From assembly GCF_002127655.1 (NCBI RefSeq), contig NZ_NEHB01000002.1:261388-325387 (forward strand): 64,000 nucleotides of DNA, read 5' to 3'. This document shows, one piece after another, positions 1-64,000 of this stretch. The DNA is from Janthinobacterium sp. GW456P (GTDB taxonomy: Bacteria; Pseudomonadota; Gammaproteobacteria; Burkholderiales; Burkholderiaceae_D). How positions within the stretch are numbered: the stretch's first letter is position 1; every line of letters starts with the position of its first letter. A program made the position numbers and the translations under genes. The notes under the pieces were generated by a model. That model saw only the letters and a program-made list of their open reading frames with translations. It was not told the origin of the DNA and ran no database searches.

Positions 1-38
1 AAAAAACCGCCATGCCTGAAAAAATTCGGGCACGGCGG
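1..38 (-). terminator. Rho-independent terminator, minus strand, no obvious gene
   Basis: Arms at 7-16 and 29-38 pair over ten positions with one G:T wobble when read on the minus strand, and a run of six T follows at 6-1. The loop is AT-rich. No minus-strand gene ends directly before it; the nearest upstream transcript is nrdAB and its own terminators lie at 789-818 and 391-421. It may be a leftover or may end a short RNA. The window edge may cut the T tract. Confidence 0.55.
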
Positions 39-40
39 CA

Positions 41-390
41 GACGAAAACGGTGTGGTTTTGTGCATATCCGTGTAAATCTGTATCCCTGTTTTGCGAGGT
101 TTTTTCGCTACCGCGCTGGTTAAAAAACCCCGCATTCTAACGCTCGCATTTGCAATCTCATAAAGTACACGAAAACCTTGTCAATGCGCAACCGGCACGA
201 CACGTTTTCGCCCGCTTTTTTGCACGATACGCGTGCTATCGCACAATCGCGCGGCAAATGCCGCCGCCAGCGTCTCCGGAAATGCTTTTTCGGGTGTGCG
301 ATGCGGCCATGCGCGGCATCCGGAAATCCTGGCGCAGGCCTCGTCGCATGCACCGATGATGCACGCATTTTTCCGCCGCCACGCACGCAA
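41..390. other. Intergenic stretch without a recognisable gene
   Basis: About 350 bases between two minus-strand terminators. Short open frames exist on both strands, but their translations are rich in Arg, Ala and Pro and resemble no family I know, and none has a convincing ribosome-binding site. It could hold a lost gene or a small RNA ending at the terminator at 1-38. I see no tRNA or repeat in it. Confidence 0.5.
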
Positions 391-421
391 AAAAAAAAGC
401 GCCGTCACGATGACGGCGCTT
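391..421 (-). terminator. Terminator of the duplicated nrdB 3' fragment
   Basis: Arms 397-407 and 411-421 are a perfect 11-bp inverted repeat (AAGCGCCGTCA / TGACGGCGCTT) followed on the minus strand by ten T. The stem is identical to that of the functional nrdB terminator at 795-818; only the loop and tail differ. It lies 22 bases beyond the stop codon of the pseudogene copy, so it was probably copied with it. Confidence 0.85.
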
Positions 422-443
422 GTTGGCGTAGCCTGAAAAAGGA

Positions 444-773
444 TTACTCCCAGTTCAGCGCACCACCCGTTTGATACTCGGTCACGCGCGTCTCGAAGAA
501 GTTGCGTTCCTTCTTCATGTCGATCATTTCGCTCATCCACGGGAACGGGTTTTCTTCCTGGACGAACAGCGGCTCGATGCCAATCTGCTGCGCGCGGCGG
601 TTGGCGATGCAGCGCAGATAGCCCTTCGTTCAGACCCAGCACGCCGCGCGGCATGGTGTCTTCCGCGTACGCGTATTCCAGTTCCACGGCTTTCATGAAC
701 AGATCCTTGATCTCTTCGCGGCAGGTCGTCATCCACGGCGGCGGGTTTTCCATCTTGATCGTGTTGATCAAGT
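444..773 (-). pseudogene. Duplicated, frameshifted 3' fragment of nrdB
   Basis: This segment aligns base for base with 870-1210, the last ~113 codons of the intact nrdB next to it, ending with the same TTA stop. It carries scattered substitutions and an 11-base deletion near 627, where the intact gene has an extra 11 bases between GCCCTT and CGTTCAGACC. The deletion shifts the frame, so no RNR C-terminus can be made from the 5' side. Similarity stops at 773. It has no start signal of its own. It looks like a partial tandem duplication, terminator included, now decaying. Confidence 0.85.
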
Positions 774-788
774 AAATGTTCCGTCATA

Positions 789-818
789 AAAGAAAAGCGC
801 CGTCAGATGACGGCGCTT
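789..818 (-). terminator. nrdB terminator
   Basis: Arms 795-805 and 808-818 form an 11-bp perfect inverted repeat with a very short loop, followed on the minus strand by TTTTCTTTT. It lies about 50 bases beyond the nrdB stop and is the expected end of the nrdAB transcript. Confidence 0.85.
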
Positions 819-869
819 CGGCAAAACGGGATATGGCACCCCGCCTTGTATTTTTACTTCAGTACTGGC

Positions 870-2021
870 TTATTCCCAGTTCAGCGCACCGCCGGTCTGG
901 TACTCGGTCACGCGCGTCTCGAAGAAGTTGCGCTCCTTCTTCATGTCGATCATTTCGCTCATCCACGGGAACGGGTTTTCTTCCTGGGCGAACAGCGGTT
1001 CGATGCCGATCTGCTGCGCGCGGCGGTTGGCGATGAAGCGCAGATAGCCCTTGAACATCGGCGCGTTCAGACCCAGCACGCCGCGCGGCATGGTGTCTTC
1101 CGCGTACGCGTATTCCAGTTCCACGGCTTTCATGAACAGATCCTTGATCTCTTCGCGGAAGGCGGCCGTCCACAGCTGCGGGTTTTCCATCTTGATCGTG
1201 TTGATCAAGTCGATGCCGAAGTTGCAGTGCATCGATTCGTCGCGCAGGATGTACTGGTACTGCTCGGCCGCGCCCATCATCTTGTTCTGGCGGCCCAGCG
1301 CCAGGATCTGCGTGAAGCCGACGTAGAAGAACAGGCCTTCCATCAGGCAGGCAAACACGATCAGGGATTTCAGCAGCTTCTGGTCGTTTTCCACCGTGCC
1401 GGTGACGAAGGCCGGATCGGTCAGGGTGTTGATGAACGGGATCAGGAATTCATCCTTGTCGCGGATCGACTTGACTTCGTTGTAGGCGTTGAATATCTCG
1501 CCTTCGTCCAGGCCCAGCGATTCGACGATGTACTGGTAGGCGTGCGTATGGATCGCTTCCTCGAACGCCTGGCGCAGCAGGTACTGGCGGCATTCCGGCG
1601 CCGTGATGTGGCGGTAGGTGCCCAGCACGATGTTGTTGGCGGCCAGCGAGTCGGCCGTCACGAAGAAACCCAGGTTGCGCTTGACCAGGCGACGCTCGTC
1701 GTCCGTCAGGCCGTTCGGGTTCTTCCACAGCTCGATATCGCGCTGCATGTTCACTTCCTGCGGCATCCAGTGGTTGGCGCAGCCGGCCAGGTATTTGTCC
1801 CACGCCCACTTGTACTTGAACGGCACCAGCTGGTTGACGTCCGTCTTGCCGTTGATGATGCGCTTGTCGTCGGCGTTCACGCGGAGCGCCACTTGCTCGG
1901 CGTTCGCTTCGGACGGCTCGGCGCCGGCCGGCAGGTTCAATTCGGTATTTCCCAGTGGCGCTTGCTGCGCCGGACGCGGCACAGCTGCCGACGTGGTTTC
2001 ATCATCCCAAGACAACGACAT
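870..2021 (-). CDS. nrdB: Class Ia ribonucleotide reductase beta subunit NrdB
   Basis: Small subunit of aerobic ribonucleoside-diphosphate reductase; it houses the di-iron/tyrosyl radical cofactor that starts dNTP synthesis in NrdA. The start at 2021 (MSLSWDDE) is chosen because GGAAGGAAG-like purines lie just upstream; an in-frame ATG six codons earlier lacks this. Length is 383 aa. Visible cofactor residues are D124, E155 and H158 and the radical tyrosine Y162 in HTHAY, with a second E/H pair in DESMHCNFG. The body, as I recall the family, resembles the Chlamydia class Ic subunit, but that enzyme has Glu and Phe where this has D124 and Y162, so conventional class Ia chemistry is expected. 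The C-terminal tail ([12 protein letters not shown]) should dock on NrdA. It follows nrdA by 118 bases, in one transcript. Confidence 0.96.
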
Positions 2022-2139
2022 ATTCTTCTTCCTTTCCATGCCGGCTTACCGGCGGTCCGCAACAGGCCCGTTGAATCGGACAATACGGACATTGACAACA
2101 TTGAATCAGCCCGACCGTGCCGGGCTGACAACTAAAATC

Positions 2140-5091
2140 TTACTGGCAGGCTTCGCATTCCTCAAAGCCATCGTCACCCGGACGCAGGTAGCAGGCTTCG
2201 CCATCGGCTTCCTCTGCTGCCGCTGCCGCCACCGGCGCCACGGCCACTGCTGCTGCCGCCACGACCGCTGCCTGGGCGCTCTGCGCGCTGGCCGACATGC
2301 CGCCGTCGACTGCCACGGCGTTCAGGGCGCCCGTCTTGGAGGTCGATTTCTCCATGTGGGTAGCGGCGATGGTACGCAGGTAGTAGGTGGTTTTCAGGCC
2401 GCGCAGCCATGCCAGCTTGTAGGTCTCGTCGAGCTTCTTGCCCGATGCGCCGGCCATGTAGATGTTCAGCGACTGGGCCTGGTCGATCCACTTCTGGCGA
2501 CGCGAAGCCGCTTCCACCAGCCAGCTAGGCGACACTTCAAAGGCCGTGGCGTAGATGTCGCGCAGGTCTTGCGGGATGCGGTCGATCTTCACCAGCGAGC
2601 CGTCGAAGTACTTCAGGTCCGAGATCATGACTTCATCCCACAGGTCGCGCGCCTTCAGGTCGCGCACCAGGTAGCCGTTGATCTCGGTGAATTCGCCCGA
2701 CAGGTTCGATTTCACGTACAGGTTCTGGAACGTCGGCTCGATACAGGCCGAGACGCCGATGATGTTCGAAATCGTCGCCGTCGGGGCGATCGCCACGCAG
2801 TTCGAGTTGCGCATGCCGAACTTGGCGATGCGTTCGCGCACCGGGGTCCAGTCCATGGCCGACGAGGAATCGACTTCCAGGTAGCCGCCGCGTTCTTCCG
2901 CCAGCAGTTTCACCGAGTCCTGCGGCAGGATGCCGCGGTCCCACAGCGAACCGGCGTACGATTCATAGCGGCCGCGCTCTTCGGCCAGTTCCGTCGACGC
3001 CAGGTAGGCGTAGTAGCAGACGGCTTCCATCGAGGTGTCGGCGAAGCTGACAGCCGCGTCCGAGGCGAACGGCACGCGCATCATGTGCAGGCAGTCCTGG
3101 AAACCCATGATGCCCATGCCGACCGGACGGTGGCGCATGTTCGAATTGCGCGCCTTGTCGACGGCGTAGTAATTGATGTCGATGACGTTGTCGAGCATGC
3201 GCATGGCCGTACGGATGGTCTTGGCCAGCTTGACGTGATCGAGCTTGCCTTCCTTCATGTGCGCCGGCATGTTGACGGAACCGAGGTTGCAGACGGCGAT
3301 TTCGTCAGGGCCCGTGTTCAGCGTGATTTCCGTGCACAGGTTCGAGCTGTGGACGACGCCGACGTGCGACTGCGGGCTGCGGATGTTGCAAGGATCCTTG
3401 AACGTGATCCATGGGTGGCCCGTTTCGAACAGCATCGACAGCATCTTGCGCCACAGGTCCAGCGCCTGGATTTTCTTGAAGACGCGGATTTCGCCGGCGG
3501 CGGCCTTGGCTTCGTAGCCCAGGTAAGCCTGTTCAAAGGCCTTGCCGACCTTGTCGTGCAGGTCTGGCGTGTCGGACGGCGAGAACAGGGTCCATTCGCC
3601 TTTTTCCATGACGCGCTTCATGAACATGTCGGGAATCCAGTTCGCCGTGTTCATGTCGTGCGTGCGGCGGCGGTCGTCGCCCGTGTTCTTGCGCAGGTCG
3701 AGGAATTCCTCGATGTCCATGTGCCAGGTTTCCAGGTAGGCGCAGACGGCGCCCTTGCGCTTGCCGCCCTGGTTGACTGCCACGGCCGTGTCGTTGACCA
3801 CTTTCAGGAACGGCACCACGCCTTGCGACTTGCCGTTGGTACCCTTGATGTGGGCGCCCAGGGCGCGCACCGGCGTCCAGTCGTTGCCCAGGCCGCCGGC
3901 GAACTTGGCCAGCAGCGCATTGTCCTTGATGGCGTCGTAGATGCCTTCCAGGTCATCGGAAACGGTGCTCAGGTAGCACGACGACAGCTGCGAGCGCAGG
4001 GTGCCCGAGTTGAACAGGGTCGGGGTCGAGCTCATGAAGTCGAACGAGGACAGCAGGCTGTAGAACTCGATGGCGCGCGCTTCGCGGTCCGCCTCGTTCA
4101 GCGCCAGGCCCATGGCCACGCGCATGTAGAACGCTTGCGGCATCTCGATGCGCACGTCCTGGATGTGCAGGAAGTAGCGGTCGTACAGGGTTTGCAGGCC
4201 GATGTAGCCGAATTGCAAGTCGCGCTCGGCGACGATGGCTTTGGCCAGGCGTTCCAGGTCGAAGCTGGCGAGTACCGGGTTCAGCAGCTCGGCGGCGATG
4301 CCCTTGGCAATGTATTGTGGGAAATACGTCAGGTATTCGGCAGCGGCGGCCGCTTGCGGCACTTCCTTGCCGAACACTTCCTTGCGCACCGTGTGCAGCA
4401 GGATGCGCGCCGTCACTTGCGAGTAGGCCGGGTCTTTTTCCATCAGCGCGCGCGCCGCCAGGATGGCCGACTTGTGCAGTTCTTCGACAGGCACGCCGTC
4501 GTACAGGTTCTTGACCGTTTCAGCCAGGATGGCGTCGGCATCGACGTGCTTTTCCAGGCCGGCGCAGGCGGCGTTGATCAGGTCGCGCACTTCCTGCATG
4601 TCCAGCAGGCGGCGCACGCCGTTGTCGGTGACATTTAATTGTGGTGCGGAAACTTGCGCGGAGGCGCCCTGCGCTTCCTTCTGCAGGCGGCGCTCTTCCA
4701 TGTGCTTGGCACGGTACAGCACGTAGGCACGCGCCACGTCGTGCTCGCCCGAACGCATCAGCGACAGTTCCACCTGGTCTTGCACGTCTTCGATATGGAA
4801 GGTGCCGCCGCCCGGATGGCGGCGCACCAGCGCGGCGACGACGCCGTCGGTCAGCTGTTCCACCAGTTCGCGGATGCGCGCCGAGGCTGCGCCCTGGCCG
4901 CCGTTAACGGCCAAAAACGCCTTGGTCATGGCGATGGCGATCTTCGAAGGCTCAAATGCCACCACCGCGCCGTTGCGGCGGATGATGCGATAGTCGCCCA
5001 ATGCCGCGCCCGTGCTCGCCACGCTGTTGGCCGCGCCTGGCGCTGGCGATACTGGCGTTGGATGGATGGAAATATCTTGTGGTGATTGCAT
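2140..5091 (-). CDS. nrdA: Class Ia ribonucleotide reductase alpha subunit NrdA
   Basis: Catalytic large subunit that reduces ribonucleoside diphosphates to deoxy forms in the cytoplasm. It is 983 aa, longer than the E. coli enzyme (about 760 aa) because of N-terminal extensions: an ATP-cone at about residues 33-130 (overall activity control by ATP/dATP) and a second cone-like segment at about 155-240. Active-site cysteines are recognisable: C372 in SSCYLS, the thiyl/acid pair C586 and E588 in NLCTEI, and C601 in AVCNLGS. The tail ends ECEACQ, giving the C979/C982 pair that relays electrons from thioredoxin or glutaredoxin. Upstream lies a 265-base leader and paired NrdR-type boxes at 5355-5401, consistent with NrdR repression. 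nrdB follows in the same direction. Confidence 0.97.
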   Translation of the reverse strand: MQSPQDISIHPTPVSPAPGAANSVASTGAALGDYRIIRRNGAVVAFEPSKIAIAMTKAFLAVNGGQGAASARIRELVEQLTDGVVAALVRRHPGGGTFHIEDVQDQVELSLMRSGEHDVARAYVLYRAKHMEERRLQKEAQGASAQVSAPQLNVTDNGVRRLLDMQEVRDLINAACAGLEKHVDADAILAETVKNLYDGVPVEELHKSAILAARALMEKDPAYSQVTARILLHTVRKEVFGKEVPQAAAAAEYLTYFPQYIAKGIAAELLNPVLASFDLERLAKAIVAERDLQFGYIGLQTLYDRYFLHIQDVRIEMPQAFYMRVAMGLALNEADREARAIEFYSLLSSFDFMSSTPTLFNSGTLRSQLSSCYLSTVSDDLEGIYDAIKDNALLAKFAGGLGNDWTPVRALGAHIKGTNGKSQGVVPFLKVVNDTAVAVNQGGKRKGAVCAYLETWHMDIEEFLDLRKNTGDDRRRTHDMNTANWIPDMFMKRVMEKGEWTLFSPSDTPDLHDKVGKAFEQAYLGYEAKAAAGEIRVFKKIQALDLWRKMLSMLFETGHPWITFKDPCNIRSPQSHVGVVHSSNLCTEITLNTGPDEIAVCNLGSVNMPAHMKEGKLDHVKLAKTIRTAMRMLDNVIDINYYAVDKARNSNMRHRPVGMGIMGFQDCLHMMRVPFASDAAVSFADTSMEAVCYYAYLASTELAEERGRYESYAGSLWDRGILPQDSVKLLAEERGGYLEVDSSSAMDWTPVRERIAKFGMRNSNCVAIAPTATISNIIGVSACIEPTFQNLYVKSNLSGEFTEINGYLVRDLKARDLWDEVMISDLKYFDGSLVKIDRIPQDLRDIYATAFEVSPSWLVEAASRRQKWIDQAQSLNIYMAGASGKKLDETYKLAWLRGLKTTYYLRTIAATHMEKSTSKTGALNAVAVDGGMSASAQSAQAAVVAAAAVAVAPVAAAAAEEADGEACYLRPGDDGFEECEACQ

Positions 5092-5354
5092 TGAAGCTCC
5101 CGTTGTCAGCTAAAGTCAGCCTGCAGTTTTGCTGCCGCGTGTGTTGTTGAATAGAACGCCCGATGCTCAGGGTTTCTTCAGGTATTTGTTGCTAAATAGT
5201 AAATTAATAGTGCATAAAACAGGTCAGTATCCATAGCGCCATACCGCACTGCCCGGCTGGCGCGAAACACGATCAAGGGTGATAAACCGCCAGTTCCAGT
5301 GCTTTATCAGCAATCCGGGTAGCTTTGATAATAATTCTGAAAACGTCTGTGATG

Positions 5355-5401
5355 GCACTAGATATAGTCTTTACGCCCAACTTCCACACTAATTGTAGTG
5401 C
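5355..5401 (-). promoter_or_regulatory. Pair of NrdR-type boxes upstream of nrdAB
   Basis: Two palindromes with ACTA-N4-TAGT cores lie at 5357-5368 and 5388-5399. Their centres are 31 bp apart, that is three helical turns, the arrangement known for NrdR, the ATP-cone repressor of ribonucleotide reductase operons. The flanks (CACTA, TAGTG) also match the published NrdR box. They lie about 265 bases before the nrdA start; the rest of the 5092-5482 gap shows no gene and no clear -35/-10 pair that I would defend. Confidence 0.75.
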
Positions 5402-5482
5402 CCATCGAAGGGCGATGCAATAGTTTTCCAGCATCCGCCGGTGTAATTTTTTGTATTTTCATATACGATTTCGGTTGACTTT

Positions 5483-6097
5483 TCAGGGCATGGATGGAAA
5501 GCCCAATCCCCGCGAAGTAAGCGCTAACGCAGGCAGCCCGCGCAGGATTTCCAGCCAGCACTCTTGATAAAAATGCCAGTCAAAAAACGGCCCCGGGTCT
5601 GTCTTCCTTCCCGGCGCGATATGCTCGTGGCCGCGCACATGGGACAGCCCGTAGCGCGCCGCCAGCGCCGCCGTCAACGCCGCCAGCACATGGTATTGCC
5701 GCCGCTGGAAAGGCACATCGTCCGCGCCCTCCATTTCGATACCGATGGAATAGCCGTTGCACTGCGGGCGTCCTTCGAACACGGACGCGCCCGCATGCCA
5801 GGCACGTTGATCAGTAGAAACATATTGCAACAACGCACCATCGCGCCGCACAAAAAAGTGCGCCGACACCTGCAAGCCACGCAGGTCGGCGAAAGAAGGA
5901 TCGGCATTATAATCTACGCGGCCCGTAAACAAGTCGGACACATGCGGTCCGCCAAAGTGGCCGCCGGGCAAGCTGATGTTATGAATCACCAGCAGGTCGA
6001 CTTGCGTACCGTCCGGGCGCGCATCGTGGTGCGGCGAGTCGTAGCGCAGCGCGCCGTCGCACCAGCCGTCTTCATCTATCGTCCATCCGCTCATCAA
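5483..6097 (-). CDS. ampD: 1,6-anhydro-N-acetylmuramyl-L-alanine amidase AmpD
   Basis: Cytoplasmic zinc amidase that cuts the stem peptide from anhydro-muropeptides during cell-wall recycling; in many Gram-negatives its loss induces AmpC beta-lactamase. The protein is 204 aa with no signal peptide, the usual AmpD size. The zinc ligands H39 (VIHN), H157 and D167 (GHEHIAPGRKTDPGP) and the catalytic E121 and K165 lie at the same spacing as in E. coli AmpD. Its start overlaps the 3' end of the sigma-54 regulator by 26 bases, so the two are cotranscribed. An alternative start is the second Met. Confidence 0.95.
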   Translation of the reverse strand: MMSGWTIDEDGWCDGALRYDSPHHDARPDGTQVDLLVIHNISLPGGHFGGPHVSDLFTGRVDYNADPSFADLRGLQVSAHFFVRRDGALLQYVSTDQRAWHAGASVFEGRPQCNGYSIGIEMEGADDVPFQRRQYHVLAALTAALAARYGLSHVRGHEHIAPGRKTDPGPFFDWHFYQECWLEILRGLPALALTSRGLGFPSMP

Positions 6098-7151
6098 GTA
6101 AGGCTTCCTGTATCGTCAATTTCTGCATGCGGTAACGCAACTGGCGCACACTCAGGCCCAGCCGGCGCGCCGCCCGCGCGCGGTGATAACGCGCCTGGAC
6201 CAGCGCCTGCATGATCATGTCGCGCTCGGCCTGGCGCAAATACACGTCCAGCGGCAGGACCGGCTCCACGCCAGACAACGCCATGCCGGGCAGGCACAGT
6301 TGCCGCTCCGGCAAGTCTGGCAATGCCGGCGCCGTCCGCAAGGGCATGCCGCCCGGCGCGGATGGCAAGGCCAGCCCGCCGAGTTCGATCACGCCGCCGT
6401 CGGCAAAGGCCAGTGCCCGCTCCAGCACGTTTTCCAGTTCGCGCACATTGCCGGGAAACGCATACGCGGCCAGGGCCGCCAGCACCGGCGGCGCCAGGCT
6501 CACGGCCCGGCGTGGCGACAGGCGCGCCAGGATCACCTCACATAATACCTGCAGATCGCCGCGCCGTTCGCGCAGCGGCGGCAGCGCCAGTTCGATCACG
6601 TTGAGGCGGTAAAACAGATCCTGGCGAAAGGTGCCGGCGGCCACGCCGCGCGCCAAGCCATGCTGGCTGGCGCACAGGATGCGCACGTCGACGGCTTCGT
6701 CGGCACTGCCGCCCAGCTTGCGCACGCGGCGCTCCTGCAGCACGCGCAACAGTTTCACCTGCATGGCCAGCGGCAGGTCGTCGACTTCGTCGAGCAGCAG
6801 GCTGCCGCCATGGGCCGCCTGGAACAAGCCCTGGCGCTCGTGCAGCGCGCCCGTGTAGGCGCCCGGGCGGCAGCCAAAGAATTCCGCTTCCATCAGCGCT
6901 TCGGGTATGGCGCCGCAGTTGACGGCAATAAACGGAAAGCCGGCGCGCGCGCCCTGCGCATGGATGGCGCGCGCCGCCAGTTCCTTGCCCGTGCCCGATT
7001 CGCCGCGGATGGCCACCGGCGCGCCGCAGCGGGCGATGCGGCTGATCTGCGCGCGCAGCGCCTGCATGGGCAAGGAATTACCGCTCAGTTGCGGTGCCGG
7101 CGGCATGCCGGCGGTGGTCACGGTCTGCTGGCTGGTGCGGGGACTGGACAT
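6072..7151 (-). CDS. PilR-like sigma-54 activator lacking a receiver domain
   Basis: Bacterial enhancer-binding protein that should remodel sigma-54 RNA polymerase. At 359 aa it has only a short Pro-rich leader (1-25), the AAA+ domain with Walker A GESGTGKE (50-57), the sigma-54 contact loop GAYTGA (97-102, a Tyr variant of GAFTGA), Walker B LLLDEVDD (118-125), and a Fis-type helix-turn-helix at about 315-350. PilR proteins are usually about 450 aa with an N-terminal receiver. In related genomes this place between the PP0621-type gene and ampD is, to my knowledge, taken by pilS-pilR. Here pilS is absent, leaving 119 bases to the next gene. Loss of the receiver would make it constitutive or otherwise controlled. 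Assignment to PilR is inference from place and domains. Confidence 0.85.
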   Translation of the reverse strand: MSSPRTSQQTVTTAGMPPAPQLSGNSLPMQALRAQISRIARCGAPVAIRGESGTGKELAARAIHAQGARAGFPFIAVNCGAIPEALMEAEFFGCRPGAYTGALHERQGLFQAAHGGSLLLDEVDDLPLAMQVKLLRVLQERRVRKLGGSADEAVDVRILCASQHGLARGVAAGTFRQDLFYRLNVIELALPPLRERRGDLQVLCEVILARLSPRRAVSLAPPVLAALAAYAFPGNVRELENVLERALAFADGGVIELGGLALPSAPGGMPLRTAPALPDLPERQLCLPGMALSGVEPVLPLDVYLRQAERDMIMQALVQARYHRARAARRLGLSVRQLRYRMQKLTIQEALLDERMDDR

Positions 7152-7270
7152 GGGAGCGCGCCTTTCTGCAATGGCGGTGGCGAACCGCCTGCTGCAGATG
7201 CTACGCCGGACGAATGCCGGAGGTCGTTACGATACGGATGAGCAACGCGCGCGAAGCTGCGCGCTTGCCC

Positions 7271-7537
7271 TTACACGGTGGCGTGCGCGTGGCTGCAGTA
7301 ATCGTGGCCCTTGGCCTGCACGTTTTCCGAGGCAGGATAGTAGACGCCGCAGTGAGCGCAGCACAGCATCAGCTCGGCATCGGGCAATTCCCGCGGCCGG
7401 CCCGGCGGCGCAAACGGATTCGGCTGCTGCTGCTGCTGCTGCTGCGCGCGGGCGCGCTGCTGCATGCCGCGGATCTTGCTGCGGATAGCAAACAGCACCA
7501 GGAACACCAGCGCCAGCCAGAATAAAACACGTGTCAT
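7271..7537 (-). CDS. PP0621-type small membrane protein with polyglutamine tract
   Basis: An 88-aa protein with one N-terminal membrane helix (about residues 4-18), a basic Gln-rich linker (QQQQQQQ at 32-38, encoded by a CAG run), and a C-terminal zinc-ribbon-like part with CCAHCG at 59-64 and a final Cys-His cluster (DYCSHAHA). This layout fits the uncharacterised PP0621 family; its role is unknown. The start overlaps the stop of the CcsA-like gene by four bases (ATGA), showing translational coupling. The four potential metal ligands suggest metal binding; that is inference. Confidence 0.85.
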   Translation of the reverse strand: MTRVLFWLALVFLVLFAIRSKIRGMQQRARAQQQQQQQPNPFAPPGRPRELPDAELMLCCAHCGVYYPASENVQAKGHDYCSHAHATV

Positions 7538-8337
7538 GCGAATCCTCGGTGTAAAACCACTTCCAGTACAAAACGGCTGCCGACATAGGCCAGCAGCAAG
7601 GTGGCGAAACCGGCCAGGGTAAAACTCAGGGCCGTCTTGCCGCGCCAGCCGCGAAAGCGGCGGCCTGCCAGCAGCGAGGCGAACAGCAGCCACGACAGCA
7701 TGGTAAACACGGATTTGTGATCCCAGTTGAGCGCCTTGCCAAACAGTTGCTCGGAAAACACGATGCCCGACAGCACGGTCAGGCTGAGCAAAATAAAACC
7801 GAGGCCGATCATGCGGAACAACAGCTTTTCCATCGTCAGCAGGGCGGGCAGCTGGTCCAGCGCGCTGCCGATGAAGCCGCGGCTTTCGCTGCGCGTATGC
7901 AGCCGCGATTCCTGCAGCGCCATCAGCACGGCGTGAAAGGCGGCGATCGTCAAGGTGCTGTAGGCGAGCACGGCCACGGCGATATGCCAGCCGAAGACGG
8001 CCGACTTGCCTTCCATGCTGACCTGGCTGCCAGGAAAGGCCCAGGCCAGGCCGATGGCGATGACGGCGCTGGGCATGACCATGCGGCGCAGTCCGTCCAG
8101 GCTGAAATTGCGGTTCTCTATCCAGTAGGCGCCCACCGAAACCCATAGCGCGGCCGACAGCATGGCGGAAAAACCGAAGCGCAAGGTGCCCGGCGCCATC
8201 AGGTCGAACCACAGGGTGGCGGCGTGCGCCAGCCAGGCAACGCCGGTCAGGCCGGCAATGAGCCGGGCACGGGACGAGGGAAGCACCGCGCACGCCGCGT
8301 ACAACAAGGCGGCGATGAAAAAGAAATAGATCTGCAT
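7534..8337 (-). CDS. CcsA/HemX-like cytochrome c assembly membrane protein
   Basis: A 267-aa inner-membrane protein with about eight hydrophobic segments, matching the cytochrome c assembly (CcsA/YpjD) family in length and pattern. Conserved histidines that could bind haem are seen in FGWHIAVAVLAY and NWDHKS. Proteins of this type next to ffh are widespread in proteobacteria but their exact task, haem handling or c-type cytochrome maturation, is not settled. It is the first gene of the minus-strand run continuing through the PP0621-type gene. In relatives it is often divergent from ffh; here ffh lies 12 kb away at 20218. Confidence 0.85.
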   Translation of the reverse strand: MQIYFFFIAALLYAACAVLPSSRARLIAGLTGVAWLAHAATLWFDLMAPGTLRFGFSAMLSAALWVSVGAYWIENRNFSLDGLRRMVMPSAVIAIGLAWAFPGSQVSMEGKSAVFGWHIAVAVLAYSTLTIAAFHAVLMALQESRLHTRSESRGFIGSALDQLPALLTMEKLLFRMIGLGFILLSLTVLSGIVFSEQLFGKALNWDHKSVFTMLSWLLFASLLAGRRFRGWRGKTALSFTLAGFATLLLAYVGSRFVLEVVLHRGFA

Positions 8338-8599
8338 AGTTTAAGTTTACACCATAGCCGGCAAGCGCGATTCAAGCGACAGACCGGGTGGCAGGCACGA
8401 CGCCGCCATCGAATGCCGCAAGCCTGCCATGATATCGCGCCTGAGGCATGACGGGGTGGCGCACCCTCAAGATTTCGGCAATCTTTCCTTCCATGGACGG
8501 TCGCCGCGCCGCGGCCACGTTGCCATCCTGATGAGCCAGTCCTATAATTGTGTCCACAGAGCAATAATCATCGACCTTTCGCCACCTGCCCCCATCGCC

Positions 8600-9208
8600 A
8601 TGTTTTCTTTCAAAAAAATTTCCTGGACCTGCCTGCTGCTGGCCGCCTGCACTATATTAAGCGGCTGCATGAAAGATGCGCCGTCACAATCCACGTACGA
8701 AGAGTATTTCCGTACCTCGATCCAGGGCTATGACCTGTACAAGGATTACTTCGACATCGCGAAGCTGGAAAAGCTCAATGGCTGGAAAGAGAACGAGCAA
8801 TATGAAATCAAGGGCTCGGCCGTGCTGCGCGCCAAGGTGGGCTACCTGGAATTGCTGGCCGACGTGGCCGACAAGCTCGAAGCGCAGGCCAAGACGGACG
8901 GTTCCGTGGGCATGACCATGGGTTTGGGCCTGATGGCGCGCGGCATGGGCGGCGAAAACAAGGTGTTCCGCGAATTCTGGACGCAGCAACAGGAAAAGAA
9001 AGCGATTCCCGCACCGCTGCTGGCGCGCCAGGCAGCGATGACGGCCGAGCGTTTCGAAAACCTGATGCAATGGTCGGACCAGCTCGTGCAAGACAATTAC
9101 GGCGCCATCATCAGCCGCCAGCTCAAGAAAGGCGATGAACTGACGCGCATCTACACCTTGAGCTTCCGGCAGACGGAAAAAGGCTGGATGGGCTTTAACG
9201 CCCGCTAA
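8600..9208 (+). CDS. Putative lipoprotein of unknown function
   Basis: The start at 8600 gives 202 aa beginning with a lipoprotein signal: basic KK, a hydrophobic stretch, and two possible lipoboxes, LAAC (C17) and LSGC (C23); the second is followed by Met-Lys-Asp. Longer upstream frames are less likely because they bury this signal. The mature part is soluble, with no recognised domain, a Gly/Met-rich segment near residues 115-125 and a mixed charged C-terminal half. It stands alone on the plus strand and ends in a bidirectional terminator at 9223-9262. I do not recognise the family. Confidence 0.8.
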   Translation: MFSFKKISWTCLLLAACTILSGCMKDAPSQSTYEEYFRTSIQGYDLYKDYFDIAKLEKLNGWKENEQYEIKGSAVLRAKVGYLELLADVADKLEAQAKTDGSVGMTMGLGLMARGMGGENKVFREFWTQQQEKKAIPAPLLARQAAMTAERFENLMQWSDQLVQDNYGAIISRQLKKGDELTRIYTLSFRQTEKGWMGFNAR

Positions 9209-9222
9209 GGCCATCGCGCCAC

Positions 9223-9262
9223 AAAAAAACCTCCGCGCCATCGCTGGCACGGAGGTTTTTTA
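9223..9262. terminator. Bidirectional terminator between convergent genes
   Basis: Inverted repeat AACCTCCGCGCC / GGCACGGAGGTT with A-runs before and T-runs after, giving a usable terminator on both strands. It serves the lipoprotein gene (plus) and the substrate-binding protein gene (minus). Confidence 0.9.
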
Positions 9263-9275
9263 ATGGTTGCTTGAT

Positions 9276-10274
9276 TTACTTCACGTTCAGGCTCTTTTTC
9301 GCCTGCTCCAGCAAGTCCGTCTTGACCCAGTCCTTGGCCACGGGCGGCTTCGTCATGCGGCCCACGCCCGTTTTCACCATCACGTCCGTGGTGACCTGGA
9401 TATGCTCGGGCGAAATGTCGTACGAATACGGCGAATTGCTGATCGCGTCGTCGAAGTCATCCTTCGTGATCTGGCCGCGGAACACGACTTCACGCACATA
9501 CTTTTCCGCCGTCGCCTTGTTGTCGATAAAGGTCTTCGTCGCTTCGACGAAGCAGCGCATGAATTTTTCCGCCACGGGACGGCGTTCCTTGTAGAACTTT
9601 TCCGTCATCACCATGGTCCGCACGGGCTCGCCGATCGGCGTGTCGTACGGTTTGATGACTTCGGTGCCGAAACCCTTGTTGATCGCCTGCGACGATTGCG
9701 GCTCCGACTGCATCATGGCGTCGATATTCTTGCCCATCAGCGCCTGGTTCAGGTCGGCGTAGGCGAGGAACACCAGTTGCACATCCTTGCCCTTGGTTTC
9801 GGCATACGTCAGGCCCGCCTGCGACAGCTCGGCCAGCAGCAGCACTTCCTGGATGCCGCCGCGCGTCACGCCCACGCGCTTGCCCTTGAGGTCCTTGACG
9901 CTGGCGATCTTTTGCCCCGCGCCCGCCACCAGGCGCGCGCCGCCCTTGGCAAAGCCGGCCACGACGTAGATCGGCGCACCGCCGGCGCGGCCGGAAATGG
10001 CCGCCTCGGACGCCGTCGCGCCCACGTCCAGCTCGCCCGCGATAATCGCCTGCATCACGTCGAGGCCCTTGGCGAAGACATGCTCCTCGACCTTGATGCC
10101 GCACTTGGGCGCGATTTCCTTGATGTACGAGACGGCGCCGTAATGGGCGAATTTCAAGTTACCCAGGCGCACGACGTCCTGCGCCTGGGCGGCGCCCATG
10201 CCGAACGCCAGCACGAGGGCGGCGGCGATACTGGTCTTCAAGCTCGCTTTATTCAAGGTCAATTTCTTCTGCAT
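9276..10274 (-). CDS. ABC transporter substrate-binding protein, NMT1/SsuA-like, orphan
   Basis: A 332-aa periplasmic protein with a Sec signal peptide ending AQA at about residue 32, then the type II binding fold of the NrtA/SsuA/TauA/NMT1 group, which carry nitrate, sulfonates, taurine, thiamine precursors and similar compounds. The start at 10274 is supported by AGGAGAA seven bases upstream. There is no permease or ATPase gene beside it, so it must share components encoded elsewhere. It is followed by the bidirectional terminator and preceded by a 189-base gap. The ligand cannot be read from the sequence. Confidence 0.88.
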   Translation of the reverse strand: MQKKLTLNKASLKTSIAAALVLAFGMGAAQAQDVVRLGNLKFAHYGAVSYIKEIAPKCGIKVEEHVFAKGLDVMQAIIAGELDVGATASEAAISGRAGGAPIYVVAGFAKGGARLVAGAGQKIASVKDLKGKRVGVTRGGIQEVLLLAELSQAGLTYAETKGKDVQLVFLAYADLNQALMGKNIDAMMQSEPQSSQAINKGFGTEVIKPYDTPIGEPVRTMVMTEKFYKERRPVAEKFMRCFVEATKTFIDNKATAEKYVREVVFRGQITKDDFDDAISNSPYSYDISPEHIQVTTDVMVKTGVGRMTKPPVAKDWVKTDLLEQAKKSLNVK

Positions 10275-10463
10275 CGGGTTCTCCTGTGGTGATTGGTGTG
10301 TGCCCGCACGGGCACGCGAAACACGGCTTTTTTTATTCTGAGGAGATAGTACCGTGTGTTGAGCCAGGAGCAATCATTTTTATATGCGGCCTGCCCTGGC
10401 GCTGTTGCGGCAGCGCCAGGGCAGGCGAACGCGGGAACAGCCCCTCCCGCTGCGTGACGGCCG

Positions 10464-12467
10464 CTACTGACCCGCCAGCGCCACTACGGGATCGAGCCCC
10501 GACGCCTTGCGCGCCGGCATGAAACCGAACACCAGCCCCGTCACCACGGCGCAGGCAAACGCGCCGGCGATGGCGGAGAGCGAAAAGATCACCGGCACAT
10601 CCCATACCAGCAGCAGGCCGGCCACCGTCACGCCGACCACGATGCCGGCCACGCCGCCCACCACCGACACCAGCACGGCTTCGGTGAGGAACTGGCGCAG
10701 GATGTCGCGCCGGCGCGCGCCCGTCGCCATGCGGATGCCGATTTCACGCGTGCGCTCGCGCACCGTCATCAGCATCACGTTCATGACGCCGATGCCGCCC
10801 ACCACCAGCGAGACGGCGGCGATCAGGCTGAGCATCATGGTCATGTTGTCCTGCGTCTTCGCTTCGGCGGCGATCGACGCGGCCGCGTTGCTGATGCCGT
10901 AGTCGCGGATGCGGTGGCGCTCGAACATGGTGGCGTCGACCGCCGCCTCCACCTCGGTCACGCGCTTGACGTCCGCCACCGCCATCACCGTGTAGGTAGG
11001 CTCGCGCTGGCCGAAGACGCGGATGCCGGCCGTGGAAAACGGCAGCAGCAGCACGTCGTCTTCATCTTTTTCGCCCGTCAGCGCGCCCTTCGCGCTCATC
11101 ACGCCGATCACCTGGAACGGCACATTGCCGATCAGGATGCTCTGTCCCACGGGATTGGACACGTCGGGCATCAGCTTTTCGGCCAGGTGCGCGCCCAGCA
11201 CGGCCACGGTGGCCATCTCGCGCTCGTCTTCCTCGGTAAAGAAGCCGCCCTTGGCCACGGGCCAGGTCTGGATCTGCGGCAGGGCCGGCCCCGTGCCGCG
11301 CACATAGGTCTGCACGTCGAGGTTGCCGTGGCGTATCACCTTGTTGCCCGTGACATTCGGCAGCACGTGGGAAATGCCCGGCACGTCCTTGAGCGCATCG
11401 AGGTCGGCCAGGGTGATGCTGCGCCCGGGGATGCGCGAGCTTTCGCCGCGCGACGCCATGTACAGCAGATTCGAGCCGAAGGCGCCTAATTGCGCCATCA
11501 CCTGCTGGCGCGTGCCCAGGCCGATGGCCAGCATGACGATCACGGAAGCGACGCCGATGACGATGCCCAGCAGGGTCAATCCCGTGCGGAAGCGGTTGAT
11601 CCACAGCACGCGCCAGGCGGCGCGCGCCGCGTCGAGCAATTCCGTGCCCAGCGACGCGCCCGTGTCGTGCGCGGCGCGCGACATGTCCAGCGGCGGCAGG
11701 GCCGCCGACGTGGCGGGAATGGCGATGGCGCCCGAGTCTGCGACGATTGCGCCGTCGCTGATCTCGATCACCCGGCGCGCCTGGGCCGCCACCTTGCGGT
11801 CATGCGTGATCAGGATGATGGTGTGGCCCGCGTCGGCCAGTTCGCCCAAGAGGGCCATGACTTCGGCGCCGCTGCTGCTATCTAACGCCCCCGTCGGTTC
11901 ATCGGCGAGGATGATGCGCCCGCCATTCATCAGGGCGCGCGCGATCGACACGCGCTGCTGCTGCCCGCCCGACAATTGATTCGGCCGGTGGTCGAGCCGC
12001 TCGCCCAGGCCCAGGCGCTTGAGCAGCGCTTCGGAACGGGCGTGGCGGGCCGCGGCCGGCATGCCCGCGTACAGGGCCGGCACTTCCACGTTTTCGCGCG
12101 CCGATTCGGTGGCGATCAGGTGATAGCCCTGGAAGACGAAGCCGAACGCTTCGCGCCGCAGCCACGCCAGTTCATCGGGGTTCAGGCTGGCCACGTCCTG
12201 ACCGGCGAAGCGGTAGCTGCCATCGCTGGGCCGGTCCAGGCACCCAAGCAAATGCATCAAGGTCGACTTGCCGGAACCGGACGCGCCGACGATGGCGACG
12301 AATTCACCGGCGCCGATAGCCAGGGTCAGGCCGCGCAGCACTTCCACGGCCGGCGCGCCGTCATGGCCGCCGTAGCGCTTGCGGATGCCCTGCAATTGAA
12401 TCAGTGGCGCCGGCTGACCAGGTTCACCGGCCTGCCCCAGAGACCTGGACTCGCTCATCGCGCTCAC
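10464..12467 (-). CDS. macB: MacB-type ABC exporter (ATPase plus permease)
   Basis: Inner-membrane ABC exporter half that couples ATP hydrolysis to export through MacA and an outer-membrane channel. The 667 aa hold an N-terminal nucleotide-binding domain with Walker [10 protein letters not shown], signature LSGGQQQR and Walker [13 protein letters not shown], then the MacB periplasmic core and FtsX-type permease with four membrane helices, one near residue 290 and three in the last 150 residues. E. coli MacB is about 650 aa. It overlaps macA by four bases. No TolC-type gene is present. The neighbouring siderophore receptor and FecIR suggest siderophore efflux (as in PvdRT) rather than macrolide export, which is inference. 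Confidence 0.93.
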
Positions 12468-13651
12468 AGCTGGAACCTGCTGCCGCCGCTGCCGGCCGGC
12501 TGTTCGCCCGTGACCAGCAATTCGCCTTCGCGCAAGCCTTGCAGCACTTCCGCGCTGAGGCGGTTGCGCACGCCCACGGTGACGGCGCGCGTATCGACCT
12601 TGCCATCCGCATCCATCACGCGGGCCGTGAACTGCCCCGGCTTGGCGCCTGCTTCCGTTGATGGTTTCAAGGCCGGCAAGGGCACGGCCAGCACATTGTT
12701 CGCCGCTGCCGTGACAAACACCACTTGCGCCGTCATCTGCGGCATCAATTCGCCATCGGCGTTATCGACGTCGAACAGCACGGTATACAAAATCACCTTG
12801 CTGGTTGACGGCGCCAGGGCCGTGCCGGCGGCGGAACCGCCGGGCACCGGCGGCGCCGGCAGCACTTGCCGCACCTTGCCGCTCCAGCGCCGCTGGTCGC
12901 CGCCCAGGGTGGTGAAGTACACGGGCATGTCCGGGCGCACGCGGCGCACGTCCGCTTCCGACACTTCCGTCCATACCGTCATGGCCGACAAATCGGCGAT
13001 GCGCAGGATGTTCGGCGTCTGGTACGTGGCGTTCAGGGTTTGCCCCTCTTTCGCGTCCAGGCCCACCACCTTGCCGGCCATCGGCGCGTAAATGCGCGTA
13101 TAGCCGAGGCGCGCCTCGTCCGCCTTCAGGCTGGCCTGGGTCTGGGCTATCTGCGCCTTCAGGTGGTCGATCTTGGCGCCGGCCGAGGCCAGGGTGGCTT
13201 CGGCCGTTTCCAGGTCGGCCAAGGGGGTCGAATCGAACTTGGCCATCTGTTTCTGGCGCACGTGCTGCTGGCCCGCCAGGCGGTGCTGCGCCTGCTGGTC
13301 GGCCAGCTGCGCGCGCAAGCCCGCCAGGGCGGCGCGGCCCGCGTCGACCGTGGCTTGCTGCACGCTGGGGTCGATCTCGGCCAGCAACTGGCCTTTTTCC
13401 ACGGCGCTGCCGGGCTGCACGTGCAAACGCGTGATCTGGCCCGACACTTGCGCGCCCACGTCGACATAGGTTTGCGGCTGCAGGGTGCCGATGGCCGTGA
13501 CGCTGGCCTCGATATTGCCGCGCTTGACGGGCGCCGTGTCGAACACGGTTTTCGGGCCGCGCGTGGCCCACAGGGCAGCGGCGCCGAACAGCGCCAGCAA
13601 GACCACGCCGCCGAGGATGCGGGCGCGGCGGGCAGGCAGGCGGGCCGCCAT
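12464..13651 (-). CDS. macA: MacA-type periplasmic adaptor (membrane fusion protein)
   Basis: Adaptor that links MacB to an outer-membrane factor. It is 395 aa with one N-terminal membrane anchor (about 10-28), a biotinyl-lipoyl fold around residues 50-75, a long alpha-helical hairpin at about 90-165 rich in Gln and Ala, and C-terminal beta-barrel and membrane-proximal domains. A Gly/Pro/Ala-rich insertion near 275-290 looks like a flexible loop. The upstream ribosome-binding site is weak (GAAGGCGG about 12 bases before the ATG). The ATGA overlap with macB shows coupling. Confidence 0.92.
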
Positions 13652-13742
13652 CAGGAAACCGCCTTCAGGAAAGTCAAAACGTCAAACAGTGTCGCCAAAC
13701 GTGAAAAATACATCGGTCTATCCTTGAAAATGGCGGTGGAGA

Positions 13743-14084
13743 TCACCGCAGGAACGTCACAAGACCTGCCAGCGCGGCGACGGCTGCCAGCAGGGAACTA
13801 CGCAACAGCAAGCGGGGCGCATACGGCAGCAGCAGGGCCACCAGCAGCGCACCGGCCGAAATGAAACCCAGCCAGGCGACGACGCCGACGCTGGCGCTCC
13901 AGCCGGCCACGCAAGGCCAGATGGCCAGCGCCAGCAGGACCGCGCCCGCCAGCTGCAGCGCGCGCCGCACGTTCGGCGCCGCGTCCCTGCCCCAGACCTG
14001 GCCATGGTGGCGGTCCATCGCCAAGGAGAGGCTGGCCATGCCCGCATACGACAGGCCCAGCGCGCACAGGATGGTGTTAATCAT
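13743..14084 (-). CDS. DUF3325-type small membrane protein
   Basis: A 113-aa protein with four predicted membrane segments and no long soluble part. It fits the DUF3325 family, known mainly from its place next to PepSY iron-regulated membrane proteins. Its ATG at 14084 overlaps the stop codon of the PepSY gene by four bases. Function is unknown; it probably assists the PepSY protein in handling ferric siderophores at the inner membrane, judged from context only. Confidence 0.8.
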   Translation of the reverse strand: MINTILCALGLSYAGMASLSLAMDRHHGQVWGRDAAPNVRRALQLAGAVLLALAIWPCVAGWSASVGVVAWLGFISAGALLVALLLPYAPRLLLRSSLLAAVAALAGLVTFLR

Positions 14085-15778
14085 GACTGTCCTTCCGTAG
14101 TGACGTGCAGGCTGACCGAGGGTGCGTCCTTGCTTGCCGTCTTTTTGAGCGGTTTTTCCTTGCGCTGGTGGACTTTCCACGCGCCCCAGGCGGCCAGCAG
14201 GCCGAAGGCCATGCTGGCCAGTTCCACGCCGGCGCTTTCCCAGTCGCCGCGCGCGATTTGCGCCGCCAGGTTGTCGCCCGTGCTCAGCACGTTCAGCAGC
14301 GGCAGCAGCAGGCACAGGACGGCCAGCAAGCCCAGTTGCTCGATCCACGCGCGCTTTTCCGCGCGCAGACAGGCGTGCACCAGCATCACAAACCACACGC
14401 CGAAGAAGGCGCGCACCTCCCAGCCGGCGCGCTGCTCGATGCCGACGGGGATCAAACGGTTGGCCCACAGGAAGCCCGCGCAGGCGATGGACAAGCCGGC
14501 AATCGCCGCCACGTTCAGGCATTCGATGACGCGGTAGACGCGCTGCGTGTAAGCGCCGAACTCGCCGCCCGACTTCTGGCGGCGCTTGACCATGAACATG
14601 ATCGCGCCCGTGCCCATCATGGCCGTGCCGGCCAGGCCGCAGAAGAAATACAGCCAGCGCATGGGCGTGCCGCCAAAGCCCACCATGTGCAGGTTCGACA
14701 TGACGGAGCGCGTCAGGCCCGCACCGCCCGTGTCGGACGCGCCGGGCAGGCGCAAGGCGGTCTGCTCGCCCGTGGCCAGCGCATAGCAAGCCCTGCCCGT
14801 GTTGGCGCTGATCCGCTCCATCGTATCCGTCTCTTCATTCCAGCCGTACATGCACACGCGCATGGAGGCGTCGTTCGGATTGTCCAGCACCACGGCGCGG
14901 ATTTCCTGGCCGATCGCCTGTTCGGCGCGCAGCGCGAACGGTTCGAGCGCGGGAATGGCCAGCGGCTGGCCCGTCTTCACGGGTTTGCCCGCATCGTTCC
15001 AGTCGGCCAGAAAGGCTTTCTTGGGATTGTCCATGCCGTATTGCGCCGCCACGGGGGCCGGCACATAGTCGTCGCTGAAGAATGCCAGGCCCGTGTAGGC
15101 GATCATGAACTGGAACGGCAAGGTCAGCACGGCCACGGCGTTGTGCGCATCGAGCCATGAACGCTGGCCCTTGGCCGGGCGGAAGGTGAAGAAATCCTTG
15201 AAGATGCGCTTGTGCGTGATGACGCCGCTCACCAGCGCCACCAGCATGATCATGGTGGTGATGCCGACTATCCAGACGCCGATGCGCCCCGCGTGCAGCT
15301 CGTAGTGGAAATCGACGAAATGGTGGCCGCCGATGGTTTCGCGTTCGGTCGCCTCGCGCGCATGTTCGATAACGGCGCCCGTCAGCGGATCGAGCTCCGC
15401 CGAGCCATAGCCGCCGCTGGGCTGGAACCAGTAGGCGGACAGGCCGTGGCCCGGCCGCTGCACGGGCCAGATTTCCCACATGTCCGCCTTCGGGTGCTCC
15501 TTCGCCATGAAGTCGAGCGCCAGCTCCAGGCGGTGGTCACGGTCCGTGACCTTCGGCAGCGGCGGATCGTTCGCATGCGCCGCTTCTTCCAACGCGTGTT
15601 CGGGCGTCATCCAGTGGCCGATCGGGTCGTCGAAGACGGCCAGGGTGCCGGTCAGGAAGATGGCGAACAGCAGCCAGGAAATCCACAGGCCACTCCACGT
15701 ATGCAGCCAGGCCATGGCCTGGCGCAAGCCGCCCTGCTGCGGCGTTTTCACCACTTTATCGACCTTGACGGCGTTCAT
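14081..15778 (-). CDS. PepSY-associated membrane protein (PiuB-like, iron-regulated)
   Basis: A 565-aa inner-membrane protein with a first helix after the motif WLHTWSGLWISWLLF (about 24-38), a periplasmic PepSY region with conserved HHFVDFHYELH, and several more helices towards the C-terminus. The family is thought to reduce ferric siderophores or to handle electrons for iron release. It has a 4-nt overlap both with the upstream DUF3649 gene and with the downstream DUF3325 gene, so the three form one translational unit behind the TonB receptor. Iron-related function is inferred from family and neighbours. Confidence 0.88.
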   Translation of the reverse strand: MNAVKVDKVVKTPQQGGLRQAMAWLHTWSGLWISWLLFAIFLTGTLAVFDDPIGHWMTPEHALEEAAHANDPPLPKVTDRDHRLELALDFMAKEHPKADMWEIWPVQRPGHGLSAYWFQPSGGYGSAELDPLTGAVIEHAREATERETIGGHHFVDFHYELHAGRIGVWIVGITTMIMLVALVSGVITHKRIFKDFFTFRPAKGQRSWLDAHNAVAVLTLPFQFMIAYTGLAFFSDDYVPAPVAAQYGMDNPKKAFLADWNDAGKPVKTGQPLAIPALEPFALRAEQAIGQEIRAVVLDNPNDASMRVCMYGWNEETDTMERISANTGRACYALATGEQTALRLPGASDTGGAGLTRSVMSNLHMVGFGGTPMRWLYFFCGLAGTAMMGTGAIMFMVKRRQKSGGEFGAYTQRVYRVIECLNVAAIAGLSIACAGFLWANRLIPVGIEQRAGWEVRAFFGVWFVMLVHACLRAEKRAWIEQLGLLAVLCLLLPLLNVLSTGDNLAAQIARGDWESAGVELASMAFGLLAAWGAWKVHQRKEKPLKKTASKDAPSVSLHVTTEGQS

Positions 15779-16056
15779 GCGGCACCCCGCGACAGCAGCA
15801 GGCCGATGCCGCCGCAGGCGATGGCCGGCAGCAGCATGCCCAGCCAGGCGCGGCGCAGGTCTTGCACGGCAAAGACCCAGATCACGGCGCAGGTGTAGGT
15901 GACAAAGGCGCTCAGGGTCGCCGTCAGCACGGCTTCGGCGCGCGACAGCGGCAGCACGGCCGCCAGCAGCACGGCCACGCCGGACGTGAGCGCATAGCCG
16001 CCAAAGACGGCGGCAAGCACGCGCGAGAACAACATCATGTTGGCCGACTTCATCAT
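15775..16056 (-). CDS. DUF3649-type small membrane protein
   Basis: From the ATG at 16056 (GGGAG seven bases upstream) the product has 93 aa and three hydrophobic segments. It matches the DUF3649 family found in siderophore uptake operons between a TonB receptor and a PepSY protein. A longer frame starting at 16152 is possible but begins with unlikely hydrophilic sequence. Its end overlaps the PepSY start by four bases. Role unknown. Confidence 0.75.
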   Translation of the reverse strand: MMKSANMMLFSRVLAAVFGGYALTSGVAVLLAAVLPLSRAEAVLTATLSAFVTYTCAVIWVFAVQDLRRAWLGMLLPAIACGGIGLLLSRGAA

Positions 16057-16141
16057 CGCGGCGCTCCCTGCGGCACCAGCGTGGTCACGCCATCGCGGGC
16101 CAGGTTCAACTGCACATCCATAAGCCATGCATCCTTCATCA
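16055..16141 (-). CDS. Possible 28-codon leader peptide before DUF3649
   Basis: A short frame reading MKDAWLMDVQLNLARD and ending APR runs from an ATG at about 16141 (or Met7) to a TGA that overlaps the first ATG of the DUF3649 gene. Such an overlap would couple translation. The ribosome-binding site is weak and I know no homologue, so it may not be expressed. Confidence 0.25.
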
Positions 16142-16166
16142 AGATAGGTCATTCAAAAGTGATTGT

Positions 16167-18365
16167 TTACAGTTTGTAGTTCAATGTCAGCATCAGGTTG
16201 CGCGGCGCCCCTGCCAGGTTGCCGAAGACATCGGAATAGATGCTCTGGTAATAGTGCTTGTCGAGCGCATTGTTGACGTTCAGGCGCAGCTCGGCGCGGC
16301 TGTCGATCTGCCAGGCCGCGTTCAGGCCCACGATCGCGTAGCGGCCCTGGCGCAGATGGTAGGTGCCGTCGCTCGACTCGGTCGCGCCCTGCCCGTACAC
16401 CGACGCGCCGACGCGCCAGCCCTGCGCCGCGCCGGACAGGCGGTAGCTGGTGGCCAGCTTGAGCTGCTGGCGCGGATAGCGGCTGTTGAAATCCTTGCCG
16501 ATATTGGCCGGGTCGCTGTCGCGCGTAAATTGCGCTTTTACATAGGTGTAGCCGGCCGACAGCTGCCAGTTTGGCGTCAGCGCGCCCGCCACGTCCAGCT
16601 CCACGCCTTCGCTGCGCACTTCGCCCGACGCGCGCTGGCAATAGCCCCAGGTGCTGCCGGGGCAGGGACTCGGGCCGGCCAGGTCGTCCACAGCGCGGTT
16701 TTGCTGGCGGATCTGGAACACGGCCGCGCTGGCATTGAGGGCGCCGCCGAAGTATTCGCCTTTCACGCCCGCTTCGTAGTTGGTGCCGCTGATCGGCTTC
16801 AACGGCCGCGCATTGGCGTCGGTGGACGCCTGCGGCTGGAAGATCTCGGTCCAGCTGGCGTACACGGAATGCTGCTTGTCGAGGTCATACACGACACCGG
16901 CGTACGGCGTGAATTCGCGCGCCACCGAGTAGCCGGCATCGTCCTTGTACCAGCTCACGCGCCCGCCCAGCACCAGCGACAGCGGCTCGGCCAGGCGCAG
17001 GCGCGTGCCCGCATACACGCCGCTTTGCTCGGTGATGCTGGCCGTGCGCCACTGCGCGTAGTTAATGACGGGGCGCGTCACGCTGCCCGCATCCCAGTGG
17101 AACGGGTCGAGCACGGGCGCGGCCGCGCCCCAGCTGTACGGCGCCCAGCCGCCATAGCTGTTTTTCGAGGAACGGCGGTGGCTGGCGCCGACGGTCAGCT
17201 CGTGCTCGCGGCCGAACAGGCTGTAGCCACCGCTCGCATAGGCGTCATAGCTGGTGTTGGCCAGTTCCGCGCGGTAGCTTTGCGAATTGAAGCGCAGGGT
17301 GTCGCCACGGCGGTTGATGCCGGAAAACGTCGTGTCGATCTCGGGCGTCTTGCGCGTGGCCGCCAGCTTGGCCTTCCAGCCGTTGCCGAAGCGGTGTTCG
17401 AGTTCGGCGAAGATGGTTTTATCGGTCTGGCGCCAGCCGTCGAAGTCACTGCCCAGGTAAGTGGAGCGGGGCAAATTCAAAAAGCGGCCATCGGCGGCCG
17501 TCACCACGCCCGTCGTCACGCCGTCGTTATCGGTCTTGCGGTAGTGGGCGCCCACGGTCAACGTCGTATCGGGACGCAGGTCGGCCTCGATGATGCCATA
17601 CAGCTGGTGATTGCGCCCATGCAGCACGTCGACAAAATCCTTCTTGTCCTGCACCGTGACGACCATGCGCCCGCGCAGGGTCTTCGCTGCATTGAGCGCG
17701 TTGGCCGCGTCCGCTTCCAGGCGGTAGTTGCTCCAGCTGCCGACGCTGGCCGAGAACGACGCCTGCGGCGTGGCCGTCGGACGCTTGCGCACCAGGTTGA
17801 TGGCCGCGCTGGGCGTACCGCTGCCCGTGGTCAGGCCCGTGGCGCCGCGCACCACCTCGATGCGGTCATAGATGGCCAGGTCGTCATTGTCGCCATTAAA
17901 AGTATTGTTCGCACCGAGGCTGGTGGGCAAGCCGTCGAGCAGGATGTTATCGACTGGAAAGCCCCGTGCGCTGAAACTGCCCGAATCGCCCGTAAAATTG
18001 CCCTTTTGCATGACCAACCCCGTGATCGACTGCACGGCGTCGTCCAGGGTCGTGATGCCCAGGTCGTCGATCTGCTGGCGCGTCAGCACGCTGACCGACT
18101 GCGGCGTTTCGCGCAGCGACAGGTTCAGCTTGGTTGCCGTATTGCTCACGCCCGTCGTATAGGAGCCGCTGCCTTCCGTCGTCGCATCGCGCCCCGCCGT
18201 GACGGACACGCCGGCCATGGTTTGTTCGGACGCGGGACTGGCTGGCGCCTGCTGGGCCAGCGCCGGGGTGCCGGCAGCCAGACACAGGGCAGTCACGGCC
18301 AGCGCCAGCGGATGCAGCTGGGGACGATGCGATACGAAATTGACAAGATGCGAAACCTGTTGCAT
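16167..18365 (-). CDS. TonB-dependent siderophore receptor without signalling domain
   Basis: Outer-membrane beta-barrel of the FhuE/FpvA type for ferric siderophore uptake, 732 aa. After a signal peptide ending ALA (about 37) comes a TonB-box-like stretch (TMAGVSVTAGRD), then the plug domain (about 70-200, with ETPQSVSVLTRQQIDDLG and VEVVRG-like RIEVVRGATGL), and the barrel to the final LMLTLNYKL. There is no room for the roughly 80-residue STN signalling domain expected in receptors that control FecIR systems, although fecI and fecR lie just upstream. The ligand cannot be told, but the plug is typical of hydroxamate and mixed-type siderophores. Small iron genes follow in the same direction. 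Confidence 0.92.
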   Translation of the reverse strand: MQQVSHLVNFVSHRPQLHPLALAVTALCLAAGTPALAQQAPASPASEQTMAGVSVTAGRDATTEGSGSYTTGVSNTATKLNLSLRETPQSVSVLTRQQIDDLGITTLDDAVQSITGLVMQKGNFTGDSGSFSARGFPVDNILLDGLPTSLGANNTFNGDNDDLAIYDRIEVVRGATGLTTGSGTPSAAINLVRKRPTATPQASFSASVGSWSNYRLEADAANALNAAKTLRGRMVVTVQDKKDFVDVLHGRNHQLYGIIEADLRPDTTLTVGAHYRKTDNDGVTTGVVTAADGRFLNLPRSTYLGSDFDGWRQTDKTIFAELEHRFGNGWKAKLAATRKTPEIDTTFSGINRRGDTLRFNSQSYRAELANTSYDAYASGGYSLFGREHELTVGASHRRSSKNSYGGWAPYSWGAAAPVLDPFHWDAGSVTRPVINYAQWRTASITEQSGVYAGTRLRLAEPLSLVLGGRVSWYKDDAGYSVAREFTPYAGVVYDLDKQHSVYASWTEIFQPQASTDANARPLKPISGTNYEAGVKGEYFGGALNASAAVFQIRQQNRAVDDLAGPSPCPGSTWGYCQRASGEVRSEGVELDVAGALTPNWQLSAGYTYVKAQFTRDSDPANIGKDFNSRYPRQQLKLATSYRLSGAAQGWRVGASVYGQGATESSDGTYHLRQGRYAIVGLNAAWQIDSRAELRLNVNNALDKHYYQSIYSDVFGNLAGAPRNLMLTLNYKL

Positions 18366-18480
18366 GAAATATCCTGAAAAGTGGCGTCATGAGACGGTAA
18401 AAAACAGGCGCCCTACTCTGTAGGTGCCGCAAAAACGAAAAACGGGCAGCCGGATGGCTTAATATTTTTTATGCGGCGTG

Positions 18481-19473
18481 CTATGACGCCGGCTCGACGC
18501 TGACCCAGTACCGCGTGCGGCTGCGTACCTGCACCGGCAGCGAGTTGGGCAGCATGTTCAAAATGCGCTGCGTGTCGGCCAGCGGGAACACGCCCGACAG
18601 GCGCAGCCGGGCCACTGCCGGCGCGCAGTCGATCACGCCGGGGCGGTAGCGGGCCAGCTCGGCCAGGAAATCGCCCAGGGTCACGTCGTCGACGATCAGC
18701 TGCCCGCGCGACCAGGCATCGGCATACGCGCCGACGGCATGCGGCGCGCCCGACGCGTGGCGGCAAAATGCCGCGCCGCGCCCGGCCGCCAGCAGCAGGG
18801 GCGCGCCGCTGCCGTCGCGGGGACGGATTTCGACGGCGCTTTCAAACACGTCCACCGTGCTGTATTCATCTTGCTGGCGCACGGCAAAGCGCGTGCCCAG
18901 CGCGCGCACCCGGCCTTCGCGCGTGGCCACTTCCAGCGGCACGCCGCTGCCGGCGCCGTGGCCGCTGATGACGAGGATCTCGCCGGCCAGCAGCTCGACC
19001 AGGCGGCGGCTGGCGTCGAAACGCACGTTGACGGCCGATCCCGTATTCAGGCTCAGCACGGTACCGTCGCCCAGCACCACCTCGCGCCGCTCGCCCGTGG
19101 CCGTGCGGTAGTCGGCACGCAGGGCGCGCACGCCATCCCAGGCATCCGTCTGCGCGGCCAGCAAGCCGGCGCCGGCCGCCACGCCCAGCCACGCCAGCAG
19201 GCGGCGCCGCTTGCCGTTGACGGCTTTGCGCTGCGCGCCGGCCAGCGCCTGCGCGGCAGCGCCACGGTGCAAGCCGTTGAAGCGCCGCGATACCGCTTCG
19301 ATATGCCGCCAGGCCCGTTCATGCTCCGGGTCGGCGGCGCGCCAGCGCTGCCAGGCGGCCTGCTGCGCTTCGCTGACCTCGCTAGACATCAGCACGGTCA
19401 GCCACTCGGCCGCCTGCTGCTGCACGTCCTCGCGGATGGCTGGCGGTGCCGCCGGTTCTGCCGCCGTGCTCAT
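18481..19473 (-). CDS. fecR: FecR-type anti-sigma/sigma regulator
   Basis: Inner-membrane regulator that binds the ECF sigma factor on the cytoplasmic side. The 330 aa include an N-terminal DUF4880-type cytoplasmic region (QQAAEWLTVLMSSEVS, then the W-rich AWQRWRAADPEHERAW), a single membrane helix near residues 90-106 after KRRRLL, and a periplasmic FecR domain. Its start overlaps the fecI stop by four bases. Normally it senses the STN domain of a TonB receptor; the adjacent receptor lacks this domain, so the partner may be elsewhere. Confidence 0.9.
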   Translation of the reverse strand: MSTAAEPAAPPAIREDVQQQAAEWLTVLMSSEVSEAQQAAWQRWRAADPEHERAWRHIEAVSRRFNGLHRGAAAQALAGAQRKAVNGKRRRLLAWLGVAAGAGLLAAQTDAWDGVRALRADYRTATGERREVVLGDGTVLSLNTGSAVNVRFDASRRLVELLAGEILVISGHGAGSGVPLEVATREGRVRALGTRFAVRQQDEYSTVDVFESAVEIRPRDGSGAPLLLAAGRGAAFCRHASGAPHAVGAYADAWSRGQLIVDDVTLGDFLAELARYRPGVIDCAPAVARLRLSGVFPLADTQRILNMLPNSLPVQVRSRTRYWVSVEPAS

Positions 19474-19979
19474 GCCGGCAGCGAAAAAAACACCTGCCGG
19501 TTGGCGCGCGTCAGGTATTGCTTGACCGAGCTGGCCGACACGTTCAGGCGCGCGGCGATCTCGGCATAGCTGAGGCCTTCGAGCTGCGCCAGCAAGAACG
19601 CCGTGCGCACGGGCGCTGGCAAGCCGTCGAGGGCCAGGTCGATCTCCTGCAAGGCTTCCAGCGCCAGCAGCCGCACTTCAGGCGCGGGCGCCACCTCGGG
19701 CGGCAGGCAAGCGAGCGCCTCCAGGTAGGCGTCTTCCAGCACTTGCCGGCGGTAGCGGTGCGCCACCAGGCGGCGCGCGACGGTGGCGAGAAAAGGCCGC
19801 GCTTCGCGGATCTGCGGCACGGTAGCGGCCGTCAGCACGCTGATGAAGGTGTCTTGCGTCAGATCGGCCGCGTCGCCCGCATTGCCCAGCTTATGCCGCA
19901 GCCAGCCCTGCAGCCAGCCGTGATGGCTGCGGTAGAGCGCGTGCAGGTCTTGTTGCTGTGCAAAATCGGCGGCCGACAT
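19470..19979 (-). CDS. fecI: FecI-type ECF sigma factor
   Basis: Iron-starvation sigma factor of 169 aa with sigma region 2 (DAADLTQDTFISVL, residues about 36-49, then RPFLATVARRLVAHRYRR) and region 4 with the helix-turn-helix GLSYAEIAARLNVSASSVKQYL near the C-terminus. It should direct transcription of the TonB receptor gene. A Fur box lies at 20021-20039, about 42 bases before its start, so expression should rise under iron limitation. fecR follows with overlap. Confidence 0.93.
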   Translation of the reverse strand: MSAADFAQQQDLHALYRSHHGWLQGWLRHKLGNAGDAADLTQDTFISVLTAATVPQIREARPFLATVARRLVAHRYRRQVLEDAYLEALACLPPEVAPAPEVRLLALEALQEIDLALDGLPAPVRTAFLLAQLEGLSYAEIAARLNVSASSVKQYLTRANRQVFFSLPA

Positions 19980-20020
19980 GGCATCCCTTTCCGCTCAGGC
20001 GTGCGCCGCCCGAGAATGTA

Positions 20021-20039
20021 AATAAGAATTATTCTCATT
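20021..20039 (-). promoter_or_regulatory. Fur box upstream of fecI
   Basis: On the minus strand the 7-1-7 inverted repeat TGAGAAT-A-ATTCTTA lies at 20023-20037, one base off the Fur consensus TGATAAT/TGAGAAT pattern per arm. It is placed where a promoter for fecI would be. Confidence 0.85.
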
Positions 20040-20217
20040 CTAACCGCGCAATGCCTTTGATGCAATCGCGGCATTGGCAGAAATACCAACTAATTCAAAA
20101 GCCGGCCAACCGCCAGGCGCTGCAGCGCAGGACCGCCAGCCACCCGCGATAAGGTAAAATGACGGCCATCGTCCGGCTTGCGCCGCCCACTCCCAAGCTT
20201 TTCATTGCAGGTTCATC

Positions 20218-21585
20218 ATGCTAGATAATCTCACCCAACGGCTTGCCAAAGTCGTCAAGACCATGCGCGGCGAGGCGCGCCTGACCGAAGCGAACACCGC
20301 CGACATGCTGCGCGAAGTGCGCCTGGCGCTGCTCGAAGCCGACGTCGCCCTGCCCGCCGTGCGCGAATTCATCGCCAAAGTCAAAGAAAAAGCCATGGGC
20401 GAGGATGTCATTTCCTCGCTGACGCCAGGCCAGGCCCTGGTGGGCGTGGTGCAGCGCGAACTGGCCGCCCTGATGGGCGCCGACCTGGGACCGGAAGCGT
20501 CGCAGATCAGCTTTGCGCAGCAGCCGCCCGCCATCATCCTGATGGCCGGTCTGCAGGGTGTGGGTAAAACCACCACCGTCGGCAAGCTGGCGAAGTACCT
20601 GAAGGAAGAAAAGAAGAAGAAAGTGCTGACCGTCTCGGCCGACGTGTACCGTCCCGCCGCAATCGCCCAGCTGCAATCGGTGACGTCCCAGGTCGGCGCC
20701 GACTTCTTCCCCTCCACCAGCACGGACAAGCCGGTCGATATCGCCCTGGCCGCGCTGGACTGGGCGAAAAAGCACTACCACGACGTGCTGATCATCGATA
20801 CGGCGGGCCGCCTCGGTATCGACGAAGAGATGATGCGCGAAATCGCCGCCGTCCACGGCGCCGTGAAACCGGTCGAAACCCTGTTTGTCGTCGACGCCAT
20901 GCTGGGCCAGGACGCCATCAACACGGCCAAGGCCTTCAACGATGCGCTGCCGCTGACGGGTATCGTGCTGACCAAGCTCGATGGCGATGCGCGCGGTGGT
21001 GCCGCCCTGTCCGTGCGCCACATCACGGGCAAACCGATCAAGTTTGCCGGCGTGTCGGAAAAACTCGACGGGCTGGAAGCGTTCGATCCGACCCGCATGG
21101 CCAACCGCATCCTCGGCATGGGCGACATCCTCGCGCTGGTCGAAGAAGCACGCAAGGGTGTCGACAGCAAGGCGGCGGCCGACCTGGCGCAAAAGATCAA
21201 GGTCGGCGGCAAGTTCGACATGAACGACTTCAAAGCGCAACTGGGGCAAATGAAGAAAATGGGCGGCATGGCCAACCTGATGGACAAGCTGCCGGCCCAG
21301 TTCCAGCAGGCGGCAGGCGGCAAGAACATGGATCAAGCCGACAAGCAGGTGCGCCGCATGTGCGGCATCATCGATTCGATGACGCCGCAGGAGCGCGCCA
21401 AGCCTGAACTGATCAAGGCCACGCGCAAGCGCCGCATCGCCGCCGGCGCCGGCGTGCAAGTACAGGAAGTGAACCGCATGCTGACGCAATTCGAGCAGAT
21501 GCAGACGATGATGAAGAAATTGTCGGGCGGCGGCATGATGAAGATGATGCGCTCCATGAAGGGCATGATGCCTGGGATGAGGTAA
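20218..21585 (+). CDS. ffh: Signal recognition particle protein Ffh
   Basis: GTPase that binds signal sequences and 4.5S RNA and delivers nascent membrane proteins to FtsY. The 455 aa have the usual N domain, the G domain with GLQGVGKTTT (G1, about 114-123), DVYRPAAIAQL, DTAGRLGID and TKLDGDARGG, and a Met-rich M domain from about residue 330 (MKKMGGMANLMDKLP, ending MMRSMKGMMPGMR). The ATG at 20218 has a weak AGGT upstream. No clear terminator follows; instead a palindromic repeat begins seven bases after the stop. Confidence 0.97.
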   Translation: MLDNLTQRLAKVVKTMRGEARLTEANTADMLREVRLALLEADVALPAVREFIAKVKEKAMGEDVISSLTPGQALVGVVQRELAALMGADLGPEASQISFAQQPPAIILMAGLQGVGKTTTVGKLAKYLKEEKKKKVLTVSADVYRPAAIAQLQSVTSQVGADFFPSTSTDKPVDIALAALDWAKKHYHDVLIIDTAGRLGIDEEMMREIAAVHGAVKPVETLFVVDAMLGQDAINTAKAFNDALPLTGIVLTKLDGDARGGAALSVRHITGKPIKFAGVSEKLDGLEAFDPTRMANRILGMGDILALVEEARKGVDSKAAADLAQKIKVGGKFDMNDFKAQLGQMKKMGGMANLMDKLPAQFQQAAGGKNMDQADKQVRRMCGIIDSMTPQERAKPELIKATRKRRIAAGAGVQVQEVNRMLTQFEQMQTMMKKLSGGGMMKMMRSMKGMMPGMR

Positions 21586-21591
21586 GGCAGC

Positions 21592-21691
21592 AAAATCCGC
21601 TGCGCGGGGCGCTTTGCGGCCGGCGATGCTCAGCGCACCAGAGTGCGCTTGCGCTTCTCGGCCACAAATCATCCCCGCTCGCTGGGATTTT
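21592..21691. repeat. 100-nt palindromic dispersed repeat, copy A
   Basis: A 100-base element starting AAAATCC and ending GGATTTT, matched by a second copy at 28656-28755. Inside, TTTGCGGCC pairs with GGCCACAAA, and a central hairpin reads GCGCAC-CAGA-GTGCGC. In copy B that hairpin is CCGTAC-TAGT-GTACGG, so both arms have changed together and pairing is kept. Flanking bases (AAGGC ... GCCTT) also pair. It lies directly behind ffh and may act as a terminator or attenuator. I do not know a published name for it. Confidence 0.75.
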
Positions 21692-21737
21692 GCAGGCCTT
21701 CATGACGTCTCAGGAACGCTGTTTGAAAGCCAAAAAA

Positions 21738-21791
21738 CACTGTTCCAAATAATGCCGGATTGCATTTTGATGTGTCCGGCATCACTGTTCC
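21738..21791. repeat. Small hairpin flanked by 9-bp direct repeats
   Basis: CACTGTTCC occurs at 21738-21746 and again at 21783-21791. Between them lies an 8-bp perfect inverted repeat, ATGCCGGA at 21752-21759 and TCCGGCAT at 21775-21782. The layout resembles a tiny palindromic insertion with a target duplication, but its length allows chance. The remainder of the gap up to 22016 holds the promoter region of the SWIB gene and no other recognisable feature. Confidence 0.5.
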
Positions 21792-22016
21792 CGCCCTGCG
21801 CAGTCCCCCTCCCCGCATAGCCTGCAACCATGCCATTTACGGGCAAAAACGCCGTTCTGCGCTCCCAAGCGGTGCGCCCGGGCGACAGCATTGCCATTTC
21901 CCTGCTTTTTCCTCGTGAAAACGTGAAAAACACTTGCATACAAGGTAAATCCACACCAATATTAGCCGTGCGATTAATTGCGCAATTTCCCATGTGTTTG
22001 TTAAGGAGGCTCGAAG

Positions 22017-22412
22017 ATGGCAACAGCCAAAAAAACCCCAGTAGCAGCGCCAGCCAAAGCAGCAGCAGCCAAGCCTGCAGCCGCCAAGAAAGCAGCACCC
22101 GCAGCCAAGGCAGCAGCTAAACCAGCAGCGGCGAAGAAAGCGGCAGCACCGGCAACACCACGCAAGCCAAACGCAGCATTCATGAAAGCGATGACGCCAT
22201 CGAAAGACCTGGCCGCCGTTGTTGGCGCAGCACCACTGCCGCGCACGGAAGTGACCAAAAAGGTATGGGATTACATCAAAAAACTCGATCTGCAAGATCC
22301 GGCCAACCGCCGCATGATCAATGCGGACGACAAGCTGAAAGCCGTTTTCGGCGGCAAAGCCCAAGTCTCCATGTTTGAAATGACGAAACTGATCTCCGAT
22401 CATTTGAAATAA
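22017..22412 (+). CDS. SWIB/MDM2-domain protein with histone H1-like tail
   Basis: A 131-aa protein in two parts. Residues 1-50 are almost only Lys, Ala and Pro in repeated AAKPAAAKKAA-type units, like bacterial histone H1 tails, and should bind DNA non-specifically. Residues about 53-131 form a SWIB domain (PSKDLAAVVGAAPLPRTEV, then KKVWDYIKKLDLQDP), as found in chromatin remodellers and at the C-terminus of some chlamydial topoisomerases. The role is probably nucleoid organisation. AAGGAGG lies eight bases before the ATG, and a strong terminator follows, so it is monocistronic and probably well expressed. Confidence 0.9.
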   Translation: MATAKKTPVAAPAKAAAAKPAAAKKAAPAAKAAAKPAAAKKAAAPATPRKPNAAFMKAMTPSKDLAAVVGAAPLPRTEVTKKVWDYIKKLDLQDPANRRMINADDKLKAVFGGKAQVSMFEMTKLISDHLK

Positions 22413-22445
22413 TCAGATACGCACAGGGCGTCCGCGCCGTGTGAG

Positions 22446-22481
22446 TGCCCCGCCGCATCACTGCGAGCGGGGCATTTTTTT
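22446..22481 (+). terminator. Terminator of the SWIB gene
   Basis: Arms TGCCCCGC (22446-22453) and GCGGGGCA (22467-22474) are a perfect 8-bp inverted repeat followed by seven T. Confidence 0.9.
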
Positions 22482-22515
22482 GGGCAGCAAGCACGCCAGC
22501 AAAACTATTCTCCCC

Positions 22516-22660
22516 CAGCCGCCCGCACAGGCGATCCGGGCCAAGCGGGCCTGAAAAACGGCGAGGGCAAGGCGCAGCGACGAAGACAGTACGCCAGTAC
22601 GGCGAGGAGCTGCAACGCCGCCATCGTTGTTTTCTCAGTCCCGCGTCTCCGGCCCGCTGT
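22516..22660. repeat. Dispersed repeat with a second repeat nested in its loop
   Basis: The sequence from 22516 (CAGCCGCCCGCACAGG, CCGGGCCAAGCG) to about 22548, and again TCTCCGGCCCGC at 22646-22657, matches 26055-26103 with few changes. In the 26-kb copy the two parts are joined by about four bases. Here about 95 bases, from CTGAAAAACGGCG near 22551 to TTTCTCAG near 22638, sit between them; the ends of that inner segment are themselves roughly inverted (CTGA-AAAAC and GTTTT-CTCAG). This looks like one palindromic repeat inserted into another. Confidence 0.6.
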
Positions 22661-22710
22661 TCAAAAAAACGCAAACCCAGAAGAAAATTCCGGGGTCCGA
22701 CCCAACCTCC

Positions 22711-23328
22711 TCACTTGAATTCCCAGTTCCGCCAAGCCGCCCTTACCGCATTCGGATACTCGGCCCGCCCGCGGCTGCCGTTATAGCGCCCCAGCGCCAG
22801 GTACAGATCGCCTTTTTCCATATCCAGGTACATACGCAGAATGGCGCAGCCATAGCGCAGATTCGTCTGCATGTGGAACAGCTTGCTGCGGTCATGGTCG
22901 CCGATGACGCCCGTCCAGAATGGCATCACCTGCATGTAGCCGCGCGCGCCGGCCAGCGAAACGGCATATTTGCGGTAGGCCGACTCCACCTGGATCAGGC
23001 CCAGCACCAGGGCCGGCTCCAGGCCCGCGCGGCGCGATTCATACCATACCGTTTCCAGGAATTCCGTGCGCGACTGGGCGTCCGGCAGCTTGCGCTGCAG
23101 GCGTTGCGACATCTGCGCCAGCCATTGCTGGTAGCGCTGCAGCTCGGCGGCAGTGGCAAATTTGGGCTGCGGCGGGCGTTCGTCGCGGATCGCGTGCGAC
23201 AGGGCCAGGCGGACGGAGTCGGCCAGCGCCTCCTCCTTCTGGTTGCCGGCCTGCGCCAGGGGAGCGCAGGCCAGGCAGGCGGCCAGCGCGATCGCGCCAG
23301 CCGTTTTAGCTATTGAATAGCGCTTCAC
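22711..23328 (-). CDS. Lytic transglycosylase, SLT family
   Basis: A 205-aa exported murein hydrolase that would cleave the glycan backbone to anhydromuropeptides. The signal peptide ends LAQAG at about residue 27. The catalytic domain holds the family motif with the catalytic Glu in [13 protein letters not shown], followed by [12 protein letters not shown] and ALGRYNGS. The C-terminal end is short, so this is a minimal enzyme without a binding module. Its ATG overlaps the proS stop by four bases, an unusual pairing that implies coupled translation. Products would feed the recycling pathway that includes AmpD. Confidence 0.9.
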
Positions 23329-25064
23329 TGCGCCATTTTGCCCTGGATGAAAGCGACGATCTCGTCCGGTGCAACGCCGGTCGCTTCCGTATCGCGGCGG
23401 CCCTGGTATTCCAGCTTGCCTTCTTTCAGGCCGCGCTCGCCGATGACGATGCGGTGCGGCACGCCAATCAGTTCCCAGTCGGCAAACATGGCGCCTGGAC
23501 GCAAGCCGCGGTCATCGACGATGACATCGACGCCGGCGCCTTGCAGGGCCGCGTACAGCTTCTCCGTCTCTTCCTTGACCAGTTCGCTGCGATCCATGCC
23601 CATCGGGCACAGCACGACTTCGAACGGCGCGATCGAGGCGGGCCAGATGATGCCCTTGTCGTCGAAGTTCTGTTCGATGGCGGCGCCCAGGATGCGCGTC
23701 ACGCCGATGCCATAACACCCCATCTGCAGCGGCGCAGGCTTGCCGTTTTCATCGAGGAAGGTGGCTTTCATGCTTTCCGAGTACGCCGTGCCCAGCTGGA
23801 ACACGTGGCCCACTTCGATGCCTCGCTCGATGGCGAGCGTGCCCTGGCCGTCCGGCGACGCGTCGCCGGCGACAACATTGCGCAAGTCGGCCACGATGGC
23901 AGGCTCGGCCATGTCACGGCCCCAGTTGGCGCCCGTGTAGTGGAAGCCGGCCTCATTCGCGCCGCAGACGAAGTCGCTCATGTGGGCGACCGTGCGGTCC
24001 GCCACGACGGTGACGGGGGCCTGCGTGCCGATCGGGCCCAGGTAGCCAGGGATGGTGCCGTAGACTTCCAGGATTTCCGCTTCCGTCGAGAAACGGTGAC
24101 CGGCCAGGCCGGCAACCTTGCCCACCTTGATCTCGTTCAGTTCATGGTCGCCGCGCAACAGCAGCATGAAATGCTGTTTCGTGACCTTCTCGTCCTTGCC
24201 CGTCGTTTCCACCGTCAGGGCGATGGTTTTCACGGTGCGCGACAGCTCGATACCCAGCAGGGTGGCCACGGTTTCGCACTTGACGGTGTCCGGCGTGGCC
24301 GTTTTGGTCAGTGCCTGGGTGGCGGCCGGGCGCTCGCCCGCTGGCGGCAGCGCTTCGGCCGCTTCCATGTTGGCCGCGTAATCGGAGGTCGGGCAGTACA
24401 CGAGCGCGTCCTCGCCCGTGTGGGCGATGACGTGGAATTCGTGCGAGCCGGAACCGCCGATGGCGCCGTTATCGGCCGCCACGGCGCGGAATTGCAGGCC
24501 GAAACGCGTGAAGATGCGCGTGTAGGCGTCGAACATGACTTTATACGACGCTTGCATGCCGGCCAGGTCGCGGTCGAACGAATACGCGTCCTTCATGGTG
24601 AATTCGCGGCCGCGCATCAGGCCGAAGCGTGGACGGCGCTCGTCGCGGAACTTGGTCTGGATGTGATAGAAGTTCAACGGCAGCTGGCGGTAGGACTTGA
24701 TTTCCGTGCGCACGACGTCGGTGATGACTTCTTCCGATGTCGGCTGGATCGCGTATTCGCGGCCGTGGCGGTCTTTCACGCGCATCAGTTCGTCGCCCAT
24801 CTTGGTCCAGCGGCCCGTTTCCTGCCACAGTTCGGCCGGCTGCACGAGCGGCATCAGCAGTTCGATGGCGGCGGCTTTGTTCATCTCGTCACGGATGATG
24901 GCTTCCACCTTGCGGATCACGCGCAAGCCCATCGGCATGTAGGTATAGATGCCGGAACCAAGGCGTTTGATCATGCCTGCACGCATCATCAATTGGTGGC
25001 TGACGATTTCCGCGTCAGAAGGTGCATCTTTAAGTGTGGAAATAAAAAAACGGGAGGCGCGCAT
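23325..25064 (-). CDS. proS: Prolyl-tRNA synthetase
   Basis: Class II aminoacyl-tRNA synthetase, 579 aa, the length of the bacterial type that carries an inserted editing domain (INS) between motifs 2 and 3 for removing Ala from tRNA-Pro. The N-terminus [19 protein letters not shown] and motif 2 region ([18 protein letters not shown]) are typical. The editing insertion spans about residues 225-390 and the C-terminal anticodon-binding domain includes [11 protein letters not shown]. The lytic transglycosylase gene follows in the same transcript. A 204-base gap separates it from divergent rppH. Confidence 0.97.
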
Positions 25065-25268
25065 AACGGTGAATTCTTTTTAAAAAGAGAGGGTTATAAT
25101 CAACCTAATTTTAAAGGATTAGCTGGCTGATGCGTCCATACTTTACACAAATGCGCTCAATTGGTGCGATTCCGGCGCTTTTCGCACCCCGAAAAGGTCA
25201 CCGGCTTGCGAAGTTGTGGGTAATTATGTAAAAAAGGACGCACTGTCGCAGAAAGTTTGAGGTGCATT

Positions 25269-25901
25269 ATGCTCGACCGTGAAGGGTTTCGGCCCAACGT
25301 CGGCATCATCCTGCTAAACGCCCAGAACGAGGTGTGGTGGGGCAAGCGGGTGCGCGAGCACTCATGGCAGTTTCCGCAAGGCGGTATCAAATATGGCGAA
25401 ACACCGGAACAAGCCATGTTTCGCGAACTTGAAGAGGAAATCGGACTCAGACAGGAACACGTCAAAATTGTCGGCCGCACCCGCGACTGGCTGCGCTATG
25501 AAGTGCCAGACCACTTCATCAAGCGCGAGATTCGCGGCCATTACCGTGGCCAGAAGCAGATTTGGTTTCTGCTGAGAATGTGCGCGCGCGATAACGACGT
25601 CAATCTGCGCCTGACCGACCATCCCGAGTTCGACGCCTGGCGCTGGCATGAATACTGGGTCCCGCTCGATGTCGTCATTGAATTTAAACGCGATGTGTAC
25701 CAGCGCGCCTTGCAGGAGCTGTCCCGCTTCCTGACCTGGCCCGTGCATGGCAACGCACAGCAAGCGCACCGCCACACGTCGCGCTACCTGCGCCAGCCCC
25801 ATGCGCCACGGGCACAGGATGGCGCGGCACCGGCCAAGCCTTGCGACGGCATCGCCGCCGAAGGGTGCACGCCGGAGCTGATTCTGCCGGGCAAGGAGTA
25901 G
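25269..25901 (+). CDS. rppH: RNA pyrophosphohydrolase RppH
   Basis: Nudix hydrolase that removes pyrophosphate from mRNA 5' ends and so starts decay. The start at 25269 ([12 protein letters not shown]) is preceded by GAGGT and matches the family N-terminus; an ATG four codons earlier is less likely. The product has 210 aa. The Nudix box spans residues 38-60, with GGIKYGE, the RELEEEIGL core and the metal-binding Glu residues in place. The last ~50 residues after the catalytic domain are a Pro/Ala/His-rich tail of low conservation. A strong terminator follows. Confidence 0.95.
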
Positions 25902-25930
25902 TCCGCCGCAATGAACGCACGCTCCCACGC

Positions 25931-25964
25931 AAAAGGGGCAGCCTGAACAGGCTGCCCCTTTTTT
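25931..25964 (+). terminator. Terminator of rppH
   Basis: GGGGCAGCCTG and CAGGCTGCCCC (25935-25945 and 25948-25958) form a perfect stem followed by six T; A-runs before it may allow use on the minus strand as well. Confidence 0.9.
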
Positions 25965-25982
25965 CATGCCAGCAGGAACACC

Positions 25983-26183
25983 CTGCCGTACCGGTAATGC
26001 CGTTCAGATAGCGCCCCTACGCGACCAGTAGAGCTGAAAAACGGATTAAAGCTCCAGTCGCCCGCACAGGTGTACCGGGCCAAGCGAGCGTCGCCGGCCC
26101 GCCATTTTTACGTTCTTACGCCTGACGCCTTGGCCCTTAAATGCGTCGGACAGCTTAACTGAACGGCATTGCTGCCGTACCGG
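25983..26183. mobile_element. Possible MITE: inverted repeats inside direct repeats
   Basis: CTGCCGTACCGG occurs at 25983-25994 and 26172-26183 as a 12-bp direct repeat. Just inside, separated by one base on each side, AATGCCGTTCAG (25996-26007) and CTGAACGGCATT (26159-26170) are perfect 12-bp inverted repeats. The enclosed ~150 bases have no coding capacity but contain the dispersed palindrome at 26055-26103. The order direct repeat, inverted repeat, cargo, inverted repeat, direct repeat is that of a small non-autonomous element with a target duplication. No transposase is present here. Confidence 0.5.
26055..26103. repeat. Dispersed palindromic repeat, uninterrupted copy
   Basis: Same element as at 22516-22660 without the inner insertion: CAGTCGCCCGCACAGG, CCGGGCCAAGCG and TCGCCGGCCCGCC. 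CGGGCC and GGCCCG pair across a short loop, and a run of five T follows at 26105-26109, so it could terminate plus-strand transcription. Confidence 0.6.
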
Positions 26184-26188
26184 CCAAT

Positions 26189-27778
26189 TTAGTTGGCCGC
26201 AGGCGCCGCTGGCACGTCCAGCGTAATGGCCTTCAAGCCCAGGATATCGCTGCTGTAGTGACGGATCTTGTTGGCCAGGGCCGGGTCATCGTTCAGCTTT
26301 TGACCGTACGACGGCACCATTTCCACCATCTTCGCTTGCCATTCCGGCGTAGCCAGGCGGCTCTTGAAGGCCGTTTGCAGCACCTTGATCATGATCGGCG
26401 GCGCGGTCGAGGCGCCAGGCGAGGCACCCAGCAGGGCAACGATGCTGCCATCGGCGGCGCCGACGACTTCCGTGCCGAACTGCAGCAAGCCGCCTTTGAC
26501 AGGGTCATCCTTGACGATCTGCACGCGCTGGCCCGCGTTTTGCAAGGTCCAGTCTTCCATCTTGGCGTTCGGCAAGTATTCGCGCAGGGTTTTCAGGCGG
26601 TCTTCCGGCGAGTTCATCACTTGCTCGACCAGGTACTTGGTCAGCGGAATATTGTCGTAGCCGGCTTGCAGCATCGGTTTGACGTTGCCCGTGCCGATCG
26701 AGGCCGGCAGGTCGATCCACGAACCGTTTTTCAGGAACTTGGTCGAGAAGGTGGCGAACGGGCCAAACAGCAGGGCTTTCTTGCCATCGATGATGCGCGT
26801 ATCGAGATGCGGCACGGACATCGGCGGCGAACCGACGGACGCCTTGCCGTACACCTTGGCCGCATGCGCCGCCACCAGCGCTGGATTGGTGGTCACCAGC
26901 CATTGGCCGCCCACCGGCACGCCGCCGTAGCCCTTGGCTTCAGGAATGCCCGATTTTTCCAGCAACGGCAGCGAACCGCCACCGGCGCCGATGAAGACGA
27001 ACTTGGCGCGCACGGTCTTTTCCTTGCCGGCGCCCAGGTCTTTCACCGTCACGTTCCACACGCCATCGGCGCCGCGCTGGATGTCTTCCACCTGGTGGCG
27101 CAGGTGCAGCACCATGCCGTGATTGTCCGTCAGGTACTTCACCAGGCCGCGCGTGAGGTTGCCGAAATTGACGTCGGTACCGATGTCCATGCGCGTCGCG
27201 GCTACTTTCTGCCCCTTGTCGCGTCCCTGCATGATGAGCGGCGCCCATTGTTCGATCTGCGCCTGATCTTCCGAGTACAGCATGCCCTTGAACAGGTTTT
27301 CCTTTTGCAGCGCGGCATAGCGCTTCTTCAAAAAGGCGATATTGTCGTCGCCCCAGACAAAAGCCATGTGCGGCACGTTGTTGATGAAGGTTTGCGGCGC
27401 ACCCAGGTGCTTGTTGGCGACCTGATAAGCCCAGAATTGCTTGGAAATTTCGAATTGCTCGTTGATGGCAACGGCTTTCTTGGTCTCGATGCTGCCGTCG
27501 GCCGCTTCCGGCGTGTAGTTGAGTTCGGCAAATGCCGAGTGGCCCGTGCCTGCGTTGTTCATCGCATCCGAGCTTTCGGCGGCCACGGAATCGAGGCGCT
27601 CGACCATTTCCATCGTCAGCGAGGGATCGAGTTCCTTGAGCATGCTGCCCAGGGTGGCGCTCATGGTGCCGGCGCCGATCAGCAGCACGTCGACCGGTTT
27701 TTCGGACGAGGCCGGAGGGGTCTTGTTACATGCCGCCAGGATCAGGCACGACATCAAAAGTAATAGCGATTTACGCAT
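26189..27778 (-). CDS. mqo: Malate:quinone oxidoreductase
   Basis: FAD enzyme that oxidises L-malate to oxaloacetate and passes electrons to quinone at the membrane, in place of or beside NAD malate dehydrogenase. The 529 aa hold the dinucleotide motif [14 protein letters not shown] (about 31-44) and family signatures such as [17 protein letters not shown] and GASPGAST. The N-terminus is unusual: MRKS, a hydrophobic stretch and a lipobox LAAC with Cys at 17, so the protein may be a lipoprotein rather than a cytoplasmic peripheral enzyme. It ends beside the possible MITE; a small hairpin GGCCAA/TTGGCC spans the stop codon. Confidence 0.95.
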
Positions 27779-28142
27779 ACGTAACTCCGTTTATGAATAC
27801 TGAAGGATGATTCTTGCGCGCCACCGTGGCGGCACCATCGCCGTGTTGAATGAAAAACAGCCAGCCATCCGGAACGCCAGGGCGGCCGGACAGGTCAAGG
27901 TCGATGGTGATAGGCATGCTGCCGCGCTCCGGGATAAGCCAGGAGCAAGATCTGGTGGCAAAGGTGCGGGCAATGGAAGCAAGCAATGGCAACAAAATCG
28001 CCATCGTGTCCAGTGCAAATATCAAGAGCGGCGATTTTATCACCGTTATTTGGCGCCGCCGGGCCGTGGCGGTAGTGGATAATACTTACTGCAGGGTATT
28101 AAATTGCGGTGACTAGCGGGTCACGAAAGCGGACGCCGGACG
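27779..28142. other. Intergenic stretch, possible gene remnant
   Basis: About 360 bases between mqo and a minus-strand terminator-like hairpin. Short frames exist on both strands, for example a plus frame from 27850 whose middle (KIAIVSSANIKSGDFITVIW) looks protein-like, but it has no good ribosome-binding site and I recognise no family. It may be a decayed gene or untranslated leader sequence. Confidence 0.35.
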
Positions 28143-28166
28143 GCAAAAAGGGCATCCCCGATGCCC
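28141..28166 (-). terminator. Terminator-like hairpin on the minus strand
   Basis: AAGGGCATC and GATGCCCTT pair around a 3-base loop; on the minus strand five T follow. No minus-strand gene is seen to its right, because the DUF1841 gene there runs on the plus strand. It might end antisense transcripts or be a relic. Confidence 0.5.
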
Positions 28167-28221
28167 TTCGCTGATGTACGCGGTACAATGCCGGCTGCCC
28201 CTTAGCCACAGTCCTACAGCC

Positions 28222-28644
28222 ATGTTCAACCCCTCTTCCGACGACGTGCGCCGCTTCTTTTGCGACACCTTGCGCAAGCACCGCGCCCATGAAATCCTCA
28301 CGCCGATGGAAGCCATCGCGCTCGACTGGATCCTCGAACATCCCGAGTATGAAAACGAGCTCTCCGATGTCGAAGCGGCGCTGGCGCGCGATTACTCCGT
28401 CGAAGGGGGCCAGGCCAATCCCTTCCTGCACCTGTCCATGCATCTGTCGATCACGGAGCAGGTGCAGGTGGACCAGCCGCGCGGCATCCGCCCGGCCGTC
28501 CAGCAGCTGACCCAGCGCCTCGATTCGGCCCATGCGGCCCAGCACGAAGTGATGGAATGCCTGGGCCAGATGATCTGGGCTTCGCAGCGCTCGGGCTTGC
28601 CGCCCGACACGGATGCCTATATCGACTGCGTGCGCCGCCGCTAG
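28222..28644 (+). CDS. DUF1841 family protein
   Basis: A 140-aa cytoplasmic protein that fits the proteobacterial DUF1841 family, recognised by MFNPS at the N-terminus, RRFFCDTLRKH, LTPMEAIALDWILEHPEY and a central NPFLHLSMHLSITEQ. The start at 28222 is chosen for this conserved MFNPS. Function is unknown; the many His and acidic residues could bind metal, which is speculation. A 100-nt repeat follows 11 bases after its stop. Confidence 0.88.
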   Translation: MFNPSSDDVRRFFCDTLRKHRAHEILTPMEAIALDWILEHPEYENELSDVEAALARDYSVEGGQANPFLHLSMHLSITEQVQVDQPRGIRPAVQQLTQRLDSAHAAQHEVMECLGQMIWASQRSGLPPDTDAYIDCVRRR

Positions 28645-28655
28645 GAACACCTGTC

Positions 28656-28755
28656 AAAACCTACTGCGCGTCGCGCTTTGCGGCCTGCGATGCTCACCGT
28701 ACTAGTGTACGGTTGCGCTTCTTAGCCACAAATCGCTGCCGCTCGCTACGGTTTT
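28656..28755. repeat. 100-nt palindromic dispersed repeat, copy B
   Basis: Same length and core as copy A at 21592-21691 (GCGCTTTGCGGCC, GCGATGCTCA, TTGCGCTTCT, GCCACAAATC, CCGCTCGCT). The ends AAAACC and GGTTTT pair, and outside them AACACCTG and CAGGTGT pair as well. The central hairpin CCGTAC-TAGT-GTACGG differs from copy A on both arms. It lies between the convergent DUF1841 and norB genes. Confidence 0.75.
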
Positions 28756-28779
28756 TCCAGGTGTTACGCCAGTACTACC

Positions 28780-31065
28780 TCACATCGGCTTGACTGCCTC
28801 CTTCATACGCTGAGGCAATACCTGTGCCGGCCCTCTTCCCATCAATCCCAGCACCACCTGCAATGCCATGGCGACGGCGCCGACGATGAAGACCACGTCG
28901 CCGAAGGTGCGTATCCAGCGCAGGTTCTGCAGCAGCGGTTGCTGCATGAAGCCTTCGCTGCGGGCAAACCACAGGCCTTCCGTGACGCTGGCGTGGAACT
29001 GGATGATGCCAATCGGCAGCAAGCTGGTAAAGATCATCAGCGCCAGCCCCCCGTTCAAGCCCCAGAACGCCGTCTTCATCAGCGCAGGGCTGAAGCGGTA
29101 GTCGGGCCGCAGATAACGCAGTACCAGCAAGGTAAAGCCCAACGCCAGGAAACCGTACACGCCAAACAGCGCCGCATGCGCATGCACGGGAGTCGTGTTC
29201 AAGCCCTGGATGTAGTACAAGGCCACAGGCGGATTGATCATGAAGCCCAGCACACCCGCGCCCAGCATGTTCCAGAAGGCGACGGCGACAAAGCACATCA
29301 GCGGCCAGCGCAGGTTTTCCATCCACGGCGCGCGCTCCTTCAGGCGCCAGTTTTCCCACGCTTCGTGGCCCAGCACGATCAGCGGCACCACTTCCAGCGC
29401 GCTGAAGCTAGCGCCGATGGCCATCACAGGCGTGGTGGTGCCGGCAAAGTACAGGTGGTGGAAGGTGCCGGGTATGCCGCCCAGCATGAACAGCGAGGCC
29501 GAGGCCAGGCTGGCCGTCGTGGCCATGCGCACCGACACCAGGCCCAGGGTCGAGAAGATGAAGGCCAGCGCCGTCGTGGCGAACACTTCAAAGAAACCCT
29601 CCACCCACAGGTGCACCACCCACCAGCGCCAGTATTCCATCACCGACAGGTGCGTGCGTTCGCCGTAGAACAGGCCGGCACCGTAGAACAGGCCGATGGC
29701 GCCCACGGATGCCGTCAGCAGCGCCAGCAGATTCCTGTCGCCGCCCGGCTGGCGCAGGGCCGGCACGACGCCGCGCAGCATCAACACCAGCCACAGCAGG
29801 ATACCGACGAATTTGCCGATTTGCCACAAGCGTCCCAGGTCCACGTATTCATAGCCCTGGTGGCCGAGCCAGAAATTCCACTCGGGCGGCATGATTTGCG
29901 CGATGGCCAGGTAGTTGCCGATGAAGGAGCCGACGACCACCAGCACCAGCGCCCAGAACAGCACGTCGACGCCCAGGCGCTGCCACTTCGGATCCTTGCC
30001 GCCATTGATCAGGGGCGCGAGGAACAGGCCGGCGGCCAGGAAGCCCGTGGCGATCCAGAACAGCGCCGCCTGGATGTGCCAGGTGCGCGTGAGCGCATAC
30101 GGGAACCAGCGCGACACGTCGATGCCGTAGAACTGCTGCCCCTCCACCGTGTAGTGCGCCGTAAAGCCGCCGATGAAGACCTGGAAGATGAACAGCGCCA
30201 CCACCAGGAACAGGTATTTGCCCAGTCCCCGCTGCGAAGACGTCAGCGCGAAAGTGGTGAGCGGATCGCGCGGGCCGGCGGCCGGCAGCGCTTCGTCGTG
30301 GTCACGCAGGAAGGCCCAGCCCCACACAAGGAAGCCCACGCCGGCCAGCAGCACCACCACGCTGGCGACCGACCAGACGAGGTTTTCGCCGCTGGGCTGG
30401 TTGCCGATCAGCGGTTCGTGCGGCCAGTTGTTCGTGTAGGTCACTTTCTGGCCTGGACGCTCGGTGGCGGCAGCCCACGCCGTCCAGAAGAAGAACTGCG
30501 TCATCTGCGCGCGCCGCGCGGCACTGGGCAGGGTGTTTTCCTTCATGGCGAAGTGTTCGCGGCTGGCATGCAGCGCCGGTGCGTCGGAGAACAGCTGGTC
30601 GTAATAGTGCGCCGTGTTGGCGATGGCTTGCACGCGGCGCGCCGACAGATGCAGCACTTGCGCGTCATCGGTCCGGTTGCCGCGGTATTCCAGCCTGAGC
30701 GCTTCGCGCAGCGCCGCCTGCGCGGGGCCGTCGAGCGCCGCGTAGGCCTTGCCGTGCAGTTCTTGCGCGGCCAGTTCCAGCCAGGCCGTCAGTTCGCGGT
30801 GCAGCCAGTCGGCCGTCCAGTCGGGCGCCTGGTAGGCGCCGTGGCCCCAGATGGAGCCAAGCTGCATGCCGCCCACCGATTGCCAGGCCGTCTGGCCGTC
30901 GAGGATGCCCTCGCGGTCGAACAGCTGCCGGCCGTCCTGCGCCAGCACTTGCGCGGGAATCGGCGGCGCCTGGCGGTACACTTCCGTGCCGTAGTAGCCG
31001 AGCAGCGAAAACGTCACGATCAGCACACCGATCAGGGTGAACCAGAGTTTTTTGTAGGGACCCAT
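28780..31065 (-). CDS. norB: Quinol-dependent nitric oxide reductase (qNOR)
   Basis: Inner-membrane enzyme that reduces two NO to N2O with electrons from quinol. The 761 aa exceed cytochrome-c-dependent NorB (about 450-470 aa) by an N-terminal extension: a first helix (about 7-27), then a periplasmic region of about 200 residues before the 12-helix core, as in qNOR (NorZ). Core metal ligands are visible in HLWVEGFFEV, PGTFHHLYFAG and HAHAALFG. No norC is present, which agrees with the quinol type. It is last in the nirK-ytfE-norB operon, 14 bases after ytfE, so its expression should follow the sigma-54/NorR promoter before nirK. Confidence 0.95.
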   Translation of the reverse strand: MGPYKKLWFTLIGVLIVTFSLLGYYGTEVYRQAPPIPAQVLAQDGRQLFDREGILDGQTAWQSVGGMQLGSIWGHGAYQAPDWTADWLHRELTAWLELAAQELHGKAYAALDGPAQAALREALRLEYRGNRTDDAQVLHLSARRVQAIANTAHYYDQLFSDAPALHASREHFAMKENTLPSAARRAQMTQFFFWTAWAAATERPGQKVTYTNNWPHEPLIGNQPSGENLVWSVASVVVLLAGVGFLVWGWAFLRDHDEALPAAGPRDPLTTFALTSSQRGLGKYLFLVVALFIFQVFIGGFTAHYTVEGQQFYGIDVSRWFPYALTRTWHIQAALFWIATGFLAAGLFLAPLINGGKDPKWQRLGVDVLFWALVLVVVGSFIGNYLAIAQIMPPEWNFWLGHQGYEYVDLGRLWQIGKFVGILLWLVLMLRGVVPALRQPGGDRNLLALLTASVGAIGLFYGAGLFYGERTHLSVMEYWRWWVVHLWVEGFFEVFATTALAFIFSTLGLVSVRMATTASLASASLFMLGGIPGTFHHLYFAGTTTPVMAIGASFSALEVVPLIVLGHEAWENWRLKERAPWMENLRWPLMCFVAVAFWNMLGAGVLGFMINPPVALYYIQGLNTTPVHAHAALFGVYGFLALGFTLLVLRYLRPDYRFSPALMKTAFWGLNGGLALMIFTSLLPIGIIQFHASVTEGLWFARSEGFMQQPLLQNLRWIRTFGDVVFIVGAVAMALQVVLGLMGRGPAQVLPQRMKEAVKPM

Positions 31066-31079
31066 CGGTCTTTCCTTTG

Positions 31080-31757
31080 TCAGTGCACCACGGCCGGCGC
31101 AAAGCGCTCGAACAGGATATTGTTTTCAGTATGGATGTGCGCCATCAGGTCTTCGCGGAAGGTGCGCAAGCCCGTGTACAGCGCGCGCCAGGTGGTGCAG
31201 GCGCCGCCAGGTGCGGTGATATCGTTCGTCATCGCCTCCATCGCGCGCAAGGCCACGCCATGGTCGTCGTGCTCCATGCGCATCACGTTGATCGGCGCGC
31301 CGGCCCGGGGGCCCTGGCCGCGCACGATCATCGGGAACAGCACGTCTTCCTCCTTGCGCATGTGGCTTTCCAGCTCCTGCGCCATGGCCGACAGGTGTTC
31401 CGCCAGCCCGTGCGGACAGTCGGTGCGGTCGCCATGCACCTGCTCGACCTTGCGCGCCAGGCGTATCAGCTCGGGCAGCTGCTCGCGGTGCACGGCGTGG
31501 TAGCGGGCCAGGATGTGCTCCACCAGTTCCGGCGCGCCAGCATCCTGCCAGTCACGCTCGCCGCTGGTGTCCGCGCGTCCTGCCAGTACTTGCAGTTCCT
31601 TGACGATGGGGGCAGCGTCCACGCCGGCCGCTTCGGCCGCCGCGCGCAGGGTCTTGTTGCCGCCGCAGCAGAAATCCAGGCGGTGCGCATCGAACAGGCG
31701 CGTCGCGCCAGGGATGCGGCGGGCCAGCTGGCCCAGGGATTGGTCGATCATTTCCAT
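31080..31757 (-). CDS. ytfE: Iron-sulfur cluster repair di-iron protein (YtfE/RIC)
   Basis: Haemerythrin-like di-iron protein that restores iron-sulfur clusters damaged by NO; also called DnrN or ScdA. The 225 aa start with a ScdA-type N-terminal domain (LFDAHRLDFCCGG, C30 and C31), followed by a four-helix domain with metal-binding His/Glu in ILARYHAVHREQLPEL, ESHMRKEEDVLFPM, MEHDDHG and IHTENNILF. AAGGAAC precedes the ATG. It lies between nirK (29 bases) and norB (14 bases), so NO made by NirK would induce both the repair protein and the NO reductase. Confidence 0.94.
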   Translation of the reverse strand: MEMIDQSLGQLARRIPGATRLFDAHRLDFCCGGNKTLRAAAEAAGVDAAPIVKELQVLAGRADTSGERDWQDAGAPELVEHILARYHAVHREQLPELIRLARKVEQVHGDRTDCPHGLAEHLSAMAQELESHMRKEEDVLFPMIVRGQGPRAGAPINVMRMEHDDHGVALRAMEAMTNDITAPGGACTTWRALYTGLRTFREDLMAHIHTENNILFERFAPAVVH

Positions 31758-31786
31758 AACAGTTCCTTGAGGATGAATAGGTAGAT

Positions 31787-33280
31787 TTATTGCACGGCGC
31801 CCGCGTGATACACGCCCGGCACGGGGTCGCCCGTCACTTCCAGCACGCCCACGGCGCCCTTGCCGGCGCGCGACAGCGCATGGTCGACCAGCAGATAGCT
31901 GCCGGGGTGCTGGACCTTGAGTTCGACGATGGTCGCGCCGCCCGGTGCGACGAGCGTGGTTTGCACGTCGTGTTTCGGGCTGCTGATCGAGCCTTCGCTG
32001 TACACCTTGTCGAAGATCTCGCCGATGATGTGGAACGATGAAATCTTGTTCGGGCCGCCGACGCCGAAATAGATGCGCACGGTCTCGCCGACTTTGGCCT
32101 GCAATTTGTGCGTCTTGCTCAGGGCGCCCACTTCGCCGTTGAAGACGTAGTAGTCGGGCAGCTCATTGGCCATTTTTTCCAGGTTCGGCTCCTGGTGCAC
32201 GGGTGCGCCGTGCGGACGGCCCGTGTACATCTCGCCCTGCATCACGTAATACTCGCGGTCGACTTTTGACAGACCGCCTTCCGGCTCGACCAGGATCATG
32301 CCGTACATGCCGGCCGCGATATGCTGCGGCACCAGCGGCGTGGCGCAGTGGTAGACGAACAGGCCCGGATTGAGCGCCTTGAAAGTCACCGTCTTTTCCT
32401 GCCCCGGCGCCACCTGCGTATGCTGTCCGCCGCCATGGCCGCCCGTCACCGCGTGCAGGTCGATCGAGTGGATCATCTTGCTGTCCCTGGCGTTGAACAG
32501 GGTCAGCTCGACCGTGTCGCCCACCTTAGCGCGCAGCATCGGGCCAGGCACTTGCCGGTTGAAGGTCCAGTAGGTAAAACTGGTGCCGTCATCGAGCTTG
32601 CCCGGCAGTTCCACCGTCTCCATGCGGTATTTCAGGGTTTGCGGCGCGCGCGCGGCGATGGCGGCCGGCACCGAGGCAGGATTGGCGGCCACGCTGACGG
32701 CCGATGGATCGGGGCCGCGCATCGGCGACGGCGCGGGCGTGTACAGTGCCAGCGCGGCGGCCTGGCCCGATTCGCTGGCAGCGCCGGCGGCGGCGGCCTT
32801 CGGCGCACCGGCTTCGGCCAGCGAGGTGCCGGCGACTTCCAGCTTGCCTTCCATGCCGATCTGCCGGTGGCCGGGAATCGAGCAGTAATAGGTGAAGGTG
32901 CCGGCGCGCGTGACCTTGAAGCGCACGCTGGTGCTGCCGCTATTGGCGCTGAACTTGCTTGATGCCACGTTCAGCTCCGGGATCAGCAGGTCGTGTTCGG
33001 CGCCTTCGCCGCTTTTCAGCACGAGTTCGACCGTGTCGCCCACGTTCGCCGCCAGCACGGGGTTGACTTGCCCCTTGGCGTCGACGAACACCATCTTGCC
33101 GTCGACGATATTCGTTTGCAGCTCATAGCGCTTGAGCGTGGGGACAGGTTTGGCGGCGGATTTGGCGGCAGTGGCGGCGGCGCTGGCCGGCAGGCTCGCC
33201 TGCGCTTGCACGGACAGGGGCATGGCCAGGACGCAAACGGCGGCGGCAATGGCGCGGAGGGAGGGAGTCGTTTTCATCAA
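31787..33280 (-). CDS. nirK: Copper nitrite reductase with extra N-terminal cupredoxin
   Basis: Periplasmic enzyme reducing nitrite to NO. At 497 aa it is longer than the usual ~360-380 aa two-domain NirK. After a signal peptide ending VQAQA (about 27) comes a cupredoxin domain (about 45-150) with a full type 1 copper set: H96, C133, H138, M143. A low-complexity Ala/Pro linker (155-215) leads to the NirK core with type 1 ligands H271, C312, H320, M325, type 2 ligands H276 and H311, catalytic D274 and H417, and a late His in LLVDHALSR. N-terminal cupredoxin fusions are known in some NirK enzymes and are thought to act as a tethered electron carrier. It heads the nirK-ytfE-norB operon. Confidence 0.95.
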   Translation of the reverse strand: MMKTTPSLRAIAAAVCVLAMPLSVQAQASLPASAAATAAKSAAKPVPTLKRYELQTNIVDGKMVFVDAKGQVNPVLAANVGDTVELVLKSGEGAEHDLLIPELNVASSKFSANSGSTSVRFKVTRAGTFTYYCSIPGHRQIGMEGKLEVAGTSLAEAGAPKAAAAGAASESGQAAALALYTPAPSPMRGPDPSAVSVAANPASVPAAIAARAPQTLKYRMETVELPGKLDDGTSFTYWTFNRQVPGPMLRAKVGDTVELTLFNARDSKMIHSIDLHAVTGGHGGGQHTQVAPGQEKTVTFKALNPGLFVYHCATPLVPQHIAAGMYGMILVEPEGGLSKVDREYYVMQGEMYTGRPHGAPVHQEPNLEKMANELPDYYVFNGEVGALSKTHKLQAKVGETVRIYFGVGGPNKISSFHIIGEIFDKVYSEGSISSPKHDVQTTLVAPGGATIVELKVQHPGSYLLVDHALSRAGKGAVGVLEVTGDPVPGVYHAGAVQ

Positions 33281-33322
33281 GCTTTCCTTGGTCTTGTATG
33301 CCGGTTCGGCACTCTTACCAAG

Positions 33323-33337
33323 GCAAACCGCGTGCCA
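33323..33337 (-). promoter_or_regulatory. Sigma-54 promoter of nirK
   Basis: On the minus strand TGGCACGCGGTTTGC matches the sigma-54 consensus TGGCAC-N5-TTGC at every fixed position. A transcript would begin near 33311, about 30 bases before the nirK ATG at 33280. Confidence 0.85.
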
Positions 33338-33345
33338 GGAAAAAC

Positions 33346-33359
33346 TTGTTTTAAATCAA
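33346..33359. promoter_or_regulatory. FNR/DNR-like box
   Basis: TTGTT-TTAA-ATCAA differs by one base from the consensus TTGAT-N4-ATCAA bound by FNR/DNR/NNR regulators. It lies between the sigma-54 promoter of nirK and the NorR-type sites and could add control by low oxygen or NO. Confidence 0.5.
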
Positions 33360-33377
33360 CGATTTGAAAAATGTAGG

Positions 33378-33413
33378 GTCGATATGACCCTTTTGCAGTA
33401 CGGTCCGTTGTAC
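33378..33413. promoter_or_regulatory. Two NorR-type enhancer sites
   Basis: GTCGATATGAC (33378-33388) and GTCCGTTGTAC (33403-33413) both fit GT-N7-AC, the core recognised by NorR, with centres 25 bp apart. The first lies inside a longer palindrome AGGGTC-GATAT-GACCCT, and an outer pair TGTAGGGT / ACCCTACA encloses both. They are 50-90 bp upstream of the sigma-54 promoter and next to the norR start, so they could serve both genes. Confidence 0.7.
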
Positions 33414-33418
33414 CCTAC

Positions 33419-34978
33419 ATGGTAATTATGACCACCACCGCCATCCACCTGCTGCTGCTCACCGACCTGGTCGCCGACCTGCCCGTTGCCGTGCGCCTGC
33501 AGCGCCTGGTCGGCAGCCTGCGCGCGCACTTCGGCTGCGAAGCCGTGGCCTTGCTGAAACTCGATGGCGAGCACCTGCTTCCCGTGGCGATGGCCGGCCT
33601 GGCCAGCGATGCGCTGGGGCGGCGCTTCGCCGTCGCCGACCATCCGCGCCTGGCCGCCATCCTGCAGCGGCGCGGCGTGCTGTGCTTCCATCACGACAGC
33701 TCCCTGCCCGATCCCTACGATGGCCTGATCGCCGAGCGGGCCGGCGAGCCGCTGCCCGTGCACGACTGCATGGGCATGGCGCTCGACCTGGAAGGCGAGC
33801 GCTGGGGCGTGATCACGCTCGACGCGCTGCGGGTGGGCACTTTTGACGGGCAAGCGCAGCGCGACCTGGGCGAACTGGCTTGTGCCATCGAGGCGGCCGT
33901 GCGCGTGACCCGGCTGGAAACGGAAATCCGCGCCCTGCGCCTGTCGGGCGGCGCCATGCTGGCCGATGCGCAGGCGCCGCGCGAGGAACACGACTTCGTC
34001 GGCCAGAGCGGCGCCATCACGCAGCTGCTGCACGAGCTGCAGGTGGTGGCCGATTCCGAACTGCCGGTGTTGCTGCTGGGCGAGACGGGCGTGGGCAAGG
34101 AATTGTGCGCGCACCGCCTGCACCGGCTGTCGCGCCGCGCGGGCAAGCCATTGATCCACGTCAATTGCGCGGCCTTGCCCGAATCGCTGGCCGAGAGCGA
34201 ATTGTTCGGCCATGTGCGCGGCGCGTTTTCCGGCGCCGTCAGCGACCGGCCGGGGCGTTTCGAGGCGGCCGAAGGGGGCACCCTGTTCCTCGACGAAGTG
34301 GGGGAATTGCCGCTGTCCATACAGGCCAAGCTGCTGCGCACCTTGCAAAATGGCGAAATCCAGCGCCTGGGCGCGGACCGGCCGCGCAGGGTCAACGTGC
34401 GCGTGATCGCAGCCACCAACCGCAGCCTGCGCGAACATGTGCGCGACGGCTCGTTCCGCGCCGACCTGTACCACCGCTTATCCGTGTATCCGGTGCCGAT
34501 TCCGCCGCTGCGCGAGCGGGGCAATGACGTGCTGCTGCTGGCCGGCGGCTTCCTGGAACTGAACCGCGCGCGCCTGGGCTTGCGCAGCCTGCGCCTGTCG
34601 GCCGCGGCGGAAAACGCGCTGTGCCACTACCGCTGGCCGGGCAATGTGCGCGAACTCGAACATGTGATCAGCCGGGCCGCGCTGAAAGCGGTGATCCGCG
34701 GCGCCGACCGCAAGGATATCGTCACGCTGGAAACGGATATGCTCGACCTCGATGCGCTGGAAGCGCCGGCCGGCGCGGACGCGCCGGCACCGGCCGCCTG
34801 CGGCATGCCGGCGGCGGCGCCGCTGTCCATGCATCAGATCGTGGAAGCGAGCCAGCGCCAGGCCATCCGGCAAGCGCTGGCCCAGCATCAGGATAACTGG
34901 GCCGCCGCCGCGCGCCACTTGGGGCTGGACGCCAGCAATCTGCACAAGCTGGCGCGCCGGGTGGGACTGAAAGCCTGA
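33419..34978 (+). CDS. norR: NorR, NO-responsive sigma-54 activator
   Basis: Enhancer-binding protein that senses NO through a mononuclear iron in its GAF domain and then activates sigma-54 promoters. The 519 aa comprise a GAF domain (about 25-165) with candidate iron ligands R77, D98, D101, H115 and C117 at places matching the E. coli protein, an AAA+ domain with Walker A GETGVGKE (221-228) and contact loop GAFSGA (268-273, Ser in place of Thr), and a Fis-type helix-turn-helix at about 480-515. Two ATGs, 33419 and 33428, have equally poor ribosome-binding sites; the first is given. It is divergent from nirK, its likely target. Confidence 0.93.
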   Translation: MVIMTTTAIHLLLLTDLVADLPVAVRLQRLVGSLRAHFGCEAVALLKLDGEHLLPVAMAGLASDALGRRFAVADHPRLAAILQRRGVLCFHHDSSLPDPYDGLIAERAGEPLPVHDCMGMALDLEGERWGVITLDALRVGTFDGQAQRDLGELACAIEAAVRVTRLETEIRALRLSGGAMLADAQAPREEHDFVGQSGAITQLLHELQVVADSELPVLLLGETGVGKELCAHRLHRLSRRAGKPLIHVNCAALPESLAESELFGHVRGAFSGAVSDRPGRFEAAEGGTLFLDEVGELPLSIQAKLLRTLQNGEIQRLGADRPRRVNVRVIAATNRSLREHVRDGSFRADLYHRLSVYPVPIPPLRERGNDVLLLAGGFLELNRARLGLRSLRLSAAAENALCHYRWPGNVRELEHVISRAALKAVIRGADRKDIVTLETDMLDLDALEAPAGADAPAPAACGMPAAAPLSMHQIVEASQRQAIRQALAQHQDNWAAAARHLGLDASNLHKLARRVGLKA

Positions 34979-34991
34979 GCCGGGCTAAAGC

Positions 34992-35336
34992 TCAGCGGTG
35001 GGTTACCAAGGTGGTCGGCAAGCTGTGCAGGTAGGCGGCCAGGTCCTTGATGTCCTGGTTGCTCAGCGGTTTCACCTGGCCCGTCATGATGGCGTTGTTG
35101 CGGCCGTTGGCCTTGTCGCCCCGTTTATAAGCGGTCAGCGCGTGTTCCAGGTAATCCCTGTGCTGGCCCGCCAGTTTCGGGTAGGACGGGTCGATGGGCG
35201 AACCGTAATCCTTGCCGTGGCAGGTGGCGCAGCTGTATTTTTCGGCCAGGGCCTTGCCCGTGTTGATATTGCCGGCGGCGCTGGCGGACAGCGAAACGGT
35301 GGCGCAAACGAGGGCGGCGAGTAGTGTTTTCATCAT
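34992..35336 (-). CDS. Small c-type cytochrome
   Basis: A 114-aa periplasmic class I cytochrome c with a signal peptide ending SASA (about residue 20) and one haem site CATCH (36-40); the distal Met is probably in NAIMTGQVKPLS. Length and pattern fit the cytochrome c553/c4-like group. It follows a related gene by 11 bases. Beside nirK and norR it is a plausible electron donor to nitrite reductase; that is inference. An ATG one codon downstream is an equal alternative. Confidence 0.88.
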   Translation of the reverse strand: MMKTLLAALVCATVSLSASAAGNINTGKALAEKYSCATCHGKDYGSPIDPSYPKLAGQHRDYLEHALTAYKRGDKANGRNNAIMTGQVKPLSNQDIKDLAAYLHSLPTTLVTHR

Positions 35337-35347
35337 CTGGCTGGTCC

Positions 35348-35677
35348 TCAGTTCGGCTTGGCTTGTTGCGCATAATACGCGGCGACATCGGCGATATCCT
35401 GGTCCGACAGGCTGCTGGCGATGCCCTTCATGCTGGGGTGCTTGCGGTCGCCCTTCTTGTAGGCTTGCAGGGCGTTCTCGATATATTTTGCCGGCTGGCC
35501 GCCGATCATCGGCACCTGGAACACTTCCGGGAAGGTTGCCTTGTAACCGGGGATGCCGTGGCAGCCGATACACATTTCCACCTTGGCAGGGGCTGCCTTG
35601 GCGTTTCCTACAATGTCAGCCGCTGTGACGGCATTTGCTATGCCGGCAAGCACGAGAAGTGCAAATATTTTTTTCAT
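35348..35677 (-). CDS. Small c-type cytochrome
   Basis: A 109-aa periplasmic class I cytochrome c. The start MKKIFALLVL gives a signal peptide ending VTAA (about 20); upstream in-frame ATGs would place hydrophilic sequence before it. One haem site CIGCH (36-40); probable sixth ligand in PSMKGIASSLS. It is similar in plan to the next gene, so the pair probably arose by duplication and may act together. A sigma-70-like promoter lies at 35731-35760. Confidence 0.88.
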   Translation of the reverse strand: MKKIFALLVLAGIANAVTAADIVGNAKAAPAKVEMCIGCHGIPGYKATFPEVFQVPMIGGQPAKYIENALQAYKKGDRKHPSMKGIASSLSDQDIADVAAYYAQQAKPN

Positions 35678-35730
35678 AGTGGCAAAGTGAACAGAGGTAA
35701 TCGGAGAAACGCCAGAGCTGGTTTTTTTTG

Positions 35731-35764
35731 ATTTTATGTGTTGACAATTAAGGTTGACAATTAA
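35731..35764 (-). promoter_or_regulatory. Probable promoter and 12-bp direct repeat
   Basis: On the minus strand TTGTCA (35755-35760) and TAAAAT (35731-35736) are 18 bp apart and would drive the cytochrome genes. The same region holds GTTGACAATTAA twice (35740-35751 and 35753-35764), a 12-bp direct repeat with 13-bp period, which may be a regulator site. On the plus strand the second TTGACA followed after 17 bp by GATTCT could be a weak promoter for moxR. Confidence 0.5.
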
Positions 35765-35909
35765 TCTGCTGTTGCCGATTCTAGCCAAGATATTCTTGCA
35801 AGTCCACCTATAAAACCCGCATTGTAGGCAGGCGGGCACAGGCCGTCGGCGTGGCAGTGCGCCACAGTTCTGTTTATACTCACCATTTCCCTACTTTGGC
35901 AGACCGCTC

Positions 35910-36779
<870 letters not shown>

Positions 36780-36788
36780 GGAGCGCCG

Positions 36789-37427
36789 GTGAACGACATC
36801 AGCCCTGACGCAGTCTTCGTCCCGCTGGAACTGCACGGCATCCGCCTCGAAGCGCTGGCGCCGCACCACGCGCCGGGCCTGCGCGCGGCGGCCATGGATG
36901 GCGAGCTGTGGAATCTGCGCGTCACCTCCGTGCCCGAGCCGGAGCAGGTGGACCAGTATATTTTCAAGGGCATCGAGATGCGCCCTTCGCGCTTCGCCTT
37001 TGCCGTCATCGACGTGGCCAGCGGCGAGGTGCTTGGCACCACCAGCTACCACGACGTCGTACCCGCCATCGGGCGTCTGGAAATCGGCTACACCTGGTAT
37101 GCGAAGCGCTGCCAGCGCAGCCACGTCAACACCACCTGCAAATTGCTGCTGCTGGCGCATGCCTTCGACACGCTCGGTTGCGCGCTGGTGGGCCTGCGCA
37201 CCGACAATTTCAACCACGCCTCGCAGGCGGCCATCGAGCGCCTGGGCGCGAAAAAGGATGGCGTGCTGCGCCACCATGCGCTGCGCCGCGACGGCACCGT
37301 GCGCGACACGGTCATGTACAGCATCACGCGCGGCGAGTGGCCCGAGATTGCCGCCCATCTGCGCTACAAGCTGGCGCAGCGCCCCATCGCCGCGCTGTCC
37401 CGCGCGGGAGAGCGCGCGCCATGCTGA
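36789..37427 (+). CDS. GNAT family N-acetyltransferase
   Basis: A 212-aa RimL-like acetyltransferase. It shows the family order: N-terminal LHGIRLEALAPHHAPGL, central RLEIGYTWYAKRCQRSHVNT with the acyl-CoA pocket, and ALVGLRTDNFNHASQAAIERLGAKKDGV before a short C-terminal tail. The substrate, a protein N-terminus or small molecule, cannot be told. GGAGCG lies before the ATG, and the last bases overlap the VWA gene start at 37421, so the three genes are one operon. Confidence 0.9.
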   Translation: MNDISPDAVFVPLELHGIRLEALAPHHAPGLRAAAMDGELWNLRVTSVPEPEQVDQYIFKGIEMRPSRFAFAVIDVASGEVLGTTSYHDVVPAIGRLEIGYTWYAKRCQRSHVNTTCKLLLLAHAFDTLGCALVGLRTDNFNHASQAAIERLGAKKDGVLRHHALRRDGTVRDTVMYSITRGEWPEIAAHLRYKLAQRPIAALSRAGERAPC

Positions 37428-38590
37428 TCGACTTCTTCTTCACGCTCAAGGATGCGAAGATTCCCGTCTCGATCAAGGAATTCTTGAGCCTGCTCGAGGC
37501 GCTGCAAAAGAACGTCATCGACGCCTCGATGGACGATTTCTACTATCTGGCGCGCCTGACCCTGGTCAAGGATGAAGCCCATTTCGACAAGTTCGACCGC
37601 GCGTTCGCGCAGTACTTCAAGGGTGTCAACGCGGCTTTCGACACGAACGCGGCGATACCCCTCGACTGGCTGCTCAAGCGCATGCAGCGCGAGCTGTCCG
37701 AGGAGCAGAAGGCGCAGCTGGAAAAATTCGGCTACGACAAGCTGATGGACCGCCTGAACGAGCTGCTGAAGGAGCAGAAGGAGCGCCACGAGGGCGGCAG
37801 CAAGTGGATCGGCACGGGCGGCACGTCGCCGTTCGGCAATGGCGGCACGAATCCGGAAGGCATCCGCATCGGCGGCAAGGGCGGCAACCGCACGGCCGTG
37901 AAAGTGTGGGAAGCGCGCAGCTACAAGGATTACGACGGCGAGCGCGAACTGGGCACGCGCAATATCAAGGTGGCCTTGCGCCGCCTGCGCAAGTTCGCGC
38001 GCGAAGGCGCGGAAGATGAATTGGCGCTCGACGCCACCATCGCCGCCACGGCGAATAACGCGGGCTACCTCGACATCAGGATGCGGCCCGAGCGCAAGAA
38101 CCGCATCAAGGTGCTGATGCTGCTCGACGTGGGCGGCAGCATGGACGACCATATCGAGCGCACCGAGGAACTGTTCTCGGCGGCGAAGACGGAATTCAAG
38201 AACATGGAATTCTTTTACTTCCATAATTGCGTCTACGACTACCTGTGGAAGAACAATCGGCGCCGCAACGCCGAGCGTTTCCCCACCTGGGACGTGCTGC
38301 GCAAATACCCGCCCGACACCAAGCTGATTTTCGTCGGCGATGCCACCATGAGCCCCTATGAAATCCTGCAACCGGGCGGCAGTGTCGAATACAACAACGA
38401 GGAAGCGGGTTCCACCTGGCTGGCGCGCTTTACCCAGGCATTCCCGAAATTCATCTGGCTCAATCCCGAAGCGGAAGGATTATGGCAATACCGCCAGTCG
38501 ATCGGCGTGATGCGGCAGTTGATGAACAACCGCATGTTCCCCCTGTCGATCGACGGGCTGGAACGGGGCATGCGTCTGCTCAGTAAATAA
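37421..38590 (+). CDS. VWA-domain protein, CoxE-like partner of MoxR
   Basis: A 389-aa cytoplasmic protein. The ATG at 37421 overlaps the acetyltransferase gene by seven bases. The first ~125 residues are charged and helical (LSEEQKAQLEKFGYDKLMDR), then a Gly-rich stretch GTGGTSPFGNGG, and a C-terminal von Willebrand A domain from about residue 225 with the metal-site motif DVGGSMDDH. That is DxGxS rather than the canonical DxSxS, so metal binding may be altered. It fits the YeaD/CoxE-like VWA proteins linked to MoxR. Confidence 0.9.
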   Translation: MLIDFFFTLKDAKIPVSIKEFLSLLEALQKNVIDASMDDFYYLARLTLVKDEAHFDKFDRAFAQYFKGVNAAFDTNAAIPLDWLLKRMQRELSEEQKAQLEKFGYDKLMDRLNELLKEQKERHEGGSKWIGTGGTSPFGNGGTNPEGIRIGGKGGNRTAVKVWEARSYKDYDGERELGTRNIKVALRRLRKFAREGAEDELALDATIAATANNAGYLDIRMRPERKNRIKVLMLLDVGGSMDDHIERTEELFSAAKTEFKNMEFFYFHNCVYDYLWKNNRRRNAERFPTWDVLRKYPPDTKLIFVGDATMSPYEILQPGGSVEYNNEEAGSTWLARFTQAFPKFIWLNPEAEGLWQYRQSIGVMRQLMNNRMFPLSIDGLERGMRLLSK

Positions 38591-38902
38591 AAGCACGCAA
38601 CAAAAAGTCCATGGCGGCAGAGGGCCGCCATGCCGTACACTGCGACACGGCACTACCGTGCGGAGCATCTCCGCTGCGGGCGGGTACCATACGCCGGTAC
38701 CGGCCCTGCCCCACCCTGCTGCATCCCGTGCGCGGCCGCCATGGCCGCGACACTGTTCGATTGCGCACATCGTGCGCGCCTTCTGCTCCGGTAGAATCGG
38801 CGCATCGCTGTGTGCAAACCATGCACCATCGCTGCACCACGACCTTGCCGCGCCAGCCCCCGTGCTGCCGGCCGGTGCCAGCGCCACATCAAAGGAATGA
38901 GC
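38591..38902. other. Intergenic region with a strong hairpin
   Basis: CATGGCGGC (38610-38618) and GCCGCCATG (38624-38632) form a 9-bp perfect stem around AGAGG. On the minus strand it is followed by TTTTTG, giving a weak minus-strand terminator; on the plus strand there is no T tract. The rest of the gap has no convincing gene and presumably holds the promoter for the antiporter gene. Confidence 0.5.
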
Positions 38903-40090
38903 ATGCAAAGTCTGATCTCGATCGCCGCCGACCTGTCCTGGCCGTTCGCCATTACCCTGGCCTGGGTGGCGGGCGAATTCGGCCACCGCTGGACTGGCCT
39001 GCCGCGCATCAGTTTTTACGGCGTGATCGGCTTCGTCCTCGCACAGACGCAGGTAGGCATCCTGCCGCAGACGGACGCCGGCCCCATGCTGGTGCTGGCC
39101 GACGTGGCCTTCGGCCTGATCCTGTTCGAGGTGGGCTACCGCATCAACCTGCGCTGGCTGAAGAACAATCCGTGGATCGCCGTCACGGGCCTGGTCGAAT
39201 CCCTGCTGACCTTTGCCGTCGTCTACTTCATCGGCATCGAATTCGGTTCCACCTCGATGACGGCGCTGCTGCTGGCGTCCTTGGCCATGTCCACCTCGCC
39301 GGCCACCATAATGCGCGTCATCAACGAGGAACGCAGCTCGGGCCAGGTCACGGAACGCATCGTCCACCTCACCGCCCTCAATTGCGTGCTGGCCGTCTTC
39401 ACGTTCAACATCATCGTCGGCTTCTGGATGTTCCAGAGTTCCACCGACCTGATCCAGGCAAGCAGCAGCAGCGCCGCCGTGCTGGCCGCCTCCGTGGCCG
39501 CCGGCACCGTCTTCGGCATCGTGGTGCCGGCCATGCTGCGCCGCCTGGGCAACATGGCGCAGGACGCCACCGTGGCATTCGCCCTGTCGGTGATGCTGCT
39601 CGTCGCCCTGACCTACACCACCAGCCTGTCGCCGCTGCTGGCCACCCTCACCTTCGGCCTGGTGGCGCGCCACCGCAGGGTCGCCTTCAGCCAGGCGCAG
39701 CGCAATTTCGGCGCCATGGGCGAGCTGCTGACGGTGCTGCTGTTCGTGTATGCCGCCTCGACCCTGGAATGGGCCAGCGTGACGGCCGGCGCGGGCCTGG
39801 CCCTGGCCGTCGTCGGCGGACGGTTGCTGACGAAGGTCGCCGGCGTGGCCGCGTTTTCGCATGTGAGCGGCATTTCCTGGCGCAAGGGCGTGCTGACGGG
39901 CGTGGCCCTGACGCCCGTTTCCGTCTTCATCATCCTGCTGCTCGAACACGCGCGCCAGCACGGCGTGAACTTCGGCGACGAATTGAACGCCCTGGCCGCC
40001 ATCACCCTGGGCCTGGAACTGGTCGGCCCCGTGCTGGTGCAGCGCGTGCTGATGCTGGCCAAAGAAACCCACGAAATAAAGGAGCGCTAA
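38903..40090 (+). CDS. Kef/NhaP-type cation:proton antiporter
   Basis: An inner-membrane monovalent cation:proton antiporter of the CPA2 type, 395 aa with about 11-12 hydrophobic segments and no cytoplasmic nucleotide-binding (TrkA-N) domain. The start at 38903 has AAAGGA six bases upstream; an ATG at 38897 directly abuts that site and is less likely. Conserved family segments include MLVLADVAFGLILFEVGYRINL and LLASLAMSTSPATIMRV. Ion and direction cannot be told. The YbdK-type ligase gene begins on the very next base after its stop, so the two are coupled. Confidence 0.88.
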   Translation: MQSLISIAADLSWPFAITLAWVAGEFGHRWTGLPRISFYGVIGFVLAQTQVGILPQTDAGPMLVLADVAFGLILFEVGYRINLRWLKNNPWIAVTGLVESLLTFAVVYFIGIEFGSTSMTALLLASLAMSTSPATIMRVINEERSSGQVTERIVHLTALNCVLAVFTFNIIVGFWMFQSSTDLIQASSSSAAVLAASVAAGTVFGIVVPAMLRRLGNMAQDATVAFALSVMLLVALTYTTSLSPLLATLTFGLVARHRRVAFSQAQRNFGAMGELLTVLLFVYAASTLEWASVTAGAGLALAVVGGRLLTKVAGVAAFSHVSGISWRKGVLTGVALTPVSVFIILLLEHARQHGVNFGDELNALAAITLGLELVGPVLVQRVLMLAKETHEIKER

Positions 40091-41221
40091 ATGCCGCTGG
40101 AACCCTTTGGCCAATCGGCCGCGCTGACCTTCGGCGTCGAACTCGAACTGCAACTGGTTAACCTGTCGGACTATGACTTGACGGCCGCCAGCCCCGACCT
40201 GCTGCATCTGCTGAACAAGAAGCCGTTTCCCGGCAACGTCACGCCGGAAATCACCGAGAGCATGATCGAGATCAACTCGAGCGTGCACACGCATCACGGC
40301 CCCCTGCTGGAGCAGTTGCAGGAAATCCGCGACACCCTGATCACGGCCGGCGACAAGCTCAATATCGGCATCGCGGGCGGCGGGACGCACCCGTTCCAGC
40401 AATGGTCGTCGCAAAAGATCTTTTCCAAGCCCCGCTTCCAGGAAATCTCGGAACTGTATGGCTACCTGGCCAAGCAGTTCACCATCTTCGGCCAGCACGT
40501 GCACATCGGCTGCGCCTCGGGCGACGACGCCATGTTCTTGCTGCATTCGCTGAACCGCTACATCCCGCACTTCATCGCCCTGTCGGCGTCTTCGCCCTAC
40601 GTGCAGGGGCGCGACACCCTGTTCGATTCGGCCCGTTTGAATTCCGTGTTCGCCTTTCCCATGAGCGGACGCGCACCGTTCACCCTGAGCTGGGACCAGT
40701 TCTCCAACGAGTATTTCGCCAAGATGGAGAACACCGGCATCATCAAGAGCATGAAGGACTTTTACTGGGATATCCGGCCCAAGCCGGAATTCGGCACCAT
40801 CGAACTGCGCGTGTGCGACACGCCGCTGACGGTGGAACGGGCCGCCGCCCTGGCCGCCTACCTGCAGGCCCTGTGCCGCTACCTGCTCGAACGCCGCGAA
40901 GCGCCGCCCGTGGAAGACGATTACCTCGTGTATAACTACAACCGCTTCCAGGCTTGCCGCTTCGGCCTCGATGGCGCCATCACGCATCCGAAAACCTACG
41001 AAACGATGTCGCTGCGCGAAGACATCATGACCACGCTGCGCAAGATGGAACCGCACGCCGAGGCGCTGGGCAGCACGCCGGCCCTGAAACACCTGTCGGA
41101 CGTGGCCAAGCAATGGAGCGACGCGCAATACCTGCGCAAGCAGCACAACGTGCAGGGCAGCGCCGAGGGCATGGTCGATTCGGCCATCCGCTGCTTCCGT
41201 GGCGAGCCCATGAACTACTGA
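40091..41221 (+). CDS. ybdK: YbdK-type carboxylate-amine ligase
   Basis: A 376-aa ATP-dependent ligase of the glutamate-cysteine ligase type 2 group (YbdK), which has weak gamma-glutamylcysteine-forming activity in E. coli; its true substrate is unsettled. Family marks include [10 protein letters not shown] near the N-terminus, [28 protein letters not shown] and [11 protein letters not shown]. The full family length is present. It starts one base after the antiporter stop. If it makes gamma-glutamyl thiols, it may tie the antiporter to redox state, as glutathione does for KefC; this is inference. Confidence 0.92.
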
Positions 41222-41278
41222 CGTTGCGCTGCCTAGTAACGTAGCAATGTGATGTTCACCGTGCGCACGAAGTTTTCA

Positions 41279-42358
41279 CTACGCGCCGTACAGCGCCAGC
41301 GCCCAGGCTGGCGGGCGCAATTCCAGTGCCAGCGGCAGCCAGGCGGGATCGAAGCGCGCCGCCAGCAAATACACATTGGCGGCGCCCCTGGCCTCCCAAT
41401 TTCCCGTAAAGCCCTTTTCGCCGGCGGCCACGCGCTTGCGGTCGAAGGGCACGGCGCTTTTCGCGAACTCTTCGTGCGTCTTTTTGCCCTGCGCATACGG
41501 CGCCAGCCAGGCCAGCGCCTCGACCAGGCGCCGCGCTTCCGGCGCGCCATACCAGTCGTCGCCATGCGCCTGCGCCATCAGGGCCGTCGTCAGCAGCGGC
41601 TCCAGGCTATAGGTGGTGTAGTGCAGGGCGTCGCGCTGCTCGAAGTCGAAGGGCACGCCGCCGACGCCGATATTGCGCGGCACGTGCGCCAGGAAGCGTT
41701 CCTTCGCCCGCGCGACCAGCAGGGCGTCGCCCGTGACATACGCGGCGGCCGTGCCGATCTTGATGCGGTGGCTGTGCCAGTTGTTGCGGGCCGTGGAGGG
41801 GCCGCCCACCTTGACGGGATCGCTCAGGTAGCCCTGCGCCAGGGTGCGGCAAAACGCCTGCACCTGCTCGCGCTCGATGCCGTTCAAGCGCTCCTGCACC
41901 AGGTCGTATCCCATCAGCAGGCTGGCCAGCTCCGTCTCGTCGACAGGGCTGAACGAGGGCTGGTAGGTGCCGCTCCAGGCCAGCAGCAGCTGGCGCGCCG
42001 CCTCGAAATGCGCCATCTCGCCCGACAGCCGCCAGGCCAGCGCCTGCAGTCTCGCCTGGCGCCAGTCTTCCTGCGCCTGCTGGCTGGTCTCGCGCCCGCC
42101 CTCTCCCTTCAGCAAGCCGCCCGTGCGCACTTCGGCCATCAGGTGCACGGGCCGCGCCGCGTCCTTGCGCGCCGCCTTGACCACCTGTCCGGCGATGGCG
42201 GGCGCCACCCGCGCCTTGAGCGTGCGGGCGCGCGCGGCGGACGTCAGCGCAAACGGCAGCGCGCCTTCATGCGGGTGCGGCGCCGCGCGCAAGCCCGCCA
42301 GTGGCAGCGCCAGCAGGCCGGCCAGCACGGTGCGCCGGCGGATCAGATGCGTACTCAA
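41279..42358 (-). CDS. Alginate lyase family protein
   Basis: A 359-aa exported protein. Its N-terminus RRRTVLAGLLALPLAGLRA resembles a twin-arginine signal. The body is an alpha/alpha toroid of the alginate lyase (PL5-like) family, with the active-site region ARNNWHSHRIKIGTAAA at about 178-194 and later FDFEQRDALHYTTYSLEPLL. It probably cleaves a uronate polymer or related glycan in the periplasm; the substrate is not deducible. Its start overlaps the stop of the amidotransferase gene by four bases, so they are cotranscribed. Confidence 0.85.
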   Translation of the reverse strand: MSTHLIRRRTVLAGLLALPLAGLRAAPHPHEGALPFALTSAARARTLKARVAPAIAGQVVKAARKDAARPVHLMAEVRTGGLLKGEGGRETSQQAQEDWRQARLQALAWRLSGEMAHFEAARQLLLAWSGTYQPSFSPVDETELASLLMGYDLVQERLNGIEREQVQAFCRTLAQGYLSDPVKVGGPSTARNNWHSHRIKIGTAAAYVTGDALLVARAKERFLAHVPRNIGVGGVPFDFEQRDALHYTTYSLEPLLTTALMAQAHGDDWYGAPEARRLVEALAWLAPYAQGKKTHEEFAKSAVPFDRKRVAAGEKGFTGNWEARGAANVYLLAARFDPAWLPLALELRPPAWALALYGA

Positions 42359-43356
42359 AACCGCGTCTCCCGCGCCGCGCGCAAAAAATTATCGAGGATG
42401 GGCGTGCAATCGAGCAGTTCGACGCCGCCCGCCGAATGGAATTCCGGGTGCCACTGCAAGCCCATGACGAAGCGCGCCCGCTGGTAGCGGATGGCCTCGA
42501 CGATGTTGTCCCCTTGCGAATACGCTTCCACGGTGACGTCGCGCCCCAGGTCCTTGACCGACTGGTGGTGGATGGAATTGACGAGCGCCTCGCCCGTCTT
42601 CGGGAACATGCCCGCCAGGGACGAGCCTTTCGGGAAGACAATGGTATGGCGGTGGCGGTCATACAGGTCGTTGACATGGGAAGTGGCGCCTGCCACGTCC
42701 GAAGCGATGTCCTGGTACAGGGTGCCGCCAAAGCCCACGTTGATCAGTTGACAGCCGCGGCAAATACCCAGCACGGGTTTGCCCGCGTCGACGAATTCGT
42801 GCAGCAGCTCCAGTTCGTACAGGTCGCGCGCGCGGTCGCCGTTCCATTCGGGCCGCGTGGCCGCCTCGGAATACGTCTGCGGCGAGACGTCGGCGCCGCC
42901 CTGCAGCACCAGGCCGTCCAGATGGCGCGCATAGTGGCGCAGGGTGATATTGCTCGGGTGTAGCTGGCCGCTGGTATTGACCGTCGGGATCATGAACACC
43001 AGCACGTCGCGCGACATGACCCACTGGGCGATCGACTCTTCCAGGTATTGCAGGTTCTTGCTGCGCAGGCCAGTGGCGCCCGGCTCGGGATGGAAAATGC
43101 GCGCCGAGATGCCGATGCGCAGGGTGCGCCGCATGAAATCGCGGCTGGCCTTGTCGCGCATGGAACGGTAGCGCGACGAGATCACCCGCCAGGCCAGCGC
43201 CAGCGGCGTGTCGTTATCCTTCAAATAGCGGGGGGCGGCGTCGCGCGCACGGTGCTCATCATCGGGCGCCCGGCGGCCTACCCGGTCGGGCCGGGACGAC
43301 GCTGGCGCCGCGGGATCGGTGGATGGCGGCTGCTGGGGATCTTTTTCGTCTGACAT
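42355..43356 (-). CDS. Class I glutamine amidotransferase, PuuD-like
   Basis: A 333-aa protein of the gamma-glutamyl-GABA hydrolase group. The nucleophile C199 lies in GICRGCQLINVGFGGTL, and the His/Glu of the triad in GLQWHPEFHS. About 80 residues precede the catalytic domain: a disordered Pro/Asp/Arg-rich part then a helical region. E. coli PuuD (about 254 aa) lacks this. The start MSDEKD at 43356 is chosen because upstream in-frame sequence is unlike protein. The true substrate is uncertain; gamma-glutamyl amide hydrolysis is expected. The alginate lyase-like gene follows with overlap. Confidence 0.88.
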   Translation of the reverse strand: MSDEKDPQQPPSTDPAAPASSRPDRVGRRAPDDEHRARDAAPRYLKDNDTPLALAWRVISSRYRSMRDKASRDFMRRTLRIGISARIFHPEPGATGLRSKNLQYLEESIAQWVMSRDVLVFMIPTVNTSGQLHPSNITLRHYARHLDGLVLQGGADVSPQTYSEAATRPEWNGDRARDLYELELLHEFVDAGKPVLGICRGCQLINVGFGGTLYQDIASDVAGATSHVNDLYDRHRHTIVFPKGSSLAGMFPKTGEALVNSIHHQSVKDLGRDVTVEAYSQGDNIVEAIRYQRARFVMGLQWHPEFHSAGGVELLDCTPILDNFLRAARETRF

Positions 43357-43573
43357 GGCAAGGCTGACTGAAAGCGGAGACGTTTTCAATATAAACCCCC
43401 ATCTCCGAAAGCACGATTCAATTTTGTAACAAAAGCCCACGCGCGGGCCTCTGCGCAACACACTCACGCCGCCTGCATACGGCCCGTTTACGCCGCAGGC
43501 CCCGCTTTTTAGAGAATCTTTACGCCCCCGCTGCTAATCTTGAACGTACCTCAACCACCGCTGCAAAGCCACC

Positions 43574-43873
43574 ATGGAACCCCATTCACGCCTGCAATCG
43601 CATCAAGCACTGCCCCACCGCCATCCCCGCCTGCCCACCTTTCTCATGCATATCACGGTCGACAAGTCCTGCCTGGCCGAGCTGCGCCAGCTGGTCGTCA
43701 AGACCTGCGGCGGCATGCTGTCGTTCATGCGCGTCGAAGCGGTCGATCATGCCGAGCGCATGAAAGTCTGGCTGTGCGTGACGGAACCGGCCCTGCGCTT
43801 GACCATGGATGCCGTCATGCGCCTGCTGCCGGCGGCGGAATTTGGCCGCATCAGCCAGGGGAAATCGCTATGA
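43574..43873 (+). CDS. Small protein of unknown function before the DapA homologue
   Basis: Up to 99 aa; a shorter 75-aa form starts at 43646 (MHITVDKSC). Neither start has a good ribosome-binding site. The 75-aa core (ITVDKSCLAELRQLVVKTC, then AERMKVWLCVTEPALRLTMDAVMRLLP) has a beta-alpha-beta pattern that could be a small ligand-binding (ACT-like) fold, but I do not recognise the family. Its stop overlaps the start of the DapA homologue by four bases, which supports it being real. Confidence 0.6.
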   Translation: MEPHSRLQSHQALPHRHPRLPTFLMHITVDKSCLAELRQLVVKTCGGMLSFMRVEAVDHAERMKVWLCVTEPALRLTMDAVMRLLPAAEFGRISQGKSL

Positions 43874-44907
43874 ACCAGTACACCTGCGAACAGGCGATGT
43901 CGTCATCGCGCATCACCGCGCATTTCCAGGGCATCTGGGTGCCGATGGTCACGCCATTTTGCGACGGCGATGGCGACATCGACTTCGACGCGGCCCAGCA
44001 GCTCGCATGCGAACTGGCCGCCAGCGGCGTCGATGGCCTGGTGGTGTGCGGCACCACGGGCGAAGCGGCCATGCTGAGCGCCGCGGAACAGAGCATGCTG
44101 CTCGACAGCGTGCTCGAAGCCGTCGGTCCCCGCTTCCCCGTCGTCATGGGGATAGGCGGCAGCGATACGCGCAGCGTCGTCTCCGCCGTGCAGCGCTACA
44201 ACGACCATCCGCTGGCCGGCCTGCTGGTCTCGGCGCCAGCGTATGTGCGCCCTTCGCAGGACGGCATCGTGCGCCACTTCCAGGCCATCGCCGCCGCCAC
44301 CGACCAGTCCATCGTGCTGTACAACGTGCCGGCCCGCACGGGCGTCAATATCGAACCGCAGACGGCGGCGCTGCTGGCGCGCGACTCGCACTTCGTCGCC
44401 ATCAAGGAAGCGGGCGGCAAGCTGCAGCAGCTGGGCGAACTGCTGCTCGACACGCGCCTGGACGTGCTGTGCGGCGACGACGCGCTGCTGCTGGCCAGCC
44501 TGTCCATGGGCGGCCACGGCGCCATGTCGGCCGCCGCCCAGGTGCGCCCCGACCTGTATGCGCAGCTGTACCACCTCGTCAGGCAGGGCCGCCACGGCGC
44601 CGCCGGCGCCCTGTTCAAGACCATGCTGCCCGTCATCCGCCTGCTGTTTGCCGAACCAAATCCCGCTCCCGTGAAGGCCGCGCTGGCCATGCAGGGCAAG
44701 GTACGCGACGCATTGCGCCTGCCGATGACGCCCATGTCTTCCGCCGGCCAGGCCGCCCTGGCCGAAGCGCTCGAACCCCTGATGCAGCTGCCCGCATGGA
44801 CCGCGGGCGACAGGGAGGAAGCACGCGAAGGCTGTCTGCTGCAGCTGGTTTCTTCCGCCAACATCATGCCAGCCGTGCGCCAAGATGATCATCGCCATCA
44901 CGGATGA
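43870..44907 (+). CDS. DapA-family aldolase (DHDPS-like)
   Basis: A class I aldolase of the dihydrodipicolinate synthase / N-acetylneuraminate lyase family. The 345 aa exceed the usual ~290-300 aa by an N-terminal extension of ~20 and a C-terminal one of ~30 residues ending DDHRHHG. Schiff-base K179 (FVAIKEAGG), Y151 (VLYNVPARTGVN) and the GTTGE carboxylate-binding motif (61-65) are present, matching true DHDPS. It may be a second DapA paralogue or act on another pyruvate aldol. It overlaps the small gene before it (4 bases) and the ParA-like gene after it (23 bases). Confidence 0.88.
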   Translation: MNQYTCEQAMSSSRITAHFQGIWVPMVTPFCDGDGDIDFDAAQQLACELAASGVDGLVVCGTTGEAAMLSAAEQSMLLDSVLEAVGPRFPVVMGIGGSDTRSVVSAVQRYNDHPLAGLLVSAPAYVRPSQDGIVRHFQAIAAATDQSIVLYNVPARTGVNIEPQTAALLARDSHFVAIKEAGGKLQQLGELLLDTRLDVLCGDDALLLASLSMGGHGAMSAAAQVRPDLYAQLYHLVRQGRHGAAGALFKTMLPVIRLLFAEPNPAPVKAALAMQGKVRDALRLPMTPMSSAGQAALAEALEPLMQLPAWTAGDREEAREGCLLQLVSSANIMPAVRQDDHRHHG

Positions 44908-45427
44908 ACGCGGGGGGATGGAGAAATCCATCCTGGCCGGGCGGCTGGCCGCCTCGCGCGCGCTGGCCGGACGCAAGGTATTGCTGCTCGATGCCGATCC
45001 GCGTCAGGGCGCCATGGCGCAAGCCAGGAATATGCACGACGGCGCCATGCACGGCAGCCTGACGCGGCCGCGCCTGATGGCGCGCGCCATCAGCGCCAAG
45101 GGCTTGCAGCCGGAGCTCGAGCACCTGGTGCACTGCTACCACGACATCGTCATCGACAGCGAAGGCCGCGACTCCATGGGCAGCCGTTCGGCCCTGATCG
45201 CCGCGCGCGTGCTGGTGGTGCCGCTCGACGGCGTCGTCGACGCCGGCGCGCAGGCGGGCCTGGCGCGCCGCATCGCGCACGCGCGCAGCGTCAATCCCGG
45301 CTTGCGCGTGCTGCTGGCAAGGGACACGCAAGCGGCGCCCGCCCACGCCCTGGCCGCGCAGATTCCAGACGCCCGCGTGGTCGGCCTGGGGCAACTTTAC
45401 TGCGCCGTTTTCAACCTGCCCGCTTAG
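44885..45427 (+). CDS. ParA-like ATPase with degenerate Walker A
   Basis: A 180-aa protein with the outline of ParA/MinD ATPases: MIIAITDERGGMEKS at the N-terminus, LLLDADPRQG at 33-42 and a shortened IVIDSEGRD at the second metal-binding place. The deviant Walker A (KGGxGKS/T) is here RGGMEKS (9-15): the signature Lys is Arg and the Gly before the P-loop Lys is Glu. ATP binding may therefore be impaired. It is shorter than typical ParA (about 210-260 aa). Its start lies inside the DapA homologue gene, so it is translated from the same transcript. Role unknown. Confidence 0.75.
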   Translation: MIIAITDERGGMEKSILAGRLAASRALAGRKVLLLDADPRQGAMAQARNMHDGAMHGSLTRPRLMARAISAKGLQPELEHLVHCYHDIVIDSEGRDSMGSRSALIAARVLVVPLDGVVDAGAQAGLARRIAHARSVNPGLRVLLARDTQAAPAHALAAQIPDARVVGLGQLYCAVFNLPA

Positions 45428-45432
45428 AGCGC

Positions 45433-45460
45433 GCAAAAAAGGCGGCGCATGCGCCGCCTC
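45433..45460 (-). terminator. Terminator of the TorF-type porin gene
   Basis: GGCGGCGCATGCGCCGCC (45441-45458) is a perfect palindrome followed on the minus strand by six T. It lies 14 bases beyond the stop of the minus-strand porin gene; it may also be the end of the converging plus-strand operon. Confidence 0.85.
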
Positions 45461-45473
45461 CCTCACCTGTCAA

Positions 45474-46223
45474 TTAAAACGTCTTGCTGACCGTCAGCTG
45501 CAGCGCCGTCTTGCCCATGAATTTGCCATTCACGGGCGAGGCATACGCCGCCTTGCCCGCGTTCGTGCCGATCACGGCCAGCGCGCCCGTCACGACACCG
45601 AAGTCGCGCGTGACGCCCACTTTCCAGTCCGTGTAGCTCGACGCGTCATTGTTTTTCACTTTCTGATGGCCCGCATGCAGGTTGCCGGTCCAGCCGTTCG
45701 TCAGGTCGATATTCGCGCCGATATCGAGGTAGCCGCTGTTCTTGCTGTTGACGATGCCGAACAGGTTCGAGACGGCGTGCGAATATTTGATATAGGCGGG
45801 GCCATACGACAGCTGGCCATAGACTTCCTGCGTGTCCGCGTCGGCCAGGCCGGCGACGTGCTTCAAGCCGTTGTCCGCGTACACATAGGCGAGCACGCCG
45901 ACGTCATAGCCGACAGCGCCGCCCAACTGGCCGCGCTTGCCCGCATACAGATCGACTTCCACGTCGCCGCTGCCGCCCGCATCCTTGGTCCACTTGATAG
46001 TGGAAGCCCAGGCGCCCGCATACAGGCCCGTCGGGTTGTTGATGTAATCCACGCCGCCCTGCAGCGCGGGCTTCAAGCGCGTCTGCGAGATGCCCCGGTA
46101 ACGGTAGTCGGATACGCCGGCCACGTTGAAACTGACTTCATTGTCGGGCTTGGCCTCGTCCGCGTGGGCCAGGCTGCCCGTCAAGGCGGTGGCGACGGCA
46201 AGTGCAAGTAGCATTTTATTCAT
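45474..46223 (-). CDS. TorF family putative porin
   Basis: A 249-aa outer-membrane protein with a signal peptide ending AHA (about residue 20) and a predicted beta-barrel (alternating strands, final LQLTVSKTF). Sequence marks of the TorF (Gcw_chp) family are VSDYRYRGISQT near the N-terminus and YAGAWAS. The start at 46223 has GAAGAAG upstream. In many proteobacteria such genes neighbour glnK-amtB; here the neighbour is kdpE. Transport substrate unknown. Confidence 0.88.
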   Translation of the reverse strand: MNKMLLALAVATALTGSLAHADEAKPDNEVSFNVAGVSDYRYRGISQTRLKPALQGGVDYINNPTGLYAGAWASTIKWTKDAGGSGDVEVDLYAGKRGQLGGAVGYDVGVLAYVYADNGLKHVAGLADADTQEVYGQLSYGPAYIKYSHAVSNLFGIVNSKNSGYLDIGANIDLTNGWTGNLHAGHQKVKNNDASSYTDWKVGVTRDFGVVTGALAVIGTNAGKAAYASPVNGKFMGKTALQLTVSKTF

Positions 46224-46355
46224 GGTTTTTTCTTCTTCATGGGTAGTATGGGCCTTTGCCAACATGGCGCAGCTGGCCCGCCGCTGCAAAAAATAAGGTA
46301 AAGCGTCCCCCCGGCGCGCGCGGCGCCTGTTTTCAAACAGGGGAAATAACAGGTA

Positions 46356-47054
46356 TTAGAGCGGCAGCAGCAAGCGGTAACCGACCGCCGTTTCCGTCAG
46401 CAGGTACTGCGGCTGGGCCGGATCGGCTTCCAGCTTCTGGCGCAGATGGCCCATGTAGATGCGCAGGTAATGGCCGTTTTCGCTGTTCGACGGCCCCCAC
46501 ACTTCGCGCAGCAGTTGCGGATTGGTGACCACCCTGCCCGCGTTCTTCACGAGTACCGACAGCAGGCGGAATTCCGTCGGCGTCATGTGCACCAGCTGCT
46601 TGTTGCGCGTCACCAGCCGATCCTTCAGGTCGACGCGCACGTCGCCGAACTGCACCACGCCATCGTCGCTGGCGGCGGGCTGGCGCTGGCGGCGCAAGGT
46701 GGCGCGCACGCGGGCCAGCAGCTCGCCCACGCCGAACGGCTTGGTCAGATAGTCGTCGGCGCCCGCATCGAGCGCGCGGATCTTGTCCTGCTCGTCGACC
46801 CGCGCCGACAGCACGATGATGGGCACGGCCGACCATTTGCGGATGTCGGCGATGAAATCGATGCCGTCGCCGTCGGGCAGGCCCAGGTCCAGCACGATCA
46901 GATCGGGCCGGCGCGTGCCCGCGTCGATCAGGCCGCGCTGCATGGTGGCCGATTCGAAAATCTGCCAGCCCTCGTCTTCCAGCGCGGCGCGCACGAAGCG
47001 GCGGATTTGCGGTTCATCCTCGACGAGCAAGGCGGTAGCGGAAGGTTCGTTCAT
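46356..47054 (-). CDS. kdpE: KdpE, response regulator of the potassium system
   Basis: OmpR-type response regulator of 232 aa with receiver domain (phospho-acceptor D56 in DLIVLDLGLPDGDG, Lys in YLTKPFG) and C-terminal winged helix (LTPTEFRLL-like MTPTEFRLLSVLVKN). It should activate kdpFABC at low potassium or high osmolarity. Its start overlaps the kdpD stop by four bases. Confidence 0.96.
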   Translation of the reverse strand: MNEPSATALLVEDEPQIRRFVRAALEDEGWQIFESATMQRGLIDAGTRRPDLIVLDLGLPDGDGIDFIADIRKWSAVPIIVLSARVDEQDKIRALDAGADDYLTKPFGVGELLARVRATLRRQRQPAASDDGVVQFGDVRVDLKDRLVTRNKQLVHMTPTEFRLLSVLVKNAGRVVTNPQLLREVWGPSNSENGHYLRIYMGHLRQKLEADPAQPQYLLTETAVGYRLLLPL

Positions 47055-49792
47055 GTTGGTTTTCCTGTTTCATGGTCGTTGGCGTCATCGAGCTCGATCT
47101 CCGGCGGCGCCGGCGGCGTGCCCAGCGGCAGGCTGAAGACGATGGCGGCGCCCTGTCCCGGCGTGTGCGGCTGCGCGTGGATAGTGCCGCCGTGCGCTTC
47201 GACGATAGCGCGGCAGATGGCCAGCCCCAGCCCGACGCCCGGCTTGTTCGATTCGCGCTCGCCGCGCGTGAATTTTTCAAAGATGGCTTCTTCGCGGCCG
47301 GGCGGCAGGCCCGGGCCATCGTCAAGCACCGTCACCTGCAGGAACTGGCCGTGCACCCCGGCCGCGACCGTGATGGTGCTGCCCGGCGGCGTGTACTTGG
47401 CCGCGTTTTCCAGCAGGTTGCACAGCACGCGCTCGATCAGCACGGCGTCGTAGCGCACCAGCGGCAGGTCCGGCGCCAGCTGCGTCAGCACGGCGTGCTG
47501 CTGCAATTGCGGGCCGCTGGCGCGCAGCGCGCTGCCCACCACTTCTTCCAGCGCCTGCCATTGCAGGTTCAGGCGCACCTGGCCGCTCTCGATGCGCGCC
47601 ATGTCCAGCAGGTTCGCCACCAGGGCGCTCATGCGCACGGTTTCGGACTGCAGCGAGCGCGCCATGTCCAGCTGCGCGGGCGACAGCGCAGGCCGGGACA
47701 GAGCCAGCGATTCGGCCAGGCCCACCAGCGACGTCAAGGGCGTGCGCAAGTCGTGCGACAGGGCCGCCAGCAGCGAATTGCGCAGCCGCTCCGATTCCAT
47801 CTGCAGCAGCGCGCCCTGGGCCACGTCGATGTAGTGCACGCGCTCGAGGGCGATGGCCGCCAGGGCGGCAAAGGTGTCGAGGTGCTGGCGCTGTTCCGGC
47901 ACCAGCAGCCAGCGGCCACGCTGCGCGCCATCGAGCGGCAGCAGCGCCAGCACGCCGCGCGTGCGCATAGGCGCGATCAGCGGCAGGTAGAAAATGGGCG
48001 AAGCCGGCAGGGTATCGGTGCCCGTCCCCGCCGCCTGCGCATGGTCGAAGGCCCACTGCGCGATGCCGATATCGAGCGGCTCGCCGCCGTTCGGGGACTG
48101 CAAGCTGCCTTCGTCGTCGGGCAGCAGCAAAGCGGCGCGCGCGCGGAACGCCCGTTCGATGGCGCTTTTCGTGATGTCGAAAATCTGCTCCGTCTGCAGC
48201 ACGCCGGACAATTCGCGCGAAAACTCGTACAGGGCGCGGGCGCGCGCTTCGCGGTGCGAGGCCACGCGCGCCTGGAAGCGCAGGCCGGCCGTCAGGTGGC
48301 CCGTGATCAGGCCCACCGCCAGCATCACGCCAAACGTGATCACATACTGGAAATCGCCCACGGCAAACGAGAAGCGCGGCGGCACGAAGATGAAGTCGAA
48401 GCTGGCCACGCCCACCAGGCTGGCCAGCGCCGCCGGCCCGCGCCCCAGGCGCACGGCCACCAGCACCACCGTCAGCAAGGACAACATGGCGATATTGGCC
48501 AGGTCCAGGTAGGGCTGCAGGGGGACCGAAGCGAGGGCCGTGGCCAGGCTGGCGCCGGCGGCCAGGATGTAGCGCCAATGGCGCGATGGCCGGCGCGGCG
48601 CATCCGCGTCGTCGTCCGCCGCGCGCCGGGGCGCCGCATCGGCAGGCGGCAAACCCACCTCGATCAAATCGATATCGGGCGCAAGGCTGGCCATGCGGGC
48701 GGCCGGCGGCGTCTGCCACAGGCGCGCCAGCGCACCGCCGCGGCCACGGCCCACGATGACTTTCGAGATATTCGCGCCGCGCGCATACTCGACCACGGCG
48801 CCGGCGATGTCGGCGGACGGCAGAATCGCCGTGCGCGCGCCCAGGTCCTGCGCCAGTTTCAGGGTTTTCAAAATGCGCTCGCGCTGGCCCGCCGGCAAGC
48901 GCTGCAAGCGCGGCGTTTCCACGTACAGCGCGTGCCATTCCGCGTTCAGCTGGCTTGCCAGGCGCGCCGTGCTGCGGATCACGTGTTCGCCCCCCGCGTG
49001 CGGTCCCACGCAGGCCAGCAGCGCGGCGCCCGTCTTCCACACGGGATTGATGGATTTTTCGACGCGGTAGGCCTGCACGTCATCCTGGATCCGGTCCGCC
49101 GTGCGGCGCAAGGCCAGTTCGCGCAGGGCGATCAAATTGCCCTTGCGGAAAAAATGCTGCGATGCCCGTTCGGCCTGCTGCGGCTGATATACCTTGCCCT
49201 GCTTCAGGCGGCGCAGCAGTTCATCGGCCGGGATATCGACCAGCACCACTTCATCGGCACGGTCGAACACCGTATCGGGCAGGGTCTCGGCCACGCGCAC
49301 GCCCGTGATCCCTCCTACCACGTCGTTCAGGCTTTCCAGGTGCTGCACGTTCACGGTCGACAGCACGTCGATGCCGGCCGCCAGCAATTCCTCGACATCC
49401 TGCCAGCGCTTCGGATGACGCGATCCGGCCACGTTCGAGTGGGCCAGTTCATCCATCAGTATCAGCGGCGGCGCGCGACGCAGGGCTTCGTCGAGGTCGA
49501 ACTCGTACAGGGTCTTGCCGCGGTACTCGATGGCTTTGAGCGGAAGCACGGGCAAGCCGTCGAGCTGGGCCGCCGTATCCTGGCGCCCATGCGTCTCCAC
49601 CACGCCCACCAGCAAGTCCTGGCCATCGGCCAGCATTTTGCGGGCGGCCGCCAGCATCGCGTAGGTCTTGCCGACGCCGGCCGAGGCGCCGAAATAGATG
49701 CGCAGCCGGCCGCGCGCGGCTTTCTTTTCCTGCGCCTGCACTTGCGCCAGCAGGGCATCAGGGTCGGGGCGTTGGCTGTCGTTGGGGAGCAT
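47051..49792 (-). CDS. kdpD: KdpD, sensor kinase of the potassium system
   Basis: Membrane histidine kinase of 913 aa from the start MLPNDSQRPD at 49792; an upstream ATG at 49858 would lie in the REP cluster. Order: KdpD ATP-binding domain with Walker A GASAGVGKT (35-43), universal-stress-protein-like domain (about 250-370), four membrane helices (about 400-500), GAF-like region, and a HisKA/ATPase pair with phospho-acceptor His in AALSHDLRTPLTS and GxG boxes DDGPGLPPG and GVGLGLAI. It controls KdpE. It is separated from kdpC by the repeat cluster, so it may have its own promoter. Confidence 0.96.
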   Translation of the reverse strand: MLPNDSQRPDPDALLAQVQAQEKKAARGRLRIYFGASAGVGKTYAMLAAARKMLADGQDLLVGVVETHGRQDTAAQLDGLPVLPLKAIEYRGKTLYEFDLDEALRRAPPLILMDELAHSNVAGSRHPKRWQDVEELLAAGIDVLSTVNVQHLESLNDVVGGITGVRVAETLPDTVFDRADEVVLVDIPADELLRRLKQGKVYQPQQAERASQHFFRKGNLIALRELALRRTADRIQDDVQAYRVEKSINPVWKTGAALLACVGPHAGGEHVIRSTARLASQLNAEWHALYVETPRLQRLPAGQRERILKTLKLAQDLGARTAILPSADIAGAVVEYARGANISKVIVGRGRGGALARLWQTPPAARMASLAPDIDLIEVGLPPADAAPRRAADDDADAPRRPSRHWRYILAAGASLATALASVPLQPYLDLANIAMLSLLTVVLVAVRLGRGPAALASLVGVASFDFIFVPPRFSFAVGDFQYVITFGVMLAVGLITGHLTAGLRFQARVASHREARARALYEFSRELSGVLQTEQIFDITKSAIERAFRARAALLLPDDEGSLQSPNGGEPLDIGIAQWAFDHAQAAGTGTDTLPASPIFYLPLIAPMRTRGVLALLPLDGAQRGRWLLVPEQRQHLDTFAALAAIALERVHYIDVAQGALLQMESERLRNSLLAALSHDLRTPLTSLVGLAESLALSRPALSPAQLDMARSLQSETVRMSALVANLLDMARIESGQVRLNLQWQALEEVVGSALRASGPQLQQHAVLTQLAPDLPLVRYDAVLIERVLCNLLENAAKYTPPGSTITVAAGVHGQFLQVTVLDDGPGLPPGREEAIFEKFTRGERESNKPGVGLGLAICRAIVEAHGGTIHAQPHTPGQGAAIVFSLPLGTPPAPPEIELDDANDHETGKPT

Positions 49793-49820
49793 GTTGTATT
49801 TTAATTTACTTGGAGCATGT

Positions 49821-49991
49821 GTAGGCCGGATTAGCGCTGGCGCGTAATCCGGCAGCATTGTTGGCCTGGCTGGGGCTATGGGTGATGTCGGCTTACGCTG
49901 CGCTAAGCCGACCTACGCCGACCTGCGCCTATCTTTTTATTTTGCCATGGCGTCAAGTAGGTCGGATTAGCGCGCAAGCGCGTCATCCGAC
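49821..49991. repeat. Three-copy REP/BIME-type palindrome cluster
   Basis: Three related palindromes lie at 49821-49853, 49887-49916 and 49957-49991. Their common plan is GTAGGTCGGATTAGCGC then GCGCGTAATCCGAC; the middle copy is in opposite orientation (ending CCGACCTAC). They fill the gap between kdpC and kdpD, where they could stabilise or stop the kdpFABC message. No gene is seen in this gap. Confidence 0.8.
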
Positions 49992-50042
49992 GACATCATC
50001 GGCCAAGCCGTGCACGATGCCGGCCTGCGCGCCTTTGCCAGC

Positions 50043-50618
50043 TTACTTGGCCATGGCATCGAGCGCCAGGTTCAGTTCCAGCACATTCACGCGCGGTTCG
50101 CCGAAAAAGCCGATATACGCGGTTTTCTGTACCTTGGCGATGGCATTTTCCACCTGCGCCAGCGGCACGGCGCGCACGCGGGCCACGCGGGGCGCCTGGT
50201 ACAGGGCGCCCGCCAGGCTGATTTCCGGGTCCAGGCCGCTACTCGACGCCGTCACCAGGTCGACGGGGATCGGGTTGCGGTTGCCGGGATCGGCTGCCTG
50301 CAGGGCGGCGACGCGCGCCTTGACGGCATCGACCAGGGCCGGATTCGTCGGTCCCTGGTTCGAGCCGCCCGAACCGGCGCCGTTATTGGCCATCGGCGCG
50401 GTGGCCGACGGCCGACCCCAGAAATACTTGGGCGAAGTAAAGGACTGGCCGATCAGGGTCGAGCCGACGGGCTTGCCCCCACGCTCGACGATGCTGCCGT
50501 TGACTTCATCGTTGAAGGCCAGCTGGCCGATGCCGGCCGTGGCAAACGGATAGACGACGCCGCAGATCACGGTCAGCGCGGCAAACAGGACCAGGGCGGG
50601 ACGTACGATAGTGCTCAT
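50043..50618 (-). CDS. kdpC: KdpC, potassium-transporting ATPase subunit C
   Basis: A 191-aa subunit with one N-terminal membrane helix (about 8-28) and a periplasmic domain with family marks FNDEVNGSIVERGGKPVGS, SGGSNQGPTNPAL and ASSSGLDPEISL. It promotes assembly or nucleotide affinity of the KdpFABC pump. It follows kdpB by 10 bases and is the last gene of the structural operon. Confidence 0.96.
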   Translation of the reverse strand: MSTIVRPALVLFAALTVICGVVYPFATAGIGQLAFNDEVNGSIVERGGKPVGSTLIGQSFTSPKYFWGRPSATAPMANNGAGSGGSNQGPTNPALVDAVKARVAALQAADPGNRNPIPVDLVTASSSGLDPEISLAGALYQAPRVARVRAVPLAQVENAIAKVQKTAYIGFFGEPRVNVLELNLALDAMAK

Positions 50619-50628
50619 GATGGTTCCT

Positions 50629-52707
50629 TTAGACTAAATGGAGGGCGGACAGCAGCATGTCGATCAGCTTGATGCCGATGAAAGGCAGGACGATGCCGCC
50701 CAGGCCGTAGATCAGCAGGTTGCGGCGCAAGAGCATGGCCGCGCCGATGGCCCGGTATTGCACGCCTTTCAGCGCCAGCGGAATCAGCACGACGATGATC
50801 AGGGCATTGAAGATCACGGCCGACATGATGGCCGAGGCGGGGCTGGCCAGCTGCATGATGTCGAGCGCCTTCAGTTGCGGGTAGGTGCCCACAAACGCGG
50901 CCGGGATGATGGCAAAGTACTTGGCGATGTCGTTCGAAATCGAGAACGTCGTCAGCGAGCCGCGCGTCATCAGCATCTGCTTGCCGATTTCAACGATTTC
51001 CAGCAGCTTGGTCGGGTTCGAGTCCAGATCGACCATATTGCCCGCCTCCTTCGCCGCCTGCGTGCCCGAATTCATGGCCACGGCCACGTCGGCCTGGGCC
51101 AGCGCGGGGGCATCGTTGGTGCCATCGCCCGTCATCGCCACCAGGCGGCCTTCGGACTGGTAGCTGCGGATGAGTTTGAGCTTGTCTTCCGGCGTCGCCT
51201 CGGCGAGGAAATCGTCCACGCCCGCTTCGGCGGCAATCGCGGCCGCCGTCAGCTTGTTGTCTCCCGTGATCATGACGGTCTTGATGCCCATGCGGCGCAA
51301 TTCCGCGAAGCGTTCCTTGATGCCGCCCTTGACGATATCCTTCAGTTCCACGGCGCCCATGACCTTACCATCGTCGACCACCACCAGCGGCGTGCTGCCG
51401 CGGCGCGCGATGTCGTCAACGGCGCGTGCCACCTCGGCCGGATACGGCTGGCCCAGCGCCTCCACATACTTTTTCATGGAATCGGCCGCGCCCTTGCGCA
51501 GCTGGCGCACCTGCTGTTCGCCCGCGATATCCACGCCGCTCATGCGCGTCTGCGCCGTGAACGGTACAAACGTCGCATGCAGGCTGGCCATCTCGCGTTC
51601 GCGGATATTGAATTTCTGCTTGGCCAGCACGACGATGCTGCGCCCTTCCGGCGTTTCATCGGCCAGCGAGGCCAGCTGCGCCGCGTCGGCCAGCTGCTGC
51701 TCCGTCACGCCGGGGGCAGGCACGAAGCTTGACGCCTGGCGGTTGCCCAGGGTGATGGTGCCCGTTTTATCGAGCAGCAGCACGTCCACGTCGCCAGCCG
51801 CTTCCACGGCGCGGCCCGAGGTGGCGATCACATTGGCTTGCATCATGCGGCTCATGCCGGCTACGCCGATGGCGGACAGCAGGCCGCCGATGGTGGTCGG
51901 GATCAGGCACACGAGCAACGCGATCAGCACGGTGATGGTGACGGGGGCGCCGCTGCCGGCCGCCGCCACGGAAAACAGCGAGTACGGCAGCAGAGTCACG
52001 GTGACGATCAGGAAAACGATCGACAGGGCCACGAGCAGGATCGTCAGGGCGATCTCGTTCGGCGTCTTCTGGCGCTTGGCGCCTTCGACCATGGCGATCA
52101 TGCGGTCGATGAAGGCTTCGCCCGGATTGACGGAGACGCGCACCAGCAGCCAGTCCGACAGCACGCGGGTGCCGCCCGTGACGGCGGAAAAGTCGCCGCC
52201 CGATTCACGGATGACGGGGGCCGATTCGCCCGTGATGGCGCTTTCGTCGACGGAGGCCACGCCTGCCGTCACTTCACCGTCGGCGGGAATCACGTCGCCC
52301 GCCTCCACCAGCACCGTCATGCCCTTGCGCAGGTCGGTGGCCGGCGTGGGCAGCCAGGAGGTGCCGTATTTCGGCGTCTGCATTTTCTTTGCCATCACCG
52401 TCTGCTTGAGGGCGCGCAGGGAGGCCGCCTGGGCCTTGCTGCGGCCTTCGGCCAGCGCTTCGGCGAAGTTCGCGAACAGCACGGTAAACCACAGCCACAC
52501 GGCGACGGCGACAATGAAGCCGAACGGCGCCTCGCCCTGGCCATTCAGGGCCTGGATGGCCAGCAGGGTCGTGATGATGCTGCCGACATAGACGACGAAC
52601 ATCACGGGGCTGCGCCACTGCGTGCGGGGGTCGAGTTTTTTGAACGCATCGACGACGGCGGGGCCAATCAGTGCGGAATCGAACAAAGTCAGGCTTGTGC
52701 GTGACAT
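50629..52707 (-). CDS. kdpB: KdpB, P-type ATPase catalytic subunit
   Basis: P-type ATPase of 692 aa that energises high-affinity K+ uptake. The phosphorylated Asp is D313 in [12 protein letters not shown]; the actuator motif TGES lies at 159-162, with S162 at the same place as the inhibitory phospho-serine of E. coli Kdp[15 protein letters not shown] marks the hinge. Seven membrane segments are expected. Nine bases follow kdpA before its ATG. Confidence 0.97.
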
Positions 52708-52716
52708 GGTAGCCTC

Positions 52717-54525
52717 TTATTTGATGAAAAGTTGCAGGTGTTCGACGATCGGGCCCAGGGCCAGCGCGGGAACGTAATTGAGCACGCCGACGAGCACGAC
52801 GACGCCGATCAGCAGGCCGATGAACATGGGGCCGTGCGTGGGCATGGTGCCGGCATTGGCCGACAGGCGCTGCTTGGCCGCCAGCGAACCGGCCACCGCC
52901 AGCACGGGCACGATCACGCCGAAGCGGCCGAACCACATGGCGATCGCCAGCATCACGTTGTAGAACGGCGTGTTGGCGGACAGGCCGGCAAACGCGCTGC
53001 CGTTGTTGTTGGCCGCCGACGTGAAGGCGTACAGGATCTCGGAGAAACCGTGCGCGCCCGGATTGGCCACGCCGATCTTGCCCGGTTCGACCATCACGGC
53101 GATCGCCGTACCCGTCAAGACGAGGGCTGGCGTAATCAGGATGGCCAGCGACACCATCTTCATTTCATAGGCCTGGATTTTCTTGCCCAGGTATTCAGGC
53201 GTGCGGCCTATCATCAGGCCGGCGATGAAGACGGCCAGGATGGCGAACATCAGCATGCCGTACAGGCCCGTGCCCACGCCGCCGAAAATCACTTCGCCGA
53301 ACTGCATCAGCAGCAGCGGCACCATGCCGCCCAGGGGCATGTAGGAGTCGTGCATGGAATTGACGGCACCGCACGATGCGGCCGTCGTCACTGCCGCGAA
53401 CAGGGTCGAGGAGCTGATGCCGAAGCGCGTTTCCTTGCCTTCCATATTGCCGCCCGATTGCAGGCTGCTGGCCTGCTGGTCCACGCCCAAGGCCTGCAAG
53501 GCGGGATTGGCTTGCTGCTCGGCGCTCATCACGCCGGCCGTCATGACGACGAAGATCAGGCTCATCGCGGCCAGCACGGCCCAGCCCTGGCGCAGGTCGC
53601 CCACCATGCGGCCGAAGGTGAAGCACAGGCCGGCGGGAATGATGAAGATGGCCAGCATCTGCAGGAAGTTCGACAGCACGGTCGGGTTTTCGTACGGGTG
53701 CGAGGAATTGGCATTGAAGAAGCCGCCGCCGTTCGTGCCCAGCAGCTTGATCGACTCCTGCGACGCGACGGGCCCCATGGCGATCATCTGCGTCGTCGCC
53801 ACTTGCGCTTCCATCACGGGTTTGCCGGCGGCGTCCAGCACGGGCTGGCCGTCAGCCGTCGTTTTCGGCGTTTCATACGCCACGTGGTCGAGCAGGGTCA
53901 CTTCCTTGTAGGCGGAAAAATTCTGGATCATGCCTTCGCCCATGAAGACCACCGACAGGGCCAGGGACAAGGGCAGCAGGATGTACAGGGTCGAGCGCAC
54001 CAGGTCGACCCAGAAATTGCCGATCGATTTGCTGGAACGCGAGGCGAAGCCGCGCACCAGCGCGAAGATCACGGCGATGCCGGTGGCCGCCGAAAAGAAG
54101 TTCTGGCAGGCCATGCCCAGCATCTGGGTCAGATAGCTCATGGTCTGTTCGCCGCCGTAGCCCTGCCAGTTGGTATTGGCGACGAAGCTGACGGTGGTAT
54201 TGAACGAGGAATCGGGGCTGACGGCGCCCAGGCCCTGGGGATTGAGTGGCAGGAAGCCCTGCAGGCGCTGCAGGCCGTAGACGAAGACGGCGCCCACGGT
54301 ATTGAAGACGATCAGGGCGATGGCATAGCTTTTCCAGCCCATGGCCTTGTCGGCGGGAAGGCCGGACCAGCGGTACAGCAGATTTTCCAGCTTTTGCAGC
54401 CAGCCCAGACCGCGCACGGGGCCATCGCCGGCCACCTTGGCCATGTACAGGCCCAGCGGATAGCCGGCGGCCAGCAGCACGGCCAGGAAGGCCACCAACA
54501 ACAGTATCGATTGCGTCGTCATCAC
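52717..54525 (-). CDS. kdpA: KdpA, potassium-binding subunit
   Basis: Membrane channel-like subunit of 602 aa, related to Trk/Ktr transporters, with about ten helices and four degenerate pore loops such as SFVANTNWQGYGGE, GTNGGGFFNANSSHPYENP and SAANNNGSAFAG carrying the selectivity glycines. It takes up K+ from the periplasm. Its ATG overlaps the kdpF stop by four bases. Confidence 0.97.
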   Translation of the reverse strand: MMTTQSILLLVAFLAVLLAAGYPLGLYMAKVAGDGPVRGLGWLQKLENLLYRWSGLPADKAMGWKSYAIALIVFNTVGAVFVYGLQRLQGFLPLNPQGLGAVSPDSSFNTTVSFVANTNWQGYGGEQTMSYLTQMLGMACQNFFSAATGIAVIFALVRGFASRSSKSIGNFWVDLVRSTLYILLPLSLALSVVFMGEGMIQNFSAYKEVTLLDHVAYETPKTTADGQPVLDAAGKPVMEAQVATTQMIAMGPVASQESIKLLGTNGGGFFNANSSHPYENPTVLSNFLQMLAIFIIPAGLCFTFGRMVGDLRQGWAVLAAMSLIFVVMTAGVMSAEQQANPALQALGVDQQASSLQSGGNMEGKETRFGISSSTLFAAVTTAASCGAVNSMHDSYMPLGGMVPLLLMQFGEVIFGGVGTGLYGMLMFAILAVFIAGLMIGRTPEYLGKKIQAYEMKMVSLAILITPALVLTGTAIAVMVEPGKIGVANPGAHGFSEILYAFTSAANNNGSAFAGLSANTPFYNVMLAIAMWFGRFGVIVPVLAVAGSLAAKQRLSANAGTMPTHGPMFIGLLIGVVVLVGVLNYVPALALGPIVEHLQLFIK

Positions 54526-54611
54526 AGTTCCTCCGCCTTCAGCAGCGCCACCAGCAAATACACGAGCAGGCCGGCCGAGACGACGGCGCCCAGCACATAA
54601 AACGCGTTCAT
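54522..54611 (-). CDS. kdpF: KdpF, small subunit
   Basis: A 29-aa single-helix membrane peptide (MNAFYVLGAVVSAGLLVYL...) at the classic kdpF place, stabilising the pump. AGGGAG lies six bases before the ATG. Both ends overlap neighbours: its ATG overlaps the stop of the microprotein gene and its stop overlaps kdpA. Confidence 0.92.
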   Translation of the reverse strand: MNAFYVLGAVVSAGLLVYLLVALLKAEEL

Positions 54612-54700
54612 TTGACGCTCCCTAATTTGTCGCAGGCGACGGCAAAGCCGGCCGCCAGGACGAAAAACACGGCAATCAAGCCGAGATACACGAGATCCAT
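54608..54700 (-). CDS. 30-aa membrane microprotein preceding kdpF
   Basis: A 30-codon frame, too short for most gene finders: MDLVYLGLIAVFFVLAAG, then a short tail with Cys and LGSVK. GAGG lies six bases before the ATG and the TGA overlaps the kdpF ATG (ATGA), so it is coupled to the kdp operon. It has one membrane helix like KdpF but a different sequence with acidic ends. It may be an extra small subunit or regulator; I know of no assigned function. Confidence 0.7.
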   Translation of the reverse strand: MDLVYLGLIAVFFVLAAGFAVACDKLGSVK

Positions 54701-54783
54701 TCCCACCCTCATTCAGGTTTGTTTTGATAGTGAGCAGATTAGCCAAAAGGGTCTAAAAAATTCGTAAAGACTGGGAAGGCGGC

Positions 54784-54800
54784 TGTAAACAAGATGTAAA
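54784..54800 (-). promoter_or_regulatory. KdpE-type direct repeat
   Basis: On the minus strand TTTACA-TCTTG-TTTACA is a perfect direct repeat with 11-bp period, the layout bound by OmpR-family dimers, and TTTACA resembles the E. coli KdpE site. It lies 84 bases before the first kdp gene start. A third TTTACG follows at about 54760. The surrounding gap 54701-55073 holds no other gene. Confidence 0.6.
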
Positions 54801-54978
54801 AAAGGCGGCTTTACCGCATAAAATCCATCACAATTGGTGCAAAACCACGCGCGCGGAGCACTGTTGTTGCCTTGGAGTAGCGCTATTGCTCGCCGGACAA
54901 GATAGAATGCGCGAGCGTCCGCACAAGGACGCCTAGCCTGCCGCACTGCCCTCCCCCAGTGACGCTGGACGGGATATA

Positions 54979-54994
54979 CTGTATATTCATACAG
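54979..54994. promoter_or_regulatory. LexA (SOS) box upstream of parE
   Basis: CTGTATATTCATACAG fits CTG-N10-CAG and, with its flanks (TA before, TTA after), is close to the E. coli SOS consensus TACTGTATATATATACAGTA. It lies 80 bases before the parE ATG and overlaps TATACT (54975-54980), a possible -10 element. No gene facing the other way starts nearby. Confidence 0.7.
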
Positions 54995-55073
54995 TTATCG
55001 CCGCCGCTGTCATTGCGCCCGCAGTGCCCTGGCCTGGCGTTCCAACCACTGTCTTTACTTAGCTTGAACACGT

Positions 55074-57071
55074 ATGGCCACTAAAAAACCAGCATCCGAC
55101 TACAGCGAATCATCCATCCGTGTCCTGAAAGGACTGGAACCCGTCAAGCAGCGCCCGGGGATGTACACCCGCACTGAAAATCCGCTGCACATCATTCAGG
55201 AAGTGATCGACAATGCCTCCGACGAAGCGCTGGGCGGTCATTGCACGCATATCGCCGTGACGCAGAACACCGATGGCAGCATCACCGTCGAAGACAATGG
55301 CCGCGGCATTCCCGTCGGCTTGCACCCGGAAGAAGGCGTGCCGACGGTGGAAATCGTGTTTACCCGGCTGCACGCGGGCGGCAAGTTCGACAAGGGTTCG
55401 GGCGGCGCCTACGCGTTCTCGGGCGGCTTGCACGGCGTCGGCGTGTCCGTCACCAATGCACTGTCGACGCGCCTGGAAATCACCGTCTGGCGCAAGGAAA
55501 GCGACGGCAACGGCTTGCACCACATGGTGTTTGCCAACGGCGACGTGATCGAGCCCCTGAGTTCCCGCCCCGCCCCGCGCGACGGTAAAAAATCCGGCAC
55601 GCGCGTCACGGCCTGGCCCGATGCAAAATACTTTGATTCGCCGAACATCTCGCAAACCGAGCTGCAACGCCTGCTGCGCTCGAAAGCCGTGCTGCTGCCG
55701 GGCGTGACAGTTACGCTCACCAACGCGAAGACGGGCGATACGCAGACCTGGCAGTACGCGGAAGGCTTGCGCGGCTACCTGACCGAAACGCTGGCGCAGG
55801 TATCGAATGGCGAAACTCTGATTCCCCTGTTCGAAGGCGCACAATACGCTGGCCCGGACTCGGAAGGCTTTGCCGAAGGCGAAGGCGCGGCCTGGGTCGT
55901 GGCGTGGACGGAAGAAGGCGCCATCGTGCGCGAATCGTATGTCAACCTGATTCCCACCTCGAATGGCGGCACGCACGAATCGGGCTTGCGCGACGGCCTG
56001 TTCGGCGCCGTGAAAAATTTCGTCGAAATGCACTCGCTGCTGCCCAAAGGCGTGAAACTGCTGCCCGAAGACGTGTTCGCGCGCGCTTCCTTCGTGCTGT
56101 CGGCCAAGGTGCTGGACCCGCAATTCCAGGGCCAGATCAAGGAACGCCTCAATTCACGCGACGCCGTGCGCCTCGTCTCGACCTTCGCCAAGCCGCCGCT
56201 GGAACTGTGGCTGAACCAGCACGTCGACTACGGCAAGAAGCTGGCCGAGCTCGTGATCAAGCAGGCGCAGTCGCGCCAGCGTTCGCTGCAAAAGGTGGAA
56301 AAGAAAAAATCCTCGGGTGTCGCCGTGTTGCCGGGCAAGCTGACGGACTGCGAATCGTCGGACATCGCGCGCAATGAACTGTTCCTCGTCGAGGGCGACT
56401 CGGCGGGCGGTTCGGCCAAGATGGGCCGCGACAAGGAATTCCAGGCGATCTTGCCCCTGCGCGGCAAGGTCCTGAACTCGTGGGAGACGGACCGCGACCG
56501 CCTGTTCGCCAATAACGAGATCCACGATATCGCGGTCGCCATCGGCGTCGATCCGCACAGCGTGGGCGACTCGCCCGACCTGTCCGGCCTGCGCTACGGC
56601 AAGATCTGCATCCTGTCCGACGCGGACGTGGACGGCTCGCACATCCAGGTACTGCTGCTGACCTTGTTCTTCAAGCACTTCCCGGTCCTGATCAACAAGG
56701 GCCACATCTGCATCGCCCGGCCGCCCTTGTACCGCGTGGACGCGCCGGCGCGCGGCAAGAAGCCGATGCAGAAAATCTATGCGCTCGACGACGGCGAGCT
56801 GCTGGCCATCGAGGACAAGCTGCGCAAGGAAGGCGTGAAACAGGGCGCCTGGTCGATCTCGCGCTTCAAGGGCCTGGGCGAGATGAACGCGGAACAGCTG
56901 TGGGAAACGACGATGAACCCGGACACGCGCCGTTTGCTGCCCGTGACGCTCGGCGAAGTCGACCACATGGATTCGGCCTCGCGCTTCAATATGTTGATGG
57001 GCAAGGGCGAAGCGGCCGGACGCCGCGCCTGGATCGAGGAACACGGCAATGAGGCGGAGGCGGATATCTGA
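55074..57071 (+). CDS. parE: DNA topoisomerase IV subunit B (ParE)
   Basis: ATPase subunit of topoisomerase IV, which decatenates daughter chromosomes. The 665 aa include the GHKL ATP site (IDNASDEALGG, EDNGRGIPVG, GGLHGVGVSVTNALS), the transducer domain and the TOPRIM domain with EGDSAGGSAKMGRD (near residue 440) and DADVDGSHI. The ribosome-binding site is poor. The stop codon overlaps the hscC ATG by one base. An SOS-type box lies upstream. parC is 5.5 kb downstream, after three chaperone-like genes. Confidence 0.96.
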   Translation: MATKKPASDYSESSIRVLKGLEPVKQRPGMYTRTENPLHIIQEVIDNASDEALGGHCTHIAVTQNTDGSITVEDNGRGIPVGLHPEEGVPTVEIVFTRLHAGGKFDKGSGGAYAFSGGLHGVGVSVTNALSTRLEITVWRKESDGNGLHHMVFANGDVIEPLSSRPAPRDGKKSGTRVTAWPDAKYFDSPNISQTELQRLLRSKAVLLPGVTVTLTNAKTGDTQTWQYAEGLRGYLTETLAQVSNGETLIPLFEGAQYAGPDSEGFAEGEGAAWVVAWTEEGAIVRESYVNLIPTSNGGTHESGLRDGLFGAVKNFVEMHSLLPKGVKLLPEDVFARASFVLSAKVLDPQFQGQIKERLNSRDAVRLVSTFAKPPLELWLNQHVDYGKKLAELVIKQAQSRQRSLQKVEKKKSSGVAVLPGKLTDCESSDIARNELFLVEGDSAGGSAKMGRDKEFQAILPLRGKVLNSWETDRDRLFANNEIHDIAVAIGVDPHSVGDSPDLSGLRYGKICILSDADVDGSHIQVLLLTLFFKHFPVLINKGHICIARPPLYRVDAPARGKKPMQKIYALDDGELLAIEDKLRKEGVKQGAWSISRFKGLGEMNAEQLWETTMNPDTRRLLPVTLGEVDHMDSASRFNMLMGKGEAAGRRAWIEEHGNEAEADI

Positions 57072-58780
57072 TGATTATCGGCATTGACCTGGGCACCACC
57101 AACAGCCTGGTCGCCCTCTGGCGCGACGGCAAGGCTTCCATCATCCCGAACGCGCTGGGCGAACACCTGACGCCATCGTGCGTGAGCATCGATGACGACG
57201 GCACCGTGCTGGTGGGCCGCGCCGCGCGCGAACGGCTGCAGACGCACCCGCAGCTGACGGCGGCCGTCTTCAAGCGCTACATGGGCAGCGAAAAGAAGAT
57301 CACCCTCGGCACGCAGCAATTCCGTCCGGAAGAACTGTCGTCGATGGTGCTGCGCGCGCTGAAGGAAGATGCGGAAGCCTTCCTCGGCCACAAGGTCGAA
57401 GAGGCCATCATCACCGTGCCCGCGTATTTCAGCGATGCGCAGCGCAAGGCTACGCGCATCGCCGGCCAGCTGGCCGGCTTGCGCGTGGAGCGCCTGCTGA
57501 ATGAACCGACGGCCGCCGCGCTGGCCTACGGCATCCGCGACAAGGAACAGGAAAGCAAATTCCTCGTCTTCGACCTGGGCGGCGGCACCTTCGACGTGTC
57601 GATCCTGGAATTGTTCGAAGGCGTGATGGAAGTGCGCGCCTCGGCCGGCGACAATTTCCTCGGCGGCGAAGACTTCGTCACCGTCCTGGTTGACGCCTTT
57701 TTGGAAGGCAGCGGCCTGCGCGACGCCATCGGCAGCCGCCTGCTCGACCCACGCCAGCAGCAGCTGCTGCGCGATGAGGCCGAACGCGCCAAGCGCCTGC
57801 TGTCGGACCAGCCGTCCGTGCGCATGGCCACGCGCTACCAGGACAAGGAATACAGCTGGGAGATCAACGAAGACAAGCTGGCGCAATTGTGCGAGCCCCT
57901 GCTGGCGCGCCTGCGCCTGCCGGTCGAGCGCGCGCTGCGCGACGCCACCATCCGTGCCGCCGAACTCGATGAAGTGGTACTGGCCGGCGGCGCCACGCGC
58001 ATGCCGCTGGTACGCAAACTCGTCTCGCGCATGTTCGGCCGCTTCCCCGCCATCCACCTGGATCCGGACGAAGCCGTGGCGCTGGGCGCCGCCGTGCAGG
58101 CGGGCCTGAAAATGCGCGACGCGGCCCTCGACGAAGTCGTCATGACGGATGTGGCGCCATATTCGCTGGGCATTGCGACCTCGCGCCAGATCGGCCCGAA
58201 CCAGTATGAAGGCGGCCATTACCTGCCCATCATCGAGCGCAATTCCGTGGTGCCCGTCTCGCGCACGGAAAGCATCACCACCATCCACGACAACCAGAAG
58301 GAAATCAACTTGGCGATCTTCCAGGGCGAATCACGCCTGGTGGCCGACAACGTCTTCCTTGGCAAGATTAACTTTCCGATTCCCGTCAAAAAAGCGGGCG
58401 AGATCAGCATCGACGTGCGCTTCACCTATGATATCAGCGGCGTGCTGGAAGCAGAAGTGACGGTGCTGGCCACGCAGGAACGCCACAAGATGATCATCAG
58501 CGACAATGCGGGCGTGATGACGCCGGAACAGATCGAACAGCGTTTCCTTGAACTGGCCGACCTGAAGATCCACCCGCGCGAGCAGCTGGAAAACCGTACC
58601 CTGGTCACGCGCGCCGACCGCCTGTACGAACAGTCGCTGGGCGACGTGCGCAACTACATCGCCGCGCATACGGCCAATTTCCAGGCCGCGCTGGAGACGC
58701 AGAACCCGTCCACCATCCGGCAAGCGCGTACGGCGTTCGCGGAGGTGCTCAAGGAAATAGAAAGTGACAGTTTCCTGTGA
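57071..58780 (+). CDS. hscC: Hsp70-type chaperone HscC
   Basis: A 569-aa Hsp70 of the HscC (Hsc62) subgroup, shorter than DnaK (about 640 aa) through a reduced C-terminal lid. The nucleotide-binding domain is complete: MIIGIDLGTTNS at the start, VPAYFSDAQRKAT, NEPTAAALAYG, DLGGGTFDVS and VVLAGGATRMPLV. The substrate-binding domain (about 390-500) is followed by a short helical end with EIESDSFL. HscC works in E. coli with special J-proteins and affects sigma-70. Here two J-like membrane proteins follow directly, the first overlapping by four bases (GTGA). Confidence 0.95.
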   Translation: MIIGIDLGTTNSLVALWRDGKASIIPNALGEHLTPSCVSIDDDGTVLVGRAARERLQTHPQLTAAVFKRYMGSEKKITLGTQQFRPEELSSMVLRALKEDAEAFLGHKVEEAIITVPAYFSDAQRKATRIAGQLAGLRVERLLNEPTAAALAYGIRDKEQESKFLVFDLGGGTFDVSILELFEGVMEVRASAGDNFLGGEDFVTVLVDAFLEGSGLRDAIGSRLLDPRQQQLLRDEAERAKRLLSDQPSVRMATRYQDKEYSWEINEDKLAQLCEPLLARLRLPVERALRDATIRAAELDEVVLAGGATRMPLVRKLVSRMFGRFPAIHLDPDEAVALGAAVQAGLKMRDAALDEVVMTDVAPYSLGIATSRQIGPNQYEGGHYLPIIERNSVVPVSRTESITTIHDNQKEINLAIFQGESRLVADNVFLGKINFPIPVKKAGEISIDVRFTYDISGVLEAEVTVLATQERHKMIISDNAGVMTPEQIEQRFLELADLKIHPREQLENRTLVTRADRLYEQSLGDVRNYIAAHTANFQAALETQNPSTIRQARTAFAEVLKEIESDSFL

Positions 58781-60501
58781 CGGGTAGCGAGACGCTGGAT
58801 ATCTGGCAAGTCCTGGGCATCGCCGAGACGGGCGATGAACGGGACATCAAGCGCGCCTATGCGCGCCAGTTAAAGCTGAACCGTCCTGAAGACGGTGCGG
58901 CCGCCTTCCAGCGCCTGCGCGATGCCTATGACCATGCGCTGCGCATCGTCGCGCATAGCCAGGAACGACAGGCGCCTGCCGCATCCACCGCTGCGGCCAC
59001 AGCGCCCGCGCCCACTCCAGCCCCGCTGGCAGCTGGCAAGATCGATTTCGGCAAAGCACCACCGGCGGCATCGCCTGCCATGACAGCCGATCCGCGGAAA
59101 GAAGCGCAGATCCTGTGGCAGGAATGGCTGGCCTCCGGCAACGGCATCAAGCTGTCGACGCTGGAAAAGCGCGAAGCGATGACCCACCTCGCCGTGCGCG
59201 AGGAATTTGAACGCCTGGCCCTGCGCTACTGCGCCACGGCCGCCTGCCATGACGCCGTCCGTGCTCGCTTCATCGAGCACTATCAGTGGGACCAGCGGCT
59301 GCCGCAATTGCACAAAATGGATGCGGAAGCGGCGCGCAGCCTGGTCGGGCGCCAGAATGCGACGGCTTCGCTGGCCTATTTGCGCCGCAGCGGAGAGTAC
59401 GACGCATGCCTCGATCTGCTGATGGCCGCACCGCCGGCATCCGCATCCAGACTGCACGATGTGCGCTTGACGCGGACCCTGCTGGCACTCATCGAGGACT
59501 TGCGCGCGCATCATGGCGACCTGCTGGCCTACAAGATCGATCCCGCGTCGATCACCTGGTGGGAGAGCAAGGCGCGCGCCAAAAAATACTTCGGAAGTAC
59601 CGCCATACTTTCCGCGGTGACCGGCATGGCCCTCTACGGACTAGCGCTGTTCATGCATGAGCGCTGGGGTTTCTTCGGCATCGACTCCTTTCATGCGATT
59701 TTCTTCGTGCTGTCACAGCTGCTGTCCTTCTCGGCCTACGCCGCGTTCGCCTTTTACCGCCCTGTTGCACTGCCCGGGCGGATGGCGCAGTCCAGGCAGC
59801 AGCACTTCGGTGTCTATCTGCAGTACCGACATCGGCACCTGTGGCAATTCGGCTGGGTGTATGCCTATGCCGGGCTGTCGCTGCTGCTGTTTGTCAGCCA
59901 TCCATCGCCGACGCTGGTCTCCGGCGCCACGCTCCTGCTTGCCGTCTGCGCGCTAGTGGCCGTATTTGCTTCCTCGGCCCACTTCAAGCTGCGCGCCTAT
60001 CTGCTCTTGCTGCCGATTGCCTCGCTGCTGGCCTGGATGATGCGGGCAACCGCCTTCGACGCCTTTCCTGCCGGCGCCTGTTTTGCTTTCAGCCTGTGCC
60101 TGCTGATACTGCTGGCGCGCAGCGGCGCGCAACTGTATCCGGCCCTGGGCTTGCCAAAGGCGTGGCAGCACCGCTTGCGCATCACCTGGCTGCTGGGTGG
60201 CACCATGCTGTTTTTTGTCGCGGCGACGGGCGTGCTGCCGGCCGGCCTGGCCCCGGTGCTGGCCTGGCTGTGGTGCCTGGCCGGAGTACCGCTGTATACA
60301 TTCACGATGCCCGACATTTCCCGCCACCTGGTATGGCCAGCCCTGCTGCTGGCCAAGATCACGCTGGTATCGAGCACGTCCTTTTTTGCCAATTTGCCCG
60401 ATGCCCGCCTGATACTGCCGCAAGCCCTGCTGCCACTCATCGCCATGCTAATCCTGGCCAATCTGTTCTATGAAAACCAGCAAGAAAACGTCCATGCCTG
60501 A
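58777..60501 (+). CDS. Membrane J-like domain protein 1, HscC partner candidate
   Basis: Starts with GTG overlapping the hscC stop. The 574 aa begin with a J-like domain (about 7-60: DIWQVLGIAETGDERDIKRA, then FQRLRDAYDHAL). The HPD triad needed for Hsp70 stimulation is replaced by R36-P37-E38-D39. A Pro/Ala linker (65-100) leads to a soluble helical region (about 100-265) and then about nine membrane helices (about 268-570). It shares its plan with the next gene. By place it should work with HscC at the inner membrane; whether it stimulates ATPase without HPD is unknown. Confidence 0.85.
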   Translation: MTGSETLDIWQVLGIAETGDERDIKRAYARQLKLNRPEDGAAAFQRLRDAYDHALRIVAHSQERQAPAASTAAATAPAPTPAPLAAGKIDFGKAPPAASPAMTADPRKEAQILWQEWLASGNGIKLSTLEKREAMTHLAVREEFERLALRYCATAACHDAVRARFIEHYQWDQRLPQLHKMDAEAARSLVGRQNATASLAYLRRSGEYDACLDLLMAAPPASASRLHDVRLTRTLLALIEDLRAHHGDLLAYKIDPASITWWESKARAKKYFGSTAILSAVTGMALYGLALFMHERWGFFGIDSFHAIFFVLSQLLSFSAYAAFAFYRPVALPGRMAQSRQQHFGVYLQYRHRHLWQFGWVYAYAGLSLLLFVSHPSPTLVSGATLLLAVCALVAVFASSAHFKLRAYLLLLPIASLLAWMMRATAFDAFPAGACFAFSLCLLILLARSGAQLYPALGLPKAWQHRLRITWLLGGTMLFFVAATGVLPAGLAPVLAWLWCLAGVPLYTFTMPDISRHLVWPALLLAKITLVSSTSFFANLPDARLILPQALLPLIAMLILANLFYENQQENVHA

Positions 60502-60564
60502 ACGCGCGCCCATGCCCAAGCAAGCCACTACACCCGACCTGTCCCGTAACGGGAGCGACGTCTG

Positions 60565-62496
60565 ATGGACGGCGGCATGCATGGCGCTGAGCGCAGCCTT
60601 TGGGACATCCTCGGCACGGCGCCGACGGGTGACGAGCGCGCCATCAAGCGCGCCTACGCGAAACGCCTGAAGGTAACGCGGCCCGAGGACGACCCGGCCG
60701 CCTTCCAGCAACTGCGCGACGCCTATGAATATGCGCTGCGCCATGCACCGCGCTTTGCCGCGGAGCTGGCGCAGATGCACGCCACACCAGCGGCTGAACT
60801 GGCGGAGCCGGATCCGGCGGATCTCTCTGCGGCGCCCGCGTCCGGCTGGCAAACAGACGCCGGCCTGGCGGCAGCCGTGCCACTGCAGGAGCAAGCGCCG
60901 GCCGACGAAGCGCCCGCGGAAGCACAGCCTGAACTGTGGGGCGTGATCGCCGACGCAGGACAGGAACATCAGGAAGCGCCTGCGGAGCTGTGGGGCGTCC
61001 CCGACGAAGCAGCGCGGGAACGCGCACGGCCGCCGGAACAATGGGGCGTGGTCGCCATCGATCCCGTCCAGGAAGGCGCCAGCCTGTGGCAGGCATTCCT
61101 GGAGCAGTCGCGACGCCGCGACGCGGCCACGCTGCTGGCCGGCTTCCTCGAGCGCGAGGAATTGCTCAACCTCGACGTGCGCGAGGAATTCGATCTGTGC
61201 GCGCTGCGCTATTGCGCCAGCGCCGGCTATGAGCTGTCGTTGCGCAACGCCCTGTTCGAGCAACTGGGCTGGGAATTTGATTTTTCCTACCTGGCGCGCC
61301 GCCATGGCGACCTGGTGCGCGCTGCCGTGCAGCGCTACCGGGCCGACCGCTCGTTCGCCCATTTCAACGACAACCGCGACAGCTATCCCGGCCTGGACTG
61401 CATCCTGTCGCAGCAGCCACCGTCGGCCTATGCGCGCCAGATGCTGGACAAAAAATTCAACCTGCAGCTGCGCGAGCTGCTGCAGACGATACGCTGGCAT
61501 CACGCCGAAATGCTGGCCTACAAACTCGACATCGACCTGTTCGAACAATGGGAACAGGCGGTTTTTTCGCGCCGCTATTTCAAGCAGACGGCCTTCGCCT
61601 CGGCGGGTCTAGGCTTCGTGCTGCACCTCATCCTGTCCAGCCTGTTCAAGGTCGCCGACGTCAGCCTAGGCGACATGGGCGCGTATGCCAGCCTGCTGGG
61701 ATGCCAGGCGCTGGCCTTTGCCCTGCTGGCCATGCACGCGCTGCGCTGGCCCGCGCCCCTGTTCGCGCGCCTGCACGCGCTGCAGGAAGCATTGCTGGAA
61801 TGCCTGCCCGTGCTGCGGCAGCGTCACGGGCTGCTGCATCTGGCCTGGATCGTGCCCTACGTGCTGCTGGCGCTATCGCTGTTCCTGCCCGAACGGGGCG
61901 AGGCGCTGCGCATCGCCACCTCGGTGGGCTTGTGCGCCTCGGCGCTGCTGGCCTATGCCATGAACCGCCAACTGCTCAACGGCGTGCTGCTCGCCGCTGC
62001 GCTGGGCCTGGCGCTGGTCGCCGCCATGTTCATGAACGGCACAGGCTCCGCGGCACTCGTCATCGCCAATGGCATGCCCATGATGTTTTGCCTGTTACTG
62101 CTGACCTTGCGCAGCGCCGGCGGCCTGTATGAGGAATGCGGCTTGCCCGCGGCGCGTTTGCCGCGCCTGCGCGTGGCATGGCTGGTCGGCTGCGCCGCCC
62201 TGCTGCTGCCCCTGTATCTGCAGCTGCTGCCAGCCGTGCCGCTCGGCGCCGCGCTGTATGCCTGGTCGTGCGCCGGCCTGCTGATCTCGCCCAGCGATTT
62301 GCGCTGGCGGACGGTCTGGCCGCTGGTGCTGGTGCCGTCCCTAGGCAGCTTTTTGCTGGCGGGCCAGGCCGCGCCCGTGCGCGCCATGTCGATGATGCAT
62401 AACGGCGTCGAACTGGCCCTGATCGTGCTGTATTTCACCCTACGCTGCATCTATCTGCGCTACGGCGCCGCCTTATCCCGACCCGGGCTGTCATAA
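60565..62496 (+). CDS. Membrane J-like domain protein 2 with WGV repeats
   Basis: A 643-aa paralogue of the preceding protein. J-like domain at about 10-60 with R39-P40-E41-D42 in place of HPD, then an acidic Ala/Pro linker holding three copies of a short motif: ELWGV (123-127), ELWGV (141-145), EQWGV (158-162), about 17-18 residues apart. A soluble part shared with protein 1 (REEFDLCALRYCASAGYEL) follows, then about ten membrane helices from residue 335. The ATG at 60565 has GGGAG rather far upstream; Met5 is an alternative. parC starts 48 bases after its stop. Confidence 0.83.
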   Translation: MDGGMHGAERSLWDILGTAPTGDERAIKRAYAKRLKVTRPEDDPAAFQQLRDAYEYALRHAPRFAAELAQMHATPAAELAEPDPADLSAAPASGWQTDAGLAAAVPLQEQAPADEAPAEAQPELWGVIADAGQEHQEAPAELWGVPDEAARERARPPEQWGVVAIDPVQEGASLWQAFLEQSRRRDAATLLAGFLEREELLNLDVREEFDLCALRYCASAGYELSLRNALFEQLGWEFDFSYLARRHGDLVRAAVQRYRADRSFAHFNDNRDSYPGLDCILSQQPPSAYARQMLDKKFNLQLRELLQTIRWHHAEMLAYKLDIDLFEQWEQAVFSRRYFKQTAFASAGLGFVLHLILSSLFKVADVSLGDMGAYASLLGCQALAFALLAMHALRWPAPLFARLHALQEALLECLPVLRQRHGLLHLAWIVPYVLLALSLFLPERGEALRIATSVGLCASALLAYAMNRQLLNGVLLAAALGLALVAAMFMNGTGSAALVIANGMPMMFCLLLLTLRSAGGLYEECGLPAARLPRLRVAWLVGCAALLLPLYLQLLPAVPLGAALYAWSCAGLLISPSDLRWRTVWPLVLVPSLGSFLLAGQAAPVRAMSMMHNGVELALIVLYFTLRCIYLRYGAALSRPGLS

Positions 62497-62544
62497 TCAG
62501 CTCCATGAATTCAACCGCAACCACTTAACACCGAAACAAGCGCC

Positions 62545-64000
62545 ATGTCCACACAAACCAATTTATTTGACGATGCCCAGCCTGAGCCGATCGAGCCGGA
62601 TGAACCGGTATTCGACGGCGAAGCGCTGACCCTGTCCACCTTTGCCGAGCGAGCCTATCTCGATTACGCCATCTCCGTCGTCAAGGGCCGCGCCCTGCCC
62701 GACGTATGCGATGGCCAGAAGCCGGTGCAGCGCCGCATCCTGTATGCGATGAACGAGCTGGGCTTGAATGCCACGGCGAAGCCGCGCAAATCGGCGGCCG
62801 TGGTCGGCGACGTGCTCGGTAAGCTGCATCCGCACGGCGACCAGTCCGTGTACGACGCGCTGGTGCGCATGGCGCAGGATTTTTCCTTGCGCTACCCGCT
62901 GATCGATGGCCAGGGCAACTTCGGCTCGCGCGACGGCGACGGCGCGGCGGCCATGCGTTACACGGAAGCGCGTTTGACGCCGATCGCCAGGCTGCTGATG
63001 GATGAAATCGGCATGGGCACGGTGGACTTCCAGCCCAACTACGACGGTTCGACGGAAGAACCGAAGCTGCTGCCGGCGCGCCTGCCGATGGTGCTGCTCA
63101 ATGGCGCCTCCGGCATCGCCGTGGGCCTGGCGACGGAAATCCCGTCGCACAACCTGGCCGAAGTGGCGAAAGCAGCCGTCGCCATGATCCGCGATCCGAA
63201 GATCACGCACGCCGAACTGATGGCCATCATGCCCGGCCCCGACTTCCCCGGCGGCGGCCAGATCATCACCCCGCCATCGCAAATCCAGGACATGTATGCG
63301 GGCGGGCGCGGCAGCATGAAAGTGCGCGCGCGCTGGAAGATCGAGGAACTGGCGCGCGGCCAGTGGCAAGCCGTCGTGACGGAACTGCCGCCGGGCACCT
63401 CGTCGCAGAAGGTGCTGGAAGAAATCGAAGAGCTGACGAATCCGAAGATCAAGCTGGGCAAGAAGGCGCTGTCGCCGGACCAGGTGGCCCTGAAGGCACT
63501 GATCCTCAACTCGCTCGACACCATCCGCGACGAATCGGGCCGCGCCGCGCCCGTGCGCCTGGTATTCGAACCGAAGTCGAAAAACCAGGATCAGACGGAA
63601 TTCATGCTGATGCTGCTGGCGCATACGTCGCTGGAATCGTCGACCTCGATCAACCTGGTGATGATAGGCGGCGATGGCCGTCCACGCCAGAAAGGCCTGG
63701 GCGACATCCTGCGCGAATGGATCGACTTCCGCTTCGAGACCGTCACGCGCCGCACCGGCTACAAGCTGGGCAAGGTCAAGGACCGCATCCATATCCTGGA
63801 AGGACGCGAAGCGATCCTGCTCAATATCGACAAGGTGATCCAGATCATCCGCAATTCGGATGAACCGAAGGCGGCCCTGATCGAGGCGTTCAAGCTGTCC
63901 GAACGCCAGGCCGACGATATCCTGGAAATCCGCTTGCGCCAGCTGGCGCGCCTGGAAACGATCAAGATCCAGCAGGAACTGGCCGAGCTGCGCAAGGAAG
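62545..64000 (+). CDS. parC: DNA topoisomerase IV subunit A (ParC), cut by window end
   Basis: Breakage-reunion subunit of topoisomerase IV. The first 485 codons are in the window and the frame stays open to the edge. The start [10 protein letters not shown] gives the expected N-terminus. The catalytic tyrosine is Y139 in [10 protein letters not shown]. The quinolone-determining segment reads [18 protein letters not shown]: the position equal to E. coli ParC S80 is Gln (Q100) and that of E84 is Asp (D104). [21 protein letters not shown], and [13 protein letters not shown] follow the family. Its place behind the J-like genes suggests shared transcription with parE. Confidence 0.96.

Follow-up and report, generated by a model that had tools for sequence, protein, structure and literature searches.

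A conserved and modular gene cassette with a DapA paralogue behind a putative KdpE-type promoter in Janthinobacterium and its relatives

In the KdpDE/kdpFABC system of Escherichia coli, the response regulator KdpE binds two 6-bp repeats, TTTATA and TTTACA, which lie 5 bp apart and in which the first two bases are an invariant T (PMC3264566). In DHDPS, the DapA enzyme, position 56 separates lysine-sensitive forms (His or Glu) from insensitive ones (Lys or Arg), and Arg138 is among the active-site residues (PMC5109050). Finally, Bacillus subtilis grows without added K+ when it is given lysine, ornithine, arginine or citrulline (PMC5573677). We compared with these systems a locus of the soil bacterium Janthinobacterium sp. 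GW456P, lying in a stretch of 64,000 nucleotides that was analysed whole (the window). The reading that we prefer, and to which we give about an even chance, is that this cassette is a KdpE-controlled operon for K+ limitation, in which a small regulator, a lysine-insensitive DapA (DapA2) and a ParA-like adaptor would serve to replace K+ with basic amino acids. The features of the locus are as follows.

43476..43524, + strand: putative KdpE-type operator of TTTA-like half-sites, proposed from the sequence, its conservation at 29 loci and the half-site rule of PMC3264566
43533..43540, + strand: -10-like element GCTAATCT; its distance to the last half-site equals that in the kdp promoter
43574..43645, + strand: in-frame N-terminal extension of the small protein, or a leader; weakly conserved (dN/dS 0.24 against 0.05 in the core), start uncertain
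43646..43873, + strand: small protein of 75 aa with a predicted beta-alpha-beta-beta-alpha-beta fold (PII/ACT-like)
43870..44907, + strand: DapA2, a DHDPS paralogue with intact active-site residues whose lysine allosteric site is lost
44885..45427, + strand: apparent pseudo-ATPase of the ParA fold, P-loop RGGMEKS
45474..46289, - strand: outer-membrane protein (Gcw_chp, PF09694), which we take to be of the TorF type; end of the kdp row, convergent with the cassette
46356..47054, - strand: KdpE response regulator, from its OmpR-type domains and its position next to KdpD
47051..49858, - strand: KdpD sensor kinase, start uncertain (PF02702, E 6e-95, on 47054-49792)
50043..54525, - strand: kdpC, kdpB and kdpA
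54736..54789, - strand: kdpFABC promoter box with the architecture of the cassette promoter

Genes were called with an in-house caller, and gene clusters were named from the Pfam matches of their representatives. The three open reading frames on the + strand (43574-43873, 43870-44907 and 44885-45427) overlap successively by 4 and 23 bases, as had been described in an earlier reading made from the sequence only. The start given there for the small protein holds in part: a frame does open at 43574, but the conserved core begins at an in-frame ATG at 43646, and conservation is loose over the 24 residues that precede it. A scan of 43300-45700 for the sigma-70 consensus found no promoter, and no Rfam RNA, the lysine riboswitch included, was found in 40000-50000 at E up to 1.

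The ParA-like gene is present in 29 of 37 Janthinobacterium genomes (the window's own included), with at least 176 of 180 residues covered, and each of these 29 loci also encodes the aldolase and the small protein, so the neighbourhood is not that of a single strain. All three reading frames are intact at the 29 loci. Five of the remaining eight genomes (G009, G011, G013, G022 and G035) keep the small gene. The small-protein profile matched 123 of 392 genomes of the family, in 14 of 44 genera, and a broader profile matched 6 of 399 genomes in an order-wide sample, 4 of the 6 lying outside the family. Among 56 loci chosen for the small gene, with the window excluded and some genomes contributing two or three, 17 carry both dapA and a par-like gene, 16 have dapA without par, 9 have par without dapA and 14 lack both. 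The claim of an undescribed small system stands as far as it was tested: the genes form a conserved, modular set, and the open-licence literature yielded no description of them. The earlier reading is supported only in part as a whole: the cassette is real, and the kdp-like promoter and the loss of the lysine site were missing from it.

The cassette promoter reads TTTACG-N15-TTTAGA-N5-TTTACG-N8-GCTAATCT, with an additional CATACG half-site upstream, and neighbours lie 11 bp apart within each of the operator pairs CATACG/TTTACG and TTTAGA/TTTACG. This half-site array is kept at all 29 loci of the genus. The kdpF promoter is spaced identically, its last two half-sites standing in exchanged order, and the kdpFABC promoter contains two TT-starting 6-bp repeats 5 bp apart, the arrangement given for the E. 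coli operator. Tandem TTTA-type repeats of this kind, placed before kdp in E. coli (PMC3264566), stand here before both kdp and the cassette, and the likeness points to KdpE as the factor that would bind the cassette array. Exact matches to the pattern TTTAS-N6-TTTAS-N9-GCTAATCT occur twice in the 6.27 Mb genome, at the cassette and kdp promoters, and a third site has 2 mismatches; because the pattern was built from the two exact sites, this count is descriptive and it is the tests in other genomes that matter.

Outside the genus, the 400 bp upstream of each gene were searched for a site with no more than 3 of 18 positions mismatched. Such a site was found for 16 of 22 small genes whose locus lacks a K+ gene, for 19 of 24 small genes in K+-linked loci and for 9 of 299 other genes, all counts being uncorrected for kinship. 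The loci span 4-18 kb, so a more distant kdp gene is possible where none was seen; in G213, G233 and G201, and for the second copy in G198, the distance to kdpA is 23-32 kb. When all testable small genes were taken together (61 rows, of which 2 with insufficient upstream DNA were left out), 47 of 59 had a site within 500 bp at the same mismatch limit. A site is missing from 12 small genes, two of the copies in L083 and one each in L107, L108, L109, L111, L113, L121 and L123-L126; the genes of L123 and L124 lie inside the kdp row and that of L125 beside kdp, and all three belong to other families.

A 22-position pattern from the window's genome was also run, with up to 3 mismatches, through 25 other genomes. 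In 17 of them kdpA lies at least 22 kb from the small gene or on a different contig, and in the other 8 the position of KdpA is unrecorded. The run returned 47 sites, uncorrected for kinship, of which 24 precede the small gene, 19 are kdp-type, 2 are at TorF and 2 precede Usp-like genes; the reversed control pattern gave 10 matches in the same genomes. Every genome except G265 has the site at its small-gene promoter. Twelve of these promoters were new to the analysis (G119, G168, G173, G185, G197, G206, G226, G236, G256, G264, G272 and G329) and all twelve have the site, the other 13 genomes having already been part of the upstream survey. Just upstream of a recorded KdpA lie 11 of the 19 kdp-type sites, while the other 8 were assigned without such a check, and one TorF site falls in the dapA-TorF overlap of G213. 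No kdp site was found at this threshold in 6 of the 17 genomes with a recorded KdpA (G205, G245, G285, G329, G321 and G265). In G185 the small-gene and kdp sites are 2 Mb apart, and G003, a member of the genus that lacks the cassette, has the kdp site only. Units that are split from the small gene have sites of their own at dapA (L118, L127) and at par and TorF (L088), and the split dapA of L128 has none. No other lysine-pathway gene occurred among the inspected genes downstream of sites.

The gene context of the cassette also involves potassium. In the window it converges with the row TorF-kdpE-kdpD-kdpC-kdpB-kdpA. In another family (L123, L124) the small gene stands between kdpABC and TorF-kdpD, and in L125 small-dapA is followed by one CorA-like gene and then by kdpDE. 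Kup is encoded within 4 kb of the small gene in G144, G177 and G321, and in L087 a PTS EIIA gene, presumably PtsN-like, lies between kdpD and the small gene. For the 49 genomes outside the genus with both positions recorded, the small gene is within 15 kb of kdpA in 18 and farther away or on another contig in 31. Adjacency to kdp was not accepted by itself as proof of a link with K+, given these 31 non-adjacent genomes.

The PF00701 match of the aldolase (E 6.5e-69) spans residues 19-302 of 345, leaving about 18 N-terminal and 43 C-terminal residues unmatched, and the protein scores 252.8 bits against the equivalog cut-off of 206.15 for TIGR00674 dapA. With residues numbered by alignment to Salmonella DHDPS (3g0s), its active-site row is T T Y Y R K, which bears out the earlier description of an enzyme with DHDPS catalytic residues and extra ends. 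We read 33 cassette aldolases, drawn from 41 rows after removal of the canonical L051, 3 pieces shorter than 250 aa and 4 rows duplicated from shorter stretches. K161, R138 and T45 are present in all 33, Y133 and Y107 in 32, and T44 in 28 (Ser in 4, Ala in 1). The exceptions at the tyrosines are Tyr133 to Asp in the dapA of L127 (G198) and Tyr107 to Ser in that of L029; judging from these substitutions, DapA2 may be losing activity in single lineages.

In contrast to this conserved active site, which DapA2 has in common with DHDPS (catalytic Thr, Tyr, Tyr, Arg and Lys), the lysine allosteric residues are replaced. The lysine site includes S48, H53, N80, E84 and Y106. In the 33 cassette aldolases S48 is Ala in 32, H56 is Gln in 29 (Lys in 3, Arg in 1), N80 is Ser in 29 and Y106 is lost in 32. 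The window's enzyme has A48, A53, Q56, S80, S84 and A106, and so differs from a lysine-feedback DHDPS at each of these positions. DapA2 further differs in being a second copy: each of the 26 genomes examined has a canonical-type DapA as its top scorer (PF00701 E 7.1e-99 or better). Of these, 22 were read, with L163, L166, L168 and L170 outside this set and the cassette copies L171, L173 and L174 uncounted, and all 22 retain S48, H56, N80, E84 and Y106; H56 is thus present in 22 of 22 canonical DapAs and in none of the 33 cassette aldolases. In a tree the canonical and cassette DapA groups are split (100/99 and 99/98), and three further cassette-like copies fall within the cassette branch, which forms a separate clade; some branches are long and their placement is unsure.

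These residues suggest that DapA2 would be a DHDPS isozyme that is not inhibited by lysine. Since Gln56 falls outside the published rule of His/Glu versus Lys/Arg, the predicted insensitivity is argued from the lysine-site residues being lost together. The same loss is also expected of aldolases of this fold that are not DHDPS, which counts against the isozyme reading. DapA2 could accordingly be a different pyruvate aldolase whose product is another osmolyte or a signal, and the separate clade and the replacement of Y106 and the allosteric site are consistent with this; R138, which contacts the substrate in DHDPS, is nevertheless retained in 33 of 33 and the dapA equivalog cut-off is passed, and we regard a changed reaction as unlikely. 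We hold it to be similarly improbable that DapA2 is a backup DHDPS functioning at low K+. The model for this would be the zinc-independent isozymes that serve during zinc starvation, and the promoter architecture common to the cassette and the K+ pump would fit, as would the retention of a canonical DapA. A backup enzyme does not, however, predict the loss of the lysine site, and, as a weaker point, a single open-licence search found no literature on DHDPS and potassium limitation.

The small protein of the window has no match in Pfam, NCBIfam or PHROGs, nor in a sequence search of the PDB, and Pfam gave only scattered weak matches for 25 of its relatives (P-II in one, E 0.22). AlphaFold returned a confident beta-alpha-beta-beta-alpha-beta model (pLDDT 88.6) that is structurally closest to PII-like SbtB (Z 9.6, rmsd 2.8 over 70 residues, 11% identity); unrelated ferredoxin-like folds score Z 8.8-9.0, and Foldseek found nothing at E up to 0.001. 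The predicted fold is that of PII-like SbtB, PotN, DarA/PstA and ACT domains. Unlike these proteins, it has only 75 aa and no long T-loop (strands 25-33 and 38-45 are linked by 4 residues), and a P-II profile match is lacking. We therefore do not class it as PII, as it has neither a long T-loop nor a significant sequence match, and consider it instead a probable sensor or regulatory subunit of the PII/ACT fold.

This protein could also act on potassium transport itself. It would then directly regulate a K+ transporter or KdpD, in the manner of SbtB and SbtA, with DapA2 and the ParA-like protein as accessory effectors. The small gene is often without dapA, which makes this the main rival: it is the small protein that stays constant, neither dapA nor par being present at 14 of the 56 loci (which were chosen for the small gene). 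The positions between kdpABC and TorF-kdpD and close to Kup described above, together with the SbtB match, argue in the same direction. Against it stand the absence of a long T-loop in the model, the close scores of other ferredoxin-like folds, and the linkage to DapA2, which direct control leaves unexplained. We consider it possible but rather doubtful.

The ParA-like protein matches AAA_31 (1.1e-8) and NF041546 (62 bits over residues 2-146, below the cut-off of 180 bits). It resembles the deviant Walker A ATPases of the ParA/MinD group over these residues and differs from them in its P-loop, where RGGMEKS, confirmed here, replaces KGGxGKS. The motif KGGxGK[ST] occurs in none of 35 homologue rows and GK[ST] in 3, rows L116_1 and L131_12 being misread frames; GK[ST] also appears in L116 when it is read in another frame. 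The label of partition-type ATPase was thus misleading, since the deviant Walker A is missing from every row, and a partition system is disfavoured.

The protein had also been called a broken ATPase. This is correct for the degenerate motif, which would favour an explanation by decay of the gene to a fragment and chance assembly of the operon. It is not correct for the gene. Median dN/dS, measured over loci L001-L023 with pairs of dS 0.05 or less left out, is 0.17 for the ParA-like gene and about 0 over its first 20 codons, compared with 0.19 for dapA and, in the small gene (24 of 29 read), 0.05 for the core and 0.24 for the extension at the N-terminus. A value of 0.17 indicates purifying selection and rejects decay, and the three open frames at 29 of 29 genus loci, with the promoter kept in the same 29, also speak against a chance array; this explanation is almost certainly wrong. 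The low dN/dS further implies that the odd P-loop is kept by selection within the Janthinobacterium loci compared. More distant species carry SGGIEKS, QGRMEKS, CGGMGKS or HGGMDKS or have lost the loop completely, and on these sequences it is free to vary between them. The protein looks like a maintained pseudo-ATPase, and we infer a nucleotide-independent role for it. Its AlphaFold model was poor (mean pLDDT 60) and no conclusion was based on it.

In the preferred reading of a K+-limitation operon, KdpD would sense low K+ and KdpE would bind the half-site array, turning on kdpFABC and the cassette together, as their common operator architecture suggests. DapA2 would make the first committed lysine/DAP intermediate without lysine being able to stop it, if its residues are a guide. 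The small protein, with its predicted PII/ACT fold, would be a sensor or a regulatory subunit, and the role of a nucleotide-independent adaptor would fall to the ParA-like protein. The likeliest purpose would be more lysine and related basic amino acids, partially replacing cytoplasmic K+ while the pump restores it, and substitution for K+ by basic amino acids is probably what the cassette is for. Because 23 of the 56 small-gene loci have no dapA, the small protein must have some role beyond lysine supply. A parallel exists in B. subtilis, which grows at extreme K+ limitation with lysine, arginine or ornithine; there the effect arises by mutation or feeding (PMC5573677), whereas here a dedicated operon is proposed. 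More tentatively, and with clearly less confidence, we suggest that a programme of cation replacement is built into Oxalobacteraceae and some of their relatives. KdpE would turn it on together with the K+ pump, a new 75-aa PII/ACT sensor and a pseudo-ParA adaptor would steer a feedback-free lysine enzyme, and basic amino acids would take the place of K+ until uptake is restored.

The putative membership of a DHDPS, a ParA-like and a PII-like protein sets this regulon apart from that of E. coli KdpDE, and for such a membership we found no published parallel. Titles and abstract beginnings in the open-licence literature place none of the three proteins in a Kdp regulon and contain no description of the cassette combination, subscription papers lying mostly outside this scope. 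The results suggest that potassium starvation and amino-acid synthesis are connected in a way not yet described, which would tie K+ homeostasis to the committed step of lysine and peptidoglycan-precursor synthesis. Furthermore, the precise promoter pattern names a candidate regulon across genera, and the function of two protein families, the PII/ACT-fold small protein and the ParA-fold pseudo-ATPase, becomes testable through a simple K+ shift.

Several minor observations concern other operators. A weaker copy recurs in many genomes of the genus. In the two that were read (L145, 1501-1554 on the - strand, and L194) it precedes an ORF of 59 aa whose C-terminal part contains a hydrophobic segment, a possible further member of the regulon. 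In two genomes of genus g52 (L192, L193) an operator with 1 mismatch precedes the gene of a 140-aa protein that looks like a universal stress protein of the UspA type. In L191 (G233) a TorF-like gene with its own operator lies more than 30 kb from kdpA; its distance to the small gene is about 9 kb.

Others concern gene arrangement. One kdp locus, L083 (G022), has three small genes, two par-like genes, one dapA and extra kdpA pieces, resembling a duplication. Membrane-like proteins of 126-236 aa are encoded next to par-like genes, between dapA and the par-like gene or between two par-like genes (L135, 2351-2818; L133, 7145-7852; L136, 5997-6578; L109, 2954-3331); a profile scan gave no match for that of L135 and a sub-threshold MarC match for that of L133. 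In genus g50 (L099, L100, L102, L108) a lone small gene lies between PepSY/flavodoxin reductase and PLD-domain genes, with an operator at L099, L100 and L102 and none at L108. A sodium/calcium exchanger gene follows small-dapA in L096 (by scan) and L129 (by clustering).
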